From: an uncultured Neglectibacter sp.
GTDB lineage: Bacteria; Bacillota; Clostridia; Oscillospirales; Acutalibacteraceae
Direction of reading: 5' to 3'
Assembly: GCA_946554335.1 (NCBI GenBank)
Contig: CAMNSA010000003.1
Span: 1-64,000, forward strand
Length of the DNA: 64,000 nt
Part shown: positions 1 through 64,000 of the stretch, in pieces
Numbering within the stretch: position 1 is the first letter of the stretch
Layout: each line of letters starts with the position of its first letter
Notes under the pieces: generated by a model
What the model was told of the DNA's origin: nothing
What the model saw: only the letters and a program-made list of their open reading frames with translations
Database searches by the model: none
Translations under genes and position numbers: made by a program

Positions 1-110
1 CAATTATTTATATAAATATTTTTTTTTTTATTTTTTTTTTTTTATTTAATTTTCCTTTTTTCGGCCGGGTGGCGCTCAACAATTTTTTTTTCGCCCCCCC
101 CCCCACGCCC
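1..110. other. Low-complexity window edge (poly-T and poly-C runs)
   Basis: The first 60 bases are almost only T and A with long T runs, and a run of about ten C follows near base 100. This contrasts sharply with the GC-rich sequence that begins at about 110. No gene or recognisable signal is present. It could be a natural AT-rich spacer downstream of the VOC gene, but homopolymers of this kind at a sequence end often mark poor-quality contig termini. Confidence 0.6.
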
Positions 111-128
111 TCTTTTCGCAAGCTTGTC

Positions 129-512
129 TTACAGATACTGATTGAACTCGATCTTTTCCTTGTTGGGACCCTCAATGGTGAAGAACTTGACGCCGTTGTC
201 CCAGAAGGGCAGGGTCTCCAGACCCTTGCTTACCACCTTGTAGCCCTTATCCAGAGCGATCTGATAGGCGGCTTCCGCGTCGGTGACCTCCAGGGCCAGA
301 TGGTCTATGGCGCCATAGGCCATTGCGGCCCGGTCGCCCACCTCAAAGGTCTCAAACATCACATTCTTCAGCTTCAGGAAAACGCACCTTCCGTTTGCCG
401 ACTGCCAGGCCACCTCAAACCCCAGGCCCTTGTAGAAGTCCAAAGTCTCCTGCAGATTCTTGGCGGGCAAGCCTACATGCTGATGCCCCAATACATACTC
501 CTTCAATTCCAT
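129..512 (-). CDS. VOC-family (glyoxalase/bleomycin-resistance fold) protein
   Basis: A protein of about 127 residues with the vicinal-oxygen-chelate layout. A first betaalphabeta unit begins with a metal-type His in GHQHVGLPAKN, a second begins at DHLALEV, and a late acidic strand reads EGPNKEKIEF. Such proteins are small metal-dependent lyases, isomerases or dioxygenases, and the substrate cannot be told from the sequence. The ORF track begins at a GTG that overlaps the murF stop, but the ATG at 512 is preceded by an AAGGAAG-type ribosome site and begins the fold cleanly, so I chose it. It is the last gene of the murE-pepC-murF group on this strand. Confidence 0.8.
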   Translation of the reverse strand: MELKEYVLGHQHVGLPAKNLQETLDFYKGLGFEVAWQSANGRCVFLKLKNVMFETFEVGDRAAMAYGAIDHLALEVTDAEAAYQIALDKGYKVVSKGLETLPFWDNGVKFFTIEGPNKEKIEFNQYL

Positions 513-544
513 TTTTCTTTCTTCCTTTCTTTTTTCTATTACGG

Positions 545-1900
545 TCACGCTTCCGCCTTCAGGCTGGAGACGATCTCGTCAGTTTTCATGCCCCGGGAGC
601 CCTTGACCAGTACTGCGTCTCCCGAAGAAAGTGCCAAGCGCAAAAATGACACGGCCTCCTCATTGGTGGAAAACCATTTCGCGCCTTCTCCGTAGCCCTT
701 TGCGGCCTCCCGCATCAGGGGACCAATGCAAAGGAGCAAATCGATGCCCTTCTCCTTCGCGTACTCGCCAATCTCCCAATGGCTTCTGAGGGCTTCCTCC
801 CCCAACTCCAGCATATCCGCCAAAACAGCTACTTTTTTACCCGAGGTCTTGCGGGAAACGAGAATATCCAGCGCGCCCTTCATGGAGTCGGGGCTGGCGT
901 TATAGCTGTCGTCAATAATGGTGATGCCGCCGCTCTCCAGGATTTCCTGGCGCATGGCGGGAGGCTTGTAGGCGGCAAGGGCCCTGGAGGTCTCCTCCAG
1001 AGGGATCCCCAGATACTTCGCTGCCGCCGCGGCGGCCAAAGCGTTTCTCACATGGTGCAGCCCGGGGGTGGGCACAAACATTTCAAGCTTTTCTCCGCCC
1101 TGGCCCCAGCAGGTGAAAAAGGTTCCCTTGTCAGCCTGCCTGAGCTCGGTGGCCTTCCAGTCGCAATGGGGCCCTAAACCAAAGGTGACCACCCTTTTCC
1201 CGCGGTACTCCTTTAAGGTGCAGAGAAGGTCGTCGTCTCCGTTCACAAAGAGAACGCCCTGCTCCGGCAGATGATCCGCAATATGCAGCTTTTCCGCCAT
1301 GATATTTTCCCGGCTCTTCAAATACTCGATATGGGAAATGCCGATATTGGTCACCACCGCGCAGGTGGGCTTTGACACCGCCGCAATGCGGGCCATTTCC
1401 CCGGGCATACTGACGCCCATTTCCACCACCGCGGCGGTATGCTCCTTTTTCAGCCCGCACACCGTAAGGGGAACACCCACCTGGCTGTTCTGATTCCCCG
1501 CTGTCTTCAGCACACGGAACCGAGCCTCCAGCGCCTGGGCGATCATCTCCTTCGAGGTGGTTTTTCCCACGCTGCCGGTGACGCCCACCACCGGTATGGA
1601 AAACTGGCTGCGGTAGTAGGCGGCCGCCTTTTGCAGCGCCTCCCGGCAGTCCTTCACCAGCACCAGCGGCCCCCTTGGGGAAGGCAGCTCGTGGTCTGTA
1701 AAGGAAGCCGCCGCCCCCTGTTCAAACACGGAATCAATGTAGATATGGGCGTCTGTCTTTTCTCCGCGGATAGGCACGAACATCATGCCCGGCCTGCTTT
1801 CCCGGCTGTCCGTGGAAAAGGAGGTCACCACTGCGTCTCCCTCCGAAGCGAGGAGCTTTCCCCCCGCGGCCTTTGCGATTTCTGAAAGCTTTAGTCTCAT
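545..1900 (-). CDS. murF: MurF, UDP-MurNAc-tripeptide--D-Ala-D-Ala ligase
   Basis: Cytoplasmic Mur ligase that adds D-alanyl-D-alanine to the UDP-MurNAc-tripeptide, the last cytoplasmic amino-acid step of peptidoglycan precursor synthesis. At 451 residues it has the usual family length. The N-terminal uridine-binding domain includes FSTDSRESRPGMMFV at about 28-42. The ATP P-loop GVTGSVGKTT lies at 106-115, and the central domain continues with VVTNIGISHIEYL. The C-terminal domain includes DDSYNASPDSMK and ends with VKGSRGMKTDEIV, both typical of MurF. It lies 31 bp downstream of pepC and on the same strand as murE, so a shared transcript is likely. Confidence 0.96.
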   Translation of the reverse strand: MRLKLSEIAKAAGGKLLASEGDAVVTSFSTDSRESRPGMMFVPIRGEKTDAHIYIDSVFEQGAAASFTDHELPSPRGPLVLVKDCREALQKAAAYYRSQFSIPVVGVTGSVGKTTSKEMIAQALEARFRVLKTAGNQNSQVGVPLTVCGLKKEHTAAVVEMGVSMPGEMARIAAVSKPTCAVVTNIGISHIEYLKSRENIMAEKLHIADHLPEQGVLFVNGDDDLLCTLKEYRGKRVVTFGLGPHCDWKATELRQADKGTFFTCWGQGGEKLEMFVPTPGLHHVRNALAAAAAAKYLGIPLEETSRALAAYKPPAMRQEILESGGITIIDDSYNASPDSMKGALDILVSRKTSGKKVAVLADMLELGEEALRSHWEIGEYAKEKGIDLLLCIGPLMREAAKGYGEGAKWFSTNEEAVSFLRLALSSGDAVLVKGSRGMKTDEIVSSLKAEA

Positions 1901-1931
1901 GAAAGGCGCTTCCTTTCTTCAAGGAATCTCT

Positions 1932-3260
1932 TTAAGCCAGCGACCCCATGGGATCCCAGGGCTCCAGGACAATGGGATCCTGCTCCCACTCCTGCCGCTG
2001 CTTTTCTGTGAGATATTTCTTATGTACCACGACCTGATAGGCGTACTCCGAGAACCAATCGTCGCTCATCACATAATAGCCCTCGTTGCCGGCGTCTTTT
2101 CCCCAGCTGTTTTCCACTCTCCAGCGGGTGGGCTTGCCGTTTTCGTCCAGGTTCACGCCCTGGAACACCATGGCGTGGGTCATCAGGCTGTCGCCGTAAT
2201 CCAGACGCTGGGCCTTCGTAAGGGTAAACTCTGTTCCGAACAGCTCGCCGGCCTGAAGCACTTTGAGGTCCATCACGCCGGTGTCCCGAACGGAGCACTG
2301 CCCCACATCGCAGCCGAACCAGACGGGGCTTCCGTCCTGGAGCTGGGCGATGGCCGCCTGCTTGAGCTCTTCCACGGGGAGGTTCAGGTACTTCACGATC
2401 CTTCCCTCCTTTACATTCCCCAGCATCTTTACCGTGTAGGTCCTGTGATAGGGCTTGTCGGCGGTAGGGGCGTTGATAAGGCTGATATAGTTTTCCAGAT
2501 CCCAGCCCACATACTTTTGGAAAAACTCCTTGCCGGTGAGGTTCTCATCCCGGTGGAACCCGCTCTTTTGAGAGCGCACCTCAAAGGTGAAGGTCTCGGG
2601 AGGAGTGCCTAAAGCGATGCACAGCATATTGTAAATGGTGCGAAGCATCTCTTCCTTCTTCCCCCGCAGATCGGTTTCTCCCTTTGCCTTGGCCTCTCTG
2701 AGCACGCAGGCAAACTCCCGAAGCTTCTTGGTCATATAGCGGTCGATCTCCCGGGTGGCGGAGGAGGCGGCTGTCTCGGGCATCGCGTCCTTGGGCACCA
2801 CTCCGTATTTCTCCACCAGGCAGCAGAGCATATCCCACTGCCCGCCGTCTCCCAGCGGATCCTTCAGAAGGTGGGCGATCAGCCGGCCTTCTGTGGGTTC
2901 GTCCAGCGTTTCCAGAATATTTTCCAGGAAATAGTTGGACTTCTCCAGCTTGTCGTAAAAGAGAAGATAGTTCTGAGAAAGCTCGAAGGTATCCAGATCC
3001 AGCTTCTTCATCACCTCAAAGCGCATGGTGTTCAAGGCGGCAAACATCCAGCACCGTCCGGACTGCTTCTGATTGGTGATTTTCCCCGGCTTCAGGGAAA
3101 CGGAGAACTCATGCCGGTTCTCCCGCACGGCCTCCTGATCTACGGCGGATTTGTTGACTCCGTTTTCGGAGACCGCCCGCTGGGCGATCCGCTTGGCAGG
3201 ATCCTTTGCGAACGCCGTTTCATACTCCTCCAAAAGCTCTTTGGTCACATACTGTTCCAT
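1932..3260 (-). CDS. pepC: Aminopeptidase C (bleomycin hydrolase family, peptidase C1B)
   Basis: Cytoplasmic cysteine aminopeptidase of the PepC/bleomycin hydrolase family, which trims N-terminal residues from peptides in a self-compartmentalised hexamer. The papain-type catalytic residues are visible: Cys70 in QSGRCWMFA, His362 in THAMVFQGV and Asn384 in ENSWG. The family oxyanion Gln is in the TNQKQSGRC stretch. The length of 442 residues is normal. There is no signal peptide. It lies between murE and murF with gaps of 31 and 47 bp, an unusual neighbour for a peptidase. It might salvage amino acids, but the position may be incidental. Confidence 0.94.
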   Translation of the reverse strand: MEQYVTKELLEEYETAFAKDPAKRIAQRAVSENGVNKSAVDQEAVRENRHEFSVSLKPGKITNQKQSGRCWMFAALNTMRFEVMKKLDLDTFELSQNYLLFYDKLEKSNYFLENILETLDEPTEGRLIAHLLKDPLGDGGQWDMLCCLVEKYGVVPKDAMPETAASSATREIDRYMTKKLREFACVLREAKAKGETDLRGKKEEMLRTIYNMLCIALGTPPETFTFEVRSQKSGFHRDENLTGKEFFQKYVGWDLENYISLINAPTADKPYHRTYTVKMLGNVKEGRIVKYLNLPVEELKQAAIAQLQDGSPVWFGCDVGQCSVRDTGVMDLKVLQAGELFGTEFTLTKAQRLDYGDSLMTHAMVFQGVNLDENGKPTRWRVENSWGKDAGNEGYYVMSDDWFSEYAYQVVVHKKYLTEKQRQEWEQDPIVLEPWDPMGSLA

Positions 3261-3307
3261 TTTCCTTCACCCATTCCTTTCCATGGTTTTTTCTATAGCT
3301 CGAAAAA

Positions 3308-4771
3308 TCAGTTTGTTTTTTCCAGCTCCTCGATCAGCTCCCGGATGACCACCCGCTCGTCAAAAGGATATTTCTTTCCCTCGATCTCCTGATAATCCTC
3401 ATGCCCCTTCCCGGCCAGCACCACGATATCGCCTTTTTCGGCGTTTGTAAGGCACCAGCGGATGGCTTCCCGCCGGTCCGGAATCTCCAGATATTTTCCA
3501 TTCGTCTTTCTCATGCCGGTCTTGATGTCCTCTATGATATCCAGCACATTTTCAAACCGGGAATTGTCCGCCGTAATCACGGACAGATCCGCAAGCCTTC
3601 CGCTGACCTCACCCATTTCATACCGGCGCACCTTGGGCCGGTTCCCGCCCGCGCCGAACAGACAGATGAGCCTTTTGGGATGATACTCCCGAAGGGTAGT
3701 GAGCAGGCTTTCCATGCTCAGGGCGTTGTGGGCGTAATCCAGCAGCAGAGAGAATTCTCCCGGCGCCGGTACCGGCTCCATCCGTCCCCTGACCTTTGCG
3801 GAGTAAAGGCCCTTCAGCATCGCTTCTTTCTCGATTCCAAGCACCTGACAGCAGGCCATGGCCGCCAGGGCGTTATAGGCGTTGAATTTTCCGGGGATCC
3901 CCACCTTCACTTGGGCTTTCACCGCGCCCTTCGTCTCAAACTCCACTCCCAGGACTCCCGGCTCGGAGAGGCGGCGGCAGTTTTCCCCCATGACCCAGGC
4001 GTCCTTTTCAAAGCCATAGGTGAGCACCTCGCAGGTGTGCCCCTCTAAAAGCGCCTGTACGCTGGGGTCGTCACGATTGACCACACCCACTTTGCACAGG
4101 GAGAAAAGCTTTGCTTTGCTTTCCAGATACTCCTGCATATCCTTGTGCTCGACGCCGCCGATATGATCCTCCGAAAAATTGGTGAACACGCCTACCTCAA
4201 AGGAAAATCCGTAGACCCGGTAATCCTTCAGGCCGATGGAGGAGGCCTCCATCACGCAGTATTCGCAGCCCTCATCAGCCATTTTCCTGAGGTACTTCTG
4301 CACCTCATAGCTGATGGGCGTGGTATTGTCCGTAGGAATGAGCGTGCCGCCGATCAGCACGCCGATGGTGCCGATCACTCCGGTTTTATGGCCCGCGCTC
4401 TGTAAAATGGAGCGCACCATATAGGCAGTGGTAGTTTTTCCTTTCGTGCCGGTGATCCCGATCACCTTGATGTCTTTTTGGGCAGGCTCGCCGAAAAAGG
4501 CCGCGCTTAAAAGAGCCAGGGCCTTTTTGGTATCCTCTGTCAAGAATACCTGCGCGCCCCCCGCCTCTACCGGCTTTTGAGCTACCACTGCCGCCGCCCC
4601 GGCCTTTACTGCCTGGGCGGCATACTGATGGCCGTCTGAAGAGGCGCCTGCAATACACACAAAAAGGCACCCGGGCTTTGCCTTGCGGGAATCGTAGACC
4701 ACATCGGTGATCTCTGCCTCCGAAAAGCCCTCCCGGATGTCCAGCGAGCCGAGCAAGACTGACAGCTTCAT
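3308..4771 (-). CDS. murE: MurE, UDP-MurNAc-dipeptide--amino acid ligase
   Basis: Cytoplasmic Mur ligase that adds the third stem-peptide residue to UDP-MurNAc-L-Ala-D-Glu. The P-loop GITGTKGKTTTAY lies at about 105-117 and the C-terminal AGKGHEDYQ motif is present. I set the start at the ATG at 4771, after AAAGGTGG; the longer ORF only adds an unlikely N-terminal extension. It is 487 residues long. The loop that reads DNPR in the classic meso-diaminopimelate enzymes reads DNSRFE here. The Asp, Asn and Arg are kept, which favours diaminopimelate over lysine, but the Pro-to-Ser change leaves the substrate unproven. Confidence 0.95.
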   Translation of the reverse strand: MKLSVLLGSLDIREGFSEAEITDVVYDSRKAKPGCLFVCIAGASSDGHQYAAQAVKAGAAAVVAQKPVEAGGAQVFLTEDTKKALALLSAAFFGEPAQKDIKVIGITGTKGKTTTAYMVRSILQSAGHKTGVIGTIGVLIGGTLIPTDNTTPISYEVQKYLRKMADEGCEYCVMEASSIGLKDYRVYGFSFEVGVFTNFSEDHIGGVEHKDMQEYLESKAKLFSLCKVGVVNRDDPSVQALLEGHTCEVLTYGFEKDAWVMGENCRRLSEPGVLGVEFETKGAVKAQVKVGIPGKFNAYNALAAMACCQVLGIEKEAMLKGLYSAKVRGRMEPVPAPGEFSLLLDYAHNALSMESLLTTLREYHPKRLICLFGAGGNRPKVRRYEMGEVSGRLADLSVITADNSRFENVLDIIEDIKTGMRKTNGKYLEIPDRREAIRWCLTNAEKGDIVVLAGKGHEDYQEIEGKKYPFDERVVIRELIEELEKTN

Positions 4772-4858
4772 TCCTTGTAAACCACCTTTCCAAAGGGCCG
4801 AATCAGTGTCTTTCATAATACTCTTTTCCGCTCCCGTTGTCAAACGGGAGAAAGCCTT

Positions 4859-5509
4859 CTAAAGGAACCACACCCCGGCGGAAAGCAGATACAGAGCGCC
4901 CCAGTAAAGAAGCATGATCGGCTTCTGGATGTGGGAGTATCCGCCGGAAAGCTGATCCTTTGCCACCATCAGGTCGGAGATAAAGAAGCACAGCGCCCCC
5001 AACGCCACCGGCACATAGCTCCAGCCCAGCATAAAGGGGAGCGGAAGGGCGATCGCCAGCGTGGCGCACAGGATGGCAGGATAGAGTAAAAAGGGCAGCA
5101 GCAAACCCCTGAGCCCGGGCAGCTCCCGGCGAAACAGCAGGGCTGTCAGGGCGTAGGAAACCACCCACAGTACGAGGCTCCACACCGTAGGGGAAGCCAT
5201 ACCGAACAGCCAGACAAGAAGGCAGATATGCCCCGCCCCGAACAGCAGCATCCCCAAGATAAACTGGATCTCCAAAAGGGCGTCCGCCGCTGTACACAGC
5301 AGGAAGAACCAGAACACCGGCTGGAGGAAGGGGGGCTGGCCGCAAAGGTGCAGCGCAATACCACAGCTGCCTGCCGCCAGAAAGCTTCCCGCGCATTTGG
5401 CGATCAGGCTTTGCCTCATCAGCTCCCGCTTTCCTCTGAGAATAAAATAGAGCGCATAGCAGCATACCCACAAAGGCAGCGCGACACAAGAATAGACACC
5501 CAGGCTCAT
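4859..5509 (-). CDS. YhhN/TMEM86-like integral membrane protein (lysoplasmalogenase family)
   Basis: About 216 residues, almost all hydrophobic, with some seven or eight predicted membrane segments. The late region GALCFFISDLMVAKDQ followed by a tyrosine-rich last helix (LLYWGALYLLS) is the pattern of the YhhN/TMEM86 family. Characterised members hydrolyse the vinyl-ether bond of lysoplasmalogens. Many clostridia make plasmalogens, so the activity would be plausible, but it is inference. The ATG at 5509 follows GGAGGAAGGG and is preferred over the upstream ORF start at 5557. A TGTTATAAT extended -10 box lies just upstream. Confidence 0.75.
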   Translation of the reverse strand: MSLGVYSCVALPLWVCCYALYFILRGKRELMRQSLIAKCAGSFLAAGSCGIALHLCGQPPFLQPVFWFFLLCTAADALLEIQFILGMLLFGAGHICLLVWLFGMASPTVWSLVLWVVSYALTALLFRRELPGLRGLLLPFLLYPAILCATLAIALPLPFMLGWSYVPVALGALCFFISDLMVAKDQLSGGYSHIQKPIMLLYWGALYLLSAGVWFL

Positions 5510-5530
5510 GTTCCCTTCCTCCTTTTCTCC

Positions 5531-5539
5531 ATTATAACA
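5531..5539 (-). promoter_or_regulatory. Extended -10 element of the YhhN-like gene
   Basis: On the minus strand the sequence TGTTATAAT matches an extended -10 box, with only about 20 bases to the ATG at 5509. No good -35 hexamer is present, as is usual for extended -10 promoters. The 5' leader would be very short. Confidence 0.5.
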
Positions 5540-5665
5540 GATAGGAGAAAAAAACATACCGTTTTGGGAAAATTCCCTTCCTCTTTTTTCGCCGCGCTTT
5601 CGCCGCGGAGAAAAGAGATTCTTCCCCTTTCCCGAAAAAACGCTCTTTTCCCCGGAAAAAAATTG

Positions 5666-5674
5666 TGCTATACT
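5666..5674 (+). promoter_or_regulatory. Possible extended -10 promoter of the glycosyltransferase gene
   Basis: The plus strand reads TGCTATACT about 100 bases before the glycosyltransferase start codon, a TGn-extended -10 box. The upstream DNA is rich in A and T tracts but has no clear -35 hexamer. This is the only good candidate in the 263-bp divergent spacer for this direction. Confidence 0.4.
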
Positions 5675-5772
5675 GTCGCTGGAACTATCATTTGGTCAGG
5701 AGCGGCCAGAAAGGGGACCCTTTCAGTTCCTCCTTTTGGCAGAGGCTCCTTTTTCATAGGAGGCACGCAAAG

Positions 5773-6885
5773 ATGAAGGTGCTGATTTTATCCTGCAACA
5801 CCGGCCAGGGCCACAATTCCGCAGCGCTGGCTGTGGAAGAGGCTCTCCGGCTTCAGGGGGCGGAGTGTACCGTCCGGGACGCCCTCACCCTTTCCGGGAA
5901 AAACACCTCAAAATATGCGGAAAACATCTATGTTTCCATCACCACTCATATCCCTGCCGCTTTCGGCGGCATCTACCATTTGGGGTCTTTTATCAGCAAC
6001 AGCCGGGTAAAATCTCCCGTCTATTGGGCAAACACCCGCTATGCCCAGATCCTGGGGGACTATGTGAAAAACGGCGGCTTTGACGCGGTGGTCTGCTCCC
6101 ACCTTTTCCCGGCGGAAGCCCTCACCTGTCTGCGCAGGAAAGGGCTGCTTTCCGTTAAGACCTACGCCGTGGCGACGGACTATACCTGCATTCCCTTCTG
6201 GGAGGAAACGGAGCTGGACTACTATTTCCTTCCCCACAGGGATCTGAAAGGGGAATTCGTGAAAAAGAAGATCCCGGAGAAAAAACTGCTCTGTACCGGG
6301 ATCCCGGTTTCCCAGCGCAGTATGCACCCCAGCTCCAGGGAGGAGGCCCGCAGCCGCCTGGGACTGCCTTCGGAAAAGACGATCTTTCTGGTTATGACCG
6401 GCAGCATGGGATTCGGAGATATTTCCTCCTTTACGCTGGATCTGCTTTTAAACTGCCCCATGGGCTCTCTCATTTTGATCCTCACCGGGCGAAACACACC
6501 CCTGAAAAACAGGATCGACCACGACTTCTCCGGGGAAAGCCGGGTACGCACCATCCCATTTACCACGGACGCTCCCCTCTATATCGACGCCTGTGATGTG
6601 CTGCTCACAAAGCCGGGCGGGCTGACCAGCACGGAAGCGGCCGTGCAGAACGCCCCTCTGGTGCACACCAGGCCCATCCCCGGATGTGAGACGGCCAACG
6701 CGCTGTTTTTCGCCTCCCACGGCCTGTCCCTCTTTGAGCGAGATCCCAAAAAGGCCGCGCAGGCGGCGGCGAGGCTCGCACAGGACACGGAGCTTCGAAG
6801 AAAGATGAAGCTCTGCCAGAGAAATGAGATCAATCCCCGGGCCGCGGACGATATTGCCTCCTTCCTTCTGGAAGCGTCCCGCTGA
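5773..6885 (+). CDS. MGDG synthase/UgtP-like diacylglycerol glycosyltransferase (GT28-type)
   Basis: A 370-residue GT-B glycosyltransferase related to monogalactosyldiacylglycerol synthase and Bacillus UgtP. These move a sugar from a UDP-sugar to diacylglycerol at the inner face of the membrane, giving glycolipids and sometimes the lipid anchor of lipoteichoic acid. The N-terminus MKVLILSCNTGQGHNSAA holds the family's glycine/His acceptor motif. The C-terminal nucleotide-binding part has LLTKPGGLTSTEAA and PIPGCETANA. The ATG at 5773 follows AGGAGG; the upstream part of the ORF is non-coding leader. A PlsY-like gene follows 34 bp later, so both probably act in membrane lipid synthesis. Confidence 0.88.
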   Translation: MKVLILSCNTGQGHNSAALAVEEALRLQGAECTVRDALTLSGKNTSKYAENIYVSITTHIPAAFGGIYHLGSFISNSRVKSPVYWANTRYAQILGDYVKNGGFDAVVCSHLFPAEALTCLRRKGLLSVKTYAVATDYTCIPFWEETELDYYFLPHRDLKGEFVKKKIPEKKLLCTGIPVSQRSMHPSSREEARSRLGLPSEKTIFLVMTGSMGFGDISSFTLDLLLNCPMGSLILILTGRNTPLKNRIDHDFSGESRVRTIPFTTDAPLYIDACDVLLTKPGGLTSTEAAVQNAPLVHTRPIPGCETANALFFASHGLSLFERDPKKAAQAAARLAQDTELRRKMKLCQRNEINPRAADDIASFLLEASR

Positions 6886-6919
6886 CCCAATCTTTACTTG
6901 AAACCGGGAGGGTTTCACC

Positions 6920-7570
6920 ATGATCTATCCCTATCTGCTCTTTTCTCTCGTCGGCTTTCTGCTGGGCGGAATTTTTTTCAGCTACTATCTGCCTCTGTTC
7001 CTGAAGGGCGTGGATATCTGCGCCCTGAGCCGCGACCATAACCCAGGCGCCATGAACGCCTTTCACTACGGCGGCGTCCCGGTGGGGATCCTCTGCCTGG
7101 CGTGCGATCTGCTCAAGGGCTTTCTCCCCGTGTTTTTTGCCATGCGCGCTCTGAATGTGCGAAGCTCCTGGTTTGCTCTGGTCATTGCCGCTCCCGCCGC
7201 CGGACATGCTTTTGCCCCCTTTTCCCGTCGCGGCGGATCCCGCCACAGCGGGGGGAAAGCCATTGCCGTCTCCTTTGGCGCTCTTCTGGGGCTGCTTCCC
7301 GCAAGCTTTCTGGTTTTCCTGCTGGCGGCCTTCTACCTTTTCTTCTCCCTTGTCTGGATCATCCGCCCCCACGAGCGCCGCACCGTTGTGACCTTCTCTC
7401 TGTTCGCCGCCTGTGCTCTGGGCGCGGCCTTTTACACCGGAGGCTGGTCCTTCTCTTTAGGGGCCCTTCTGCTGTCCTTTGTGGTGGTGTGCAAAAACCT
7501 GCGGGACGCCCAGCTTCCCGGCCTTTGGCCCAGAAAAGAAAAAGAGGAATTACAGCCTGAGCACCGCTGA
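6920..7570 (+). CDS. Divergent PlsY-like glycerol-3-phosphate acyltransferase family membrane protein
   Basis: 216 residues with several membrane segments and a recognisable PlsY skeleton: HNPGAMNAF (the GNxGATN region), DLLKG (the DxxKG site) and GHAFAPF followed by GGKAIAVSFG (the GHxxPxF/GGKG site). PlsY enzymes acylate glycerol-3-phosphate from acyl-phosphate to start phospholipid synthesis. Several signature residues differ here, and RRGGSRHS is inserted before the GGK motif, so it may be a paralogue with another acceptor. It follows the glycolipid glycosyltransferase gene and ends at a terminator shared with the converging phosphorylase gene. Confidence 0.75.
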   Translation: MIYPYLLFSLVGFLLGGIFFSYYLPLFLKGVDICALSRDHNPGAMNAFHYGGVPVGILCLACDLLKGFLPVFFAMRALNVRSSWFALVIAAPAAGHAFAPFSRRGGSRHSGGKAIAVSFGALLGLLPASFLVFLLAAFYLFFSLVWIIRPHERRTVVTFSLFAACALGAAFYTGGWSFSLGALLLSFVVVCKNLRDAQLPGLWPRKEKEELQPEHR

Positions 7571-7615
7571 CCAAACATTTATTTTACCGCTCTTACCTGT
7601 TTCCTCACCACAGAT

Positions 7616-7648
7616 AAAGGGGACTGATGCAAGGCATCAGTCCCTTTC
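7616..7648. terminator. Bidirectional terminator between plsY-like and purine phosphorylase genes
   Basis: A near-perfect hairpin with arms GGACTGATGC and GCATCAGTCC around an AAG loop, extended by AAAG/CTTT pairs. It lies between two converging genes and overlaps the last codons and stop of the minus-strand phosphorylase gene. Confidence 0.8.
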
Positions 7649-8476
7649 TTCCTTTCCCAACTTTTTCAAAAGCGCGCAAAGCAGGCTTTGAAAGCTCTGG
7701 GCCGTTTTTCGGGCAGTTTCTCCCACCTCTTCATGAGAAAGAGGCTTTTTACTGAGCCCTGCTGCCAGATTGGTGATACAGCTGACGCCGCAGACCTCCA
7801 TCCCCAGGTGTCCGGCGGCGATGGCCTCGCAGGCCGTGCTCATCCCCACCGCGTCTGCCCCCAGAGCGGCAAAAGCCCGGATCTCCGCCGGCGTTTCGTA
7901 CTGCGGCCCCTTGACCTGTAAATACACACCCTCCCGAAGGGGGACTCCCGCTTCCAGGGCTGCTTCCCGGCAAAGAGCACGAAGGCGCTTGGAATACGCC
8001 TCGCTCATATCGGGGAACCGGGGGCCAAACCGAGGCTCGTTGGGGCCGATGAGCGGAGAGGACACGAGAAAGCTCAGATGATCTGTGAGCAGCATCAGGT
8101 CTCCCGGAGAAAGGGCGGGGGAGATCCCGCCCGCCGCATTGGTGAGGATCAGACGCTTCGCCCCCAGAGCGTGCATGACCCTCACCGGCAGCACCACCTG
8201 TTCCATGGAATAGCCCTCATAAAAATGGACTCTGCCCTGCATCACGATCACGGGCTCTCCCTCCAGAAAGCCCAGCACAAACCGGCCCTCATGTCCGCTT
8301 ACCGTGGAGACGGGAAACCCGGGAAGCTCCTGATAGCTGACGGCTTGCGGGGAAGTTACCCGCCTTGCGAGCTCTCCCAGCCCTGACCCCAAGATCAGCG
8401 CTGTGCGGGGGGTCAGGTCCGTCCTCTCCCGAATTTTCTCCACGCATTGATTTGCTGTTTCCCAGCCGCTTTCCAT
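7637..8476 (-). CDS. Purine nucleoside phosphorylase (type I trimeric PNP)
   Basis: Cytoplasmic enzyme that splits purine nucleosides with phosphate to the free base and (deoxy)ribose-1-phosphate for salvage. The PNP motifs run in order: ILGSGLGELA for phosphate binding, GHEGRFVLG, LILTNAAGGI, and VGMSTACEAIAAGHLGMEV at the base site. The length of 279 residues fits the trimeric family (PunA/XapA type). The ATG at 8476 follows AAAGGGGC, while the longer ORF start at 8539 runs into the spacer towards eno. It lies just downstream of eno on the same strand. Confidence 0.93.
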   Translation of the reverse strand: MESGWETANQCVEKIRERTDLTPRTALILGSGLGELARRVTSPQAVSYQELPGFPVSTVSGHEGRFVLGFLEGEPVIVMQGRVHFYEGYSMEQVVLPVRVMHALGAKRLILTNAAGGISPALSPGDLMLLTDHLSFLVSSPLIGPNEPRFGPRFPDMSEAYSKRLRALCREAALEAGVPLREGVYLQVKGPQYETPAEIRAFAALGADAVGMSTACEAIAAGHLGMEVCGVSCITNLAAGLSKKPLSHEEVGETARKTAQSFQSLLCALLKKLGKEERD

Positions 8477-8532
8477 AAGGCTTGCCCCTTTCCCATGGTT
8501 TTGCTTTATTTTATCGGGAAAGGGAATGGCTG

Positions 8533-9759
8533 TCAACACTCTTCTATGCGCAGAAGCCGGTTATACTTTGCCACCCGTTCCGACCGGCAGGGGGCTCCCG
8601 TCTTGATCTGCCCGGCGTTGACCGCCACACTGAGGTCGGCGATGAAGGTGTCCTCCGTCTCGCCGGAACGGTGAGAGATGATAGTTTTGTAGCCGTTTTT
8701 CTTCGCAAGCTCGATAGCGTCCAGTGTCTCGCTGAGGGTGCCGATCTGATTGGGCTTGATCAAAATGGCGTTTCCGGCCTTTTCCCGGATCCCCTTCTTC
8801 AGGCGCTCCGTGTTGGTGACAAACAGGTCGTCTCCTACGATCTGGAGCTTGTCTCCCAGACGCTGGGTCATCAGGGTCCAGGCGGGGAAATCCTCCTCCC
8901 CCAGGGGATCCTCAATGGAGAAAATGGGATATTTCTCCACAAGCTCCTCCCAGTAGGCAATGAGCTCTTCGGAGGTAAACCGCTTTTCCCGTTTGGGAAG
9001 CACATATCCCTCTTCCGCTGCCCACTCGCTTCCCGCCGCGTCTAAGGCAAGCTTTACCTTTCCGGAATACCCGGCCTTTTCCACGGCGTTCAGGATCTCC
9101 TCGATGGCCTCCTCGTCACAGGAGAGATCCGGCGCAAAGCCGCCCTCGTCTCCCACCGCGGTGGAGAGGCACTCCTTTTTCAGCTGGCTTTTTAAGGTAT
9201 GATAGATCTCCGCGCACCACTCCAGCCCCTCCCGGAAGCTTTTCGCCTCCACCGGGGCGATCATAAATTCCTGAATGTCGATGTTGTTGTCCGCGTGGGC
9301 GCCCCCGTTTAAAATATTCATCATGGGTACGGGCAGCTCACAGGCGGCCGCCCCGCCCAAAAATCGGAACAGAGGCATCCGATAGTGAGCCGCCATGGCT
9401 CTGGCTGCGGCCAGGGACACCGAGAGGGTGGCGTTGGCGCCCAAATGAGCCTTATTGGGGGTGCTGTCCAGCTTTTGCAGCACCTTGTCGATCTCCCGTA
9501 CAGTGAGAGTGGGAACCTTTTCCAGGGCGGGAGAGATGATCTCATTGATGTTTTTCACCGCCTTCAACACGCCTTTCCCACCGTACCGCCGCTCATCCCC
9601 GTCTCTCAGCTCCACCGCCTCGAATTTACCGGTGGACGCGCCGGAGGGCGCGGCCGCCGTACCCACAGTGCCGTCTGTCAGCTGGACCGTGGCGCTGACG
9701 GTGGGATTCCCGCGGGAATCCAGGATCTCGCTTCCGTATACCTTTTGAATCTTTACCAT
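8533..9759 (-). CDS. eno: Enolase
   Basis: Glycolytic enzyme that interconverts 2-phosphoglycerate and phosphoenolpyruvate. Visible signatures are [11 protein letters not shown] at the N-terminus, the loop [16 protein letters not shown], the metal ligands in [10 protein letters not shown] and [11 protein letters not shown], the catalytic Lys in [10 protein letters not shown], and [15 protein letters not shown]. It is 408 residues, a little shorter than the common ~430. The ATG at 9759 follows AGGAG and matches the conserved start of the family (MVKIQKVYG). The purine phosphorylase gene follows. Confidence 0.97.
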
Positions 9760-9809
9760 ATTATCTCCTGCCTTTCGAAGGTTTTCTGTCTTTCTTCTAG
9801 TATCTCTCA

Positions 9810-9838
9810 TTGCAGGGACTTTTAAACTGTGCTAAAAT
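9810..9838 (+). promoter_or_regulatory. Sigma-A type promoter of the serine hydrolase gene
   Basis: TTGCAG and TAAAAT are separated by 17 bases, with a TG dinucleotide giving an extended -10 (TGCTAAAAT). Transcription would start at about 9845, inside the palindrome listed next. The -10 box and the palindrome overlap by three bases. Confidence 0.6.
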
Positions 9839-9862
9839 AACAATAGCAAAGCTATTGTTATT
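9836..9862. promoter_or_regulatory. 12-bp-arm palindrome, probable operator
   Basis: A perfect inverted repeat, AATAACAATAGC - AAA - GCTATTGTTATT, overlaps the -10 and start region of the plus-strand serine hydrolase promoter and lies just upstream of eno on the other strand. It has no T tract, so it is not a terminator. A dimeric repressor site is the simplest reading. No regulator gene is adjacent. Confidence 0.55.
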
Positions 9863-9917
9863 CGGAAGAAGCCCTCAACCCGCGAAACAAATCGTTTTCA
9901 TCAGAAAGGAGTACAAA

Positions 9918-11447
9918 ATGGAGTTTGAACGCGTTACCCCGGAAAGCGTAGGGATCCCCTCACAGGCTGTTACCGACCTTTTAAACGAGCTTTACCGCTG
10001 TGGAATCGAGATGCACAGCCTGATGCTGCTGCGCCATGGAAAGGTATGCGCGGAGGGCTGGTGGAAACCCTATAATCCGGAGTCTCCCCACGCCATGTTT
10101 TCCTTCAGCAAAAGCCTGACCTCCACCGCCATCGGCTTTGCCGTACAGGAAGGCCTGATCTCCCTGGACGACCGCTTAGTGGACATCTTTCCGGACAAGC
10201 TGCCGGACAATCCCAGCGAAAACCTGAAAAAGGCCACAGTCCGCCACCTTCTCATGATGGGCTGCGGCCATGAGACGGAAATCGAATGGGGCCCGGATCA
10301 GCCGGGAGACTGGATCTCCACCTTCTTAAGCCATCCCTTTGTCTACGAGCCCGGCACCCATTTTCTGTACAACACAGCGGGCACCAATCTGCTGTGCGCT
10401 ATCCTAAAGCGGAAAACGGGACAGCACCTTACAGAGTTTCTGCGGTCACGGCTCATCAAGCCTCTCGGAATGACCGATATCCGCTGCCACGCTCTGCCCG
10501 ACGGCACGGAAATGGGAGGAGCAGGCTACGCCCTGACCACGGAGGACATGGCCCGGTTCGTACAGTTTGTGGCCAACAAGGGACGCTGGGACGGCAAGCA
10601 GCTTTTAAACGAGGACTGGTTCCGGATGGCCACCGGAAAGCAAATCGAAAACCGGGGTCCTGGCTGGGACGGCGACCCTGACTGGTATCAGGGCTACGGC
10701 TTCCAGTTCTGGCGCTGCCAGCCGAAAGATGTTTTCCGGGGCGACGGCGCTTTCGGACAGTACGGCATCGTGTTCCCCGATCAGGACGCCGTGCTGGTAA
10801 TCACCTCTTCCTCGTTACAGCTGCAGGCGGTGCTCACCGCAATCTGGGAAAAGCTTCTGCCCAATATGCAGGACGCGCCTCTTGCGGAAAACGCCAGGCA
10901 GTATCATGTGCTTTCCCATCGTTTGAAAAACCTGGAGCTGGTCCCCATGCTGGGGATGCGCAATCCCGGCGCAGAGGAATCTCTGAACGGCGCTCGTTAT
11001 CTTCCGGACGCTTCCACGCCCTGCCTTTCCGATCTGATCGGCGGCACAGGGAGATTTGTGCAGGAGGGCGGCGTCCTGAAAGGCCTTTCTCTCCGGTTTG
11101 CCAAATACGGAAATATGGTCCTGTGCTGTGAGGAGGATCACGGAAGCTTCGAGATGGAGGTTGGGATGCAGGGACATCATGTCCTGACGGAGCACGAAGG
11201 TGTGATCTATGGAGCCGTGGGCAGATGGCGTTCCGGCAACACGCTGGAAATGGAGCTGCGCAACACCCGCGCTGTCAGCGGCGCCCGCTTCCTGTTCCGT
11301 TTCTCCGGCGAAAAGCTCACCGTCACGGCGGATTCCACCATCCCCCAGTCAGGGGGACTGGCAGGAGACGCCTTCCCGGGCTATACCTTCACCCTTTCAG
11401 AGGGAGAGGCCAGTATGAAGACAAAAATGTATTGGGAAGTCAATTAA
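9918..11447 (+). CDS. Serine hydrolase of the class C beta-lactamase/esterase family
   Basis: A 509-residue protein with a beta-lactamase-fold N-terminal domain of about 340 residues and an extra C-terminal beta-rich domain of about 150. The nucleophile motif SxxK is Ser62-Phe-Ser-Lys65 in MFSFSKSLT. The second motif is YNTAG instead of the classical YxN, as in many clostridial esterase-like members. There is no signal peptide, so it probably acts in the cytoplasm on an unknown ester, amide or D-amino-acid substrate; antibiotic resistance is not implied. The ATG at 9918 follows AAAGGAG. It is a single-gene unit with its own promoter, palindrome and terminator. Confidence 0.85.
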   Translation: MEFERVTPESVGIPSQAVTDLLNELYRCGIEMHSLMLLRHGKVCAEGWWKPYNPESPHAMFSFSKSLTSTAIGFAVQEGLISLDDRLVDIFPDKLPDNPSENLKKATVRHLLMMGCGHETEIEWGPDQPGDWISTFLSHPFVYEPGTHFLYNTAGTNLLCAILKRKTGQHLTEFLRSRLIKPLGMTDIRCHALPDGTEMGGAGYALTTEDMARFVQFVANKGRWDGKQLLNEDWFRMATGKQIENRGPGWDGDPDWYQGYGFQFWRCQPKDVFRGDGAFGQYGIVFPDQDAVLVITSSSLQLQAVLTAIWEKLLPNMQDAPLAENARQYHVLSHRLKNLELVPMLGMRNPGAEESLNGARYLPDASTPCLSDLIGGTGRFVQEGGVLKGLSLRFAKYGNMVLCCEEDHGSFEMEVGMQGHHVLTEHEGVIYGAVGRWRSGNTLEMELRNTRAVSGARFLFRFSGEKLTVTADSTIPQSGGLAGDAFPGYTFTLSEGEASMKTKMYWEVN

Positions 11448-11478
11448 TTCAACCTTTCTTACCTGCTCTGACAGAGCG

Positions 11479-11513
11479 AAAGACAGCATAGAAATTCTAT
11501 GCTGTCTTTTTTT
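11479..11513 (+). terminator. Intrinsic terminator of the serine hydrolase gene
   Basis: Perfect stem AAGACAGCATAG / CTATGCTGTCTT around AAATT, followed directly by a seven-T tract on the plus strand. Confidence 0.9.
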
Positions 11514-11521
11514 ATACCAAT

Positions 11522-11550
11522 AAAAAAAACAGACCCTCAATAGAGGGTCC
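11522..11550 (-). terminator. Intrinsic terminator of the S10-spc-alpha ribosomal cluster
   Basis: On the minus strand, GACCCTC / GAGGGTC with a four-base loop is followed by a GT8 tract, 14 bp after the rplQ stop. It marks the end of the 15.6-kb ribosomal gene cluster. Confidence 0.9.
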
Positions 11551-11563
11551 GTTTTTCGTTTCG

Positions 11564-11905
11564 TTAAACCAGCTCCAGGACCGCCATTTCGGCGGCGTCG
11601 CCTCTGCGGGGCCCGAGCTTTGTGATGCGGGTATAGCCGCCGTTGCGATCGGCATACTTGGGCGCGATGTCGGTGAACAGCTTGTTGGTCACGGACTCCT
11701 TGGTAATGAAGCTCATTACCATACGCTTGTTATGCAGATTGTCTTCCTTGGCAATGGTGATCATCTTCTCCGCCAAAGAGCGCACTTCCTTCGCGCGCGT
11801 AGCGGTGGTTTCGATCTTGCCGTTCTCAAAGAAGAAGGTGACCAGACCCCGCAGCATAGCGGTTCTATGGGCAGTATCTCTTCCGAGTTTTCTGGTTCCC
11901 GGCAT
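11564..11905 (-). CDS. rplQ: 50S ribosomal protein L17
   Basis: 113 residues, the usual short bacterial L17, starting [21 protein letters not shown] with the conserved RKLGR(x)3HR motif and ending in the C-terminal ELV. It is the last gene of the alpha operon, 33 bp after rpoA and just before the terminator. In the ribosome it binds 23S rRNA close to the peptide exit tunnel. Confidence 0.98.
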
Positions 11906-11938
11906 AGATATTCACTCCTTACATTTCAAAGTAGATTA

Positions 11939-12892
11939 TTATTCGTCGTCCTTGCGCAGACTAAAGCCCAGAGAAGCCAGCTTCCACACAACTTCCTCCA
12001 GGGACTTGCGCCCCAGGTTCCGGACCTTCATCATATCCTCTTCCGACTTATTGATCAAGTCTTCCACCGTGTTGATCCCGGCGCGCTTGAGGCAGTTAAA
12101 GGAACGCACGGAGAGATCCAGCTCTTCGATGGTCATCTCCAGAACCTTTTCCTTACCGCCCTCGTCCTTCTCCACCATGATCTCCGTGCTCTTGCCCTTA
12201 TCGGAAAGATCCACAAAGAGGTTGAGATGGTCCGTGAGCACCTTCGCCGCAAGAGAAACAGCTTCCTGCGCGTTGATTACCCCGTTGGTCCAGACCTCTA
12301 AGGTGAGCTTGTCATAATCGATGCTCTGGCCCACACGGGTGTTTTCCACGTTGAAATTGACTTTGAGTACCGGTGTGTAAATGGAATCGACCGCGATCTC
12401 CCCGATCACGCCCTCCGTCATATTCTGCTTATTGCGCTCGTTGGAGACATAGCCTCTGCCCTTGTCCAGAGTGAGCTCCATATAGAGCTTCGCGCCCTCT
12501 CCCAGGGTGGCGATATGCAGCTCGGGATTCAAAACTTCTACCTCGCTGTCGCCCTTGATCGAGTCCGCCGTCACCTCGCAGGGACCCTCCGCAGAGATCT
12601 CAACGGTCTTGGCGCCGTCGCAGTGAAGCTTCGCCACCAGACCCTTAATGTTGAGTATGATCTCGGTAACATCTTCCTTGACACCGGGAATGGTAGAAAA
12701 CTCGTGGAGCACGCCGTCAATCTTGACAGATTTCACCGCGGTTCCGGGAAGGCTGGAAAGCAATACCCTGCGCAGGCTGTTTCCCAGCGTAGTGCCGAAG
12801 CCTCTTTCCAAAGGCTCGACTACGAATTTTCCATAAGTGCCGTTTTCGGAAATTTCCTCGATTTCTATTTTGGGCCTTTCGATCTCAATCAT
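11939..12892 (-). CDS. rpoA: RNA polymerase alpha subunit
   Basis: 317 residues. The N-terminal dimerisation and assembly domain has [23 protein letters not shown] at about 28-50. A linker follows, then the C-terminal domain ([22 protein letters not shown] and [13 protein letters not shown]) that contacts UP elements and regulators. It lies between rpsD and rplQ as in other Bacillota. The ATG at 12892 follows GGAGGAT. Confidence 0.99.
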
Positions 12893-12974
12893 CCGCGATC
12901 CTCCTTTGCATGACTGCCGCTTTACACTAGTACAAAGCTTGTCGAAATACCTTTCACCCTAAAAAACGGTGGGA

Positions 12975-13601
12975 TTACTTGGAGTACAATTCGACGATCA
13001 GCGTCTCGTCGACCTCCAGATCAATCTCCTCACGGGTGGGCATTTGAGCTACCTTTGCCTGTGCATTGGCAGCGTCAACATCCAGCCACTTGGGAATGGG
13101 ACGGGCGGAATTGGCCTCCAGCACAGCCTTAAACTTATCGCTCTGACGGCTCCCATCCTTAATGGCGACGGTATCTCCTACAGTCAGCAGATAAGAGGGA
13201 ATATCCACTTTCTTGCCGTTTACGGTAAAGTGGCCGTGTACCACCAGCTGACGGGCTTCCGCTCTGGAGCTGGCCCAGCCGCAGCGGTAAACCACATTGT
13301 CCAAACGGGTCTCCAGCAAAATCAAAAGATTGTCGCCGGCCTTACCGGGCATCTTGGTTCCCATCTCATAATAATGGCGGAACTGGTTCTCCAAAACACC
13401 GTAAAAGCGTCTGGTCATCTGCTTCGCGCGAAGCTGCATACCGTACTCGGAAGTCTTCTTGCGGCCCTGGCCATGCTGGCCGGGGGCGTACGCTCTGCGG
13501 GTGATCGCGCACTTATCTGTGTAACATCTCTCTCCCTTGAGGAACAGTTTCTGGCCCTCCCGGCGGCAAAGCTTGCACACAGCCTCAGTATATCTTGCCA
13601 T
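12975..13601 (-). CDS. rpsD: 30S ribosomal protein S4
   Basis: 208 residues with the S4 N-domain and an S4 RNA-binding fold ([30 protein letters not shown]). Four cysteines (9, 12, 26, 31) make this the zinc-binding form of S4. It is a primary 16S rRNA binder needed for small-subunit assembly. In several Bacillota S4 represses its own synthesis; I saw no clear S4-type leader here because the gene sits inside the operon. Confidence 0.98.
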
Positions 13602-13630
13602 TTTTGAAACCTCCTAGTTATCGGTATCCG

Positions 13631-14032
13631 TTATACGCGTCTTCTCTTGGGCGGGCGGCATCCGTTGTGGGGGATGGGCGTCACATCCTTGATCATGCTT
13701 ACATCCAGTCCCGCGGCCTGCAGGGCGCGGATCGCTGCCTCACGGCCGGCGCCGGGACCCTTTACATAGACCTCCACGCTCTTCATGCCGTGCTCCATTG
13801 CCAGGCGGGCTGCCGTCTCAGCAGCGGTCTGAGCAGCGAAGGGAGTGGATTTTCTGGAGCCGCGGAAGCCCAGTTCTCCGGAACTGGCCCAGGAGATTGC
13901 GTTGCCCTGGGTATCGGTGATCGTTACGATGGTATTGTTAAATGTAGACTGAATATGGGCGGCTCCGCGTTCGATATTCTTGCGCTCGCGGCGTCTGCGT
14001 ACAGTGCCCTTTGTAGCCTTTTGTGCTGCCAT
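13631..14032 (-). CDS. rpsK: 30S ribosomal protein S11
   Basis: 133 residues with the S11 hallmarks [31 protein letters not shown] and the C-terminal [18 protein letters not shown]. It forms part of the platform of the 30S subunit near the mRNA exit channel. It lies between rpsM and rpsD in standard order, 15 bp after rpsM. Confidence 0.98.
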
Positions 14033-14047
14033 TTAAAAAGTCCCTCC

Positions 14048-14416
14048 TTACTTCTTCTTGTTGGCCATCGTCTTACGGGGGCCCTTACGGGTCCTGGCGT
14101 TGGTCTTGGTGCGCTGGCCTCTTACCGGAAGGCCCTTGCGGTGGCGGACGCCACGATAACAACCGATCTCAATCAATCTCTTGATGTCAAAGGCCACATC
14201 GCGGCGAAGATCGCCTTCCACATGGCAGTTCCTGTCGATATAATCTCTCAGTTTCGCTGTGTCGTCCTCGGAAAGATCTCTCACCCGGATATCGGGATCC
14301 ACACCGGTCTCGGCGCAGATGGTGGACGCGGTCTTGCGTCCGATCCCGAAAATATAGGTAAGTGCGATCTCGATTCGCTTGTCTCTGGGTAAATCAATAC
14401 CTGAAATACGAGCCAT
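14048..14416 (-). CDS. rpsM: 30S ribosomal protein S13
   Basis: 122 residues starting [26 protein letters not shown], with the helix-turn-helix region and the Lys/Arg-rich C-terminal tail ([15 protein letters not shown]) that reaches the P-site tRNA. It forms part of the head and of bridges to the 50S subunit. It follows rpmJ, as is normal for the alpha operon. Confidence 0.98.
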
Positions 14417-14448
14417 TCTTACACCTCCAAATAACTTAGGCGAGAGCC

Positions 14449-14562
14449 TTAGCCCTGACGCTGCTTATGCTTGGGATTGTCACAGATGACCATGACCTTT
14501 CCCTTGCGCTTGATGATCTTGCACTTTTCACACATCTTCTTGACAGAAGGTCTTACTTTCAT
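14449..14562 (-). CDS. rpmJ: 50S ribosomal protein L36 (zinc type)
   Basis: Too short for the ORF track, but clear in the sequence: 37 codons starting [15 protein letters not shown] and ending KHKQRQG. Cys11, Cys14, Cys27 and His32 form the zinc ribbon of the C+ form of L36. It lies between infA and rpsM, its standard position. C- copies used under zinc limitation lack these cysteines; none is seen in this window. Confidence 0.97.
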
Positions 14563-14648
14563 GGATGACCCTTCCTTTCTTGCGTTGGGATAGCGTGTCT
14601 CTTTTGACGGACATCGGCCTTTTTAGGGAGGAAACCGCCCTTTAAGGG

Positions 14649-14867
14649 TTATTTTGATCTCCAGGTGATGCGGCCCTTGGTGAGATCATAGGGAGACATC
14701 TCCATGGTCACCTTGTCTCCGGGCAGGATCCGGATGAAATTCATCCGAAGCTTTCCGGAAATATGAGCCAGCACCGTATGGCCGTTGGGAAGTTCGACCT
14801 GAAAAGTAGCGTTCGGGAGCGCTTCCTTGACCACTCCTTGCACCTCAATGACATCCTGCTTTGACAT
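14649..14867 (-). CDS. infA: Translation initiation factor IF-1
   Basis: 72 residues, a single OB-fold: [41 protein letters not shown] then [21 protein letters not shown]. It binds the ribosomal A site during initiation. It lies between the KOW-protein gene and rpmJ. Its sequence is the canonical bacterial one. Confidence 0.98.
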
Positions 14868-14887
14868 ACAAACGAAACCTCCGTGCG

Positions 14888-15139
14888 TTATCTCTTAGCC
14901 CCGTCCCCGAAAGACGCGAGGGCTCTTCGAATTTGTCGATTGGTTTTGAGACTTTCCTCAGAAAGCACTGCAGCTGCGGGCGCTAAGTGCTTAAGCTTCT
15001 TCCGTTTGGGCCGCTCCAGCCGCCTTCGCTTTCCGTCACAGACGAAAGCATAGGGTGAAAGCACCTGAAGCACCGTTTGGAAATCGCCCTTATCGTGCCC
15101 TGCCAAAGACCTGACCACCTGACCTCTTTTGATCTCCAT
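14888..15139 (-). CDS. KOW-domain RNA-binding protein (L14e-like)
   Basis: 83 residues beginning [27 protein letters not shown], a KOW-type start, followed by a strongly basic stretch [15 protein letters not shown]. Small proteins like this, annotated as L14e-like or KOW-domain, are commonly found between map and infA in Clostridia. The role is unknown; RNA or ribosome binding is inferred from the fold and charge. The gaps to map and infA are 20-25 bp. Confidence 0.8.
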
Positions 15140-15164
15140 GGCGCTTCCATCTTCCCTTTCTCTC

Positions 15165-15917
15165 TTAATCCAGCCTGGTCAGAATGACCGGCCCGTCCGG
15201 GGTGATGGCTACCGTGTGTTCAAAATGGGCGGAAAGGCTTCCGTCCTGTGTGACCGTGGTCCAGCCGTCCTGCAGGATCCGGACACCGCATTTCCCCGCG
15301 TTTACCATGGGTTCAATGGCGATGACCATTCCCGGCTGCAGCCGTACGCCCCTGCCTGGGGTGCCGTAATTGGGAACGCTTGGGTCTTCGTGCAGCTTCG
15401 CACCTACTCCGTGGCCGACAAACTCTCGTACCACCGAGTAACTGCGCGCTTCGACATACTCCTGCACAGCATGGCCTATGTCGCCCAGACGGTTTCCGGG
15501 CTTGGCCTGCTCGATCCCGAGCCAAAGGCTTTTTTCCGTGGCCTCCAGGAGAGACTTCGCCTCGCCGCTTATTTCCCCGCAGGGGAAGGTCCAGGCGTTG
15601 TCTCCGTGGAAGCCCTCGAAACAGGCGCCTACATCAACACTGACGATATCGCCTTTCTTTAAAACCTGGCTCTTGGAAGGTATGCCGTGGATGACCACAT
15701 GGTTGACCGAGATACATGCGCTTCCCGGAAATCCTCCGTATCCGAGAAAACTGGGAGTTGCTCCCATCTTCTCGATATACTGGCGGACGATCTTGTCGAT
15801 CTCCCAGGTTGAGACCCCGGGTTCGACCGCCTCTCCGGCAAGCTTCAGTGCTGCCTGCGAGATCTTCCCGGCCTTCCGCATCGCGGAAAGCTCTCGACTC
15901 GTCTTCAGCACGATCAT
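15165..15917 (-). CDS. map: Methionine aminopeptidase, type I
   Basis: 250 residues of the pita-bread metallopeptidase that removes N-terminal Met from new proteins. Metal ligands are visible in [20 protein letters not shown] (two Asp), in [16 protein letters not shown] (His), in IEPMV (Glu) and near the C-terminus in HFEHTVAIT (Glu). Its start codon overlaps the adk stop (ATGA), which implies translational coupling. The gene order secY-adk-map is standard. Confidence 0.97.
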
Positions 15918-16552
15918 ACAAACGCCTCCAGAGCTTCCTCTACCAGGCGGCTGGTATCCTCCAGCTTCTCCTGGCCATGAACCACAAGCAGCTTGCCCTG
16001 CTTGCTGTAGAACTCTTTGAGAGGCTCCGTCTGGGTGTGATAAACCTCCAGACGCTCTCTGACGGTATCCGGGTGATCATCCTTGCGCTGAACGAGGGTG
16101 CCGCCGCAAAGGTCGCACTTTCCCTCTTCCTTGGGCTGCTTATACAGCACATGGTAGGAGGAACCGCACTTTTCGCAGACACGGCGTCCGGACATCCGGG
16201 TGATGATAGCCTCATCCGCCACCTCGATATCGAGGACGGCGTCAATGCTGACACCCATGGCGTCCAGAGCCTCGGCCTGAGGAATGGTTCTGGGGAACCC
16301 ATCCAGGATAAAGCCGTTTTCGCAATCCGGCTGAGCAAGACGATCCTTGATGATCCCAATGAGGATCTCATCGGGCACAAGCTGTCCGCTTTCCATATAG
16401 GTCTTCGCCTTCAGTCCCATTTCTGTGCCGCTCTTCAGCGCCTCACGGAGAATATTCCCCGTTGAGATGGTGGGGATCTTGTTCTTCTGACAGATGAGCT
16501 CCGCCTGCGTGCCTTTCCCGGCGCCAGGGGCTCCTAAAAGGATAAGCTTCAT
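15914..16552 (-). CDS. adk: Adenylate kinase (zinc-containing)
   Basis: 212 residues. The P-loop [12 protein letters not shown] comes directly after the start MKLILL, and the LID domain carries a Cys4 zinc site (CEKCGSSYH ... CDLCGG), typical of Gram-positive adenylate kinases. It converts AMP and ATP to ADP. I set the start at the ATG at 16552, after AAAGGAAG; the longer ORF overlaps secY. Its stop overlaps the map start. Confidence 0.97.
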
Positions 16553-16584
16553 AACAAAATCTTCCTTTCTGTCCTCTTCCCCGA

Positions 16585-17901
16585 TCAATCGAGGAAGCCC
16601 TTGTAGTGGCGCATCATCATCTGAGATTCCAGCTGCTTCACGGTCTCAAGCGCCACACCTACGATAATGATGATGGATGTTCCGCCCATGGACAGGCCCG
16701 CAAGGCCGGTCAGGTTGGTGTAAACGATGGGGACCAGCGCTACAAAAGCCAGGAACAGCGCGCCGATCAGCGTAATTTTGGAAAGGATCTTTGCGATGAA
16801 GTCCGCCGAAGGCTTGCCCGGACGGATGCCCGGGATGGTGCCGTTGCTCTGGCGGAGATTATTGGCCATTTCCAGCGGATTATACTGAATGGACATATAG
16901 AAGAAAGCGAACATGATAATCAGCAGGAAATAAAGCAGTGTGTAAAGCCAACCGGTCTGGGAGAAGGCTTCGAAAAAGCCCTTCCAGAAGCCACCTTCAG
17001 GATTTACAAAAAACTTGATAAACTGAGGGATAGACAGGATCGCGCTGGCAAAAATCACCGGCATAACGCCGCTCATTGCCACCTTGACCGGCAGGAAGGA
17101 GCTCTGCCCGCCGTACATTTTTCTGCCTACGACCTTCTTTGCGTACTGTACCGGGATCCTGCGCTCCGCCTCGTTCATAAACACGATGACCCAGATCACT
17201 ACCAGGAACAAAGCGACGAACAGAATGCTGAAGATCACATAGCTATACTGGCCGCCGGTCCAGCCTGCGGAAATGTAGTTCCACAGATTTCCCACCATGG
17301 AGGGAAGCCGGGCTACGATACCGGCCAGCAGGATCATGGAAATACCGTTTCCGATTCCCTTTTCATTGATCTGCTCGCCCATCCACATGACCAGCGCGGT
17401 GCCGGCGGTGAAGGTGAGCACGATCACGAGGCCCACAAAGATATTTGTGACTACTCCGGAGCCCATGTAGTTCACGATGTTGGAATTGCGCAGATAGAAG
17501 TAATAAGCCACACCCTGGATCAGGCCCAGCACCACAGTTACATACCGGGTAATGGTAGCGATCTTCTTCCGACCGCTCTCTCCTTCCTTGGAGATCCTCT
17601 CCAAAGCGGGGATGGCAATGGTCAAAAGCTGCATGATGATCGAGCTGTTGATATAGGGCGTGATACCCATGGCAAACAGAGAAGCGTAAGAGAACGCGCC
17701 GCCGGTCAGCATATTGATGTAGCCCAGCGCGGCGTTTCCGCTGGCCTCTGCGGAAGCCATCATCTGAGACAGGGCGGACACATCCAGGAAAGGCACCGGG
17801 ATCACGGAGCCAAACCGGAACACGACGATGATGAGAAGAGTATAAAGGATCTTCTTTCTCAGATCGGGGATCCGCCATGCGTTCCTAATGGTGTTAAACA
17901 A
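16585..17901 (-). CDS. secY: SecY preprotein translocase subunit
   Basis: 438 residues with ten predicted membrane segments. It forms the central pore of the Sec translocon, which exports the many secreted proteins encoded here, including both RCC1 proteins and the lipoproteins. Recognisable parts are the N-terminal plug region ([11 protein letters not shown]), [29 protein letters not shown], and the cytoplasmic loop with [39 protein letters not shown]. It lies 1 bp after rplO. Confidence 0.98.
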
Positions 17902-17902
17902 C

Positions 17903-18343
17903 TCAGATCACCTCGGCCTTTCCGCCTGCAGCCTCTATCTTGGCCTTTGCGGCTTCCGAGAAAGCGGTGGCCTTGACCGTGAGCTTTTTCTTCATTTCCC
18001 CGCTTCCGAGAATCTTCACACCGTCTCCAATGTTTTTCAGAATACCGGATTCCATCAAAGCCGCAGCGTCTACCACCGCGCCGTCCTCAAAGCGATTGAG
18101 AACCCCTACATTGAGGGAAACGATCTCCTTGGCAAAAATATTGTTGAATCCTCTTTTAGGGATCCGTCTCTGCAAGGGCATCTGGCCTCCTTCAAAGCCG
18201 GGACGCTGGCCGCGGCCTGCTCTGGCCTTCTGGCCCTTATGGCCCTTTCCGGCGGTCTTACCCGTTCCGGAGCCATAACCTCTGCCGATGCGCTTCGGCT
18301 CTCTGGTAGAGCCGGGTACAGCTTTCAGCTGGTTGAGCTTCAT
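17903..18343 (-). CDS. rplO: 50S ribosomal protein L15
   Basis: 146 residues starting [41 protein letters not shown], the glycine/Lys-rich extension that enters the 23S rRNA core, with a C-terminal globular part. It is a late-assembly 50S protein. It lies directly before secY. Confidence 0.98.
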
Positions 18344-18364
18344 TGATACGCACCTCCTTAAGCT

Positions 18365-18532
18365 TTACTTGCCTACCTCGACGAGATGGCTGATTTTCTT
18401 CACTTTGCCCTGAGTCTGGGCATTGTCAGGCTGTTCGGTGGTGTCTCCGATCTTCTTCAGTCCCAGAGACCATGCGGTTGCAATCTGGTCTTTTTTACTG
18501 CCGATCAGGCTCTTTTTTAAAGTAATTTTCAC
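18365..18532 (-). CDS. rpmD: 50S ribosomal protein L30
   Basis: Not in the ORF track. The frame reads 55 residues, [25 protein letters not shown] to LVEVGK, which is the compact bacterial L30. It starts with GTG at 18532, preceded by GGGGAGG at good spacing. It lies between rpsE and rplO, as in all spc operons. Confidence 0.95.
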
Positions 18533-18547
18533 AGCTGCAGCCTCCCC

Positions 18548-19048
18548 TTACAGAATTTCCTTCGTTGTCTTTCCGCGCAAGGCGGCTACTTCCTCGGCCG
18601 TGCGCAGCTGAGAAAGACCGGCGATGGTAGCTCTCACCACATTGCACGGATTGTTGGAGCGCAGAGCTTTGGTACGAATGTCCTTGATGCCCGCGCTTTC
18701 CACCACCGCGCGCACAGGACCGCCGGCAATAACGCCGGTACCGGGAGCGGCAGGCTTCAGAAGCACCTTGCCGGCTCCGAACTCGCCCATGATCTCGTGG
18801 GGGATCGTAGAGCCGCGCAGGGAGACCTTTAAGAGGTTCTTCTTGGCGTCTTCGATCCCTTTGCGGATCGCATCGGGAACTTCGGCGGCCTTGCCGATGC
18901 CGAAGCCCACAGTGCCGTTTCCGTCACCCACTACCACAAGCGCGGAAAATTTCATGACGCGGCCGCCCTTTACGGTTTTGGAAACCCGGTTGATGGCGAC
19001 TACGCGTTCCTGCATATCCAGTGTCGTTGCGTCAATATTACTAGCCAA
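18548..19048 (-). CDS. rpsE: 30S ribosomal protein S5
   Basis: 166 residues with the double-stranded-RNA-binding N-domain ([41 protein letters not shown]) and the S5 C-domain. It contributes to decoding fidelity and the mRNA helicase site of the 30S subunit. It lies 17 bp after rplR in standard order. Confidence 0.98.
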
Positions 19049-19065
19049 ATCCTTTTTCCTCCTTC

Positions 19066-19425
19066 TTAGAAGTTGAGGCCGCCCTCACGGGCGCCGTCGG
19101 CCAGCTCTTTGACGCGGCCGTGGAAAATGTAGCCTCCGCGATCGAACACTACAGTGGTGATCCCTTTTTCAGCTGCCCTTTTAGCGATCATCTTGCCTAC
19201 CTCTTTGGCAGCTTCTTTGTTTCCGCCCTTGCCCTCAAAGCTCTTGTCCAGGGTAGAGGCCGCGCACAGGGTCACGCCCTTTACATCGTCGATGATCTGG
19301 GCATAGATGTTTGCGCTGGAGCGGAAAACGTTCAGGCGGGGGCGTTCAGCCGTGCCCGAAATCTTGCCGCGCACTCTCTTGTGACGGCGAAGGCGTGCTT
19401 TATTGGTATCTGCCTTATTGACCAT
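19066..19425 (-). CDS. rplR: 50S ribosomal protein L18
   Basis: 119 residues, with [40 protein letters not shown] and [26 protein letters not shown]. It binds 5S rRNA together with L5 and helps seat it in the 50S central protuberance. It lies between rplF and rpsE. Confidence 0.98.
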
Positions 19426-19438
19426 TTATCTCACTCCT

Positions 19439-19987
19439 TTAACCTTTTGCGCCCTTACCGGCTTTGCCTTCCTTATGGCGTACATACTCGCCCAGATAGC
19501 GAATACCCTTGCCCTTATAAGGCTCCGGCGGTCTCTTCTCGCGGACTTCCGCCGCAAACTGGCCTACCTTCTGCTTGTCGATCCCGGAAATGATGATGGA
19601 GTTGGGATTGGGAGCATCGATCTTGATCTCATCCGTCTCGGAAACGATCACCTGATGGGAAAAGCCCAGGTTCATCACCAGGTTCTTCCCCTGCTTCTGC
19701 ACACGATAGCCCACGCCCTGTACCTCCAGCTCCTTCTTGAAGCCTTCGGTGACGCCGATCACCATGTTGTCCACCAGCGTGCGGGTGAGGCCGTGGAGAG
19801 CGCGGGACTCCTTTTCGTCATCGGGTCGGGTAACAATGATCTCAGAACCCTCAACCTTCACAGTGATCTTCGGGTTGACAGACTGGGTAAGGCTGCCCTT
19901 GGGGCCCTTTACCGAAACGACGCTGCCGTCGACCTTTACCTCGACGCCGGCGGGAATATTTATGGGTTTTCTTCCAATTCTCGACAT
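19439..19987 (-). CDS. rplF: 50S ribosomal protein L6
   Basis: 182 residues of two repeated L6 domains, ending in the conserved EPYKGKGIRYLGEYVRHKEGKAGKGAKG. It lies at the factor-binding site of the 50S subunit near the sarcin-ricin loop. The ATG at 19987 (MSRIGRKPINIPAGVEV) follows GGAGGG and matches the family start, so the longer ORF start at 20056 is rejected. Confidence 0.98.
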   Translation of the reverse strand: MSRIGRKPINIPAGVEVKVDGSVVSVKGPKGSLTQSVNPKITVKVEGSEIIVTRPDDEKESRALHGLTRTLVDNMVIGVTEGFKKELEVQGVGYRVQKQGKNLVMNLGFSHQVIVSETDEIKIDAPNPNSIIISGIDKQKVGQFAAEVREKRPPEPYKGKGIRYLGEYVRHKEGKAGKGAKG

Positions 19988-20006
19988 GTTATCGCACCCT
20001 CCTCTC

Positions 20007-20405
20007 TTACCAGATGAATGCCAGCACTTCGCCGCCGACATTTGCTTTGCGGGCATCTCTGTCCGTCATGATCCCCTTTGAGGTGGAGACCACGGCAATC
20101 CCTAAGCCCTTCATGACGCGGGGAAGCTCCTGCGCGTTGGAATAGATGCGCAGACCGGGCTTTGACACTCTCTTCAGGCCCTTGATCACAGGGGTCTTGC
20201 CCTCGCCGTACTTCAGGGTGATATGGATCATGCCCTGCTTGCCGTCCTCCGTCACGGTGAAGCTCTTCACATAGCCCTCATCGCAGAGAATCTGGCAGAT
20301 CGCCTTCTTCATGTTGGAGGCGGGGACCTCTACCGTATCGTGCTTCGCGGACTGAGCGTTGCGGATACGGGTCAACAGATCGGCAATGGTATCTGTAACT
20401 TGCAT
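20007..20405 (-). CDS. rpsH: 30S ribosomal protein S8
   Basis: 132 residues starting [36 protein letters not shown] and ending with the conserved [26 protein letters not shown]. It is a primary 16S rRNA binder and in E. coli the translational repressor of the spc operon. The gap to the upstream rpsN is 136 bp, much wider than most others in the cluster. Confidence 0.98.
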
Positions 20406-20541
20406 GACTTAATAACCTCCTTATGGTATCAGTATCATGTGTTTCGGCCCTTCCCACTGAACGAACCAGGGGAGAAGCCTTTCTTTCGTCAGGGCCGCCG
20501 GTTTGGGGCGGGCCTGCAGAAAAGCCGGAAACCGCTTTCGC

Positions 20542-20727
20542 TTACCAGCTGGCCTTCTTTACTCCGGGGATCTCGCCCTTGTAGGCGAGCTCGCGGAAGC
20601 AAATACGGCAAATGCCGAATTTCCGAAGGTAGGCATGCGGCCTGCCGCAGATCTTGCAGCGGTTGTATTCACGGGTGGAATACTTCTGGGTTCTCTTCTG
20701 CTTGATTTTCATAGAAGTTTTGGCCAC
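20542..20727 (-). CDS. rpsN: 30S ribosomal protein S14, zinc type
   Basis: 61 residues with the CxxC...CxxC zinc site ([21 protein letters not shown]) of the short type Z S14. It starts [24 protein letters not shown]. It lies between rplE and rpsH. It is a head protein of the 30S subunit. Confidence 0.98.
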
Positions 20728-20739
20728 AATGATCCCTCC

Positions 20740-21279
20740 TTATCTTGTAAATGGAGCGCCCATCAAGCTGAGAAACTCACGGGCCTCTTCGTCGGTTTTT
20801 GCGGTGGTGACAAAGCAGATATCCATGCCCCGCACCTTATCGACCTTATCGTAGTCGATCTCAGGGAAAATCAGCTGCTCGCGGATCCCCATATTGTAGT
20901 TGCCGCGGCCGTCAAAGGAATTGGGGTTGATGCCGCGGAAGTCACGGACACGGGGAAGGGCTATATTGAACAGCCTGTCGAGGAACTCGTACATTCTGTC
21001 CCCTCTGAGCGTCACCTTCACGCCGATGGGCATCCCCTCACGCAGCTTGAAGTTCGCAACGGACTTCTTGGCCTTGCAGACCACGGGCTTCTGGCCGGTG
21101 ATCTTCATCAGGTCGCCGCTGATGGAATCGATTGCCTTGGCGTTGTCCTTCGCTTCGCCTGCGCCTACATTCACTACAATTTTATCCAGCTTCGGGATCT
21201 CCATCACGCTCTTGTAAGAAAACTTCTTCATCAGCGCGGGGGCCACTTCCGCCTTATAAAAATCCTTCATTCTTGCCAT
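20740..21279 (-). CDS. rplE: 50S ribosomal protein L5
   Basis: 179 residues, with [27 protein letters not shown] at the start, [26 protein letters not shown] in the middle, and the family C-terminus [17 protein letters not shown]. It binds 5S rRNA and contacts P-site tRNA. Its stop is 12 bp before rpsN. Confidence 0.98.
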
Positions 21280-21296
21280 CTCAGTCTATTCCTCCC

Positions 21297-21614
21297 TTAC
21301 AGCGACTCGCCGCATTTTCTGCAAATGCGTTCCTTCGTGCCGTCGTTCAAAACCTTATGACCGACACGGGTGGGCTTTCCGCAGCGCGGGCAAACGACTT
21401 GTACCTTGCAGGCATAGATCGCGGATTCGGCCTTGATGATCCCGCCGGCTTCTCCCATTCTCCGAGGCTTTACATGCTTCTGCACAAAGTTCGCGTTCTC
21501 CACGATCACTTTGCCCTCCTTGGGGGAAACCTGCATGACCTTTCCCTTCTTGCCGCGGTCTTTTCCGCTGAGGATCATTACGGTGTCACCGGTTTTTACA
21601 TGAAGCTTATTCAT
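21297..21614 (-). CDS. rplX: 50S ribosomal protein L24
   Basis: 105 residues: an N-terminal KOW motif (HVKTGDTVMILSGKDRGKKGKVMQV), then a C-terminal part with CPRCGKPTRVGHKVLNDGTKERICRKCGE, four cysteines suited to a zinc ribbon. It is an early 50S assembly initiator. It lies between rplN and rplE. Confidence 0.98.
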   Translation of the reverse strand: MNKLHVKTGDTVMILSGKDRGKKGKVMQVSPKEGKVIVENANFVQKHVKPRRMGEAGGIIKAESAIYACKVQVVCPRCGKPTRVGHKVLNDGTKERICRKCGESL

Positions 21615-21631
21615 CTTTCAGTGCACCTCCA

Positions 21632-22000
21632 TCAAAGTACTTCCGGGGCAAGCGACAGGATCTTCAGATATTCCTTGTCGCGCAGTTCTCTCGCGACAGG
21701 CCCAAAGATACGCGTTCCCCTGGGGTTCTTGTCATCACGGATAATGACGGCGGCATTCTCGTCGAAACGGATGTAAGTGCCGTCCTCCCGGCGAACGCCG
21801 GAAGCGGATCTCACGATGACCGCCTTTACTACATCGCCCTTTTTCACAACGCCGCCGGGCGCCGCTTTCTTCACTGAAGCTACCACAATGTCGCCGATAT
21901 TGGCATACCTCCTGCCGGTGCCTCCCAACACACGGATGCACATGAGCTCCTTTGCGCCGGTGTTGTCGGCTACCTTGAGGTAAGACTGCTGCTGTATCAC
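21632..22000 (-). CDS. rplN: 50S ribosomal protein L14
   Basis: 122 residues, beginning [27 protein letters not shown], with [10 protein letters not shown] and [31 protein letters not shown], and ending ILSLAPEVL. It forms part of an intersubunit bridge and is the first gene of the spc part of the cluster. Confidence 0.98.
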
Positions 22001-22057
22001 AGTTCGTTCCTCCTTTGCTTAAAAGCCAAACAGATTTTCAAAACGCTCGCGCCAAAA

Positions 22058-22324
22058 TTATTTGGCTTTCTCAATGATTTCCACCAGACGCCATCTCTTG
22101 TCCTTGGAAAGGGGCCGGGTCTCCATGATACGCACACGATCCCCCACTCTGCACTGGTTCTCCTCGTCGTGGGCTTTGCGCTTCACGGTACGCTTGATGA
22201 CCTTTCCGTAAATCGGATGCTTTACGCTGTCCTGAATGGCCACCACAATAGTCTTGTCCATCTTGTCGCTTACAACGCGGCCAATGATGGTCTTTCTCAT
22301 GTTTCTCTCTGCATTGCTGCTCAC
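22058..22324 (-). CDS. rpsQ: 30S ribosomal protein S17
   Basis: 88 residues with [45 protein letters not shown], an OB-fold 16S rRNA binder. The track start is a GTG at 22324 that follows AAGGGGG at good spacing, and I kept it. The internal ATG eight codons later is also possible. It lies between rpmC and rplN. Confidence 0.97.
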
Positions 22325-22341
22325 AATAAATCCCCCTTCCC

Positions 22342-22545
22342 TTAAGCGTTACCGGCGCCGAGCTCATTTTCACGAATGATCGTTTTGACTCGGGCAATGT
22401 CTTTTTTCACAGCCGGGATACGCATGGGGTTCTCAAGCTGATTGATCGCAAGCTGAAAACGCAGGTTAAAAAGCTCGGCCTTGAGGTCGGCGAGTTTCTG
22501 GTTCAGCTCTTCAGCTGTCAATTCTCTGATTTCTGAAGCTTTCAT
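22342..22545 (-). CDS. rpmC: 50S ribosomal protein L29
   Basis: 67 residues, a two-helix hairpin: [43 protein letters not shown]. It lies at the tunnel exit and helps dock SRP and trigger factor. Its start overlaps the rplP stop, implying coupling. Confidence 0.97.
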
Positions 22546-22970
22546 GACTCACTGGCCTCCGTTTCTTCCTTAGTGACGAATTTGCACTTGATGGGGAGCT
22601 TGGCGCCGGCCAGACGGAGAGCCTCTCTTGCGGTGGCCTCCGGAACGCCGCCCAGCTCAAACATTACGCGGCCGGGCTTTACCACGGCTACCCAATACTC
22701 GGGAGAACCTTTACCGGAACCCATTCGGGTCTCAGCAGGCTTCTGCGTAACAGGCTTATCGGGGAAAATCTTGATCCAGACCTTACCGAAACGCTTGCAG
22801 TAACGGGTCATGGCCACACGGGCGGCCTCGATCTGGTTGGAGGTGATCCATGCGGGCTCCAGAGCCTGGAGGCCATAATCACCGTAAGTTACCTTGTTTC
22901 CGCGAGTGGCTTTGCCCTTCATACGGCCCCGCTGCACTCTGCGGTATTTTACACGCTTGGGGAGTAACAT
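22542..22970 (-). CDS. rplP: 50S ribosomal protein L16
   Basis: 142 residues starting [34 protein letters not shown], with the [22 protein letters not shown] loop near the A-site tRNA elbow. It is needed for peptidyl-transferase centre formation. Its first base abuts the rpsC stop. Confidence 0.98.
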
Positions 22971-23692
22971 TATCTGCGTCCTCCTTCCCTTTTCTCTGCG
23001 AACCCGCGGCGATCCGGACGCTCACGCCGGTCCTCCCGTCTCTCGGGACGGCCGCTGCGGTTGTCGTTTAGCACTTCGCCCTTATACAGCCACACCTTGA
23101 CGCCGATGCGTCCATAGGTGGTGTTGGCCTCGGCAAAGCCGTAGTCGATGTCGGCACGGATGGTCTGCAGCGGAATGGTACCGTCATGGTACTGCTCGCT
23201 TCTGGCGATCTCAGCGCCGCCCAGACGGCCGGACACCTGAGTTTTGATTCCTTTGGCGCCCAGCTTCATGCTGCGGCCGATGCAGCCCTTCATCGCGCGG
23301 CGGAAAGAAATTCTTCTCTCCAGCTGAGAGGCGATGTTCTCGGCTACCAGCTGCGCATTGAGGTCAGGCTGACGAACCTCAATGATGTTGATGACCACCG
23401 GCTTGTGCAGCAGCTTCTCGCACTGCTGACGGAGCTTTTCGATCTCAGTTCCGCCCTTGCCGATCACCATGCCGGGCTTTGCACAATGGATGTGAATGCG
23501 CACCTTAGAGGCGTCGCGCTCGATTTCGATTTTCGGGATACCTGCGGAATACAGCTGCTTTTTCAGCGCTTTGCGGAGGTTATAGTCTTCAACCAGCGTA
23601 TCGCCAAACACATTGTCTTTCGCAAACCAGCGGGAATCCCAATCTTTGATCACGCCCACGCGAAGGCCGTGGGGATTAACTTTCTGACCCAT
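22970..23692 (-). CDS. rpsC: 30S ribosomal protein S3
   Basis: 240 residues. The KH RNA-binding domain includes [24 protein letters not shown], followed by the S3 C-domain. The protein ends in an Arg/Glu-rich tail ([29 protein letters not shown]) longer than in short homologues. S3 lines the mRNA entry channel of the 30S subunit. It lies between rplV and rplP. Confidence 0.98.
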
Positions 23693-23707
23693 AATTACCC
23701 TCCTCGC

Positions 23708-24043
23708 TTACTCTTTTTCCTTCACCACAATCGTGATGTGGGAAGTTCTCTTCAACACACGGAACGCTCTGCCGTGGGGGCCAGGCCTGACTCTCTTCAA
23801 AGTGGGGCCGGGCGTCACATAGCACTGGGAAACATAAAGGCTGTTTTTGTCCATGTTAAAGTTGTTCTCAGCATTGGCAACAGCAGACTTCAAAAGCTTC
23901 TCCAGATCTTCACAGGCAGCCTTGGGCGTATGCCGGAGAATAGCGGAGGCAAGGTCCACCGGCTTGTTGCGGATGAGATCCAGCACGAGTCCAACCTTGC
24001 GGGGAGAGATTCGGGTATAATTGAGTGTTGCTTTCGCTTCCAT
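23708..24043 (-). CDS. rplV: 50S ribosomal protein L22
   Basis: 111 residues. The extended beta-hairpin ([41 protein letters not shown]) lines the nascent peptide tunnel, where it contributes to stalling and macrolide sensitivity. It lies between rpsS and rpsC. Confidence 0.98.
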
Positions 24044-24063
24044 ACTTATCTCTTCTCCTTTCT

Positions 24064-24336
24064 TTACTTGGTTGTCTTCGAACCGGCGTGGCCCTTAAAG
24101 GTACGCGTGGGGGCAAACTCGCCCAGCTTGTGTCCTACCATGTCCTCGGTGATATAGACCGGAACATGCTTGCGGCCGTCGTGCACCGCGATGGTATGAC
24201 CCACAAAATCCGGGAAAATCATAGAGGCTCTGCTCCATGTCTTCACGATCTTCTTTTCACCGGCCTCATTCATAGCCTGAATCCTTTTCAGCAGCACAGG
24301 CTGTACAAAAGGCCCTTTTTTCAAGCTTCTACTCAT
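24064..24336 (-). CDS. rpsS: 30S ribosomal protein S19
   Basis: 90 residues: [23 protein letters not shown], then [48 protein letters not shown]. It lies in the 30S head next to S13. It follows rplB in standard order. Confidence 0.98.
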
Positions 24337-24362
24337 TTTCTCTAAGCTCCTTTCCGTACGCC

Positions 24363-25196
24363 TTATTTACCGTTTCTGCGCTTGACGATAAACTTATCGC
24401 TGCGATGATGGGTCTTGCGGGTCTTATATCCCAGAGCAGGCTTGCCCCAGGGAGTAACAGGGCCCGGACGGCCTACAGGGCTCTTGCCCTCGCCGCCGCC
24501 GTGGGGGTGGTCGTTGGGGTTCATGACCGAGCCGCGAACGGTGGGCCGCCAGCCCATATGGCGCTTACGGCCGGCTTTGCCGATCTTCATGTTCTCATGG
24601 TCGATGTTGGAGACCTGGCCGATGGAGGCCATGCAGTTTTCCGGCACATTGCGAAGCTCTCCGGAAGGCAGCCGCAAAAGGGCCATGCCGTTCTCCTTCG
24701 CCATCAGCTGAGCCATGATGCCCGCAGCTCTGGCCAGCTGAGCACCCTTTCCGGGGTACAGCTCCACATTGTGGATGAAGGTACCTACCGGGATGCTCTT
24801 CAGAGGCAGCGCGTTGCCGGGCTTGATGTCGGCTTCCTCTCCGGAGATCACCTTGTCTCCCGCCTTCAGTCCGTAGGGGGCGATGATGTACTTCTTCTCG
24901 CCGTCCTCATACTGCAAAAGGGCAATGAAAGCAGAGCGGTTGGGATCATACTCGATGCTCTGTACGGTGGCCTCTACGCCGTGCTTCTGGCGCTTAAAAT
25001 CGATGATACGGTACTTTTTCCGGTTCCCGCCGCCTCTGTGGCGAACGGTGATCCGGCCATAGCTGTTGCGGCCCGCTTTCTTATCCAAGGGAGCCAACAG
25101 GCTCTTCTCCGGGCCGTTCTTGGAAAGGCCGGTATAGTCTGTTACAGACATATTCCGCCTTGCCGCGGTGGTCGGCTTGTAATTCTTGATTGCCAT
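24363..25196 (-). CDS. rplB: 50S ribosomal protein L2
   Basis: 277 residues. The C-terminal motif [32 protein letters not shown] holds the conserved His near the peptidyl-transferase centre. It is among the most conserved ribosomal proteins, needed for subunit joining. An 87-bp gap separates it from rplW. Confidence 0.99.
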
Positions 25197-25283
25197 GTCA
25201 GTTTCACTCTCCTATTTTGGCTTTGCGGGAAGCGCGCTTCCCATTCCTGCCGGTTCTTTCTCTTACTTTTAAACTATCCAGAA

Positions 25284-25574
25284 TTAAACCATGCTCTCGA
25301 AGAACTCGATGGTCTTGCTGCCCTCGGTTAAAGTCACAACGGCTTTTTTCCAGCTTCTGGTATAGCCTTCAAACCTGCCCTGGCGGCGCATACGGCCCCT
25401 GACATGGAGGGTGTTCACTTTGTCTACCTTGACGCCGAACAGCTCTTCCACAGCCTTTGCGATGTCAATTTTGGTAGCGTCCTTCTGAACCTCAAAGGTG
25501 TACTTCTTCTGGGCGGTGCCGTCCATCGTTTTTTCCGTGATGATGGGGCGGATGATGATGTCCTGTGCTGCCAT
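25284..25574 (-). CDS. rplW: 50S ribosomal protein L23
   Basis: 96 residues beginning [56 protein letters not shown]. It lies at the tunnel exit and is the docking site for trigger factor and SRP. Its start overlaps the rplD stop. Confidence 0.98.
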   Translation of the reverse strand: MAAQDIIIRPIITEKTMDGTAQKKYTFEVQKDATKIDIAKAVEELFGVKVDKVNTLHVRGRMRRQGRFEGYTRSWKKAVVTLTEGSKTIEFFESMV

Positions 25575-26197
25575 TATGCATACACCTCCTCGATTTTGGC
25601 TACCGCATCCTTGACAACGATAAACTTATCGGCGTTGAGGATATCGTACACATTCAGGGTGTTGACCTGAGCGGTCTTCACTCCGGGGATATTTCTGGCG
25701 GAAGCGATCACCTTTTCGTCCACGGCGTCGAGAACGATGAGGGCCTTCTTCTCGCTGCCCACTGCCTTGAGCATCTGGGCAATGGTCTTGGTCTTGTAGT
25801 CCTCAGCGGTGAGGGCGTCCAGCACGATCATCTCGTTGTCCTGTACCTTGGAGGACAGGGCGGACTTCATGGCGAGACGCTTCACCTTCTTATTGAGGGT
25901 GTAGCGATAGCTCCGGGGCTTCGGGGCAAACACGATGCCGCCGTGGGTCCACTGGGGAGCCCTGGTAGAGCCCTGGCGCGCTCTGCCGGTGCCCTTCTGT
26001 CTCCAGGGCTTCTTTCCGCCGCCGGAAACCTCTGCGCGGGTCAGAGCGGACTGAGTGCCCTGGCGCTGATTGGCAAGATAATTTTTTACCATATCGTTCA
26101 TCACAGGGACATTGGGCTCAATGCCGAATACGGCCTCGGAAAGCTCCTGCTTCCCAACCTCTTTGCCCTGCATATTCAAAACTGCTACTGTAGGCAT
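25574..26197 (-). CDS. rplD: 50S ribosomal protein L4
   Basis: 207 residues with the long tunnel loop ([39 protein letters not shown]). L4 lines the exit tunnel together with L22. In E. coli it also represses the S10 operon through its leader RNA. Such control is not established in Bacillota, but this cluster has a structured leader with its own terminator. Confidence 0.98.
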
Positions 26198-26214
26198 TCT
26201 GATTCCTCCTTCCC

Positions 26215-26847
26215 TTACGCTTTCACGCTGTCGCGAACAATCACGATACCGCCGTTGGGACCGGGCACAGCGCCCTTGACGGCCAGCAGATTATTCTCTG
26301 CGTCTACTTTTACCACGGTGAGATTCTGTACGGTAACGGTCTCAGCGCCCAAGTGTCCGGCCATCTTCAGGCCCTTCCAAACTCTGGAGGGGCTGGAGCA
26401 CGCGCCGTTGGAGCCGCCGTGACGGGCCACAGGTCCGGAACCGTGGCTTTCCTTTAAGCGGTGGAAGTTCCAGCGCTTGATCACGCCGGCGTAACCCTTG
26501 CCCTTGCTGACTCCGGTCACATCCACTTTTTCACCGGCCTCAAAGGTGTCGGCCTTGATGAGGTCGCCCACATTGATCGCCGAGATATCGGAAAGACGAA
26601 GCTCCCTGAGAACCTTCTTCGGGGCCACGTCCCCCTTCTTAAAATGTCCGGCAAGGGGTTTCGTCACGCGCTGGGGCTTCTGATCTCCAAAGCCCACCTG
26701 CACGGCCTCATAGCCGTCGTTTTCCAAGGTCTTCTTCTGCGTTACCACGCAGGGGCCCGCTTCCACTACGGTGACGGGGATGACCTTGCCCTTGTCGTCG
26801 AAGATCTGCGTCATGCCGATCTTCTTGCCGATAATTCCTTTGTTCAT
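26215..26847 (-). CDS. rplC: 50S ribosomal protein L3
   Basis: 210 residues starting [33 protein letters not shown]. The central extension ([53 protein letters not shown]) reaches the peptidyl-transferase centre. It is an early 50S assembly protein. It follows rpsJ after an 80-bp gap. Confidence 0.98.
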
Positions 26848-26926
26848 TTTTCTGTTCCTCCTAACAGGTTATTGGTTGGGGTTCTCCCAACATGACCCTC
26901 CGTGCGGGGCAAAGGGTGAGAAAGCC

Positions 26927-27238
26927 TTACAGCTTGATCTCGATCTCTACGCCGGCGGGGAGTTCCAGACCCATCAAGGCTTCCACAGTCTTGTTGCTGG
27001 GCCTGAGAATGTCGATCAGTCTCTTGTGGGTGCGCATCTCGAACTGCTCACGGCTGTCCTTGTATTTATGAACGGCCCGCAGAATGGTGATGATCTGCTT
27101 CTCGGTGGGCAGCGGAACAGGGCCGGAAACCCGTGCGCCTGTGCGCTTTGCCGTAGCCACGATCTTCTCCGCAGACTGGTCTACCAGCTGATGATCGTAC
27201 CCTTTGATTCTGATTCTGATCTTTTCCTTGACTGCCAC
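26927..27238 (-). CDS. rpsJ: 30S ribosomal protein S10
   Basis: 103 residues, [48 protein letters not shown] to [12 protein letters not shown]. It is the first gene of the S10-spc-alpha cluster. Besides its place in the 30S head, S10 (NusE) works in transcription antitermination. AAGGAGG lies upstream of its ATG, at the end of a ~410-nt leader. Confidence 0.98.
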
Positions 27239-27650
27239 ATGAATCGCCTCCTTAAAAATTCGTCAGGCGGGCTGGATCCTCCAAGCTTTACTTCCCCGGC
27301 GGGACCTGCCGGACAAGCCGGAGATCCTACCGATGTTTTTTAACACTGTTCCGGGTGTTTCCACCCTGGGCATCAAAAAACCGAAATCCACGCAGACGTG
27401 GATTCCGGGGCAAGGAAAAACCCATATCATCCTTTGAAAGACATTCCTGGCCTGCCGGGGGCCTCCCGGTGGTTCCTGCCTTCAAATTCCTTCGCCCGGT
27501 TTAAAATCGGACATACTCCACGGAAAAACCGGCCGTTAAGCCGCAACCTCCCGCTTCATCGCATATCTGGCGCTCTCTCTTCGCTCCCCGAAAGCCCTGA
27601 ACAAAGGCCTCCGAAAGGTCTCCAAAAAAGCGTCTTGTGCAGTCACGCTT
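27239..27650 (-). promoter_or_regulatory. Structured leader of the S10-spc-alpha operon
   Basis: About 410 bases without a supportable gene lie between the promoter and rpsJ. On the minus strand they hold, in order, a 5' hairpin AAGCGT...ACGCTT followed by T6, an unpaired middle part, a perfect intrinsic terminator at 27408-27375, a GGGTG-GAAA-CACCC hairpin with a GNRA loop, a CCGGC...GCCGG hairpin and the rpsJ ribosome site. A leader with an internal terminator suggests conditional readthrough, possibly by a ribosomal protein. No known riboswitch was recognised. Confidence 0.6.
27375..27408 (-). terminator. Intrinsic terminator (attenuator candidate) inside the S10 leader
   Basis: On the minus strand, CCGGAATCCACG - TCTG - CGTGGATTTCGG pairs over 11 of 12 positions and runs straight into TTTTTT. 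It lies downstream of the operon promoter and about 140 nt before rpsJ, so transcripts must read through it. An upstream CGTGGA at 27522-27517 could pair with the 5' arm as a weak antiterminator; this is speculative. Confidence 0.7.
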
Positions 27651-27654
27651 CATT

Positions 27655-27683
27655 ATAGTACCACAGGCGTTCTGGGATTGCAA
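27655..27683 (-). promoter_or_regulatory. Promoter of the S10-spc-alpha operon
   Basis: On the minus strand, TTGCAA and TACTAT are separated by 17 bases, preceded by an A/T-rich stretch that could serve as an UP element. The predicted start lies at about 27648, just before the 5' hairpin of the leader. Confidence 0.75.
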
Positions 27684-27741
27684 GTAATATTTTCAAAAAA
27701 ATTATAAATTTTTTCTTCTCAAAAAAACTGCTCCAAACAGG

Positions 27742-27787
27742 AAAAAAAACAGGGGGCCGGACCGAAAAGGTACATCCCCCTGTTTTT
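27742..27787 (-). terminator. Intrinsic terminator of the 14-repeat RCC1 gene
   Basis: Arms AAAAACAGGGGG and CCCCCTGTTTTT enclose about 19 bases, followed by a T-run on the minus strand. It starts a few bases after the stop of the RCC1 gene and insulates it from the S10 operon promoter. Confidence 0.85.
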
Positions 27788-27794
27788 GAAATGT

Positions 27795-30326
27795 CTACCG
27801 CTTCCTTCTCTGCGTTCCCCTGGAGGCGGAGAGGCGTTCATTCTCCGCCTGAAGCCGCTGGGCCTCCTGCATGGCCACCGACGCCGCCTTGCGCAGGCGG
27901 CGGACCTTCCTCAGGGTGAAGAGCAGCGCGAAAAGCAATACCATGGCGACGAGCGCCGACGCGGAGAGGATCCACCCCGCGGTGGGAATGCTTTTGAAAA
28001 ACCTTGCGGGAGTCATTTTCAGGTTCTCTTCTATAAATTTCCTGGAATCCTCTGACAGGCGCACCTTGCTGAAGATCTTCACCGGCTGATAGATGTTGGC
28101 GTTTTGCACCTCTTCCCCCTCGCCGGACAGGAAGCCCATCTGACCTAAGGTGTTCAGGCCCACTCCCCACAGGGAGCCATCCGCTTTCTGGAACAGGGTG
28201 TGCATCCCCCCGCCGGACATAGCCACCACCTGTTCGGCAAGCTCTACCGGCTCCTTGGAAAGCTCCACTCCGCTCTTTCCCAGCTGGCCGCCGGTATTTC
28301 TTCCCCAGGTGAGCAGGGTGCCGTCCGCCTCCAGGGCGAGGGTGTGAAACAGCCCCAAAGAGACCTTCTGCACCTTATTCCTCACCTTGGTGGGAGAATA
28401 GCGGCAGCTCTCCTGGATGGCCTCCTCCGTATCTCCCTCCACTGTGATCTGATTTTCCGTACCGGAGGTCTCCTGAAACTCTCCTTCAAAATCCCCGATC
28501 TGGCCGTAGGTATTGTCCCCCCACATCCAAAGCTCTCCGTTCTCTCTGAGAACGCCGGAGGTCTCCGCACTGGCAAGAGCGCACTTCCCTCCGCTTTCAC
28601 TGAGCTTTACGGGAATATAGCTTGCGCTGTCCGTGGCAAGACCCAGCTGACCGTATCTGCTGTTTCCCCAGACCCAGACAGAGCCGTCCTGCCGGACGGC
28701 GAGAGACTGCGTGGAGCCCGCGGCCGCATATACCACGCTGTCCATCACCTGCACAGGCTCTGAACGCTGCCCGGTATCTCCCGTCCCCAGCTGGCCGGCA
28801 GTGTTATTGCCGAAGGCCCACAGCGTTCCGTCCTCCTTCAAAACCAGGGCGTGATAGCTTCCGGCCGCGAGAAACACCGTGTTTTCCAGCACCTTCTGGG
28901 GCTCCAGAACGCTTTCCTCCGTCCCGTTGCCCAACTGGCCGTACTCGTTTCCTCCCCAGGCCCAGAGTCCGCCCTCTTCATCGATGGCATAAGAGCTTTC
29001 CTCGCTGGCAAACACCGCCTTCGCTCCCTCCAGGACCACTCCCGGCATGACATTGTCGCTTTCCGCTCCTACTCCTGCCTGTCCGTTCTTATTGTAACCC
29101 CAGGCCTGGACCTCTCCGTTTTCCATAATTGCCAGGTTATGGGCAGAGCCCGCGGCAAAGGTGGGGAGCTCTCCGGTAAATTCTCCCTTCTCCTCCAAGG
29201 ACTCCGGCGTCTGGAAGGGCTTGCCGGTAAAAACAGAGGTGGAGAAGGAATCCAGCCCGGTGCCGTTGCCGAACTGACCGTAATAGTTGTTTCCCCACAT
29301 GAGGATGGTGCCGTCGGCACAGAAGGCAAAGCTGTGCTCATCGTGAGAGGAGACGGAAAGCACCCCCTCCGAAATGGCGTCAAGCTCAGAGGAATCCACT
29401 CCGCTGGCGTCGCCCAGCTGACCGTAAATATTTTTTCCCGTCGTTTTCAGCTCTCCCGACCGGGTCACCACCGCCAGGTGATTTCTGCCCACCGCCGCGG
29501 TGGAGATCTTGTCCGCCACCTTTACCGGCTCCCGCACGGGCTCCGTGTCCCCTGTGCCCAGCTCGCCGTAGGAATTCTCTCCCCAGGTGTAAAGCTCTCC
29601 GCTCTCTGTGACAGCGACGGAGAAGGTCTCGCTGAGAGCCGCCTCTTTGACCCCCGGCATCAGCCTGGTGGGGATGGTTATCGGCTCCTCTCCGGCCTGA
29701 GAGAGTCCCAGCTGGCCGTTCTCCCCCTTACCCCAGATCCACAGCACTCCTTCCTCATCGATGGCCGCGCTGTGAAAGCACCCGGCCGCCGCGGAAACCA
29801 CATGGTCCATCACCTTTTGAGGCTTCACATATTCCTTGGTATCTCCCACGCCCAGCTGGCCGGTGGAATTGTCTCCAAAGGCCCACAGGCTACCGTCCGT
29901 TTTAATGACAAGGGAATGGGTATAATTGGTATAGGCCGCCTTGACCCCGTCCATGAGCTTGACGGGCTTGTTTTCCGCCTCTGTCCCCTCAAGCCCCAGC
30001 TGATGCAGGTCGTTGGAGCCCCAGACCCACAGGCTGCCGTCAGACTTCACCGCCAGGGAAACGCTTTCTCCCGCGTCGCAGGAGACCACATCCTCCAGGA
30101 TCTTCTGAGGCAGAAAATAGGAATTCTCATCGCCGGTCCCCAGCTGATGATAGTTATTGGTCCCGAAGGCCCAAAGGGTGCCGTCCGCCTTGAGCCCCAG
30201 GGAATGGCTCCAGCCGGCCGAAAGCATGACCCAATCGTTTTTTTCTTCTCCAGCCGCCGTCGGGACGGCCGCAACAAGAAGCAGGGCAGAAAGCAAAGCC
30301 GCAAATATCTTACTTTTTCTCTTCAC
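27795..30326 (-). CDS. Secreted, membrane-anchored RCC1 protein with 14 repeats
   Basis: 843 residues from a GTG at 30326 that follows AGGAGG at eight bases; the ORF start 33 bases upstream has no ribosome site. A clean signal peptide (KRKSKIFAALLSALLLVAAVPTAAG) is followed by exactly fourteen RCC1 repeats of the form DGxLWxWGxNxxGQLG, enough for two seven-bladed propellers. Then come one membrane helix (ILSASALVAMVLLFALLFTL) and a basic tail with coiled-coil character. The expected topology is a surface propeller pair held by a C-terminal anchor. No catalytic motif is seen; ligand or surface binding is likely but unproven. It is divergent from a seven-repeat relative. Confidence 0.88.
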   Translation of the reverse strand: MKRKSKIFAALLSALLLVAAVPTAAGEEKNDWVMLSAGWSHSLGLKADGTLWAFGTNNYHQLGTGDENSYFLPQKILEDVVSCDAGESVSLAVKSDGSLWVWGSNDLHQLGLEGTEAENKPVKLMDGVKAAYTNYTHSLVIKTDGSLWAFGDNSTGQLGVGDTKEYVKPQKVMDHVVSAAAGCFHSAAIDEEGVLWIWGKGENGQLGLSQAGEEPITIPTRLMPGVKEAALSETFSVAVTESGELYTWGENSYGELGTGDTEPVREPVKVADKISTAAVGRNHLAVVTRSGELKTTGKNIYGQLGDASGVDSSELDAISEGVLSVSSHDEHSFAFCADGTILMWGNNYYGQFGNGTGLDSFSTSVFTGKPFQTPESLEEKGEFTGELPTFAAGSAHNLAIMENGEVQAWGYNKNGQAGVGAESDNVMPGVVLEGAKAVFASEESSYAIDEEGGLWAWGGNEYGQLGNGTEESVLEPQKVLENTVFLAAGSYHALVLKEDGTLWAFGNNTAGQLGTGDTGQRSEPVQVMDSVVYAAAGSTQSLAVRQDGSVWVWGNSRYGQLGLATDSASYIPVKLSESGGKCALASAETSGVLRENGELWMWGDNTYGQIGDFEGEFQETSGTENQITVEGDTEEAIQESCRYSPTKVRNKVQKVSLGLFHTLALEADGTLLTWGRNTGGQLGKSGVELSKEPVELAEQVVAMSGGGMHTLFQKADGSLWGVGLNTLGQMGFLSGEGEEVQNANIYQPVKIFSKVRLSEDSRKFIEENLKMTPARFFKSIPTAGWILSASALVAMVLLFALLFTLRKVRRLRKAASVAMQEAQRLQAENERLSASRGTQRRKR

Positions 30327-30481
30327 CGTCTGTTCCTCCTGAGATTTCTTTTCCCGCACGGAAAGACCCTCTCGCCGAACGGTCGGACAAGGATCCTTTT
30401 CTTCGCTTTTTCAGTTTAATCCAGATACCGGTAAAATTCAATCATTTCTTTTGAAAAAGGTGTTTTCCGCCCCTGAAAACC

Positions 30482-30510
30482 TTGCAAAGGAAAGGCTCAT
30501 CGCCTATAAT
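30482..30510 (+). promoter_or_regulatory. Promoter of the seven-repeat RCC1 gene
   Basis: TTGCAA and a perfect TATAAT are separated by 17 bases on the plus strand, about 60 bases before the start codon. No equally good promoter was found for the divergent 14-repeat gene. Confidence 0.8.
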
Positions 30511-30572
30511 AGGAAAGGTAATTTTTGGGTTCGGCTCTTGATTTCAGAGCTTTTTGCAAAGGAGGTCCTCCC

Positions 30573-31943
30573 ATGAAAAAGCACTTAAAAACAGCCTTTG
30601 CGCTTCTGTTCAGCTGTATGCTGCTGAGCGCGGCTTTTCCCGTAAACGCCCAGGAGGTTCCTGTAAAGACCGTTCCCCTGGCGGCAGGGTATCTCCACTC
30701 CCTGATCCTCTCAGAGGACGGCACGCTTCTGGCCGCCGGATACAACTCCTACGGCCAGCTGGGCCTGGGAGACAGCTCCATCTCCCAGGACGGCGGGAAT
30801 GTCAGCCTTAACTTTACAGAGGTCAGGGAGGGGATCCAGGCGGTGTACGCGGGCTATCTCAATTCCTTCGCCATTGACCGGCAGGGCACTCTTTACGGCT
30901 GGGGGCAGAACGAGGGCTCCCTTTTGGGGATCGGCGACACGGAAAACCGCGCCTCCCCCACCCCCATCCTGCCGGATATCGCCTGTGCCGCGCCGGGCGA
31001 CTTTCACAGCGCCGCTGTGGGAAAAGACGGGACCCTGTGGACCTGGGGCTGGAATGATTCCGGGCAGCTGGGAAACGGCACCACCACAGACCTTAACGCC
31101 CCCAAGGAGGCCCTTGCCGGAGTGCGCAGCGTCTCGGTGGGCATGAAGCACACCCTGGCCGTCAAGACAGACGGCTCCCTTTGGGCCTGCGGGGACAACC
31201 AGTACGGCCAGCTGGGAAACGGCGGCACGGAAGGCTCTCCGGAATTTCTGAAGGTGATGGACGGGGTGAAGGAGGCGGGGGCCACCCCCTTCGGCACCCT
31301 GATCTTAAAGACAGACGGCACCCTTTGGGCCTGTGGCTATAACGCGGACGGATCCCTGGGAAACGGCACGAAGGAGGATATTCCGGAGCCTGTCAAAATT
31401 CTGGACCGGGTGTCCTCCATCTCCTGCGGCCGGGACTTTGCCGCCGCCATTCGGCAGGACGGCACTCTTTGGGCCTGGGGCAACAACGACTTTAGACAGT
31501 ACGCGGGAGAGCAGAGCGATTCTCCCGTCCAGACGGCGGAACACGCCGTGTTTGTCAGCGCGGGAGGCGGCCATCTGCTGTACCTCTCCGAGGAAGGCGT
31601 GCTCCTGGGCCGCGGAAACAACGAAAAGGGCCAGTTGGGTACGGGAGACCAGGACAACCGCTCGGAGGAGACGGAGCTTTCCACCGGCGTCCTTCTGCCG
31701 GAAAGCCAATCCTCTCATCCCTGGATCCTGATCGTGGCATGCGCCGCCGCGCTGGCGATCATAGGCGTTCTGATCTTCGGGATCCGGCGGGCTCTGAAGG
31801 GCGCTCCTTCTAAGGAAAAGTCCGAAAATGAGCTGTCTGACAAAGAGCTGTTCCGCCTGGAAAAATCCATGCGCAAGCAGGTGAGCGAGCGGGAAAAAGC
31901 CTCTCGGGAAGAGGAAGAAAGCCCCCCAAAGGAGGATCCCTGA
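30573..31943 (+). CDS. Secreted, membrane-anchored RCC1 protein with 7 repeats
   Basis: 456 residues; the ATG at 30573 follows AGGAGG, and the upstream part of the ORF is leader. A signal peptide (KKHLKTAFALLFSCMLLSAAFPVNAQ) precedes seven RCC1 repeats, the number for one closed seven-bladed propeller. A membrane helix (WILIVACAAALAIIGVLIFGI) and a highly charged cytoplasmic tail (about 45 residues) follow. The architecture is the same as in the divergent 14-repeat protein, suggesting duplication. No enzymatic motif is visible. Its partner may be a surface protein, peptide or polymer. Confidence 0.88.
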   Translation: MKKHLKTAFALLFSCMLLSAAFPVNAQEVPVKTVPLAAGYLHSLILSEDGTLLAAGYNSYGQLGLGDSSISQDGGNVSLNFTEVREGIQAVYAGYLNSFAIDRQGTLYGWGQNEGSLLGIGDTENRASPTPILPDIACAAPGDFHSAAVGKDGTLWTWGWNDSGQLGNGTTTDLNAPKEALAGVRSVSVGMKHTLAVKTDGSLWACGDNQYGQLGNGGTEGSPEFLKVMDGVKEAGATPFGTLILKTDGTLWACGYNADGSLGNGTKEDIPEPVKILDRVSSISCGRDFAAAIRQDGTLWAWGNNDFRQYAGEQSDSPVQTAEHAVFVSAGGGHLLYLSEEGVLLGRGNNEKGQLGTGDQDNRSEETELSTGVLLPESQSSHPWILIVACAAALAIIGVLIFGIRRALKGAPSKEKSENELSDKELFRLEKSMRKQVSEREKASREEEESPPKEDP

Positions 31944-32016
31944 GTTTCCTTCGCACCGTTTTGCAAGGTTGTATCTTTTCTTTATTTCTATTTTTCAGAA
32001 AGGTCCTGATGGTATC

Positions 32017-33084
32017 ATGAAAAAGCTTCTTGCCCTTTTGCTTTCCTGTTCTCTGATTTTCTGCCTGTTTGGCTGTGACCCGATTGATCCCTCCTCTTCC
32101 CAGGAGAGCTCTTCCGCTCCGGCTGTGTCCTCCTCTCCTGAGGAGAGCTCCTCTGCGGAAAGCCTCTCCCCCTCCAGCGCTTCTCCCACGGGAGAAGCCC
32201 GTATCGCCGCGTTAAAGGGGCCCACCGCCATGGGATTGATCAAACTGATGGAGGATTCCGCTTCCTCCGGATCCCCCTTCCAGTTCTCCATTTCCGCCTC
32301 GGCGGATGAGATCACTCCTAAGCTGGTGCAGGGCGAGCTGGATCTGGCGGCTGTGCCCGCCAACCTGGCAAGCGTTCTCTACAACCAGACCGGCGGCGCC
32401 ATTCAGGTGCTGATGGTGAACACCCTGGGGGTGCTGTACCTGGTAGAAAACGGGGACACGATCCATTCCCCGGAAGACCTGAGAGGAAAGACCATTTTCG
32501 CAAGCGGAAAGGGCGCAACCCCGGAATACGCCTTAAACTATATGCTTTCAGAAAACGGGATCGACCCCGAAAAGGATGTGACCATCGAGTGGAAGTCTGA
32601 ACACACGGAGTGCGCGGCCGCTCTCGCCTCCACAGAAAACGCCATCGCCATGCTTCCCCAGCCCTTTGTCACCACAGCCCAGATGAAAAACGAGGGCCTG
32701 CGGGTGGCGCTGGACCTTACGGCGGAATGGGAAAAGCTCTCCTCGAAAAAGGATTCCCCCGCCATACTGATCACCGGCGTGATGGTGGGAAGACGGGAGT
32801 TCCTGGAGGAAAACAGGGAGCTGGTCTCCGAATTCCTGAAGGAATACCGGGCCTCTGTTTCCTTTGTGCAGGAAAACACGGAAGAGGCGGCCGAGCTCAT
32901 CGGGAAATACGACATCGTTCCCGCCCCGGTGGCAAAGCAGGCCCTTCCCCATTGCAGCATCACCTATCTGGACGGCGGGGAGATGGAAGAGCGGCTTTCC
33001 GGGTATCTCAGCGTGCTTTTTGAGCAGAATCCCAAGGCGGTGGGTGGAGCGCTTCCCGCCGGCGACTTCTATTATCTGCCGTAA
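32017..33084 (+). CDS. ABC transporter substrate-binding lipoprotein (SsuA/TauA/NMT1-like)
   Basis: 355 residues. A lipoprotein signal (KKLLALLLSCSLIFCLFGC) is followed by a Ser/Glu-rich linker of about 45 residues and a two-lobed binding domain (AALKGPTAMGLIKLMEDSA, GELDLAAVPANLASVLYNQ, LRGKTIFASGKGATPEYALNYML). This family binds sulfonates, taurine, nitrate or thiamine and flavin precursors; the ligand here is unknown. The ATG at 32017 is the start that gives the lipobox. It is the first gene of a three-gene ABC operon; the permease start codon follows its stop directly. No riboswitch was seen in the 73-bp spacer. Confidence 0.88.
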   Translation: MKKLLALLLSCSLIFCLFGCDPIDPSSSQESSSAPAVSSSPEESSSAESLSPSSASPTGEARIAALKGPTAMGLIKLMEDSASSGSPFQFSISASADEITPKLVQGELDLAAVPANLASVLYNQTGGAIQVLMVNTLGVLYLVENGDTIHSPEDLRGKTIFASGKGATPEYALNYMLSENGIDPEKDVTIEWKSEHTECAAALASTENAIAMLPQPFVTTAQMKNEGLRVALDLTAEWEKLSSKKDSPAILITGVMVGRREFLEENRELVSEFLKEYRASVSFVQENTEEAAELIGKYDIVPAPVAKQALPHCSITYLDGGEMEERLSGYLSVLFEQNPKAVGGALPAGDFYYLP

Positions 33085-33852
33085 ATGAAAGGCCTTTCCC
33101 CCTCTCAGAAAAAGAGGCTTTCCACCCTGGCGGCGGCTGTCTTCTGGCTGCTGCTCTGGCAGGCAGCCTCCATGGCGATCGGCCATGAGATCCTGTTGGC
33201 CTCTCCGGTTTCCGTTGTATACAGGCTTTTTACCCTACTGCCTGAGGGCGAATTCTGGAAGGCCCTGCTCTTTTCCGTTTCCCGCATCACTTTGGGATTC
33301 TTCCTGGCCTTTCTCAGCGGCACTCTGCTTTCCATGCTCTCCTCCCGCTTTTCCCTGATGAAAGCGCTGATCTCCCCCTTTGTGGGAGTGATCCGGGCGA
33401 CGCCGGTAGCCTCCTTCATCATCCTGGTGCTTCTCTGGCTCCCTTCCAGAAGGCTTTCCCTGTTCATCTCCTTTTTGATGGCCACCCCCATCTTCTATTC
33501 CAATGTGCTCACGGGTTTAGAAAATCTGGACCGGCGGCTGTTGGAGATGGCGCAGGTCTTTGAGGTTTCCCCCAGGAGAAGATTCCGTTTTCTCTATCTG
33601 CCTCAGCTTTTGCCCTACTTTCGTTCCGCCAGCGCTATCGCCCTGGGCCTCTGTTGGAAGTCCGGCGTGGCGGCGGAGGTCATCGGGCTGCCCCAGGGCT
33701 CCATCGGCGAGCGGCTCTACCAGGCGAAGATCTATCTGGAAACGCCGGAGCTGCTGGCCTGGACCCTTTTGATCATTCTCATCAGTATTCTCTCGGAAAA
33801 GCTCTTTTTAAAGCTTTTCGATCTCATCATCCGCCGCGTTGTCAGCTGCTGA
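33085..33852 (+). CDS. ABC transporter permease (SsuC/TauC-like)
   Basis: 255 residues with about six membrane segments. The permease signature loop that docks the ATPase is in GLENLDRRLLEMAQVFEVSPRRRFRFLYLPQLLPYFRSA, followed by GLCWKSGVAAEVIG. It belongs to the binding-protein-dependent permease family of sulfonate/nitrate-type systems. Its ATG follows the stop of the binding-protein gene directly and there is no obvious ribosome site, so translation is probably coupled. The ATPase gene follows. Confidence 0.88.
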   Translation: MKGLSPSQKKRLSTLAAAVFWLLLWQAASMAIGHEILLASPVSVVYRLFTLLPEGEFWKALLFSVSRITLGFFLAFLSGTLLSMLSSRFSLMKALISPFVGVIRATPVASFIILVLLWLPSRRLSLFISFLMATPIFYSNVLTGLENLDRRLLEMAQVFEVSPRRRFRFLYLPQLLPYFRSASAIALGLCWKSGVAAEVIGLPQGSIGERLYQAKIYLETPELLAWTLLIILISILSEKLFLKLFDLIIRRVVSC

Positions 33853-33892
33853 AGGACGGCCTGTAAATTTTCGGAAGGGGGAGAGATTCGAT

Positions 33893-34486
33893 ATGATCCA
33901 AATAGAAGGACTTTTCAAAAGCTTCGGGGAAAAAGCAGTGCTTCAAAACTTTTCCTGTTCTCTCCCCGCCGGAAAAACCACCTGTCTGATGGGGCCCTCC
34001 GGCTGTGGAAAAACCACTTTATTTCGGATCCTCTTGGGTCTGGAGACGCCGGATCACGGTGTGATCTTAGGGCTGGAAGGGAAACGGAAAAGTGCAGTGT
34101 TTCAGGAAGACCGGCTCTGTGAGACCTTGGGGCCTGTCCCCAATCTTCAGCTCTGTTCCCCGGGCCTTTCCCGGGAGAGGGCCCTTTCCCTGCTGAAGGA
34201 TCTGGGATTAGAGGACAGCGCCTTATCTCCCATAAGTACCTTTTCCGGAGGGATGAAACGCCGGGTCGCCCTGCTGCGCGCCCTCTCGGCTCCTTATGAT
34301 ATTCTGTTTCTGGACGAGCCCTTTCAGGGGCTGGACAAGGAAACCAAACAGCTCACCATGGATTATGTGAAAAAACACACCCAGGGGAAAACCGTATTTT
34401 TTATCACCCACGATCCCGGGGAGGCCGACGAGCTTTCCCAACACCTGATCCTGCTTCCATCAACATTCCCTGCCATTGATCAATAA
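33893..34486 (+). CDS. ABC transporter ATP-binding protein
   Basis: 197 residues, short for this class (about 240). Walker A is GPSGCGKTTLFR, the Q-loop region is AVFQEDRLCETLGPVPNLQL, the signature is FSGGMKRRVALLRAL, Walker B is DILFLDEPF, and the switch His is in FFITHDPGEADEL. All catalytic elements are present; only the C-terminal end is trimmed. The ATG at 33893 follows GGGGGAG. It completes the uptake system with the two preceding genes. Confidence 0.9.
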   Translation: MIQIEGLFKSFGEKAVLQNFSCSLPAGKTTCLMGPSGCGKTTLFRILLGLETPDHGVILGLEGKRKSAVFQEDRLCETLGPVPNLQLCSPGLSRERALSLLKDLGLEDSALSPISTFSGGMKRRVALLRALSAPYDILFLDEPFQGLDKETKQLTMDYVKKHTQGKTVFFITHDPGEADELSQHLILLPSTFPAIDQ

Positions 34487-34521
34487 GAAGGACATGAATC
34501 AACAGAAAGGCTGGAATTTTT

Positions 34522-35607
34522 ATGAGCGACAAGCGACTCTCCTTTCACTTTGAACCGGAAAAGGGCTGGATAAACGATCCAAACGGCCTGTGCTTCTTCG
34601 GCGGGAAATATCACGCCTTTTTCCAGCACAATCCCCACGAGGCTAAGTGGGGACCCATGCACTGGGGCCACGCGGTCAGCGAGGACCTGATCCACTGGGA
34701 AGAGCTTCCCATCGCCCTGTTTCCCGATATGCCCTATGAGGACGACGGCGGCTGCTTCTCCGGCTCCGCCCTCGCAAAGGACGGCGTTCTGTACCTGATG
34801 TACACCTCCGTTTCCAAGGCCCATGGTCAGACCCAGTCTCTGGCGCTGAGTAAGGACGGCCTGCATTTTGAAAAGTATGAGAAAAACCCGGTGATTTCCT
34901 ATTGCCCCATTGATCCGGAGAACCGGGATTTCCGGGATCCCAAAATCTTCTCCTTCGACGGGGAATACCGCATGGTGTGCGGCTCTGCCGCAGACGGCGT
35001 GGGAGCCGTTTTGCTCTACCGCTCCAGAGATCTTATTTCCTGGGAATACCTGGGAAAGCTCTTTGAAAGCCAAGACTTCGGAGCTGTGCCGGAATGTCCT
35101 GATCTTTTCCCCTTAGATGACCAGTGGGTCCTGATGTTTTCCCGCATGGACACGCAGTCCGCTCAGTTTATTCTGGGGGATTTTGACGGCTTTTCCTTTA
35201 CTCCCCACTCCTTCCAGCAGCCGGAAAAGGGCACGGACTTTTACGCCCCGCAGACCTTCCTGGACGGGGAGGGCAGAAGGATCATGATCGGCTGGCTTTA
35301 CGGCTGGAAAAGGAAGGTCCCGGAAAACGCCCTGAGGGCCGGCGCTTTAGCCATTCCCAGAGAACTCTCTCTAAAGGAGGGGAAGCTTTTTCAGTATCCC
35401 GTCCGGGAGGCTGCCTCCCTGCTGGTATCTGAGGACAGCTGTCTGCAAAGGGATCGGGATATTTTCCGGATCACCAATGGAAAGCAGACGCTTTTGGAGC
35501 TTTCCTCCGAAAAGGTGACAGACGCGGCGGTGCTGAAGGACAGGGAAGCCCGGGAGGTCTTCCTCAACCGGGGCGAATGGACCTGTTCCTTCTATCTGGA
35601 GCATTAA
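34522..35607 (+). CDS. GH32 fructosidase (sucrose/sucrose-6-phosphate hydrolase type), short form
   Basis: 361 residues of glycoside hydrolase family 32. The nucleophile Asp19 is in GWINDPNG, the transition-state Asp is in FRDPKIF, and the acid/base Glu is in ECPDLFPL. It has no signal peptide, so it probably splits sucrose, sucrose-6-phosphate or short fructans in the cytoplasm. Typical members have about 450-500 residues; this one keeps the five-bladed propeller but most of the C-terminal beta-sandwich is missing, and it ends 84 bp before accA. No sugar transporter or kinase is adjacent, and the preceding ABC system is not of a sugar type. Confidence 0.9.
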   Translation: MSDKRLSFHFEPEKGWINDPNGLCFFGGKYHAFFQHNPHEAKWGPMHWGHAVSEDLIHWEELPIALFPDMPYEDDGGCFSGSALAKDGVLYLMYTSVSKAHGQTQSLALSKDGLHFEKYEKNPVISYCPIDPENRDFRDPKIFSFDGEYRMVCGSAADGVGAVLLYRSRDLISWEYLGKLFESQDFGAVPECPDLFPLDDQWVLMFSRMDTQSAQFILGDFDGFSFTPHSFQQPEKGTDFYAPQTFLDGEGRRIMIGWLYGWKRKVPENALRAGALAIPRELSLKEGKLFQYPVREAASLLVSEDSCLQRDRDIFRITNGKQTLLELSSEKVTDAAVLKDREAREVFLNRGEWTCSFYLEH

Positions 35608-35620
35608 ATATTATTTTGTA

Positions 35621-35680
35621 AAAAGAAAGGTTCCCATCCTCTCCCTCTTTCAGGGAGGTTGGATGGGAACCTTATTTTTT
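35621..35680. terminator. Bidirectional terminator between GH32 and accA
   Basis: Perfect 11-bp arms GGTTCCCATCC / GGATGGGAACC with an inner CTCCCT/AGGGAG stem. It is followed by T-rich DNA on the plus strand and, read on the minus strand, by TTTCTTTTT. It can end both converging units. Confidence 0.9.
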
Positions 35681-35690
35681 GAAAGAACAC

Positions 35691-36455
35691 TCAGAATTTC
35701 CGAAACCGGTCGTATCTTGCCTGCAGAAGCTCCTCTAAGGACAATTTGCCAAGAGTGTCCAGCTCCTGTGAAAGATCCTCCCGCAGCTGCTCATAGACCT
35801 TCCCGAAATCTTTTTCCTCCGGGATGACCTTCTCCACCACGCCCAGGCGTTCCATATCCTGAGCCGTGAGGGACAGGCACTCTGCCGCTTCCTTCACCTT
35901 TTTCGGGTCCTTCCACAAAATGCTTGCGCAGCCCTCCGGGGAGATCACGGAATAGACGGCGTTTTCCAGGATCCATACCCGGTCTGCCACTGCCAGCGCC
36001 AAAGCGCCGCCGCTTCCCCCCTCGCCGATCAGAACAGAGATCACCGGCGTTTTCAGGTCTATCATTTCCGAGAGATTTTCCGCGATGGCCTGAGCCTGGC
36101 CTCGCTCCTCCGCCCCCATGCCGCAAAAGGCGCCGGCAGTGTCTACGAAGCACACCACAGGGCGGTGGAACTTCTCCGCCTGCTTCATCAAGCGCAGCGC
36201 TTTCCGGTAGCCCTCCGGATTGGGAGAGCCGAAATTCCGGCGAAGCTTTTCTTTCACCTCTACGCCCTTTTCCATGGCGATCACTGTCACGGGCTTGCCT
36301 CTCAGGGTGGCCAATCCGCCTACGATGGCGGGGTCGTCCCCGAAGCGGCGGTCTCCGTGAAGCTCGATGAAGTCTTCAAAAATCGTTTCGATATAGGAAA
36401 GTCCTGTGGCCCGGCCCTTGCTTCTGGCCAGCTGCACCTTGTCGTAGGCGCTCAT
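35691..36455 (-). CDS. accA: Acetyl-CoA carboxylase carboxyltransferase alpha subunit
   Basis: 254 residues, the alpha half of the carboxyltransferase that moves carboxyl from biotin to acetyl-CoA. Visible parts are [69 protein letters not shown] and [21 protein letters not shown]. It is slightly shorter than E. coli AccA (about 319), which has an N-terminal extension. The start overlaps the accD stop. It is the last gene of the fatty-acid operon. Confidence 0.96.
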
Positions 36456-37309
36456 TGCACACTCCCCCTTTTGTGAAGCTTCAGAAGCTTTGCAATGGTC
36501 TCCTTCTGCTCGCTTCTGGGAACGATCAGGTCAATAAATCCGTGCTCCAGCAAAAATTCCGCCTTCTGAAAGCCCTGGGGCAGCTTTTTCCGGATGGTCT
36601 GCTCGATCACTCTGGCTCCCGCGAAGCCGATGGTGGCCCCCGGTTCTGACATAATCACATCTCCGTCCATGGCAAAGCTGGCGGTCACCCCTCCGGTGGT
36701 GGGATCCGTCAGAACGGTGAGATAAAAATTCCCCGCGTCGCTGTGTTTGCGCAGCGCTCCGCTGGTTTTCGCCATCTGCATCAGGGAGAGGATGCCCTCC
36801 TGCATTCTGGCCCCGCCGGAAACGGTGAAACCCACCACAGGAAGGGAATGTTCCAACGCGTACTCAAACAGCCGGGTGATCTTCTCTCCCACCACGGTGC
36901 CCATACTGCCGATCATAAAATTGGGGTCCATGAAGAAGAGGGCGCATTTCTCCGAGCAGATCTCCGCCGTACCGCACACCACGCCCTCCTTTTCCCGGGA
37001 GGCAAGCTTGGCGTTTCTCAGCTTCTGATCATATCCCGGGAAGCCCAATACATCCCGGCTCTTCAATTCGCCGAACAGCTCTTCAAAGGTGTCTTCATCC
37101 GCAAGATACGCGATCCGCTCTCTGGGGCTCATCCGAAAATGATAGCCGCAAGCTGTGCAGACATTCAGGTTTTCCAGCTGCTCGCTTAAAGGCAGAAGCG
37201 CGCCGCAGTGAGGACAGGTGTTGTTGATGCCCGTCTCCTCCCGGTCCTGCTTTCTGCCGCCCTTTTCCAGCTCGTTCTGGGGAGAGCGGAACAGTCCCAT
37301 CAAATTCAT
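36452..37309 (-). CDS. accD: Acetyl-CoA carboxylase carboxyltransferase beta subunit
   Basis: 285 residues. The N-terminal zinc ribbon is [35 protein letters not shown], followed by the crotonase-like carboxyltransferase domain ([61 protein letters not shown]). It pairs with AccA, whose gene overlaps its stop. It lies 46 bp after accC. Confidence 0.96.
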
Positions 37310-37355
37310 AAGATCCCTCGTTTCTCAAGTGAAATCCGCTGCGAGCTTTTTCCTC

Positions 37356-38693
37356 TCAGCTCTGCTGCTTTTTCTCTCTGCGTTTTTCAAATTCTTCCAT
37401 GAAATTGGTGTAATAGTCTCCCTTTTTAAAGGCCTCGTCCCGCACGATCTCGATCTGGCTCTCGATATTGTTCCCCGCGCCGTCCACGATCAGCTCGCAC
37501 AGCGCGGACTGCATCTTGCGGATGGCTTCCTCTCTGGTGGAGGAGTAGACGATCATCTTCCCCAGCATGGAGTCATAGTAGGGCGGAATCTCATAGCCCT
37601 GATACAGGAAGGTGTCAAACCGCACCCAGGGCCCGCCGGGAGTATGGAAAAAGTTGATCTTTCCCGCCCCCTGGGCATTGATACGGCACTCTATGGCGGA
37701 GCCCTTTACTTCAATGTCCTCCTGAGTAAAGTCCAAAAGCACTCCGGCCGCGATGCGGATCTGCCACTTGACAATGTCCACCCCGGTAACCAGCTCGGAA
37801 ACCGGATGCTCCACCTGCAAGCGGGTATTCATTTCCATGAAGTAGAAGTTCCCCTCCCGGTCCATCAGGAATTCCACGGTCCCGGCGTTCAGATATCCCG
37901 CCGCCTTGGCCGCCTTGGCCGCCATTTCCATCAGCTTACTCCGGGTCTCCTCCGACACCGCCGGAGAGGGAGATTCCTCAATGAGCTTCTGGTTATTCTT
38001 CTGGATGGAACATTCCCGCTCCCCCAGGCAGACGATATTTCCCTTTTCATCCGCCAGAAGCTGTACCTCGATATGCTTGACAGGGCTCAGGTATTTTTCC
38101 AGATACATCCGTCCGTCTCCAAAGGCCTTCTGCGCCTCGCTGGAGGCCGTCTGAAAGGCCCGTTCCATGTCCTCCGGCCTTTCCACCAGTCGGATCCCTT
38201 TTCCGCCGCCGCCGGCGCTTGCCTTGATCAGCACCGGATAGCCGATCTTCCCAGCCTGTTCTACCGCTTCCTTGACTCCCGGCAAAATATCGGTGCCCGG
38301 TGTGACGGGAACGCCGTTTTCCTTCATCAGCCTGCGGGCCGCGTCCTTATCTCCCATGCGGGCGATGATCTCATCAGAGGGGCCGATAAACACCAGCCCG
38401 TGCTTCTTGCAAAGCGCGGCAAACCCGGCGTTTTCCGAAAGGAAACCGTAGCCCGGGTGGATGGCTTCCGCCCCGGTAGCCAGAGCCGCCGCGACGATAC
38501 GCTCGCCGTTTAAATAGCTTTCCTCCGCCTTTGCCCCGCCGATACAGATCGCCTCATCGGCCAGCGCGGCGTGAAGAGATTCCCGGTCCGCCTCGGAATA
38601 GACCGCCACCGTGAGAATCCCCATCTCTTTACAGGCCCGGATCACCCGCACCGCGATCTCTCCCCGGTTGGCGATCAGGATCTTTTTAAACAT
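37356..38693 (-). CDS. accC: Acetyl-CoA carboxylase biotin carboxylase subunit
   Basis: 445 residues of the ATP-grasp biotin carboxylase, which loads CO2 on the biotin of AccB. It starts MFKKILIANRGEIAVRVIRACKEMGI. The glycine-rich lid is KASAGGGGKGIRLV, and the metal/ATP site is FYFMEMNTRLQVEHPVSEL. It lies between fabZ and accD. The biotin carrier it serves here could also include the oxaloacetate decarboxylase carrier elsewhere in the window, but AccB is the natural partner. Confidence 0.97.
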   Translation of the reverse strand: MFKKILIANRGEIAVRVIRACKEMGILTVAVYSEADRESLHAALADEAICIGGAKAEESYLNGERIVAAALATGAEAIHPGYGFLSENAGFAALCKKHGLVFIGPSDEIIARMGDKDAARRLMKENGVPVTPGTDILPGVKEAVEQAGKIGYPVLIKASAGGGGKGIRLVERPEDMERAFQTASSEAQKAFGDGRMYLEKYLSPVKHIEVQLLADEKGNIVCLGERECSIQKNNQKLIEESPSPAVSEETRSKLMEMAAKAAKAAGYLNAGTVEFLMDREGNFYFMEMNTRLQVEHPVSELVTGVDIVKWQIRIAAGVLLDFTQEDIEVKGSAIECRINAQGAGKINFFHTPGGPWVRFDTFLYQGYEIPPYYDSMLGKMIVYSSTREEAIRKMQSALCELIVDGAGNNIESQIEIVRDEAFKKGDYYTNFMEEFEKRREKKQQS

Positions 38694-38732
38694 GTGGCTT
38701 TCCTCCTTGCAGGGTCAAAATGCACAGCGCCG

Positions 38733-39149
38733 TCAGGCCTTCACAAGAGCAAAGGAGAACTCCGCCGAAACGCACAGCTTCCCATTCACTCTACCCTCGC
38801 CCTTGGCGAAATAAAAGCTTCCCCGGCTGCGGGTGATCTCGCACTGGGTCTCCAGCGTGTCGCCTGGCTTCACCTGATTTTTGAACTTCACCTTATCCAG
38901 GCTGGTAAACAGGGGCGTCATTCCCTGAGAGGCTCCCTCAGAGAGCAGCACGCAGGCGGACTGCGCCATCATCTCGCACAGGATCACACCGGGCACCACC
39001 GGGTTTCCCGGAAAATGGCCGGAGAGAAAATACTCGTCTCCCCTGATATGGCATTTCCCGAAAGCCTTTCCATCTATCAGCTCCACCTCGTCCACCAGAA
39101 GCATGGGCTCCCGGTGGGGAAGTATTTTCTTGATCTCTTCCTTATTCAT
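38733..39149 (-). CDS. fabZ: 3-hydroxyacyl-ACP dehydratase FabZ
   Basis: 138 residues of the hot-dog-fold dehydratase of the elongation cycle. The start MNKEEIKKILPHREPMLLVDEVEL and the active site GHFPGNPVVPGVILCEMMAQSA (His and Glu) are canonical. I chose the ATG at 39149; the track start two codons upstream is a TTG very near AAAGGAGG. It lies between accB and accC. Whether this FabZ can also isomerise, as needed for unsaturated fatty acids when FabA/FabM is absent, cannot be told. Confidence 0.96.
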   Translation of the reverse strand: MNKEEIKKILPHREPMLLVDEVELIDGKAFGKCHIRGDEYFLSGHFPGNPVVPGVILCEMMAQSACVLLSEGASQGMTPLFTSLDKVKFKNQVKPGDTLETQCEITRSRGSFYFAKGEGRVNGKLCVSAEFSFALVKA

Positions 39150-39217
39150 CTGCAAAAAGGCCTCCTTTATAAGCTTCGCTCCCGTTTTCGCCTGTGAAGC
39201 GCCGCCGGAACAAATCC

Positions 39218-39667
39218 TCAGCCGTTCACGATCCGAAACAGCGGCTGGCCGAACTCTATCACCTGTCCGTTTGTCACGCAGATCTCCGCGATCACGCCGT
39301 CCGTCTCCGCGGGGATCTCATTCATCAGCTTCATGGCCTCGATCACACAGAGGATGTCCCCCTTCTTCACCCGGTCACCCACCGAGACATAGGGCTTTGC
39401 CTCCGGGGATGGAGAAGAATAGAACACGCCCACCGTGGGGGAAAGCACCAGATTTCCCTCCTTCTGGGGAAGCTGCTGGCTGAGCCCCTCTGCAGGGGCG
39501 GCAGTGAAGGGAAACGCCGCAGCCGCCGCAGCGGGCGCCGCCGGGGCGGGATCCTCCTTTATGCCTCGTTCCAGCTTCACAGAGGTATCTCCCTGGGCAT
39601 ATTCCAGGCTGCTGAGTCCATAGTCCTTCATCAAGCGGGCGAGTTCCTCCAATTCCTTTACATTCAT
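39218..39667 (-). CDS. accB: Biotin carboxyl carrier protein of acetyl-CoA carboxylase
   Basis: 149 residues: an N-terminal part MNVKELEELARLMKDYGLSSLEYAQGDTSVKLER, an Ala/Pro-rich linker (PAAPAAAAAAFPFTAAPAEG) and a C-terminal biotinyl domain with the biotin Lys in CVIEAMKLMNEIPAE. It carries carboxyl between AccC and AccAD. It lies between fabF and fabZ. Confidence 0.96.
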   Translation of the reverse strand: MNVKELEELARLMKDYGLSSLEYAQGDTSVKLERGIKEDPAPAAPAAAAAAFPFTAAPAEGLSQQLPQKEGNLVLSPTVGVFYSSPSPEAKPYVSVGDRVKKGDILCVIEAMKLMNEIPAETDGVIAEICVTNGQVIEFGQPLFRIVNG

Positions 39668-39748
39668 CAGCTGTTCCTTTCCCTTCTCCCCACCGGGGCG
39701 GGGAGAAGCAGTTCCATGAGATAAAATGAAATGATCCTTTTCCGGAGA

Positions 39749-40984
39749 TCAGGCCTTCCGGAAGGCCAGATAGGCGTTGTGTCCGCCAAAGCCCAGGGAG
39801 GCGGAAAGCGCCAGCTCTACCGGAGCTTTCCGCGCCTTCCCGGGCACATAATCCAAGTCGCACTGAGGGTCCGGCTCCTCATACCCGATGGTGGGGGGAA
39901 CCAGATCCTCCTTCAAAGCCAGGAGGGAGGCGATGGCCTCTACCGCCCCGGCCGCACCCAGCATATGGCCTGTCATGGACTTGGTAGAGCTTACCATGCA
40001 CTGCCTTGCCGCCTCTTCTCCCAGGCCCTTCTTGATGGCCAGCGTCTCGCTGGAATCGTTTAAGGGCGTGCTGGTGCCGTGGGCGTTGATATAGATCTTT
40101 TTGGGATCCATCTTGTCTCCCCCGGCCTCGTCATAGGCCATTTTCAGGGCCTTGGAGCCGCCGATGGCCTCAGGATGGGGGGCTGTGATATGGTGGGCGT
40201 CGCAGGTGACGCCGTAGCCGCAGATCTCCCCATAGATCTTTGCGCCCCGCTTCTTTGCGTGCTCATACTCCTCCAGCATCAGCGCTCCCGCGCCCTCGCC
40301 CATCACAAAGCCGTTGCGCCGGGCGTCAAAGGGCATACAGGCCGCTTTGGGATCCTCAGAGGTGGAAAGGGCCTTCATGTTGGAAAAGCCCGCCACACCG
40401 ATGGGGATAATGGCCGCCTCCGCCCCGCCTGCCAGAACGGCGTCCAGATAGCCGTGGCGGATGGCGCGATAAGCTTCCCCGATGGCGTTGTTGCCTGTGG
40501 CGCAGGCGGTCACGGAAGGCAGGGAAGCTCCCTGAAAATCATATTTGATGGCAATCAGCCCGCCCGCCATATTGATGATCAGGGCAGGGATAAAGAAGGG
40601 GGAAACTCTCCTGGGGCCCTTTTCCAAAAGGGACTGCTGCTCCTGGGCAAAGGTGCCGATCCCACCGATGCCGGACCCGAAATAGGTCCCGATGCGCTCC
40701 GGCGGCAGGGTGCCGCGAATGCCGCTTTCCTCCACAGCCTGTGTGGCCGCGGCCAGGGCGTACTGGCAGAACACATCATATTTTCTCACATCGGAATGCT
40801 CCATATATTGCAGAGGGTCGAAGTCCTTGACCTCGGCGGCCACCTTCACCTTGTAATCCGTGGTGTCGAATTTGGTGATGGGCCCGATGCCGCACACACC
40901 GGCCTTCAGGCTTTCCCAGAAGGTGGGCACATCATTTCCGATAGGGGTCACCGCCCCCATTCCCGTTACCACGACCCGGTTCAT
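39749..40984 (-). CDS. fabF: 3-oxoacyl-ACP synthase II FabF
   Basis: 411 residues, the condensing enzyme for chain elongation. The Cys-His-His triad is visible: Cys in SVTACATGNNAIGEAY, His in INAHGTSTPLNDSSE and His in STKSMTGHMLGAAGAVEA. The start overlaps the fabG stop, so translation is coupled. It is the only FabB/F-type gene in the cluster. Confidence 0.97.
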   Translation of the reverse strand: MNRVVVTGMGAVTPIGNDVPTFWESLKAGVCGIGPITKFDTTDYKVKVAAEVKDFDPLQYMEHSDVRKYDVFCQYALAAATQAVEESGIRGTLPPERIGTYFGSGIGGIGTFAQEQQSLLEKGPRRVSPFFIPALIINMAGGLIAIKYDFQGASLPSVTACATGNNAIGEAYRAIRHGYLDAVLAGGAEAAIIPIGVAGFSNMKALSTSEDPKAACMPFDARRNGFVMGEGAGALMLEEYEHAKKRGAKIYGEICGYGVTCDAHHITAPHPEAIGGSKALKMAYDEAGGDKMDPKKIYINAHGTSTPLNDSSETLAIKKGLGEEAARQCMVSSTKSMTGHMLGAAGAVEAIASLLALKEDLVPPTIGYEEPDPQCDLDYVPGKARKAPVELALSASLGFGGHNAYLAFRKA

Positions 40985-41718
40985 ATGGCAAGCCCCCCGT
41001 CCACGCGGATGGTCTCACCCGTGATATAGTCTGACTCCGGCAGCGCAAGGAACAGCGCCACATTGGCCACATCCTCGGCCTTTCCCATCCGCTTCATGGG
41101 CACCTGCTTCAAAAGGGGATTGTCCTCTCCGATATCCTTGGTCATGGCGGTTTCGATAAAGCCGGGGGCGATGCAGTTGCAGCACACATTTCTCCCCGCC
41201 AGCTCTCTGGCCACGGATTTTGACATGCCGATGAGTCCCGCCTTGGAGGCGGCGTAATTCACCTGCCCCGCGTTGCCGATGAGCCCGGCGATAGAGCTGA
41301 TATTGATGATCTTTCCGTAGCGCTTGCGCATAAAGTCACGATAGCAGGCCCGGATCATATGGAAAGCGCCCTTCAGATTGATGTCCAGCACCATGTCATA
41401 GTCCTCGTCCTTCATGGACACCATCAGGGTATCCCGGGTGATTCCGGCGTTGTTCACCAGAATGTCCACCTTCCCCAGGTCGGCCCTCACCGCCTCCACG
41501 GTGGCCTCCACCGCCTGTTCGTCCCGGACATCACAGACATAGGCCTTCGCCTTTCTTCCCATAGCCTCGATCTCCCTGCAGGTCTCCTGGGCGGGCTCCG
41601 GGGGGCCCACATACACCACCGCGATATCCGCCCCGTTTTCCGCCAGCTTCAGGGCGATGGCCTTGCCCAGACCCTGAGAGCCTCCTGTCACCAAAGCGAT
41701 CTTTCCCAACAATTTCAT
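40981..41718 (-). CDS. fabG: 3-oxoacyl-ACP reductase FabG
   Basis: 245 residues of a classical short-chain reductase. The cofactor motif is TGGSQGLGKAIA, then LVNNAGITRDTL, the catalytic Ser in INISSIAGL and the YxxxK pair in VNYAASKAGLIGM. It reduces 3-ketoacyl-ACP with NADPH. It lies between fabD and fabF. A second SDR at 45.9 kb is related but lies outside the operon. Confidence 0.96.
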   Translation of the reverse strand: MKLLGKIALVTGGSQGLGKAIALKLAENGADIAVVYVGPPEPAQETCREIEAMGRKAKAYVCDVRDEQAVEATVEAVRADLGKVDILVNNAGITRDTLMVSMKDEDYDMVLDINLKGAFHMIRACYRDFMRKRYGKIINISSIAGLIGNAGQVNYAASKAGLIGMSKSVARELAGRNVCCNCIAPGFIETAMTKDIGEDNPLLKQVPMKRMGKAEDVANVALFLALPESDYITGETIRVDGGLAI

Positions 41719-41736
41719 GGTAAGCTTCCTTCCTTT

Positions 41737-42651
41737 TCAGCCCTTCAAAGCGGCCACTGTGGCCTTGAGCGTCTCTTCGTCCTCCACCCGGAGGATCGTG
41801 ACATCCTTAAGCGTCTTTTTCACCAGCCCGGACAGGGTTTTTCCCGGCCCGCACTCAATAAAGGTATCCGCGCCCTGTGCCTTCAGCGCCTCTAAAGTCT
41901 CCTGCCAGCGCACCGGGCTTTTCACCTGGGCGCAAAGCAGCTTTTCCGCTTCTTCCCCATAGGGCTTCCCGGTAAAATTGGCGTAAACGGGAAGCCGGGG
42001 GGCGTGGAGAGAAAGCTTTTTCAGCTCCTCCTCCAAAGTCTTCGCGGCGCTTTCCATAAAGGGGGAGTGAAAGGCTCCGCTCACCGCCAGGGGCACCGCT
42101 CTTCCTCCCACTTCGCTCACCCGGGCGCAAAATCGGGAAAGCTCTTCCTTTTCCCCAGCGACCACCAGCTGGCCGGGGCAGTTATAGTTCACAGGCCAAA
42201 CCTGAGAAAACTCCCTGCACAGCGCCTCTACCTCCTCGTTGGAAAGCTTCAGCACGGCGGCCATGGCGCCGGGATTTTCCCCGGCCGCCGCCTCCATGGC
42301 TTGGGCCCGTTTGCACACAAAGGAAAAGCCCTCTTCCTGGGAAAACACGCCTCCAAAGGTCAAGGCCGCCACCTCTCCCAGAGAGAATCCGGCGGCAAAC
42401 TGAGCGGTGACGCCCTTTTCCTCCAGCGCTCTGGCAGCGGCCAGATCCACGCAGTAAAGGCAGGGCTGGGTATTTTTCGTAATGGAAAGCTCCTCTGCGC
42501 TTCCCGCAAAGCACTGCTCCCGGGTCCCGGGACGGATGGAATCCGCCGTGTCAAACACCTGACGGGCCGCGGGGCTTATCTCATACAAGGCCTTTCCCAT
42601 GCCGGAGTATTGCGAACCCTGGCCGGAAAAGAGAAAGGCGGTCTTTCCCAT
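41737..42651 (-). CDS. fabD: Malonyl-CoA:ACP transacylase FabD
   Basis: 304 residues that move malonyl from CoA to ACP. The start MGKTAFLFSGQGSQYSGMGKALYE is canonical. The nucleophile elbow reads AGFSLGEVAAL, so the usual GHSLGE has Phe for His, with the GxSxG core intact. The catalytic His is in SGAFHSPFM. It lies between fabK and fabG. Confidence 0.96.
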   Translation of the reverse strand: MGKTAFLFSGQGSQYSGMGKALYEISPAARQVFDTADSIRPGTREQCFAGSAEELSITKNTQPCLYCVDLAAARALEEKGVTAQFAAGFSLGEVAALTFGGVFSQEEGFSFVCKRAQAMEAAAGENPGAMAAVLKLSNEEVEALCREFSQVWPVNYNCPGQLVVAGEKEELSRFCARVSEVGGRAVPLAVSGAFHSPFMESAAKTLEEELKKLSLHAPRLPVYANFTGKPYGEEAEKLLCAQVKSPVRWQETLEALKAQGADTFIECGPGKTLSGLVKKTLKDVTILRVEDEETLKATVAALKG

Positions 42652-42719
42652 TTATTTTTCCTCCTGCTTACCGAAAATTTCGATTGGATCGTTCCCGTTC
42701 TCCGCGATGGAAAACAAGA

Positions 42720-43664
42720 TCATTTCACCCATTTCCCGGCGGTGCGCAGCACCTGCTCCGCCTCCTGGAACATCTCGCGGATGATCTCGGCGGCAGGCTG
42801 CTCCCGGTTTACCATACCGGCGACCTGTCCCGCCAGAAAATCTCCCGTGAGCTCGTCGCCCTCCACCGCCGCGCGGTAAAGAGCGCCTGAGCCCAGCTTT
42901 TCCAGCTCCTCGTCGGAGATCTGGCTGTACTCCGCCTTAAAATAATCCTTCGCAAATTGGTTTTTGATCTGCCGCACGGGATGGCCCAGGCGCTTGCCAG
43001 TCACCATGGTGGAAATATCGTTGGCCTTCAAGACTTTTTTCTTATAATTGGGATGTACCCCGCACTCCTGAGCTACCAGAAAGCGGGTGCCTACCTGTAC
43101 GCCCACCGCCCCCAACTGGAAGGCTGCCGCGATCCCTCTGCCGTCTCCGATGCCTCCGGCTGCCAGAACAGGCAGATCCGTGGCGTCGCACACCTGGGGG
43201 GTCAACACCATGGTGGTGAGGTCCCCCACATGCCCGCCGGACTCTCCTCCCTCGGCGATCACGGCGCTGGCTCCGGCCTTGGTCACCAGCTTGGCCATTC
43301 CCACAGAGGCTACCACCGGGATCACCTTCACTCCGGCCTCCTGCCACATGGGCATGTAGCGGGAGGGATTTCCCGCGCCGGTGGTGACTACGGCCACCTT
43401 CTCCTCTGCCGCCAGCTTTGCCACCTCGTCGGCAAAGGGGGACATGAGCATGATATTCACGCCGAAGGGCCTATCCGTCAGGCTGCGGGCGATATCGATC
43501 TCCTGCTTCAAATGCTCCGCGTTGGCGTTCATGGCGGAGATAATGCCCAGGCCGCCGCCGTTGGATACTGCGGCCGCCAGCTTCCCGTCTGAGATCCAGG
43601 CCATGCCGCCCTGGAAAATGGGGTACTCGATCCCCAAAAGATCGCACAGGGGTGTTCTGATCAT
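42720..43664 (-). CDS. fabK: Enoyl-ACP reductase II (FMN, FabK type)
   Basis: 314 residues of the flavin-dependent enoyl reductase that finishes each elongation cycle. This type replaces FabI and is naturally resistant to triclosan. Signatures are TPLCDLLGIEYPIFQGGMAWISDGKLAAAVSNGGGLGII, VIAEGGESGGHVG, VLAAGGIGDGRGIAAAFQLGAVGVQVGTRFL. The start lies 91 bp after fabH; many relatives have acpP in this position, but no such ORF fits here. Confidence 0.95.
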   Translation of the reverse strand: MIRTPLCDLLGIEYPIFQGGMAWISDGKLAAAVSNGGGLGIISAMNANAEHLKQEIDIARSLTDRPFGVNIMLMSPFADEVAKLAAEEKVAVVTTGAGNPSRYMPMWQEAGVKVIPVVASVGMAKLVTKAGASAVIAEGGESGGHVGDLTTMVLTPQVCDATDLPVLAAGGIGDGRGIAAAFQLGAVGVQVGTRFLVAQECGVHPNYKKKVLKANDISTMVTGKRLGHPVRQIKNQFAKDYFKAEYSQISDEELEKLGSGALYRAAVEGDELTGDFLAGQVAGMVNREQPAAEIIREMFQEAEQVLRTAGKWVK

Positions 43665-43755
43665 ACTGAAAGGCTCCTTTTTTCAAATCTATCAGTTATT
43701 CTCCGGTGGTAACCTCCACGCGGAAAATTTTTCAGCTTTTTCGGCCCCGGGGCAT

Positions 43756-44712
43756 TTACCACCGGATAACACAGGCGGCGCTGGAGAGCCCTCCTCCGAA
43801 AGCGGAAAGCACCACATAATCTCCGGGCTGCAAAGCGCCCGCGCGGTTGAGCTCGTCTAACAGAATGGGCTCGCTGGCGGAGGAGGTATTCCCCACCCGG
43901 TCGATGTTCACGAAAAACTTCTCCGGGCCGATCTCCGGCAATCTCCTGCGGGCCTCCTGGATAATGCGGTAGTTGGCCTGATGGGGGATCACCGCCTTCA
44001 CCTGTTCGCCGGAAATACCGGCCTTTGAAAGCACAGAACGGATATCGTTCACCATAGAGGTAACGGCAAATTTATAGGTCTCCTGCCCCTGCATATGGAT
44101 AAAGGACTCCTGTGGGGGCCTTTCGTAAAAGGGGGAATTGTTCCAGGCGGTGGGAATAGAGATGATGTCGTCTCCACCCTTGGTGTGCAGCTCGCTTGCA
44201 AGGTATCCGTCCCCCTCGCCCAGCACTGCCGCGCCCGCACCGTCTCCGAAAATGCAGCAGGTCCCTCTGTCCTGCCAGTTGAGAAGCCCGCTGATGCGTT
44301 CACTGCTTACCACCAGCGCCTTTTTCACCGCTTTCCTGGCGAAAAAGCCCGCGGCCACCTCCAGCCCGAACAAAAAACCCGGACAGGCCACATTCATATC
44401 AAAAGCAGGACAGGAGGCTCCCAGACGGTTCTGCACCATACCTCCCAGGCCGGGAGAAATGGTATCCGCGCTGATAGTGGGCGCGATGATCAGGTCCAGC
44501 TCCTCCGCTCTTACCCCGGCGTTCTCCAGGGCAGCTTTGGCGGCGGCCGCTCCCAGGTCTGTCACCGTCTCCGTGGTACAAACCCGGCGTTCCTTCACGC
44601 CGACCCGCTTTGTGATCCATTCGTCAGAGGTCTCCACCATCCGGGAAAGATCATCGTTGGTGACCACTTTTTCCGGCAGGGCACTGCCCGTGCCTAAAAT
44701 TCGAAAGCTCAT
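43756..44712 (-). CDS. fabH: 3-oxoacyl-ACP synthase III FabH
   Basis: 318 residues of the initiating condensing enzyme, which joins acetyl-CoA or another primer to malonyl-ACP. The triad is Cys in NVACPGFLFGLEVA, His in VIPHQANYRI and Asn in NTSSASEPI. It is the first gene of the operon, about 75 bp after the predicted transcription start. Primer choice sets branched or straight chains and cannot be read from these motifs. Confidence 0.97.
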   Translation of the reverse strand: MSFRILGTGSALPEKVVTNDDLSRMVETSDEWITKRVGVKERRVCTTETVTDLGAAAAKAALENAGVRAEELDLIIAPTISADTISPGLGGMVQNRLGASCPAFDMNVACPGFLFGLEVAAGFFARKAVKKALVVSSERISGLLNWQDRGTCCIFGDGAGAAVLGEGDGYLASELHTKGGDDIISIPTAWNNSPFYERPPQESFIHMQGQETYKFAVTSMVNDIRSVLSKAGISGEQVKAVIPHQANYRIIQEARRRLPEIGPEKFFVNIDRVGNTSSASEPILLDELNRAGALQPGDYVVLSAFGGGLSSAACVIRW

Positions 44713-44798
44713 GCTCCGCTCTCCTCATGATTCTTCAAAAATTTCCCCGGTTTGACAGGCTTTTCACCGGTTTTTCCCGAGGGAATCCTAACCTCTTA

Positions 44799-44827
44799 AT
44801 TTTACCGGAAAATGGGGGATTTGTCAA
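44799..44827 (-). promoter_or_regulatory. Promoter of the fatty-acid operon
   Basis: On the minus strand, TTGACA and TAAAAT are separated by 17 bases, about 90 bp before fabH. No clear FapR or FabT palindrome was recognised, and no regulator gene lies in the operon. Confidence 0.75.
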
Positions 44828-44893
44828 ATGACAGGAATGGTTTTCCTACCGTAAAAAGGAGAGTCTGAAAGGCTCTCGCAAATGATGAAGCAT

Positions 44894-45676
44894 CTAAGAG
44901 CAAAATTTTTTCCAGCATCGGAAAAGGCAGAGCCATTGCACATACTCCATGTTCCCGTCCTTGGGAATAGGCGGCAGGCCCGCAAGGCGCAGAGCAGTGG
45001 AAATCTGCTTTCCTGTCAGCAGACTTCTAAGCCCGTCTTTCCAGGCGTGCTCCAGAAAAAAACGATACTCTCTCTGCTGCTCCCAGGGCAGGTCCGGCGG
45101 GTCTTTTCGCCTGAGCTCCAGCAGCGCCGCGTCCACTCTGGGGGCAGGATGAAACTGGTCCCTGGGTATTTTGGCCGCCGTCCGGGCTTCAAAATAGGGG
45201 CAAAGCGTATACGCGGCGAGTCCATTGCCCGTGAACCGCTTGGCAGCGCCCCACTCCACAATCAGCCACGCCGCCCGTGGAGGCCTCCCGCACTGGGTGA
45301 GTCGCCGGAGCATGGCGGTCGTCTGGGAAAAGGGCAGGTTTGCAAACACCTTATAGGATCCCTTGGGGAGGGGCGTTTTGAGAAAATCTCCCTCTATGAG
45401 CGTGAGCCTGTCCTCACCGGCAAAGCGCTCCCTTAACCGCGCGCACAGCATAGAGTCCAGCTCCACGGCGGTCACCCGGCCGCAGCGCTTTACAAGCTCC
45501 CGGATGATATGCCCCTTTCCGGGGCCTATTTCCAGCACATGATCGCTCTTTCTTATATTTGTAAGGCCTATCAGCCGCTGTATTTCCTTTCTGCTTGTAA
45601 GAAAATTCTGCGAGGCCCACAAGGGGGCCTTTGCCCATAAAGGGGTCCCTTGGGTATGACAAATATTTTTAGGCAT
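44894..45676 (-). CDS. Erm-type 23S rRNA adenine-N6 methyltransferase
   Basis: 260 residues of the RrmJ-fold rRNA adenine methyltransferases. The order is SQNFLTS at 22-28, SAM motif I EIGPGKGH at 49-56, VELDSMLCARL, EGDFL and the catalytic NLPF at 113-116. The SQNFLTSRK start and C-terminal part resemble Erm rather than KsgA, and NLPF plus the position behind an inducible leader support Erm. Erm enzymes methylate A2058 of 23S rRNA and give macrolide-lincosamide-streptogramin B resistance; that activity is inferred. The ATG follows AGAGGTG. Its own promoter and leader precede it, separate from the SDR gene. Confidence 0.85.
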   Translation of the reverse strand: MPKNICHTQGTPLWAKAPLWASQNFLTSRKEIQRLIGLTNIRKSDHVLEIGPGKGHIIRELVKRCGRVTAVELDSMLCARLRERFAGEDRLTLIEGDFLKTPLPKGSYKVFANLPFSQTTAMLRRLTQCGRPPRAAWLIVEWGAAKRFTGNGLAAYTLCPYFEARTAAKIPRDQFHPAPRVDAALLELRRKDPPDLPWEQQREYRFFLEHAWKDGLRSLLTGKQISTALRLAGLPPIPKDGNMEYVQWLCLFRCWKKFCS

Positions 45677-45710
45677 GAAAAAAGCACCTCTTTCGCAAAG
45701 CTGAGTAATG

Positions 45711-45764
45711 CAAAAAGAGACACAGCAAAGCAGTCCGCCTGCTGGCGGAGACTCTGCTATGTCC
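45711..45764 (-). terminator. Leader terminator (attenuator) upstream of erm
   Basis: On the minus strand, GGACATAGCAGAGTCTCCGCC and GGCGGACTGCTTTGCTGTGTC form a long stem with one bulge and a short loop, followed by TCTCTTTTTG. It lies four bases after the leader ORF stop and about 35 bases before the erm start, the usual layout for ribosome-mediated attenuation. Confidence 0.85.
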
Positions 45765-45767
45765 TTT

Positions 45768-45806
45768 TTATTTCCTCAAACGAAAGACGGCGCAGAAAAT
45801 TCCCAT
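45768..45806 (-). CDS. Leader peptide of the erm gene (MGIFCAVFRLRK)
   Basis: Too short for the ORF track. An ATG at 45806 opens 12 codons ending in TAA four bases before the attenuator. An in-frame ATG at 45821 gives a 17-residue form (MKTTG added), but GGAGG abuts that codon, so the start is uncertain. The peptide has an Arg-Leu-Arg motif followed by Lys, the type of sequence at which macrolide-bound ribosomes stall in ErmD-type leaders. Its start MGIF also recalls the ErmC leader. A competing frame (GTG at 45835) reads into LRRLSFEEIKRT but has no ribosome site. Confidence 0.6.
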   Translation of the reverse strand: MGIFCAVFRLRK

Positions 45807-45859
45807 GCCTGTTGTCTTCATCCTCCTGTCTCACCGGGATCCCGGCTATTGTGAACTTC

Positions 45860-45888
45860 ATTATAACGAACGGCGGCGGATCTGTCAA
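45860..45888 (-). promoter_or_regulatory. Consensus promoter of the erm gene
   Basis: On the minus strand, a perfect TTGACA and a perfect TATAAT are separated by 17 bases. This is the strongest promoter in the window. It starts 19 bp before the end of the spacer after the SDR gene, so erm is not dependent on the SDR transcript. Confidence 0.9.
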
Positions 45889-45906
45889 ACAGCAGCCGCC
45901 TCGCCC

Positions 45907-46632
45907 TCAAATGACAAATCCTCCGTTGACCCCCAAAACCTGACCGGTGATAAAGGAATTCTCCGCAAGGAAAACAGCTGCGTGGGCCACCTGCCGGGGC
46001 GTGCCCAGACACTCTAAGGGGGTCTCCTCTTTCAGGGCTTCCAGATCCTCTCTGGAAAGCTCCCGGTTCATTTTGGTCTCAATAACTCCCGGCGCAATGC
46101 AGTTGACCCGGATCCCGGAAGGTCCCTCTTCCTTGGCAAGAGCCTTCGTGAGACCGATGACCGCCGCTTTGGAGGCGGAATAGGCCGCCTCGCAGGAAGC
46201 GCCTGTCTGGCCCCACATGGAGCTGATATTGATGACAGAGCCCCTCTTTTCCCGGATCATGGGAACAAGGGCCCGGCGGGAACAGAGAAACACGCCGGTG
46301 CAGTTTACCGCGAAGATCCTTTCCCACTCAGGGAGAGAAAGCTCCGTAAAAAGTCCTTTTTGGGAGATGGCGGCATTGTTCACAAGCACCTCGAAAAATC
46401 CCATGCGCTCTTCCGCCTGGGAAAACATTCTCTCTACCTCGTCCTCCCTGGAAAGATTCGCCCCAAAGGCGTGGGCCTCTCCTCCCTGCTCCCGGATCTC
46501 AGAAACCGTACGCAAAGCGGACTCCTCGTTCTGAAAAAAGTGAAGGGCTACGCCAAAGCCCTTTTGCGCAAAGGCCAGGGCAAGGGCTCTTCCGATGTCG
46601 CCGGAAGCTCCGGTGATCAGCACATTTTTCAC
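45907..46632 (-). CDS. Short-chain dehydrogenase/reductase (FabG-like)
   Basis: 241 residues of the classical SDR fold: TGASGDIGRALALAF for NAD(P), VNNAAISQKGLFTEL, Ser in INISSMWGQ and the YxxxK pair in AAYSASKAAVIGL. It is close in layout to FabG but lies outside the fatty-acid operon, so the substrate is uncertain; a second 3-oxoacyl-ACP reductase is one option. I chose the GTG at 46632, ten bases after AGGAGG. The GTGA at its start overlaps the rsmE stop, so the two genes are coupled. Confidence 0.9.
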   Translation of the reverse strand: MKNVLITGASGDIGRALALAFAQKGFGVALHFFQNEESALRTVSEIREQGGEAHAFGANLSREDEVERMFSQAEERMGFFEVLVNNAAISQKGLFTELSLPEWERIFAVNCTGVFLCSRRALVPMIREKRGSVINISSMWGQTGASCEAAYSASKAAVIGLTKALAKEEGPSGIRVNCIAPGVIETKMNRELSREDLEALKEETPLECLGTPRQVAHAAVFLAENSFITGQVLGVNGGFVI

Positions 46633-47387
46633 AGCGGGTTCTCCTCCTTCCAACCGGCGGGGAGCTCCATCTCCCCTTTTTCATACAGCAGGGCGGAAAG
46701 AGCCGCCAGAGGGGCCGTTTCCGTGCGCAGGATCCTGGGACCCAGGCTTAAAAGCTTCGCGCCGAGGCTCTCGGCAAATTCCGCCTCCTCCGGGGAGAAT
46801 CCCCCCTCCGGGCCGATGAAAAGAAACACCCGATCCCCCGTCTCCCGCAGCGCTTCCTTCAGGGAGGCGGTCCCCTTCTCGTAAAAGAAAAGGATCTCCC
46901 CTTTTTCCTTCGCCTGCCGGAGCGCTTCCTTCAGGGAAAGAAGGGAACGCACCTTGGGCACTCTTCCCCTGCCGCTCTGCTTTGCCGCTTCCAGGGCGAT
47001 CTTTTGCAGCCGGGCGGTTCTTTTCTCCCCGCTCTTCTGATCCAGCTTTACGATGCAGCGCTCACTTTGAACCGGCCAGATCTCCTGTGCCCCCAGCTCC
47101 ACCGACTTCTGAACCACAGTTTCCAGTTTGTCCCCCTTGGGAAAGCATTGGCAGATCACCGCTTTTACCCGAGGCTCACAGACGCTTTCCCGCACTTCCT
47201 TTACCAGAACCCAGGCGCCCTCCTCTTCCAGGCGCTCCACTACGCAAAGATAATCCTTTCCGGCTCCGTCGCAGAGGGTCACCTCCTCCCCCGGACGGAT
47301 CCGGAGAGAGCGGACCATATGCCTTCCGTTTTCCCCGTCTACAAAGCAGTAGGCCTTCGGAGGCTCCTCCACAAAAAAGCGCGGCAT
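46629..47387 (-). CDS. rsmE: 16S rRNA m3U1498 methyltransferase RsmE
   Basis: 252 residues: an N-terminal PUA-like RNA-binding domain (MPRFFVEEPPKAYCFVDGENGRHMVRSLRIRPGEEVTLCDG) and a C-terminal SPOUT domain (VFLFIGPEGGFSPEEAEFAESLGAKLLSLGPRILRTETA) whose deep knot binds SAM. It methylates U1498 in the 16S rRNA decoding region. The ATG at 47387 follows GGAGAAGGG and gives the family start; the ORF start at 47450 is rejected. It has its own promoter. Confidence 0.94.
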   Translation of the reverse strand: MPRFFVEEPPKAYCFVDGENGRHMVRSLRIRPGEEVTLCDGAGKDYLCVVERLEEEGAWVLVKEVRESVCEPRVKAVICQCFPKGDKLETVVQKSVELGAQEIWPVQSERCIVKLDQKSGEKRTARLQKIALEAAKQSGRGRVPKVRSLLSLKEALRQAKEKGEILFFYEKGTASLKEALRETGDRVFLFIGPEGGFSPEEAEFAESLGAKLLSLGPRILRTETAPLAALSALLYEKGEMELPAGWKEENPL

Positions 47388-47421
47388 TTCATCCCTTCTC
47401 CTCTCCTGCTTTTCTGCTGGT

Positions 47422-47450
47422 ATTGTAATCTGTGCGGAAAGCCTTGTCAA
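47422..47450 (-). promoter_or_regulatory. Promoter of rsmE and the SDR gene
   Basis: On the minus strand, TTGACA and TACAAT are separated by 17 bases, about 30 bp before the rsmE start codon. The spacer to the divergent lipoprotein gene is 278 bp. Confidence 0.75.
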
Positions 47451-47492
47451 GAAACGAGAACATAAGTTGTTGATGATTTTTTTGCCGGGTTA

Positions 47493-47501
47493 TGCTATAC
47501 T
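47493..47501 (+). promoter_or_regulatory. Possible extended -10 promoter of the lipoprotein/two-component operon
   Basis: The plus strand reads TGCTATACT, a TGn-extended -10 box, with TTGTTG/TTGATG upstream but at poor spacing (20-23 bases). The start would lie about 155 bp before the lipoprotein gene. Confidence 0.45.
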
Positions 47502-47665
47502 AGAAGTTGGATACCAGATACCGGACGCCGGAAGACAGATCGTCAATTCATCGTGAACATTTGACCGTCAGAGGTTCTCTTTGTGAGGGCGGCTTTATGG
47601 CGGCAGCAGGAGGCCGGTTCCGGATCCGTATCCTTCACGACCTGAGGAAAGGCGGGTGAACAGCT

Positions 47666-49036
47666 TTGAAAAGATTGTGCTGCGTCCTGATGGCGCTTTG
47701 CATTGCTCTCTCTTTTTCCGGCTGTAATTTTGCGGGAATCGACCCCCAGACCCTCATGTCCCCCCCTCAGGCCAACGCCGACCAGCAGAGTATTCACGAG
47801 CTGCTTCGGGGCGGCCGCCCCGATATCACCTTTATTTATCCCAAAAACGGAGAATACCGTTCCGCCATTATCATGCGGGATCTTACGGGAGACGGTGTTG
47901 AGGACGCCCTCGGCTTTTTCGCCCTGGAGGACGGCAGCGTACAGGTACAGTTCCTGATAAAGCAGGCGGACGGCCATTGGAGCACCGCCTCAAGCTTTCA
48001 GAATACCGCCACCCAAGTGGACCGCGTCCTGTTCGGGGACCTGGACGCGGACGGGGTAGAGGACGCCATCATCGGCTGGGGAAACGCCTCCGGGCGCACC
48101 GCCTATGTGTGCGCCTACCTGTGGAGCAACTATGAACAGCTGAATGAATACAGTCTGGGTGCTTACGGAGAGATGACCGTCACCGACTTTGACGGAAACG
48201 GGGTCAAGGAGCTGTTTACCGCCGAGAAATTTGTAGCCGCCGAAGAGGAGGAGGAGGGAAGCGAGGTTCCTCCCGCCAAAGCCCGGGTGTTCGCCTACCG
48301 GGATCGGGAACTCAAGGAAGTGTTTTCCACCGATGTGGACAACAATATCATCAATTATTCCTCCATCTCCTTCGGACCTGTCGCTTCCCAGAAAAGCGGG
48401 GTCATCCTGGACGGCTCCAAGGCCGACGGGAGCCTTACTACCCAGCTGTTTCTGATCCATCCGGACACGGGGCTGCTCTATAACAGTCCGGCGGGAGTCA
48501 ACACAAAGGAATACTTAAACCCCTATTCCCGCCCCCCCACAGCGCCCTTCCTTTCCCGGGATATCAACGGCGACGGGATCATTGAAGTCCCGGTGGTGAC
48601 GCCTCTGCCCGCCCTGGCCGGAGCCATTACGCCGGATTCCACCAGCTATCAGGTGGAGTGGAGCGTTTTTCATGAAGGGGAGTCTCCCCGCACAGTGGCC
48701 TGGACCCTGATGAATCTTACGGAAAATTACTATTTCTCCATTCCCTACAGCCTTCGGGGGAAAATTACTGCCTCCAACGACGCCTTTAACCGCACCGTGA
48801 CCTATACCGCCCTCTCTCCCGGCGAGGAGGGAGAGGAACCTCTTCTGGACACGCCGCTTTTTCAGATCCGGGTGTTTACCCGCTCTGCCTGGCAGAGCCG
48901 GGGCGAGGTGCGGGGATATGAACAGCTGGCGGTCCAAAACGATCTGATCTACGCCTTTCAGGTGTTGACTGCGGAAAATAAATACAACTCCTCCCTTGGC
49001 AGGATCAAGGAGAGCTTTCGGCTGCTTTCAGAATAA
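47666..49036 (+). CDS. FG-GAP/VCBS-repeat lipoprotein
   Basis: 456 residues. A lipoprotein signal (KRLCCVLMALCIALSFSGC) precedes a domain with calcium-type FG-GAP loops such as DLTGDGVEDALG, DLDADGVEDAIIG, DFDGNGVKELF and DINGDGIIEVP, which form beta-propeller blades. It is expected on the outer face of the membrane. The start is a TTG at 47666, after AAGGCGGG, which gives the signal peptide. It is followed by a two-component system 24 bp later and may supply or modulate its signal; that link is inference. No catalytic motif is seen. Confidence 0.8.
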   Translation: MKRLCCVLMALCIALSFSGCNFAGIDPQTLMSPPQANADQQSIHELLRGGRPDITFIYPKNGEYRSAIIMRDLTGDGVEDALGFFALEDGSVQVQFLIKQADGHWSTASSFQNTATQVDRVLFGDLDADGVEDAIIGWGNASGRTAYVCAYLWSNYEQLNEYSLGAYGEMTVTDFDGNGVKELFTAEKFVAAEEEEEGSEVPPAKARVFAYRDRELKEVFSTDVDNNIINYSSISFGPVASQKSGVILDGSKADGSLTTQLFLIHPDTGLLYNSPAGVNTKEYLNPYSRPPTAPFLSRDINGDGIIEVPVVTPLPALAGAITPDSTSYQVEWSVFHEGESPRTVAWTLMNLTENYYFSIPYSLRGKITASNDAFNRTVTYTALSPGEEGEEPLLDTPLFQIRVFTRSAWQSRGEVRGYEQLAVQNDLIYAFQVLTAENKYNSSLGRIKESFRLLSE

Positions 49037-49060
49037 TCACGCAGAAAAGGACAGGTTATT

Positions 49061-49765
49061 ATGAAAAAGATTTTAGTGGCGGAAGATGAACAGAACATCC
49101 GGGAATTTGTGGTGATCAACCTGGAGCGGGCAGGCTACCGCGCCTTTGAGGCCGGAAGCGGAGACGAGGCCATGGCCCTCTACGAGCAGGAGCACGGCGA
49201 TTTTGATGTGGCCGTGCTGGATATCATGATGCCCGGATCCATGGACGGCCTGGCCGTATGTAAGGAATTAAGGCGCCAGAACAGCTCCATCGGCATTATT
49301 CTGCTCAGCGCCAAGGCCCAGGAAATGGACAAGGTGAGCGGCCTGATGATGGGGGCGGACGACTATGTGGTAAAACCCTTCTCCCCCTCCGAGCTGGTGG
49401 CCCGGGTGGACGCCGTCTACCGTCGGGTGGCGCTGGCCGCTGAAAAAAATGAAACCAACCTCAGGGAGGAGCTTCATTCCGGAGAATTTTCCCTGAATCT
49501 GCGCAACCGCTCCTTCCGAAAGGGAGAAAAGCTCATTGAGCTGACTCAGGTGGAATTCCAGATCATAGAGTATTTTTTCTCCAACCCCGGCACGGCGTTA
49601 AGCCGCGGGGATATTCTGAAGCATGTCTGGGGACCCAACTATGTGGGAGAGGAAAAGATCGTGGATGTGAACATCCGCCGTCTGCGCATGAAGGTGGAGG
49701 AGGAGCCCTCCACCCCCCGGCATATCGCCACCGTATGGGGGCTTGGCTACCGGTGGGACGCCTGA
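49061..49765 (+). CDS. OmpR/PhoB-family response regulator
   Basis: 234 residues. The receiver domain has AEDEQNIREF, the phosphoacceptor Asp54 in VAVLDIMMPG, Ser/Thr in LLSAKAQ and Lys in VVKPFSP. The C-terminal winged helix ends in HIATVWGLGYRW. It is the partner of the histidine kinase encoded 78 bp later. Target genes are unknown; the neighbouring lipoprotein gene is a candidate. Confidence 0.95.
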   Translation: MKKILVAEDEQNIREFVVINLERAGYRAFEAGSGDEAMALYEQEHGDFDVAVLDIMMPGSMDGLAVCKELRRQNSSIGIILLSAKAQEMDKVSGLMMGADDYVVKPFSPSELVARVDAVYRRVALAAEKNETNLREELHSGEFSLNLRNRSFRKGEKLIELTQVEFQIIEYFFSNPGTALSRGDILKHVWGPNYVGEEKIVDVNIRRLRMKVEEEPSTPRHIATVWGLGYRWDA

Positions 49766-49843
49766 ATCAAGAGAGGCCCTGGAGCGTTTGTCCCGCACGG
49801 TCCCTTCTTTTAAGGGGCTGAGATCTCTTTCGGGAGGAACAGC

Positions 49844-51304
49844 ATGAAAGCTAAGAGAAAAGGGATTTCCAGAAAATGGTTTATCAACACCATCGGCGTG
49901 GTGCTGGTCATCCTCACTGTCTCTATCGCCACGCTCTCCCTCATGGTGCAGAACTCCACCTACAGCGGCATCGAGCTGGTGCTCACAGGCCGCGCGGACG
50001 AGCTTCTCAACGTACTGGCTTCTGACACCCGAGGGTACCGGAACTCTTCGGAATTCGCGGCGATTACCCGGGAATACATTGAAAATTTCCCGGACAAAAA
50101 TGATATGGAGATCATGGCCTTAAACAAGGGAGGCAATGTGCTGATCACCTCCTCCGGCTTTGCCCCTGACCAAAGCCAGCCCATGCCGGACTATCAGGCT
50201 GCCCTTTCAAGCGACAGTAATTTCGGCAAGTGGATCGGCGACCTGGACACCGGAGAAAAGGTGATGGCCATCACCCGGGTAGTGCGGGACGAAAACGGCA
50301 GCTTAGTGGGCTCCATTCGCTATATGGTGTCCATGGAGCGGGCGGATCAGCAGACTGGCCTTGTGATCTTCACCCTGGTAGCGGCGGGGCTGTTCATCAT
50401 GCTGCTCATCACGCTTTCCGGCATGTATTTCATTCGTTCCATTCTGGTCCCTATCCGGCAGATGAGCGCCACTTCCCGAAAAATCGCCCAGGGTGATTTC
50501 GGCGTGCGCATCGAAAACCGCAAAAACGACGAGATCGGTGAGCTCTGCGACGCCATCAACGACATGGCCGGGGAGCTGGGCGCCTCTGAACAGCTGAAAA
50601 ACGATTTTATCTCCTCTGTTTCCCACGAGCTGCGCACCCCCCTCACCGCCATCAAGGGCTGGGCGGAGACCCTGCAGGGCGGGGCTGACCGGGAAACCAC
50701 CGAAAAGGGTATGGGCGTCATCATCCGGGAATCTGAACGGCTTTCGGGGCTGGTGGAGGAGCTATTGGACTTTTCCCGGCTGCAAAACGGCCGTTTGGTG
50801 CTGCATATCTCCCGTATCGACCTGCTTTCCGAGCTGGACGAGGCGGTGTATCTGTTTACAGACCGCGCCCGCACGGAAAAGAAGGAGCTGAAATACGAGG
50901 AGACTCCTTCCCTGCCTCCCGTTTACGGCGATGTGGACAGACTCAGGCAGGTGTTCGTCAATATCATTGACAACGCCCTGAAATACACAAAGGAGGGCGG
51001 CGTGATCTCCGTCTCCTCCGAAGAGGAGGAGAACCGGCTGAAGGTAACCATCCGGGATACCGGCTGCGGGATACCGGCACAGCACCTGCCCAATGTGAAG
51101 AAAAAATTCTATAAGGCAAATCAGATGGTGCGGGGCTCCGGCATCGGACTGGCCGTGGCGGATGAGATCATCACCCTGCACGGCGGGACCCTCCAGATAG
51201 AAAGCTGGGAAAACAAGGGCACTACCGTCACCATCCGGCTGCCCACCTGTGAGGCTGTAGAAAAAGATCCAGAGCTCTCCCGAGCGCTGGAGATCAAAAA
51301 ATAA
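49844..51304 (+). CDS. Membrane sensor histidine kinase
   Basis: 486 residues. The first membrane helix is at 13-35 and an extracytoplasmic sensor of about 135 residues follows. The second helix is at 172-197 and a HAMP domain leads to about 250. His261 lies in FISSVSHELRTPLTAIKGW, and the ATPase domain has FVNIIDNALKYT, DTGCGIP and GSGIGLAVADEI. It resembles WalK/ResE-type kinases without a PAS domain. The sensor part is not a recognised domain. It is likely co-transcribed with the lipoprotein and regulator genes. Confidence 0.93.
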   Translation: MKAKRKGISRKWFINTIGVVLVILTVSIATLSLMVQNSTYSGIELVLTGRADELLNVLASDTRGYRNSSEFAAITREYIENFPDKNDMEIMALNKGGNVLITSSGFAPDQSQPMPDYQAALSSDSNFGKWIGDLDTGEKVMAITRVVRDENGSLVGSIRYMVSMERADQQTGLVIFTLVAAGLFIMLLITLSGMYFIRSILVPIRQMSATSRKIAQGDFGVRIENRKNDEIGELCDAINDMAGELGASEQLKNDFISSVSHELRTPLTAIKGWAETLQGGADRETTEKGMGVIIRESERLSGLVEELLDFSRLQNGRLVLHISRIDLLSELDEAVYLFTDRARTEKKELKYEETPSLPPVYGDVDRLRQVFVNIIDNALKYTKEGGVISVSSEEEENRLKVTIRDTGCGIPAQHLPNVKKKFYKANQMVRGSGIGLAVADEIITLHGGTLQIESWENKGTTVTIRLPTCEAVEKDPELSRALEIKK

Positions 51305-51328
51305 GCGAGGAAAGGAACCACGAAGCAC

Positions 51329-52267
51329 ATGAGTAAAAAGATCACGACCATCGGCGGACAAGCCCTGATGGAGGGTATTATGATGGTAGGCCCCAAGCGC
51401 ACGGTGGCCGCCTTTTGCGATGAAAAGGGCACGATTACCACGGAAGAGATCCAAGTGCCCAGGCTCACCCAGAAATATTCCATTCTGGGAAAGCCCTTTA
51501 TCCGGGGGATCTTTGCCCTGATCGACTCCTTCCGCCTGGGCTACAAGGCCCTGTCCCTCTCCGCGGACAAGTTGACAGAGCTGGAGGAAGAGGAGGAGCC
51601 CTCCGGCATTGACAAATGGCTTACCGATCACCTGGGAGATAAGCTGACGGGAATGATTATGGGCGTCGCCTCCGTCTTAGGAGTCGCCCTTGCGATCCTG
51701 CTTTTTTTCTTCCTGCCCACTGTGCTTTTCAATTTGCTGCAAAAGGTCGTTCCCTCCGATATCAGCGGCTTCCGCTCCCTTTTTGAAGGGATCCTGCGGC
51801 TTTTGATCTTCCTTTCCTATCTGCTTCTGGTGTCCCTCCTCCCCGATATCAAGCGCACCTTTCAGTATCACGGGGCGGAGCATAAAACCATTTTCTGCTA
51901 TGAAAACGACCTTCCCCTGACAGTGGAAAATGTGCGGAAACAGGGCCGCTTCCACCCCCGCTGCGGGACCAGCTTTTTGATCCTGATGCTGATTCTGGGC
52001 GTGATCGTGGGATTTTTCATTCCCTTCTCCAATCCCTTCCTGCGCACGGCGGCCAAGCTTCTGTGCATCCCTATTATCATGAACCTGGGCTACGAGCTGC
52101 AAAAGGCTTGCGCGAAGCACGAGGGGATCGTGTCGAGGATCATCACCGCCCCGGGGCTTTGGGTACAGCGCATCACCGTAAAGGAGCCCAGCGACAAGAT
52201 GATCGAGGCGGCCATCGCCGCCATGGAGGCCGTCATTCCGGAAAACGGCGAGGATCTGATCCGGTGA
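51329..52267 (+). CDS. yqhQ: YqhQ-like DUF1385 membrane protein
   Basis: 312 residues of the DUF1385 family: IGGQALMEGIMMVGPK at the start, then hydrophobic segments and the family motif YHGAEHKTIFCYE, with CGTSFLILML later. The function is unknown, although it is almost universal in Clostridia next to prmC. It has about four membrane segments. The prmC start overlaps its stop (GTGA). Confidence 0.9.
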   Translation: MSKKITTIGGQALMEGIMMVGPKRTVAAFCDEKGTITTEEIQVPRLTQKYSILGKPFIRGIFALIDSFRLGYKALSLSADKLTELEEEEEPSGIDKWLTDHLGDKLTGMIMGVASVLGVALAILLFFFLPTVLFNLLQKVVPSDISGFRSLFEGILRLLIFLSYLLLVSLLPDIKRTFQYHGAEHKTIFCYENDLPLTVENVRKQGRFHPRCGTSFLILMLILGVIVGFFIPFSNPFLRTAAKLLCIPIIMNLGYELQKACAKHEGIVSRIITAPGLWVQRITVKEPSDKMIEAAIAAMEAVIPENGEDLIR

Positions 52268-53118
52268 CGGCACAGAGGCTTTTTTCCTGGGCCCGACAGA
52301 CCCTTTCTCAGTCGGGCGTAGATTCGCCGGACTTTGACGCGAAGGAGCTGTGCGCTCATTTTTTGGGACTCTCCCGCGAAGAGCTCATCTTAAAAAAAGA
52401 ATTCATTCCGCCAAAAGCTGCGCAGGAAGCCTTTCAGGCCGCCGTTGCCCAGCGTGCAGAGGGCAGGCCCCTGCAATACATTTTGGGGGAATGGGAATTT
52501 ATGGGGCTCTCCCTCTTTGTGGGAGAAGGAGTGCTGATCCCAAGGGAGGACACCGCCGTTTTGGTGGAAGAGCTTCACGCCCGCCTGGGAGAGCAGAAGG
52601 CTCCCCGAGGGTTAGACCTGTGCGCGGGCACCGGCGCGGTGGCCCTGGGGCTTTGCAGCCGTCGCCCGGACGCCACTGTTCTCTGCCTGGAGCTTTCGGA
52701 AAGGGCCTTTTCTTATCTCAAGAAAAATCTTTCGGCCTATCCGGAATACCAAATTGCTTCCCGTCAGGAAGATGTTCTGCTCCCTCCCCAGAACTTTGAG
52801 GAAGGGAGCCTTGACTTCCTCGCCTCCAACCCTCCCTATATTGCGAAGGACGAGCTGCCCACCTTGCAGCGGGAGGTGCAGAGGGAACCGCAAATGGCCT
52901 TGGACGGCGGAGAGGACGGCCTTGTTTTCTACCGTGCCATCGCCTCTCTCTGGCTTCCCCTGCTGCGCCCCGGCGGCGTTTTCGCCGTGGAGATCGGCGA
53001 GACCCAGGGGGACGAGGTGTCTCAGCTGTTTTCCAAAGCGGGAGGGAAAAAGCTTTCGGTCAAAAAAGACTGGGCCGGCCTTCCCCGGGTGGTTTCCGGG
53101 GAGTGGCCGGGGAAATAG
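52264..53118 (+). CDS. prmC: Peptide chain release factor glutamine methyltransferase PrmC
   Basis: 284 residues. It methylates the GGQ glutamine of release factors. The N-terminal helical domain is followed by the SAM domain (LDLCAGTGAVALGLCSRRP) and the catalytic NPPY in LASNPPYIAKDEL. The GTG at 52264 overlaps the yqhQ stop. The release factor gene prfA, which often follows in Clostridia, is absent here; a restriction-modification gene stands in that place. Confidence 0.93.
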   Translation: MTAQRLFSWARQTLSQSGVDSPDFDAKELCAHFLGLSREELILKKEFIPPKAAQEAFQAAVAQRAEGRPLQYILGEWEFMGLSLFVGEGVLIPREDTAVLVEELHARLGEQKAPRGLDLCAGTGAVALGLCSRRPDATVLCLELSERAFSYLKKNLSAYPEYQIASRQEDVLLPPQNFEEGSLDFLASNPPYIAKDELPTLQREVQREPQMALDGGEDGLVFYRAIASLWLPLLRPGGVFAVEIGETQGDEVSQLFSKAGGKKLSVKKDWAGLPRVVSGEWPGK

Positions 53119-53133
53119 AAAGGGGTGTTTTCC

Positions 53134-55914
53134 ATGACCGAAACGGAGCGCAGACAGGCAGCGAAACAGTTTGCTGCTGACTGGACAGGCCGCGGCGATG
53201 AAAAACAGGAAACCCAGCGGTTTTGGATTGACCTGCTCCAAAATGTATTTGGAGTGGAGCGCCCTACGGAGTACATACAATTTGAAGTCCCGGTCAAGCT
53301 GGGGCATACCAGCTTTATCGACGGCTATATTCCCTCCACCCGTGTGCTCATCGAGCAAAAAGGAAAAGATATCGACCTGAAAAAAGGCTATCAGCAGTCA
53401 GACGGCAGTATGCTGACGCCCTTCGGACAGGCAAGAAGATATGCTGGATATTTGCCCTATAATCAGGTTCCCCGCTGGATCGTGGTAAGCAATTTCCAAA
53501 GCTTTGAAATACACGACATGAACCGGCCCAATGAGGAGCCGGAGATCGTGCTGCTGGAGAATCTGGAAAAGGAGTATCACCGCCTGGGCTTTCTGGTGGA
53601 TACGGGAAACGAAAATATCAAAAAGGAAATGGAAATTTCCTTACAGGCCGGAGAGCTGGTGGGGAAGCTCTATGACGCTCTTTTGAAGCAGTACAAGGAC
53701 CCGGACGACCCGGCGACGCTTCAAAGCCTGAACAAGCTGTGTGTCCGGCTGGTATTTTGTCTGTACGCAGAGGACGCCGGGATTTTCGGGAAAAGAAATC
53801 TCTTTCATGACTATCTGCAAGCGCATAGCAGCGAAGCGCGACAGGCACTAATCAATTTATTCCACATTCTTGACCAGAAGGAAGAAGAGCGAGACCCCTA
53901 TCTGGATGACGACCTGCTGGCCTTTCCCTATGTAAACGGAGGCCTGTTCGCGGATGAAAGCATTGAAATTCCCCGTCTGACGGAAGAGATCGTGGAGATC
54001 ATTTTGCAGAAAGCCAGCGAGGACTTTGACTGGAGTGAAATCAGCCCTACCATTTTCGGGGCGGTGTTTGAAAGCACCCTGAACCCGGAAACCCGACGCT
54101 CAGGAGGTATGCACTACACCAGCATTGAGAACATCCACAAGGTGATAGACCCGCTGTTTCTGGACGAGCTGAAAGCAGAGCTTGCGGAAATCCTTTCTGA
54201 GACCGTGGAGAAGACCCGGAAAGCCAGACTGGAAGCCTACCAAAAGAAGCTGTCAAGCCTGACATTTTTAGACCCGGCCTGCGGGTCAGGAAACTTTTTG
54301 ACGGAAACCTACCTCTCTCTGCGCAGGCTGGAAAACCAAGTCATTTCTGAGCTCCGGCACGGGCAAACATCTTTTGGAGAAGTGCAGAAGGAAAACCCCA
54401 TTCAGGTTTCTATCGGGCAGTTTTACGGCATTGAGATCAACGACTTTGCCGTGACGGTGGCGAAAACTGCCCTCTGGATCGCGGAAAGCCAGATGATGAA
54501 GGAGACGGAGGATGTGGTTCATATGAGCCTTGACTTCCTTCCTCTGAAAAGCTACGCCAATATCATAGAGGGCAACGCGCTCCGCATGGACTGGAATGAG
54601 GTCGTTCCCAAGGAAAAGCTCCATTATATCATGGGGAATCCTCCGTTTGTGGGATATTCCTTACAAAGCAAAGCCCAAAAGGAGGATATTCTTTCCGTCT
54701 ATGTGGACGAAAAAGGAAAGTCCTACAAGACGGCAGGAAAGATAGATTATGTGGCGGGGTGGTATTTCAAAGCGGCGCAGTTTATACAGAACACAGAGAT
54801 ACGCACCGCCTTTGTGTCTACCAATTCCATTACACAGGGGGAGCAGGTGGCGGGCGTTTGGAAGCCGCTTTATGACCGTTTTGGGATACATATTGACTTT
54901 GCTCACCGTACCTTCCGCTGGGACAGCGAGGCCAGCCTAAAAGCTCATGTGCATTGCGTCATTGTGGGGTTCAGCGCTGCCCTGAACAACAAACCGAAAA
55001 TGATTTACTCGTCTGATAGGCCGCAGGAAGCACAGAACATCAATGCCTATTTGTTGGACGCTCCTAATGTTTTTATTGACAGCAGAAAGAGGCCCTTATG
55101 CCCTGTGGCAGAAGTGCTAACTGGAAATCGTCCTGCTGATGGTGGCGCTTTAATTATTGAAGATGACGAGCTTCTTAGCTTTATTGGAAATAAACCAGAT
55201 GTTTCTAAGTTTATTCGCCCCTTTATGCAAGCAACAGATTTTATAAATAACAGAAAAAAGTGGTGTTTGTGGCTCGTTGGAGCTTCACCCAAAGAAGTTC
55301 GTGATTATCCGCAAATTGTTGAGCGTATATCCGCTTGCAAAAATGATCGGTTAAACGCCCCCGATGAGGGACGCAGAAAATTAGCAGATACACCTACATT
55401 ATTTCGTGAACAAATAACGGCAACTGCTGATTACATTATTATTCCTCGCCACTCCTCTGAAAACAGGCGATATGTCCCGATTGGCTATGTAGATAAGTCA
55501 GTTATCTGCGGCGATGCAAACTTGATGATTATCGATACCTCGCTTTATCACTTCGGCATATTGACTTCCAATGTCCATATGGCTTGGACTAGAGCAGTAT
55601 GCGGCAGAATAAAAAGTGACTACCGTTACTCTAAAGACGTGGTTTACAACAATTTCCCCTGGCCCACGCCCACGGACGAGCAAAAGGCCAAGATAGAAGA
55701 AACAGCACAGGCCATTCTGGACGCACGCGCCCTTTATCCCGATTCCAGCCTTGCCGATCTTTACGACGAAACCACTATGCCGCCTGAGCTCCGCAAGGCC
55801 CACCAAAACAATGATAAAGCCGTTATGCAGGCTTACGGCTTTGATGTGAAAACCATGACGGAATCAAGCTGTGTTGCGGAGCTGATGAAGCTTTACCAAA
55901 AGCTGACGAAGTGA
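53134..55914 (+). CDS. MmeI-like Type IIL restriction-modification enzyme
   Basis: 926 residues combining endonuclease, DNA adenine methyltransferase and target recognition in one chain. The nuclease PD-ExK site is Asp63 in FIDGYIP with Glu74-Gln-Lys76 in VLIEQKG. A helical linker follows. The methyltransferase has motif I LDPACGSGNF at about 380 and NPPF at about 502. The target-recognition part spans about 620-835 and a C-terminal domain closes the chain. All catalytic residues are intact. The recognition segment (about 55000-55640) is visibly richer in A+T and uses different codons from the flanks, as expected after exchange of that domain. The ATG at 53134 follows AAAGGGG. Confidence 0.9.
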   Translation: MTETERRQAAKQFAADWTGRGDEKQETQRFWIDLLQNVFGVERPTEYIQFEVPVKLGHTSFIDGYIPSTRVLIEQKGKDIDLKKGYQQSDGSMLTPFGQARRYAGYLPYNQVPRWIVVSNFQSFEIHDMNRPNEEPEIVLLENLEKEYHRLGFLVDTGNENIKKEMEISLQAGELVGKLYDALLKQYKDPDDPATLQSLNKLCVRLVFCLYAEDAGIFGKRNLFHDYLQAHSSEARQALINLFHILDQKEEERDPYLDDDLLAFPYVNGGLFADESIEIPRLTEEIVEIILQKASEDFDWSEISPTIFGAVFESTLNPETRRSGGMHYTSIENIHKVIDPLFLDELKAELAEILSETVEKTRKARLEAYQKKLSSLTFLDPACGSGNFLTETYLSLRRLENQVISELRHGQTSFGEVQKENPIQVSIGQFYGIEINDFAVTVAKTALWIAESQMMKETEDVVHMSLDFLPLKSYANIIEGNALRMDWNEVVPKEKLHYIMGNPPFVGYSLQSKAQKEDILSVYVDEKGKSYKTAGKIDYVAGWYFKAAQFIQNTEIRTAFVSTNSITQGEQVAGVWKPLYDRFGIHIDFAHRTFRWDSEASLKAHVHCVIVGFSAALNNKPKMIYSSDRPQEAQNINAYLLDAPNVFIDSRKRPLCPVAEVLTGNRPADGGALIIEDDELLSFIGNKPDVSKFIRPFMQATDFINNRKKWCLWLVGASPKEVRDYPQIVERISACKNDRLNAPDEGRRKLADTPTLFREQITATADYIIIPRHSSENRRYVPIGYVDKSVICGDANLMIIDTSLYHFGILTSNVHMAWTRAVCGRIKSDYRYSKDVVYNNFPWPTPTDEQKAKIEETAQAILDARALYPDSSLADLYDETTMPPELRKAHQNNDKAVMQAYGFDVKTMTESSCVAELMKLYQKLTK

Positions 55915-55929
55915 CAAAGTTCCATCCCT

Positions 55930-56310
55930 TCCCCTTCTGGAAACAAAGGAAGCTTTTCTAGAACACGCCCTCTCCGTCGCGGCAGAGCCGCGCCACCGTC
56001 TCACCTGCCGGTTCGGTCAGTTCGTGGCAACGCCCCACCGGGGCGTACTCACCCCAGAGGGAGAGGCAAGTCTTGGCTCCCCCTTTGGGGCGCTGGTCGC
56101 CAGTGGCGACCGCTTAGCGCCGCCCGAACCGGCAGGTGAGACCGTTGCTGAACGCATGCCACTGGCATGCAGCAACCGAGCCGGGGAAGATTGCCAGTGG
56201 CAATCGTTCTGACCCGCCCGAGCCGGCAGGCGAGAAAGGCGAGACGGTGGCACGGCGTAAGCCGTGGCTGAGGGGGGGGAGAGCCAAGAAGGTCTGACGA
56301 CTCATATCTA
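55930..56310. repeat. Palindromic repeat island after the restriction-modification gene
   Basis: About 400 bases without a gene, packed with short palindromes: CGCGGC-AGA-GCCGCG, ACGCCCC-ACC-GGGGCGT, GGTCGCCA-g-TGGCGACC, GCATGCCA-c-TGGCATGC, GATTGCCA-g-TGGCAATC and CACGGC-GTAA-GCCGTG. A perfect 19-bp inverted repeat (55998-56016 with 56124-56142) brackets part of it, with a degenerate third copy near 56213. Three hairpins share GCCA-N-TGGC but differ in outer arms. It resembles the dispersed intergenic repeats of gut Clostridia. No transposase or regular spacer array is present. Confidence 0.75.
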
Positions 56311-56330
56311 AAAACTAACAACTAAACAGC

Positions 56331-56364
56331 AAAAAAGCTCTGCGCAAACGCGCAGAGCTTTTTG
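56331..56364. terminator. Bidirectional terminator after the oxaloacetate decarboxylase operon
   Basis: AAAAAGCTCTGCGC and GCGCAGAGCTTTTT pair perfectly around AAAC, with A and T runs on both sides. It lies 19 bp after the minus-strand oadA stop and also closes the plus-strand region. Confidence 0.9.
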
Positions 56365-56382
56365 ATTGACATTAGATGAAAT

Positions 56383-57828
56383 TTAGAAATTGCCGTTTGT
56401 CAGGTCTTCTACCACCAGAGTGCGGGGGGAGTTATCCTGTGCGGGGGCAGCAGGCGCAGTCTGAGCGGCAGCCGGCTCCTCCGTATGAGGGCCGTCTCTC
56501 CACTCCAAAAACTTCTGGGCCACCTGGGGGAACAGCGCAAGGCTCAAAACATCCTCCTCGCACTTGGCAAGGCCGCTTTCCATGGTTTCCTTGCGGAACT
56601 TTTCCATTTCAGGCTCCAACAGGTCGGCGGGGCGGCAGGTGATGACCTCGTCGTTTCCGATGGCTTTCTTCCGCACTTCCTCATTGACCTCGCCGGGAAG
56701 CTGGCCGTATTCGCCGCGAAGCAGACCCTTGGACTCCTTGGTGATCATCTTGTAGCGCTCGCCGGAAAGAATATTGAGCACTGCCTGAGAGCCCACGATC
56801 TGGCTGGTGGGCGTGACCAGAGGCGGATAGCCGAAGTCCTTTCTTACCCGGGGGATCTCCGCCAATACATCGTAATACTTATCCTCAGCGTTGGCCTGTT
56901 TGAGCTGAGAGATCAAATTGGAAAGCATTCCGCCAGGCACCTGATACAGCAGGGTATTGGTGTCTACCTTCAAAACCTTGGGGCTCACGTCCAGCTTTTC
57001 CGCCACGCCCCTGAAGTGGACAGCGGCCTCGGAAAGCTTCTGGAGATCCAGCCCGGTATCCCGGCTGGTGCCCTGCAAGGTGGCCACCATGGACTCGGTG
57101 GCAGGCTGAGAGGTGCCGTTGGCCAGCGGAGAGAGCGCACAGTCTACAATATCCACACCGGCCTGAGCCGCCATCAGGTTGGTCATATCTCCCGTGCCGG
57201 TGGTGTTATGGGTATGCAGGTGAATGGGCACTCCCACATTTTCCTTCAGCTTCTTGACGAGAGAATAGGCGTCATAGGGCAAAAGCAGGTTAGCCATGTC
57301 CTTGATGCAGATGGTGTCCGCGCCCATGCTCTCCAGCTTCATAGCGAGCTTAACAAAATAGTCCTCGCTGTGTACGGGGCTCTTGGTGTAGCTGATGGCC
57401 ACCTCCGCCATGCCGCCGTACTCCTTCACATATTTGACGGCCGCCTCCACGTTTCTCGGGTCGTTAAGGGCGTCAAAAATACGCACGATATCGATGCCGT
57501 TTTCAATGGATTTCTTACAGAAGGCCTCTACCACATCGTCGGCGTAATGGCGGTAGCCCAGAAGATTCTGGCCGCGCAGCAGCATCTGAAGCTTGGTGTT
57601 GGGAAGACCCTTTTTCAGAGTGCGCAGCCGCTCCCAGGGGTCTTCATTCAAAAAGCGCATACACACATCAAAGGTCGCGCCGCCCCAGCACTCCAGGGAC
57701 CAGTAGCCCACACTGTCCAGAAGGGGCAGCACCGGGATCATATCCTCGATCTTCATACGGGTAGCCGCCTGAGACTGATGGGCGTCTCTCAGAATGGTAT
57801 CCGTTATTCTAAGGGGATTTTTTGCCAT
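56383..57828 (-). CDS. oadA: Oxaloacetate decarboxylase alpha subunit, carboxyltransferase part (no biotin domain)
   Basis: 481 residues. The pyruvate carboxylase-type TIM barrel begins ITDTILRDAHQSQAATRMKIEDM, with LECWGGATFDVCMRFLNEDPWERL and HLHTHNTTGTGDM metal and substrate motifs, followed by the PYC_OADA domain. The C-terminal Ala/Pro-rich region has no biotin-accepting EAMKM; the carrier is encoded separately at 59.1 kb. The enzyme moves carboxyl from oxaloacetate to biotin, giving pyruvate. It is the last gene of the Na+-pump operon. Confidence 0.92.
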   Translation of the reverse strand: MAKNPLRITDTILRDAHQSQAATRMKIEDMIPVLPLLDSVGYWSLECWGGATFDVCMRFLNEDPWERLRTLKKGLPNTKLQMLLRGQNLLGYRHYADDVVEAFCKKSIENGIDIVRIFDALNDPRNVEAAVKYVKEYGGMAEVAISYTKSPVHSEDYFVKLAMKLESMGADTICIKDMANLLLPYDAYSLVKKLKENVGVPIHLHTHNTTGTGDMTNLMAAQAGVDIVDCALSPLANGTSQPATESMVATLQGTSRDTGLDLQKLSEAAVHFRGVAEKLDVSPKVLKVDTNTLLYQVPGGMLSNLISQLKQANAEDKYYDVLAEIPRVRKDFGYPPLVTPTSQIVGSQAVLNILSGERYKMITKESKGLLRGEYGQLPGEVNEEVRKKAIGNDEVITCRPADLLEPEMEKFRKETMESGLAKCEEDVLSLALFPQVAQKFLEWRDGPHTEEPAAAQTAPAAPAQDNSPRTLVVEDLTNGNF

Positions 57829-57874
57829 AATTTCAATCCGTTTCCTTTCCCTGTGAAATCTTCACAGAACTCGC

Positions 57875-59104
57875 TTAGCCAAACAGGGCCAGCAGCACGC
57901 CGGCCGCAACAGCGGAACCGATCACGCCTGCCACATTGGGACCCATGGCGTGCATCAAAAGGAAGTTGGAAGGATCCTCCTTCTGGCCCACCACCTGAGA
58001 GACCCGGGCGGCCATGGGAACGGCGGAAACACCGGCGGAGCCGATCAGGGGGTTCACCTTCTCCTTGCTGAACACATTCATCAGCTTGGCGAGCAGCACG
58101 CCTCCGGCAGTACCGAAGCCAAAGGCCACAACGCCCATCACCAGGATTCCAAGGGTCTCAAGGTTCAGGAAGTTGGCCGCAGTAGCGGTAGCGCCCACGG
58201 AAACGCCCAGGAAGATGGTGACAATATTCATCAGCTCATTCTGCACCGTCTTGTTCAGGCGGTCCACAACGCCGCATTCTCTCATTAGGTTGCCCAGCAT
58301 CAGGCAGCCTACCAGCGGAGCCGCAGAGGGCAGCATAAAGGAGACGAAGATCGTCACGATGATGGGGAACAGAATCTTCTCCGTCTTGGAAACGGGACGC
58401 AGCTGACGCATCTTGATCCTTCTCTCCTCCTTGGTGGTGAGAAGCTTCATAATGGGCGGCTGGATCACCGGCACCAAAGCCATATAGGAATAGGCGGCAA
58501 CGGCGATAGGCCCTAACAAGTGAGGAGCCAGCTTCGCGGTGGTGTAAATGGCGGTAGGACCATCCGCACCGCCGATAATGCCGATGGCGCCGGCCTCTGC
58601 GGGCTTAAAGCCCAAAAGCTGAGCGCCCACAAAGGTGATAAAGATACCCAGCTGGGCGGCAGCGCCCAGAAGCAGGGTCTTGGGGTTGGCGATCAGGGGA
58701 GCAAAGTCAGTTCCGGCTCCCACGCCGATAAAGATCAGGCAGGGATAAATCCCCAGCTTAACGCCCAGGTAAAGGACGTCCAGAAGGCCCACAGACTCCG
58801 TTACAAGCTTTCCGGCGGCATCCAGGACCGGCGTGCCCTCCGCTGTCAGCAGAGGGATTCCATCCGCGAACATCTCCCAATGCACATGGCCGCCCTCGTA
58901 CAGCGCCGCGTGGTACATTCCCGCGCCGGGAAGGTTCGTCAGCAGCATGCCGAAAGCGATAGGCAGCAGCAGCAGAGGCTCAAATTTCTTGACAATGGCA
59001 AGATACAGCAGCACACAGGAGATGGCGATCATCACCAAAGAAAGGGGATTCTCGGCCAGCTGGGCAAAGCCTGTGCTCTGCAAAAAGGTCATAATCGCGT
59101 CCAT
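57875..59104 (-). CDS. oadB: Sodium-pumping decarboxylase beta subunit
   Basis: 409 residues, with about nine or more membrane segments, of the OadB/GcdB/MmdB family, which decarboxylates carboxybiotin and pumps Na+ outward. Typical parts are [58 protein letters not shown] and [13 protein letters not shown]. It lies between the biotin carrier and oadA. The subunit is shared among decarboxylases; the OadA-type alpha subunit points to oxaloacetate. Confidence 0.93.
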
Positions 59105-59144
59105 GAATCAGTTTCACTCCTTTTGTTTATTCTGTGGGAAGAGC

Positions 59145-59516
59145 TTACGCAATGGTGCAAAGGAGTGTACCGCTTTCCACAGCCGCGCCCTTCGATACGG
59201 AAACAGCGGTAACGGTGCCGTCCTTGGGGGCCATGATCTCATTTTCCATCTTCATGGCTTCCAGGATCATCAGCACATCGCCGGACTTCACAGCCTGACC
59301 GGCCGCGACCTTCACATCCAGGATGGTGCCGGGCATGGGAGCGGTGATCTGCTCGCCCGCGCCGGCAGGAGCCGGGGCGGCAGCCGGAGCAGGAGCAGGA
59401 GCGGGTGCGGCGGCCGGGGCCGGAGCAGCGGCAGGAGCGGGAGCCGCGCCAGCCTTTACTTCTTCTACGGTAACTTCATAAGCAGTGCCGTTTACATTGA
59501 CATTGTACTTTCTCAT
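59145..59516 (-). CDS. Biotin carrier protein of the Na+-pumping decarboxylase
   Basis: 123 residues. An N-terminal beta region ([20 protein letters not shown]) precedes a linker of nearly pure Ala-Pro (about 40 residues) and a biotinyl domain with the biotin Lys in [18 protein letters not shown]. Stand-alone carriers of this type (GcdC/MmdC-like) are found in glutaconyl- and methylmalonyl-CoA decarboxylases. Here it replaces the biotin domain missing from OadA. The flexible linker lets biotin swing between alpha and beta subunits. Confidence 0.92.
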
Positions 59517-59607
59517 AGCGAAATCCCTCTTTCCAGATGTTAAACGATCAGATAATCATGTTCTGCCCGGACCTCTCCGGCTCTGCCGGCCGTCCGATTT
59601 ACAAGAC

Positions 59608-59910
59608 TTACAGCCTGCGGATGGAATGGATCTTCAAATGGCTGACCTCGCAGCCCATATCCTCCGCAATAGCCGCCGCAATGGCCGCCACCAGCTGCTG
59701 GCGGTTGGGCCCAGCCGTCACAGAAGCGGGGGCCGGTGCAGGCGCGGCAGATCCCTGGGGCTTTCCGGAGACCTTCTCCATGATCAGTCCCATCACCTTG
59801 ATGATAACGATCAGGCAAACCAGCACCACAAAGACCGTGACCAGTCCCATCAGCACCACCTGAACTGTAGAAGGTCCGTTTGCGGCGCTTTCGATCGCAT
59901 TACTGGGCAT
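59608..59910 (-). CDS. OadG-family small membrane subunit of the decarboxylase
   Basis: 100 residues. A short N-terminus, one membrane helix (VQVVLMGLVTVFVVLVCLIVIIKVMGLI), an Ala/Pro linker and a soluble C-terminal part (RQQLVAAIAAAIAEDMGCEVSHLKIHSIRRL) match the OadG/gamma-delta type that holds the complex together. The ATG at 59910 follows GGGAGGG; the longer ORF is rejected. It is the first gene of the operon. Confidence 0.85.
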   Translation of the reverse strand: MPSNAIESAANGPSTVQVVLMGLVTVFVVLVCLIVIIKVMGLIMEKVSGKPQGSAAPAPAPASVTAGPNRQQLVAAIAAAIAEDMGCEVSHLKIHSIRRL

Positions 59911-60026
59911 CAGAAATTCCCTCCCTTCCCTAGTGGAATTATTAGAAAACAGCATAAAAAGAACAAAACAGTAGCCTCGGATCCTGAAAAAACACCATTC
60001 TTCCGCATTTTATCAAAATCAGGATT

Positions 60027-60055
60027 ATCATACCACGAAAGCAAAGCTTTGACAA
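60027..60055 (-). promoter_or_regulatory. Promoter of the oxaloacetate decarboxylase operon
   Basis: On the minus strand, TTGTCA and TATGAT are separated by 17 bases. The start would be about 110 bp before the OadG-family gene. Confidence 0.65.
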
Positions 60056-60130
60056 TGCCCCGCCGCGTTTTTCACTGAAAAATTTTCCTGCCTTCCCATG
60101 AGAAATCACCTGTTTTTCAGGGAGAGGGGC

Positions 60131-60169
60131 AAAAAGGGACGCGTAAAGAAAATTCCTCACGCGTCCCTT
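60131..60169 (-). terminator. Terminator after the GNAT gene
   Basis: Arms AAGGGACGCGT and ACGCGTCCCTT pair perfectly, followed on the minus strand by TTTTT, 14 bp after the GNAT stop. It separates the LTA-synthase/GNAT unit from the decarboxylase operon. Confidence 0.9.
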
Positions 60170-60182
60170 CAAAAAGACATTT

Positions 60183-60755
60183 CTATTTCTCTTGCAGGAT
60201 CCCCTTCGCCGCCTTTTCTCTCGCGGCCTCATAATCGAGATTCTCGATCAAATAAGGCTTTGTGGGAAGCTGGGCCTCAGGGTCCCGGGGCTTCAGAGAG
60301 AAGCTGAAGCACACAAGCTCTCCGCTGCCTTCCCGCTCCCTGAAAAAACCCATAGCCTCAAAGAAGCGAAGGGCCTCTTCGTTCTCCCGATGAATGTAGG
60401 AAACCACCCTTTTCCGATTTCCCAGCTCCATCATATCCCGCATCAGTTCCCACAAGGCACACCCTACCCGGCGGCGCTGAAACTCTTCTTTGACATACAG
60501 CTCCAGCTCTGTACAAAACAGATCTTTCGGCGCTTCCCGCCACTCTCTCAAATGGCAGAAGCCAGCCGGGGTGGAATCGATCTCGCAGAGGATCCAGCCC
60601 AGGCCGTAGGTATAACGGTCGATCCGCTGAATATAGCTTTGCAGTGAAGGAACCTCCTGCTCCGGCGCATGGCAGGTGCCTGTATAGGGAGCGTAGATCT
60701 TCAGCATCGCGGGCCCGTCCCATTCATTGACCCGCCTGACTGCTGCCTTGTGCAT
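60183..60755 (-). CDS. GNAT-family acetyltransferase
   Basis: 190 residues of the GNAT fold: an N-terminal strand-helix (AVRRVNEWDGPAMLKIYAPY), ELELYVKEEFQRRRVGCALWELM with the acetyl-CoA motif A (QRRRVGCAL), and YIHRENEEALRFFEAMGF. It resembles phosphinothricin-type N-acetyltransferases; the substrate is unknown. It overlaps the end of the LTA-synthase-like gene by 32 bp, and the ATG follows AGGAGG, so the two are co-transcribed. Confidence 0.85.
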   Translation of the reverse strand: MHKAAVRRVNEWDGPAMLKIYAPYTGTCHAPEQEVPSLQSYIQRIDRYTYGLGWILCEIDSTPAGFCHLREWREAPKDLFCTELELYVKEEFQRRRVGCALWELMRDMMELGNRKRVVSYIHRENEEALRFFEAMGFFREREGSGELVCFSFSLKPRDPEAQLPTKPYLIENLDYEAAREKAAKGILQEK

Positions 60756-62847
60756 GATCTATCCCTCCTGTCATCTCCAAAGCATCCACGCCAAGGAAAA
60801 AAGCTTCCCGCCGTTTTCTATCGTCGAAAATATTGTTGTACTGCAAAACTTCATATTCCAGCAGCTCTTTCGTATAAGGGCTTTTCTCCCCTGTCTGATA
60901 CCAGACTCCATCCTGCCCCTGAAAACCCAGCGCATTGATAACCGGAACGCTCTCCCGCAGCCGCTCTAAAAAGCGCTGATAGCCGGTAAGCTCAAGCCCT
61001 GCCGCCCGGGAGAGGTAATTTGACAGATAATTAAGTCCCATCGCCTGTGTCTGCTGCCCCTTCAGAGGGTAATTTGCCCAGATGACAAAGGGCACCTCAT
61101 ACATGCGCTGAGTACTCTCCAGAGAAAGGTTTTCCACATTCTCCCCCAAAATCTCTGTATAGAAGCGGTCTTCCAAACGAGGCCAATGGTCGCCGAACAT
61201 CAAAATCACCACCGGTCTCGGCTCTCCGGAAAAATAGTCGATCAGCTCTCCGAAATCCCGATCGGAATCCTTCAGCAGGGAAAGGTATTGCTCTGCCGTG
61301 GGATACCGACCCGCCGCATTGGTGAGCTTGATCGTACTTTCGTAGTTGGGCGTTGCGTAACCGCCGTGATTGGCTATGGTAACGTTGAACAGGAACAGGC
61401 TTTTCTCCCGGTCACGATGCTCGTATTCATAGATCACCTGATCGTAATTGGTGCGGTCTGTGGTAAAGCCCCGCACATATTCCTGCTCCACCTCAAAGGA
61501 GGCTCCGTCTATGAATCGCTCGAACCCCAGGTTCGGGTAGGCTCTGTCCCTCTGCCAGGCGTTTCTCTCTCCGGGGTGGACCGCCACCGTTTCGTAGCCC
61601 CGCTGAGACAGAACCCGTGCGAGAGAAGGCTGAAGGGAGGTTACATATTGCTGATAGGGCCTGGCGCCCACCGGTAAAAAGGCCGTCGTATTCCCCGTTA
61701 AAAACTCGTACTCGCTGTTACAGGTTCCTCCCCCGTAAATCGAAGCATAGGCATTCCCCCAAATGACCTCGCCGGAAGCCTCCAGCCGATGAAGCACCGG
61801 CAAGGGGTCTTCAGAATAGGTAAGATCCCCGATCCGGGTAAAATCGGCCAGCGATTCGTTCATGATCACGATGATATCGGGAGCCTCGCTGGGATATCCC
61901 AGCATTTCCGCCCCGGGAAGCGCCTGAGATTCCTTTTCCAGCTCTTCCACTCTCTGAGGAGAATAGGCTTCCGGCTTGTCCACTATCAGGTAATTGCAGT
62001 TGGCAAAGAAACCGCCCATCACCCCGCTGACCCGCATACCGCTCGCCTGCCGCCATGGATACACCGTAATGGTCATATGGGAAAGCAGATTACAGGGAAG
62101 CAGCAAAAACAGGAGCAGACCAGACGAAAGGACAGAAACGCCTCTTTCTCCCCATCTCCAGCGCCGGCCGGCCGGCAGAGGCCTTGCCCCGCAGACGGAA
62201 AAAACCAGGCAGAGGAATGTTACCAGCAGGAGCAAAAGGAAAAGCATACGAAAGGTCATCCTCAGCTCATATCCGCGGATCACATCGGCAGCCGTCCCCA
62301 CCGCGGTAAAATCCCAGGGCAAAATGGGGCTGCCCCGAAAGGCCACCGTAAAATAATTGGCAGCGCCGAACAGGAAGAAAGCCGCTTCGCCTGTCAGGCA
62401 GGCAAAAAACACGCTGCGAAACAGACCATACAGCAGCAAGAACAAAAACAGATAGCAAAGATAATTGCCCAAAACCTTTCTGGGACGCAGCGTAGCAAGC
62501 TGAAACCATTTCGGGAAATTGGTTTCGTTTATTAAATCCACTGTCAGAAAAGCCAAAAAAGGCGCAATAAATAAAAACACATAGGAAAACGCCCTGCGCG
62601 TCCGGCTGGATAGCCGGATGCGCAGGAACATAAAAAGCTCAGAAAGGAGAACCAGAAGGAAAACCTTCCAGACGCGTCCCATGAAAAGCGGAACTCTTCC
62701 CTGCGGCGGGTCCTCTATAAACAGATAGGAAGTGACCAGGCAAAGCAACAAGGCCCCCAAAAGTAAGGCGCCCGCTGCCCAGAAATTTTTCGGCTCCAGA
62801 GAAAATGTGACCCAGCGCCGGAGTTTTCCTCGCTTGCGTTCTTTCAT
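60724..62847 (-). CDS. LTA synthase-like sulfatase-fold membrane protein
   Basis: 707 residues. The N-terminal half has about five membrane segments; the C-terminal half is an extracellular alkaline-phosphatase/sulfatase domain of LtaS type. A catalytic Thr is in YGGGTCNSEYEFLTG at about 373, with DIIVIMNESLADF before it and the metal ligands in LMFGDHWPRLEDRF. LtaS enzymes move glycerol-phosphate from phosphatidylglycerol to growing teichoic acid, but this clostridial subgroup is diverse. Its ATG overlaps the stop of the similar upstream gene, and a GNAT gene overlaps its end. Confidence 0.87.
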   Translation of the reverse strand: MKERKRGKLRRWVTFSLEPKNFWAAGALLLGALLLCLVTSYLFIEDPPQGRVPLFMGRVWKVFLLVLLSELFMFLRIRLSSRTRRAFSYVFLFIAPFLAFLTVDLINETNFPKWFQLATLRPRKVLGNYLCYLFLFLLLYGLFRSVFFACLTGEAAFFLFGAANYFTVAFRGSPILPWDFTAVGTAADVIRGYELRMTFRMLFLLLLLVTFLCLVFSVCGARPLPAGRRWRWGERGVSVLSSGLLLFLLLPCNLLSHMTITVYPWRQASGMRVSGVMGGFFANCNYLIVDKPEAYSPQRVEELEKESQALPGAEMLGYPSEAPDIIVIMNESLADFTRIGDLTYSEDPLPVLHRLEASGEVIWGNAYASIYGGGTCNSEYEFLTGNTTAFLPVGARPYQQYVTSLQPSLARVLSQRGYETVAVHPGERNAWQRDRAYPNLGFERFIDGASFEVEQEYVRGFTTDRTNYDQVIYEYEHRDREKSLFLFNVTIANHGGYATPNYESTIKLTNAAGRYPTAEQYLSLLKDSDRDFGELIDYFSGEPRPVVILMFGDHWPRLEDRFYTEILGENVENLSLESTQRMYEVPFVIWANYPLKGQQTQAMGLNYLSNYLSRAAGLELTGYQRFLERLRESVPVINALGFQGQDGVWYQTGEKSPYTKELLEYEVLQYNNIFDDRKRREAFFLGVDALEMTGGIDHAQGSSQAGQ

Positions 62848-64000
62848 GGTAAGAAAATCTCTTCCCTTTTCTCGATTTTTCCAAAGGCGTTATTGTACTG
62901 TAGGATCGCGTAGTCGTTAAGTATCTCGCTATAGGGCGTCTTCTCGCCCGTCTTGTAGAGACAGCCGTCTTTGTCCACCATGCCGTTGGCGGTGATGACC
63001 GGGAAGGTCTCCCGCACATACTCCAAAAATTTCACATAATCCGTATCTTCCAGGTCCGCCGCCCGCAAAAGCAGCCCGGAGAGATAATTTAAGCTGATCT
63101 GGTCGATCTTCTGCGCCTCCAGGGGATAATTGGCCCAGAGGAAGAAGGGCACCTCGTGCTCCCGCATAATGTCCGTCAAACCCAGATTTTCCGCATCCGT
63201 CCCCAGCAGCCTGGAGAGAAATTCGGTTTCCAGATTGGGCCAATGGTCTCCGAAAAACAGGATCACCACCGGATCTGTCTGCTGGGAAAAATAGGAGATC
63301 AGCTTCTCCAAAGCCTCGTCTGATTTTTTGACAAGGCTCAAGTACTGCTCCGTTTCCGGAAACTCTCCGGGAGTGTCCTTCACCCGGACTGTGGTGGGAA
63401 AATCCTCATCCTCATAGCCGCCGTGGTTTTGAATGGTGACATTGAACAGGAACAGCGGATCCTCTCCTCTGTGCTCGTACTCATAGATGACCTGGTCATA
63501 GCAGGAGGCGTCGCTGGTGAGGTTGTGCTCCAGGGTGCGCCTGATGTCAAAGGAGGTCACATCCAGAAACTCGTCAAACCGGAAATAGGGATAGGCCGTG
63601 TTCCTGTGCCAGGCAGTGCGCTGGCCGGGGTGGATAGCGACACACCGGTAGCCCTGGCTTTTCAGAGTGCTCACCAGCGAGGTCTGGTAGCCGTCCACAT
63701 ACTGCTGGTAAGGCTTACTGCCGGTAGGCAAAAAGGACAGGGTGTTCCCGGTCAAAAATTCGTACTCGCTGTTGCAGGTGTTCCCCCCGTAAACGGAGGA
63801 GCTGGCCGTACCCCAGATCAGTTTTCCGGAAGCCTGGAGGGAATGGAGAAAGGGCTGAGGGTCCGGCTCCAGGGCAAGGTCCGGATTCACTGCGGCAAAG
63901 TCCGTCATGGATTCGTTCATCACCGTGATGATCGTGGGCGCCTTGGAGGGAGAGCCCAGAGCGTCCAGCTCGGGCAGGGCTTCGATTTCCTCCTCAAGCG
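62844..64000 (-). CDS. LTA synthase-like protein, upstream tandem copy (5' end beyond window)
   Basis: The frame is open beyond the window edge at 64000, so only the last 384 codons are visible. The ORF track begins at an internal GTG; reading upstream of it gives ALGSPSKAPTIITVMNESMTDF, so the gene clearly continues. The sulfatase-type domain has YGGNTCNSEYEFLTGN with the catalytic Thr and LFFGDHWPNLETEF. It matches the downstream copy closely, including the C-terminal pattern (ILQYNNAFGK ... REEIFLP), which supports a tandem duplication. The stop overlaps the next gene (ATGA). Confidence 0.85.
   Translation of the reverse strand, partial: LEEEIEALPELDALGSPSKAPTIITVMNESMTDFAAVNPDLALEPDPQPFLHSLQASGKLIWGTASSSVYGGNTCNSEYEFLTGNTLSFLPTGSKPYQQYVDGYQTSLVSTLKSQGYRCVAIHPGQRTAWHRNTAYPYFRFDEFLDVTSFDIRRTLEHNLTSDASCYDQVIYEYEHRGEDPLFLFNVTIQNHGGYEDEDFPTTVRVKDTPGEFPETEQYLSLVKKSDEALEKLISYFSQQTDPVVILFFGDHWPNLETEFLSRLLGTDAENLGLTDIMREHEVPFFLWANYPLEAQKIDQISLNYLSGLLLRAADLEDTDYVKFLEYVRETFPVITANGMVDKDGCLYKTGEKTPYSEILNDYAILQYNNAFGKIEKREEIFLP

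Follow-up and report, generated by a model that had tools for sequence, protein, structure and literature searches.

A two-hairpin palindromic repeat, probably mobile, in a hairpin island of an Acutalibacter-like genome

Insertion sequences of the IS200/IS605 family go in on the 3' side of a short motif, leave the target unduplicated, have hairpins near both ends and are active on one strand. The attC of integrons are recombination sites recognized in folded, single-stranded form; their arms vary, and they have extrahelical bases. Guide sequences of IS200/IS605 have been described, and a parallel between REP and attC has been drawn via IntI (PMC8266576). REP sequences and REPINs (TnpA-REP, RAYT) are short, high-copy, intergenic imperfect palindromes that form mosaics; REP carries a strand-specific bulge and a tag beside the hairpin, and is thought to move as folded single-stranded DNA (PMC8266576, PMC3733652, PMC3116915). 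The BOX elements of Streptococcus pneumoniae consist of end modules and variable internal modules and form hairpins, and such repeat families insert into each other (PMC3049150).

We analyzed an island of 381 bp within a stretch of 64,000 nucleotides, hereafter the window, and conclude that the island is probably a mosaic that grew as a small mobile DNA unit, non-autonomous and about 52 bp long, inserted time after time. Like REP and REPINs, the unit is a short, high-copy, intergenic palindrome, folded and strand-specific. Unlike these, it has no unpaired GTAG or CGTC tag at the foot of the hairpin, as judged from the alignment and tallies, it has two hairpins with freely varying stems, a resident Y1 transposase is lacking from this genome and from two of those richest in units, and it is found in Clostridia, a group that the main text of the GTAG/CGTC survey does not name. 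Compared by description, the islands resemble BOX in that end modules enclose internal units whose number varies, but BOX has terminal inverted repeats and target duplications, whereas here the internal units have stems of their own and duplications were not seen. As in IS200/IS605, the unit inserts beside a short motif and the target is not duplicated; at the right junction a base has often been exchanged. The differences are that it targets G-runs, many of them in hairpin loops, and that it has no ends in common with an autonomous tnpA insertion sequence, as far as the Y1 loci examined and the 1.5 Mb read are concerned. With attC it would have in common the recognition as a folded strand with variable arms and extrahelical bases, but here it is the unit itself that would move. 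Because it lacks the REP tag and transposase and the target duplication of BOX, the unit was filed as neither REP nor BOX; it is best read as a small mobile palindromic repeat, which would be REP-like in its working and BOX-like in its modularity. The unit sequence was not found in any paper of the literature searched, and the two-hairpin element appears to be undescribed so far.

Organization of the island and anatomy of the unit

The island is the spacer between an MmeI-like type IIG restriction-modification gene (53125-55914, plus strand) and a carboxylase gene (56383-57828, minus strand), by which the best named relative is Candidatus Acutalibacter stercorigallinarum and which has its own terminator, a hairpin at 56332-56363. 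The three hairpins noticed in a sequence-only reading, GGTCGCCAGTGGCGACC (56095-56111), GCATGCCACTGGCATGC (56154-56170) and GATTGCCAGTGGCAATC (56189-56205), are all present, and ACGCCCCACCGGGGCGT at 56030-56046 makes a fourth perfect hairpin with a 7-bp stem and a triloop. Four such hairpins in 381 bp compare with a mean of 0.04 in 2,000 dinucleotide shuffles, none of which reached four; the remaining 63.6 kb of the window contains 12. The sequence GCCANTGGC by itself was seen three times against 1.9 expected, without enrichment over the whole window. The part that exceeds chance is the clustering together with the flanking complementarity, not GCCANTGGC alone.

The unit is formed of two helices, P1 and P2, on one strand. 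P1 is composed of a 7-bp stem with an RGT triloop (apex CC-RGT-GG), a bulge on the 3' side, GTTC or GTCC in most cases, and an outer stem; P2, of the form C-GA-NNN-GRYA-N'N'N'-GA-G, has a 3-bp stem, a GNNA loop and G·A pairs on either side. The bulge, the loop and the G·A pairs are strand-specific. A fixed core of GCCA-N-TGGC, as proposed earlier, was not upheld: the constant apex of 157 genus units is CC-[G/A/T]GT-GG (triloop GGT in 75, AGT in 72 and TGT in 10), GCCA-N-TGGC is merely a subset of CC-RGT-GG, and the base adjoining the apex CC is also variable, with a total of 26 different 7-bp stems among these units. When rows were anchored on the linker only, 55 of 67 had a perfect 7-bp/triloop hairpin at a fixed offset upstream (3, 10 or 11 nt). 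The linker is the second hairpin, GA-NNN-GRYA-N'N'N'-GAGA, with the stems GCC/GGC, ACC/GGT, GTC/GAC, GGC/GCC, AGC/GCT and GTT/AAC. The alignment of 57 columns includes a left flank of GGGG, AGGG, GCGG or CGGG and the tail GAGAC.

The islands are arranged as head-unit(n)-tail, each with one to several units; in other species the units are often single. The features of the island in the window are listed in the table below. The perfect 19-bp inverted repeat pointed out earlier (GTCTCACCTGCCGGTTCGG at 55998-56016 against 56124-56142) was confirmed; it lies within a 25-nt inverted pair, I1, and represents the P2 linkers of two units in opposite orientation.

Features of the hairpin island, with positions in the window
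Feature	Position	Strand	Remarks
Tail module, composite 1, GGTGGCGCGGCTCTGCCGCGACGGAGAGGGC	55967..55997	-	Read directly; similar tails in L024, L026, L037 and L047
P2 linker, composite 1, GACCGAACCGGCAGGTGAGAC	55998..56018	-	19-bp inverted repeat with 56124-56142
P1 hairpin, T4 type	56030..56046	-	ACGCCCC-GGT-GGGGCGT on the minus strand
Head module, composite 1, CTTGCCTCTCCCTCTGGGGT	56051..56070	-	
Head module, composite 2, TTGGCTCCCCCTTTGGGG	56073..56090	+	G-run at its end, before the first unit
Unit T1	56091..56142	+	P1 GGTCGCC-AGT-GGCGACC; outer stem CGCT/AGCG; bulge GCTT; P2 ACC-GGCA-GGT; tail GAGAC
T3 hairpin	56144..56176	+	GTTGCT-GAAC-GCATGCC-ACT-GGCATGC-AGCAAC; P1 inverted in sense relative to its own P2
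T3 P2, first half, CGAGCCGG	56177..56184	+	Broken by the T2 unit; intact T3 copies have CCGAGCCGGTAGGCGAGA
Unit T2	56185..56236	+	Nested in the T3 P2 loop; GGAA-GATTGCC-AGT-GGCAATC-GTTC-TGACCC..GCC-GGCA-GGC-GAGA
T3 P2, second half, GGCGAGAC	56238..56245	+	After the nested T2
Tail module, composite 2, GGTGGCACGGCGTAAGCCGTGGCTGAGGGGG	56246..56276	+	
Inverted copy of head end, GGGAGAGCCAAGA	56277..56289	+	Pairs with 56071-56083 (inverted repeat I5)

Units T1 and T2 were matched by the covariance model at 56087-56143 (E 4.6e-17) and 56181-56237 (E 8.6e-17), respectively, with their own sequences included in the model. AT-rich heptamer-like tracts (TAGTTGTTAGTTTTTAGTCGTTAG and its complement) flank many islands, as observed at 56290-56330 of the window and in L014, L020, L041, L043 and L047; in L014 they stand inverted at either side, which gives them the look of long, degenerate inverted ends belonging to the composite as a whole. 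At L017 (G000:C1:236800-237550), elsewhere in the genome, a near-identical copy of the 3' end of the window's type IIG restriction-modification gene is found together with its downstream palindrome, which suggests a paralogue with a common C-terminus.

Distribution of the unit and covariation of its arms

A search of the genome and its relatives for the hairpins, as proposed in the sequence-only reading, gave copies well beyond this island, both genome-wide and genus-wide. The 381-bp island matched 85 places in the same genome; of 60 relatives, 28 had matches, and almost all of these belong to the genus. With the covariance model R1, about 92 units were detected in this Acutalibacter-like genome and units were found in 27 of the 29 genomes of the genus, four of which have near 150 among the matches listed; G023 and G013 each have at least about 146-149 among the matches listed. 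The copy counts for genomes were drawn from the searches and from the stretches around the matches. Units were also detected in 18 of 291 sampled Clostridia genomes, belonging to several families, and in 5 of 399 genomes across the phylum. The spread within Clostridia is patchy and at high copy, and in some distant families the units lie in the same type of host palindrome (CCTTGCCTAAA, G-run, unit).

The arms covary far above both shuffled and slid controls in the genome and genus copies, in agreement with the covariation proposed from the window. The main set comprised 53 distinct units, picked by bulge and linker and not by pairing: 90.6% of the cells were paired against 68.9 +/- 1.0 after shuffling, double changes were present in 14 of 16 pairs, and the covariation score was 0.581 compared with 0.184 for shuffled and at most 0.129 for slid controls. 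For P2 alone (61 rows) the score was 0.618 against 0.222. When no structure was given, RNAalifold recovered the inner P1 helix, P2 and half of the outer stem, and placed one more pair, an invariant C-G, beyond the tandem G·A. Because the shuffles ignore relatedness, the slid controls and the 26 different stems carry more weight. Pairing of the arms is preserved in the unit copies.

The suggestion that the hairpins of the window had not arisen by simple copying did not hold, since the three represent three subfamilies with stems that recur in other islands; they are therefore copied subfamilies and not three independent changes in place. In L024 (approximately 390-446) a chimeric hairpin is found, in which the 5' arm of T1 meets the 3' arm of T3 at the apex, a form that recombination at the conserved CC-RGT-GG core could produce.

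Insertion sites and candidates for a helper

Comparison of filled and empty sites among the fetched loci gave an empty counterpart at 43 of 233 unit sites, many of the counterparts (most of them) being paralogous repeats and not orthologous sites. In 41 of the 43, 1 to 5 bases are present where the unit and G-run would be. The units are inserted next to G-runs at most of the 43 sites, often in hairpin loops or in other units; a common junction is GG followed by a replaced T, and no target-site duplication was detected in these comparisons. Against a mobile unit we count that a base is often replaced at the right junction, rather than the join being fully clean, and that the empty counterparts are for the most part paralogous. 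Between L062 (G022) and L214 (G010), the flanks are 88% identical; L062 reads GCGCGGGG, unit (CGCT..GAGAC), CTACCGCGC, and L214, from which the unit is absent, reads GCGCGGGGTCTACCGCGC. At L058 (G027) a unit lies in the T-arm of a tRNA, and a plain T-arm follows a 98%-identical flank at L239 of G009, a genome devoid of units. In the genome under study, L033 (140-420) contains a degenerate second tRNA-Met-like copy beside an intact one, with units at the variable loop and T-arm. The T2 unit of the window interrupts the P2 loop of T3, with CGAGCCGG before it and GGCGAGAC after it, and insertion of unit into unit was found also at L050 and L061. At the site common to L062 and L065, six differences within the unit make up three compensated pairs; this may be replacement by another subfamily, the homologous flank being just about 90 nt. 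Around L062 and the matches in G022:C1 (2.02-2.18 Mb), a tyrosine recombinase-like gene is repeated many times within about 150 kb; G022 is a single-contig genome, and similar clusters exist in related genomes.

The Y1 transposase (PF01797) is missing in this genome, which is 99% complete, and in G023 and G013. It is present in nine of the 29 genus genomes, one of which, G009, has Y1 but no units, and no unit was seen in any of the Y1 loci examined. The Y1/REP transposase and IS110 were both rejected as helper, being missing from high-copy genomes. A parent of the form P1-gene-P2 was not found in the 1.5 Mb read, where only three unpaired P1/P2 pairs were noted, 217-340 nt apart; these were rejected as parent because the spacing is too short for a transposase gene. 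The lack of any enzyme linked to the unit, with Y1 and IS110 missing where copies are many and no parent in the sequence read, also counts against the mobile unit. The genome has one retron reverse transcriptase (L343 1683-2855, G000:C8; PADLOC best match RT_Ec107-like, E 7e-109), and the retron was rejected as source, with no unit at this locus. Carriage by phage or plasmid was rejected for lack of matches among viral contigs, phages and plasmids. With these results, and with no transposase found with unit ends, the earlier concern that the repeat might be the decayed end of a known transposon was not borne out.

Alternative readings and implications

The units might act as transcribed RNA, such as 3'-UTR stabilizers, attenuators or a class of small RNA, with selection on the pairing of the RNA, as the strong covariation, the likeness of P2 to an RNA motif (tandem G·A and a GNNA loop) and the very good folding of the whole island as RNA (z -9.0) would suggest. 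Selection at the RNA level, however, should prefer G·U over A·C, and the 1,570 P1 and P2 cells of the 157 genus units, among which 1,524 are Watson-Crick, 10 G·T, 9 A·C and 27 other, are without such preference, so that the pairing appears to be kept as DNA and not as RNA, as judged from just 19 mismatch cells. Moreover, the units are intergenic in every orientation to the genes (++ 11, -+ 11, +- 10, -- 6), including divergent spacers, without bias; long open reading frames spanning units appear, by eye, to be overextended or spurious. Up to an E of 1, nothing relevant matched among the Rfam covariance models, and a known RNA family was rejected; a transcription terminator was likewise rejected, no unit hairpin being scored as one and the only strong terminator being the separate hairpin behind the carboxylase gene. 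We regard an RNA role as very unlikely. Of the early proposal of pairing in RNA or as a palindromic protein site, the preservation of pairing is supported and the RNA option is disfavored. Double-stranded palindromic sites for a host protein (nucleoid, chromosome organization or a regulator), spread by their usefulness, would account for the nearly fixed palindromic apex CC-RGT-GG, the DNA-level pairing and the high copy number in intergenic space, but a protein reading the duplex needs fixed letters in the arms, which occur as 26 different 7-bp stems, the bulge and the G·A pairs are meaningless in a duplex, and some genomes of the genus have no units. A folded single DNA strand fits better than a duplex because the RGT loop, the side of the bulge and the G·A pairs mark one strand, and duplex sites are likewise considered very unlikely.

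A somewhat less improbable alternative, though still an unlikely one, is that the covariation is mutational, one arm being copied onto the other by template switching or gene conversion, and that the units spread by ordinary repeat recombination. Intermediates are indeed very rare (46 of 1,570 cells are not Watson-Crick), and the exact swaps of three pairs at the L062/L065 site and the chimera of L024 speak for it as well. Yet the same pairing rule is followed in the 3-bp stem and in the outer stem interrupted by the bulge, the nearly fixed unpaired letters (RGT, GTTC, CCGA/GAGA) are not explained by arm copying, and the units enter as discrete blocks whose ends are fixed.

The analysis shows the anatomy of the unit, the covariation, the self-nesting, the patchy spread at high copy in Clostridia and the insertion of discrete units at many sites. 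For the mobile unit, which we consider the most probable source of the island, we infer the mechanism of movement solely from the anatomy and the insertion pattern. Units would have inserted repeatedly into palindromic host repeats and into other units; they lie just 3' of a G-run, often in the loop of another hairpin, and the target is left unduplicated. A putative enzyme acting in trans would recognize the unit as folded single-stranded DNA, reading its shape together with a handful of constant bases (CC-RGT-GG, the bulge, CCGA..GAGA); the letters of the stems would then be free to vary while the arms pair, and copies with unpaired arms would stop spreading. It is a tentative and rather doubtful extension that the unit is a self-nesting single-stranded DNA element with freely evolving stems, served by a shape-reading enzyme outside REP/IS200-IS605 and IS110 that targets the loops of DNA hairpins.

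If the mobile-unit reading is true, Clostridia would gain a mobile palindrome of REP-like kind whose two-hairpin build is its own and which evidently has no resident Y1 transposase, an element shared by nearly all species of one genus and dispersed over several families. Stems free to vary, fixed letters in loop and bulge, insertion into the loops of hairpins and G·T no commoner than A·C would together offer a concrete, testable case for shape-based recognition of folded DNA in genome evolution, and covariation between intergenic bases, however strong, is no evidence of RNA when taken alone.
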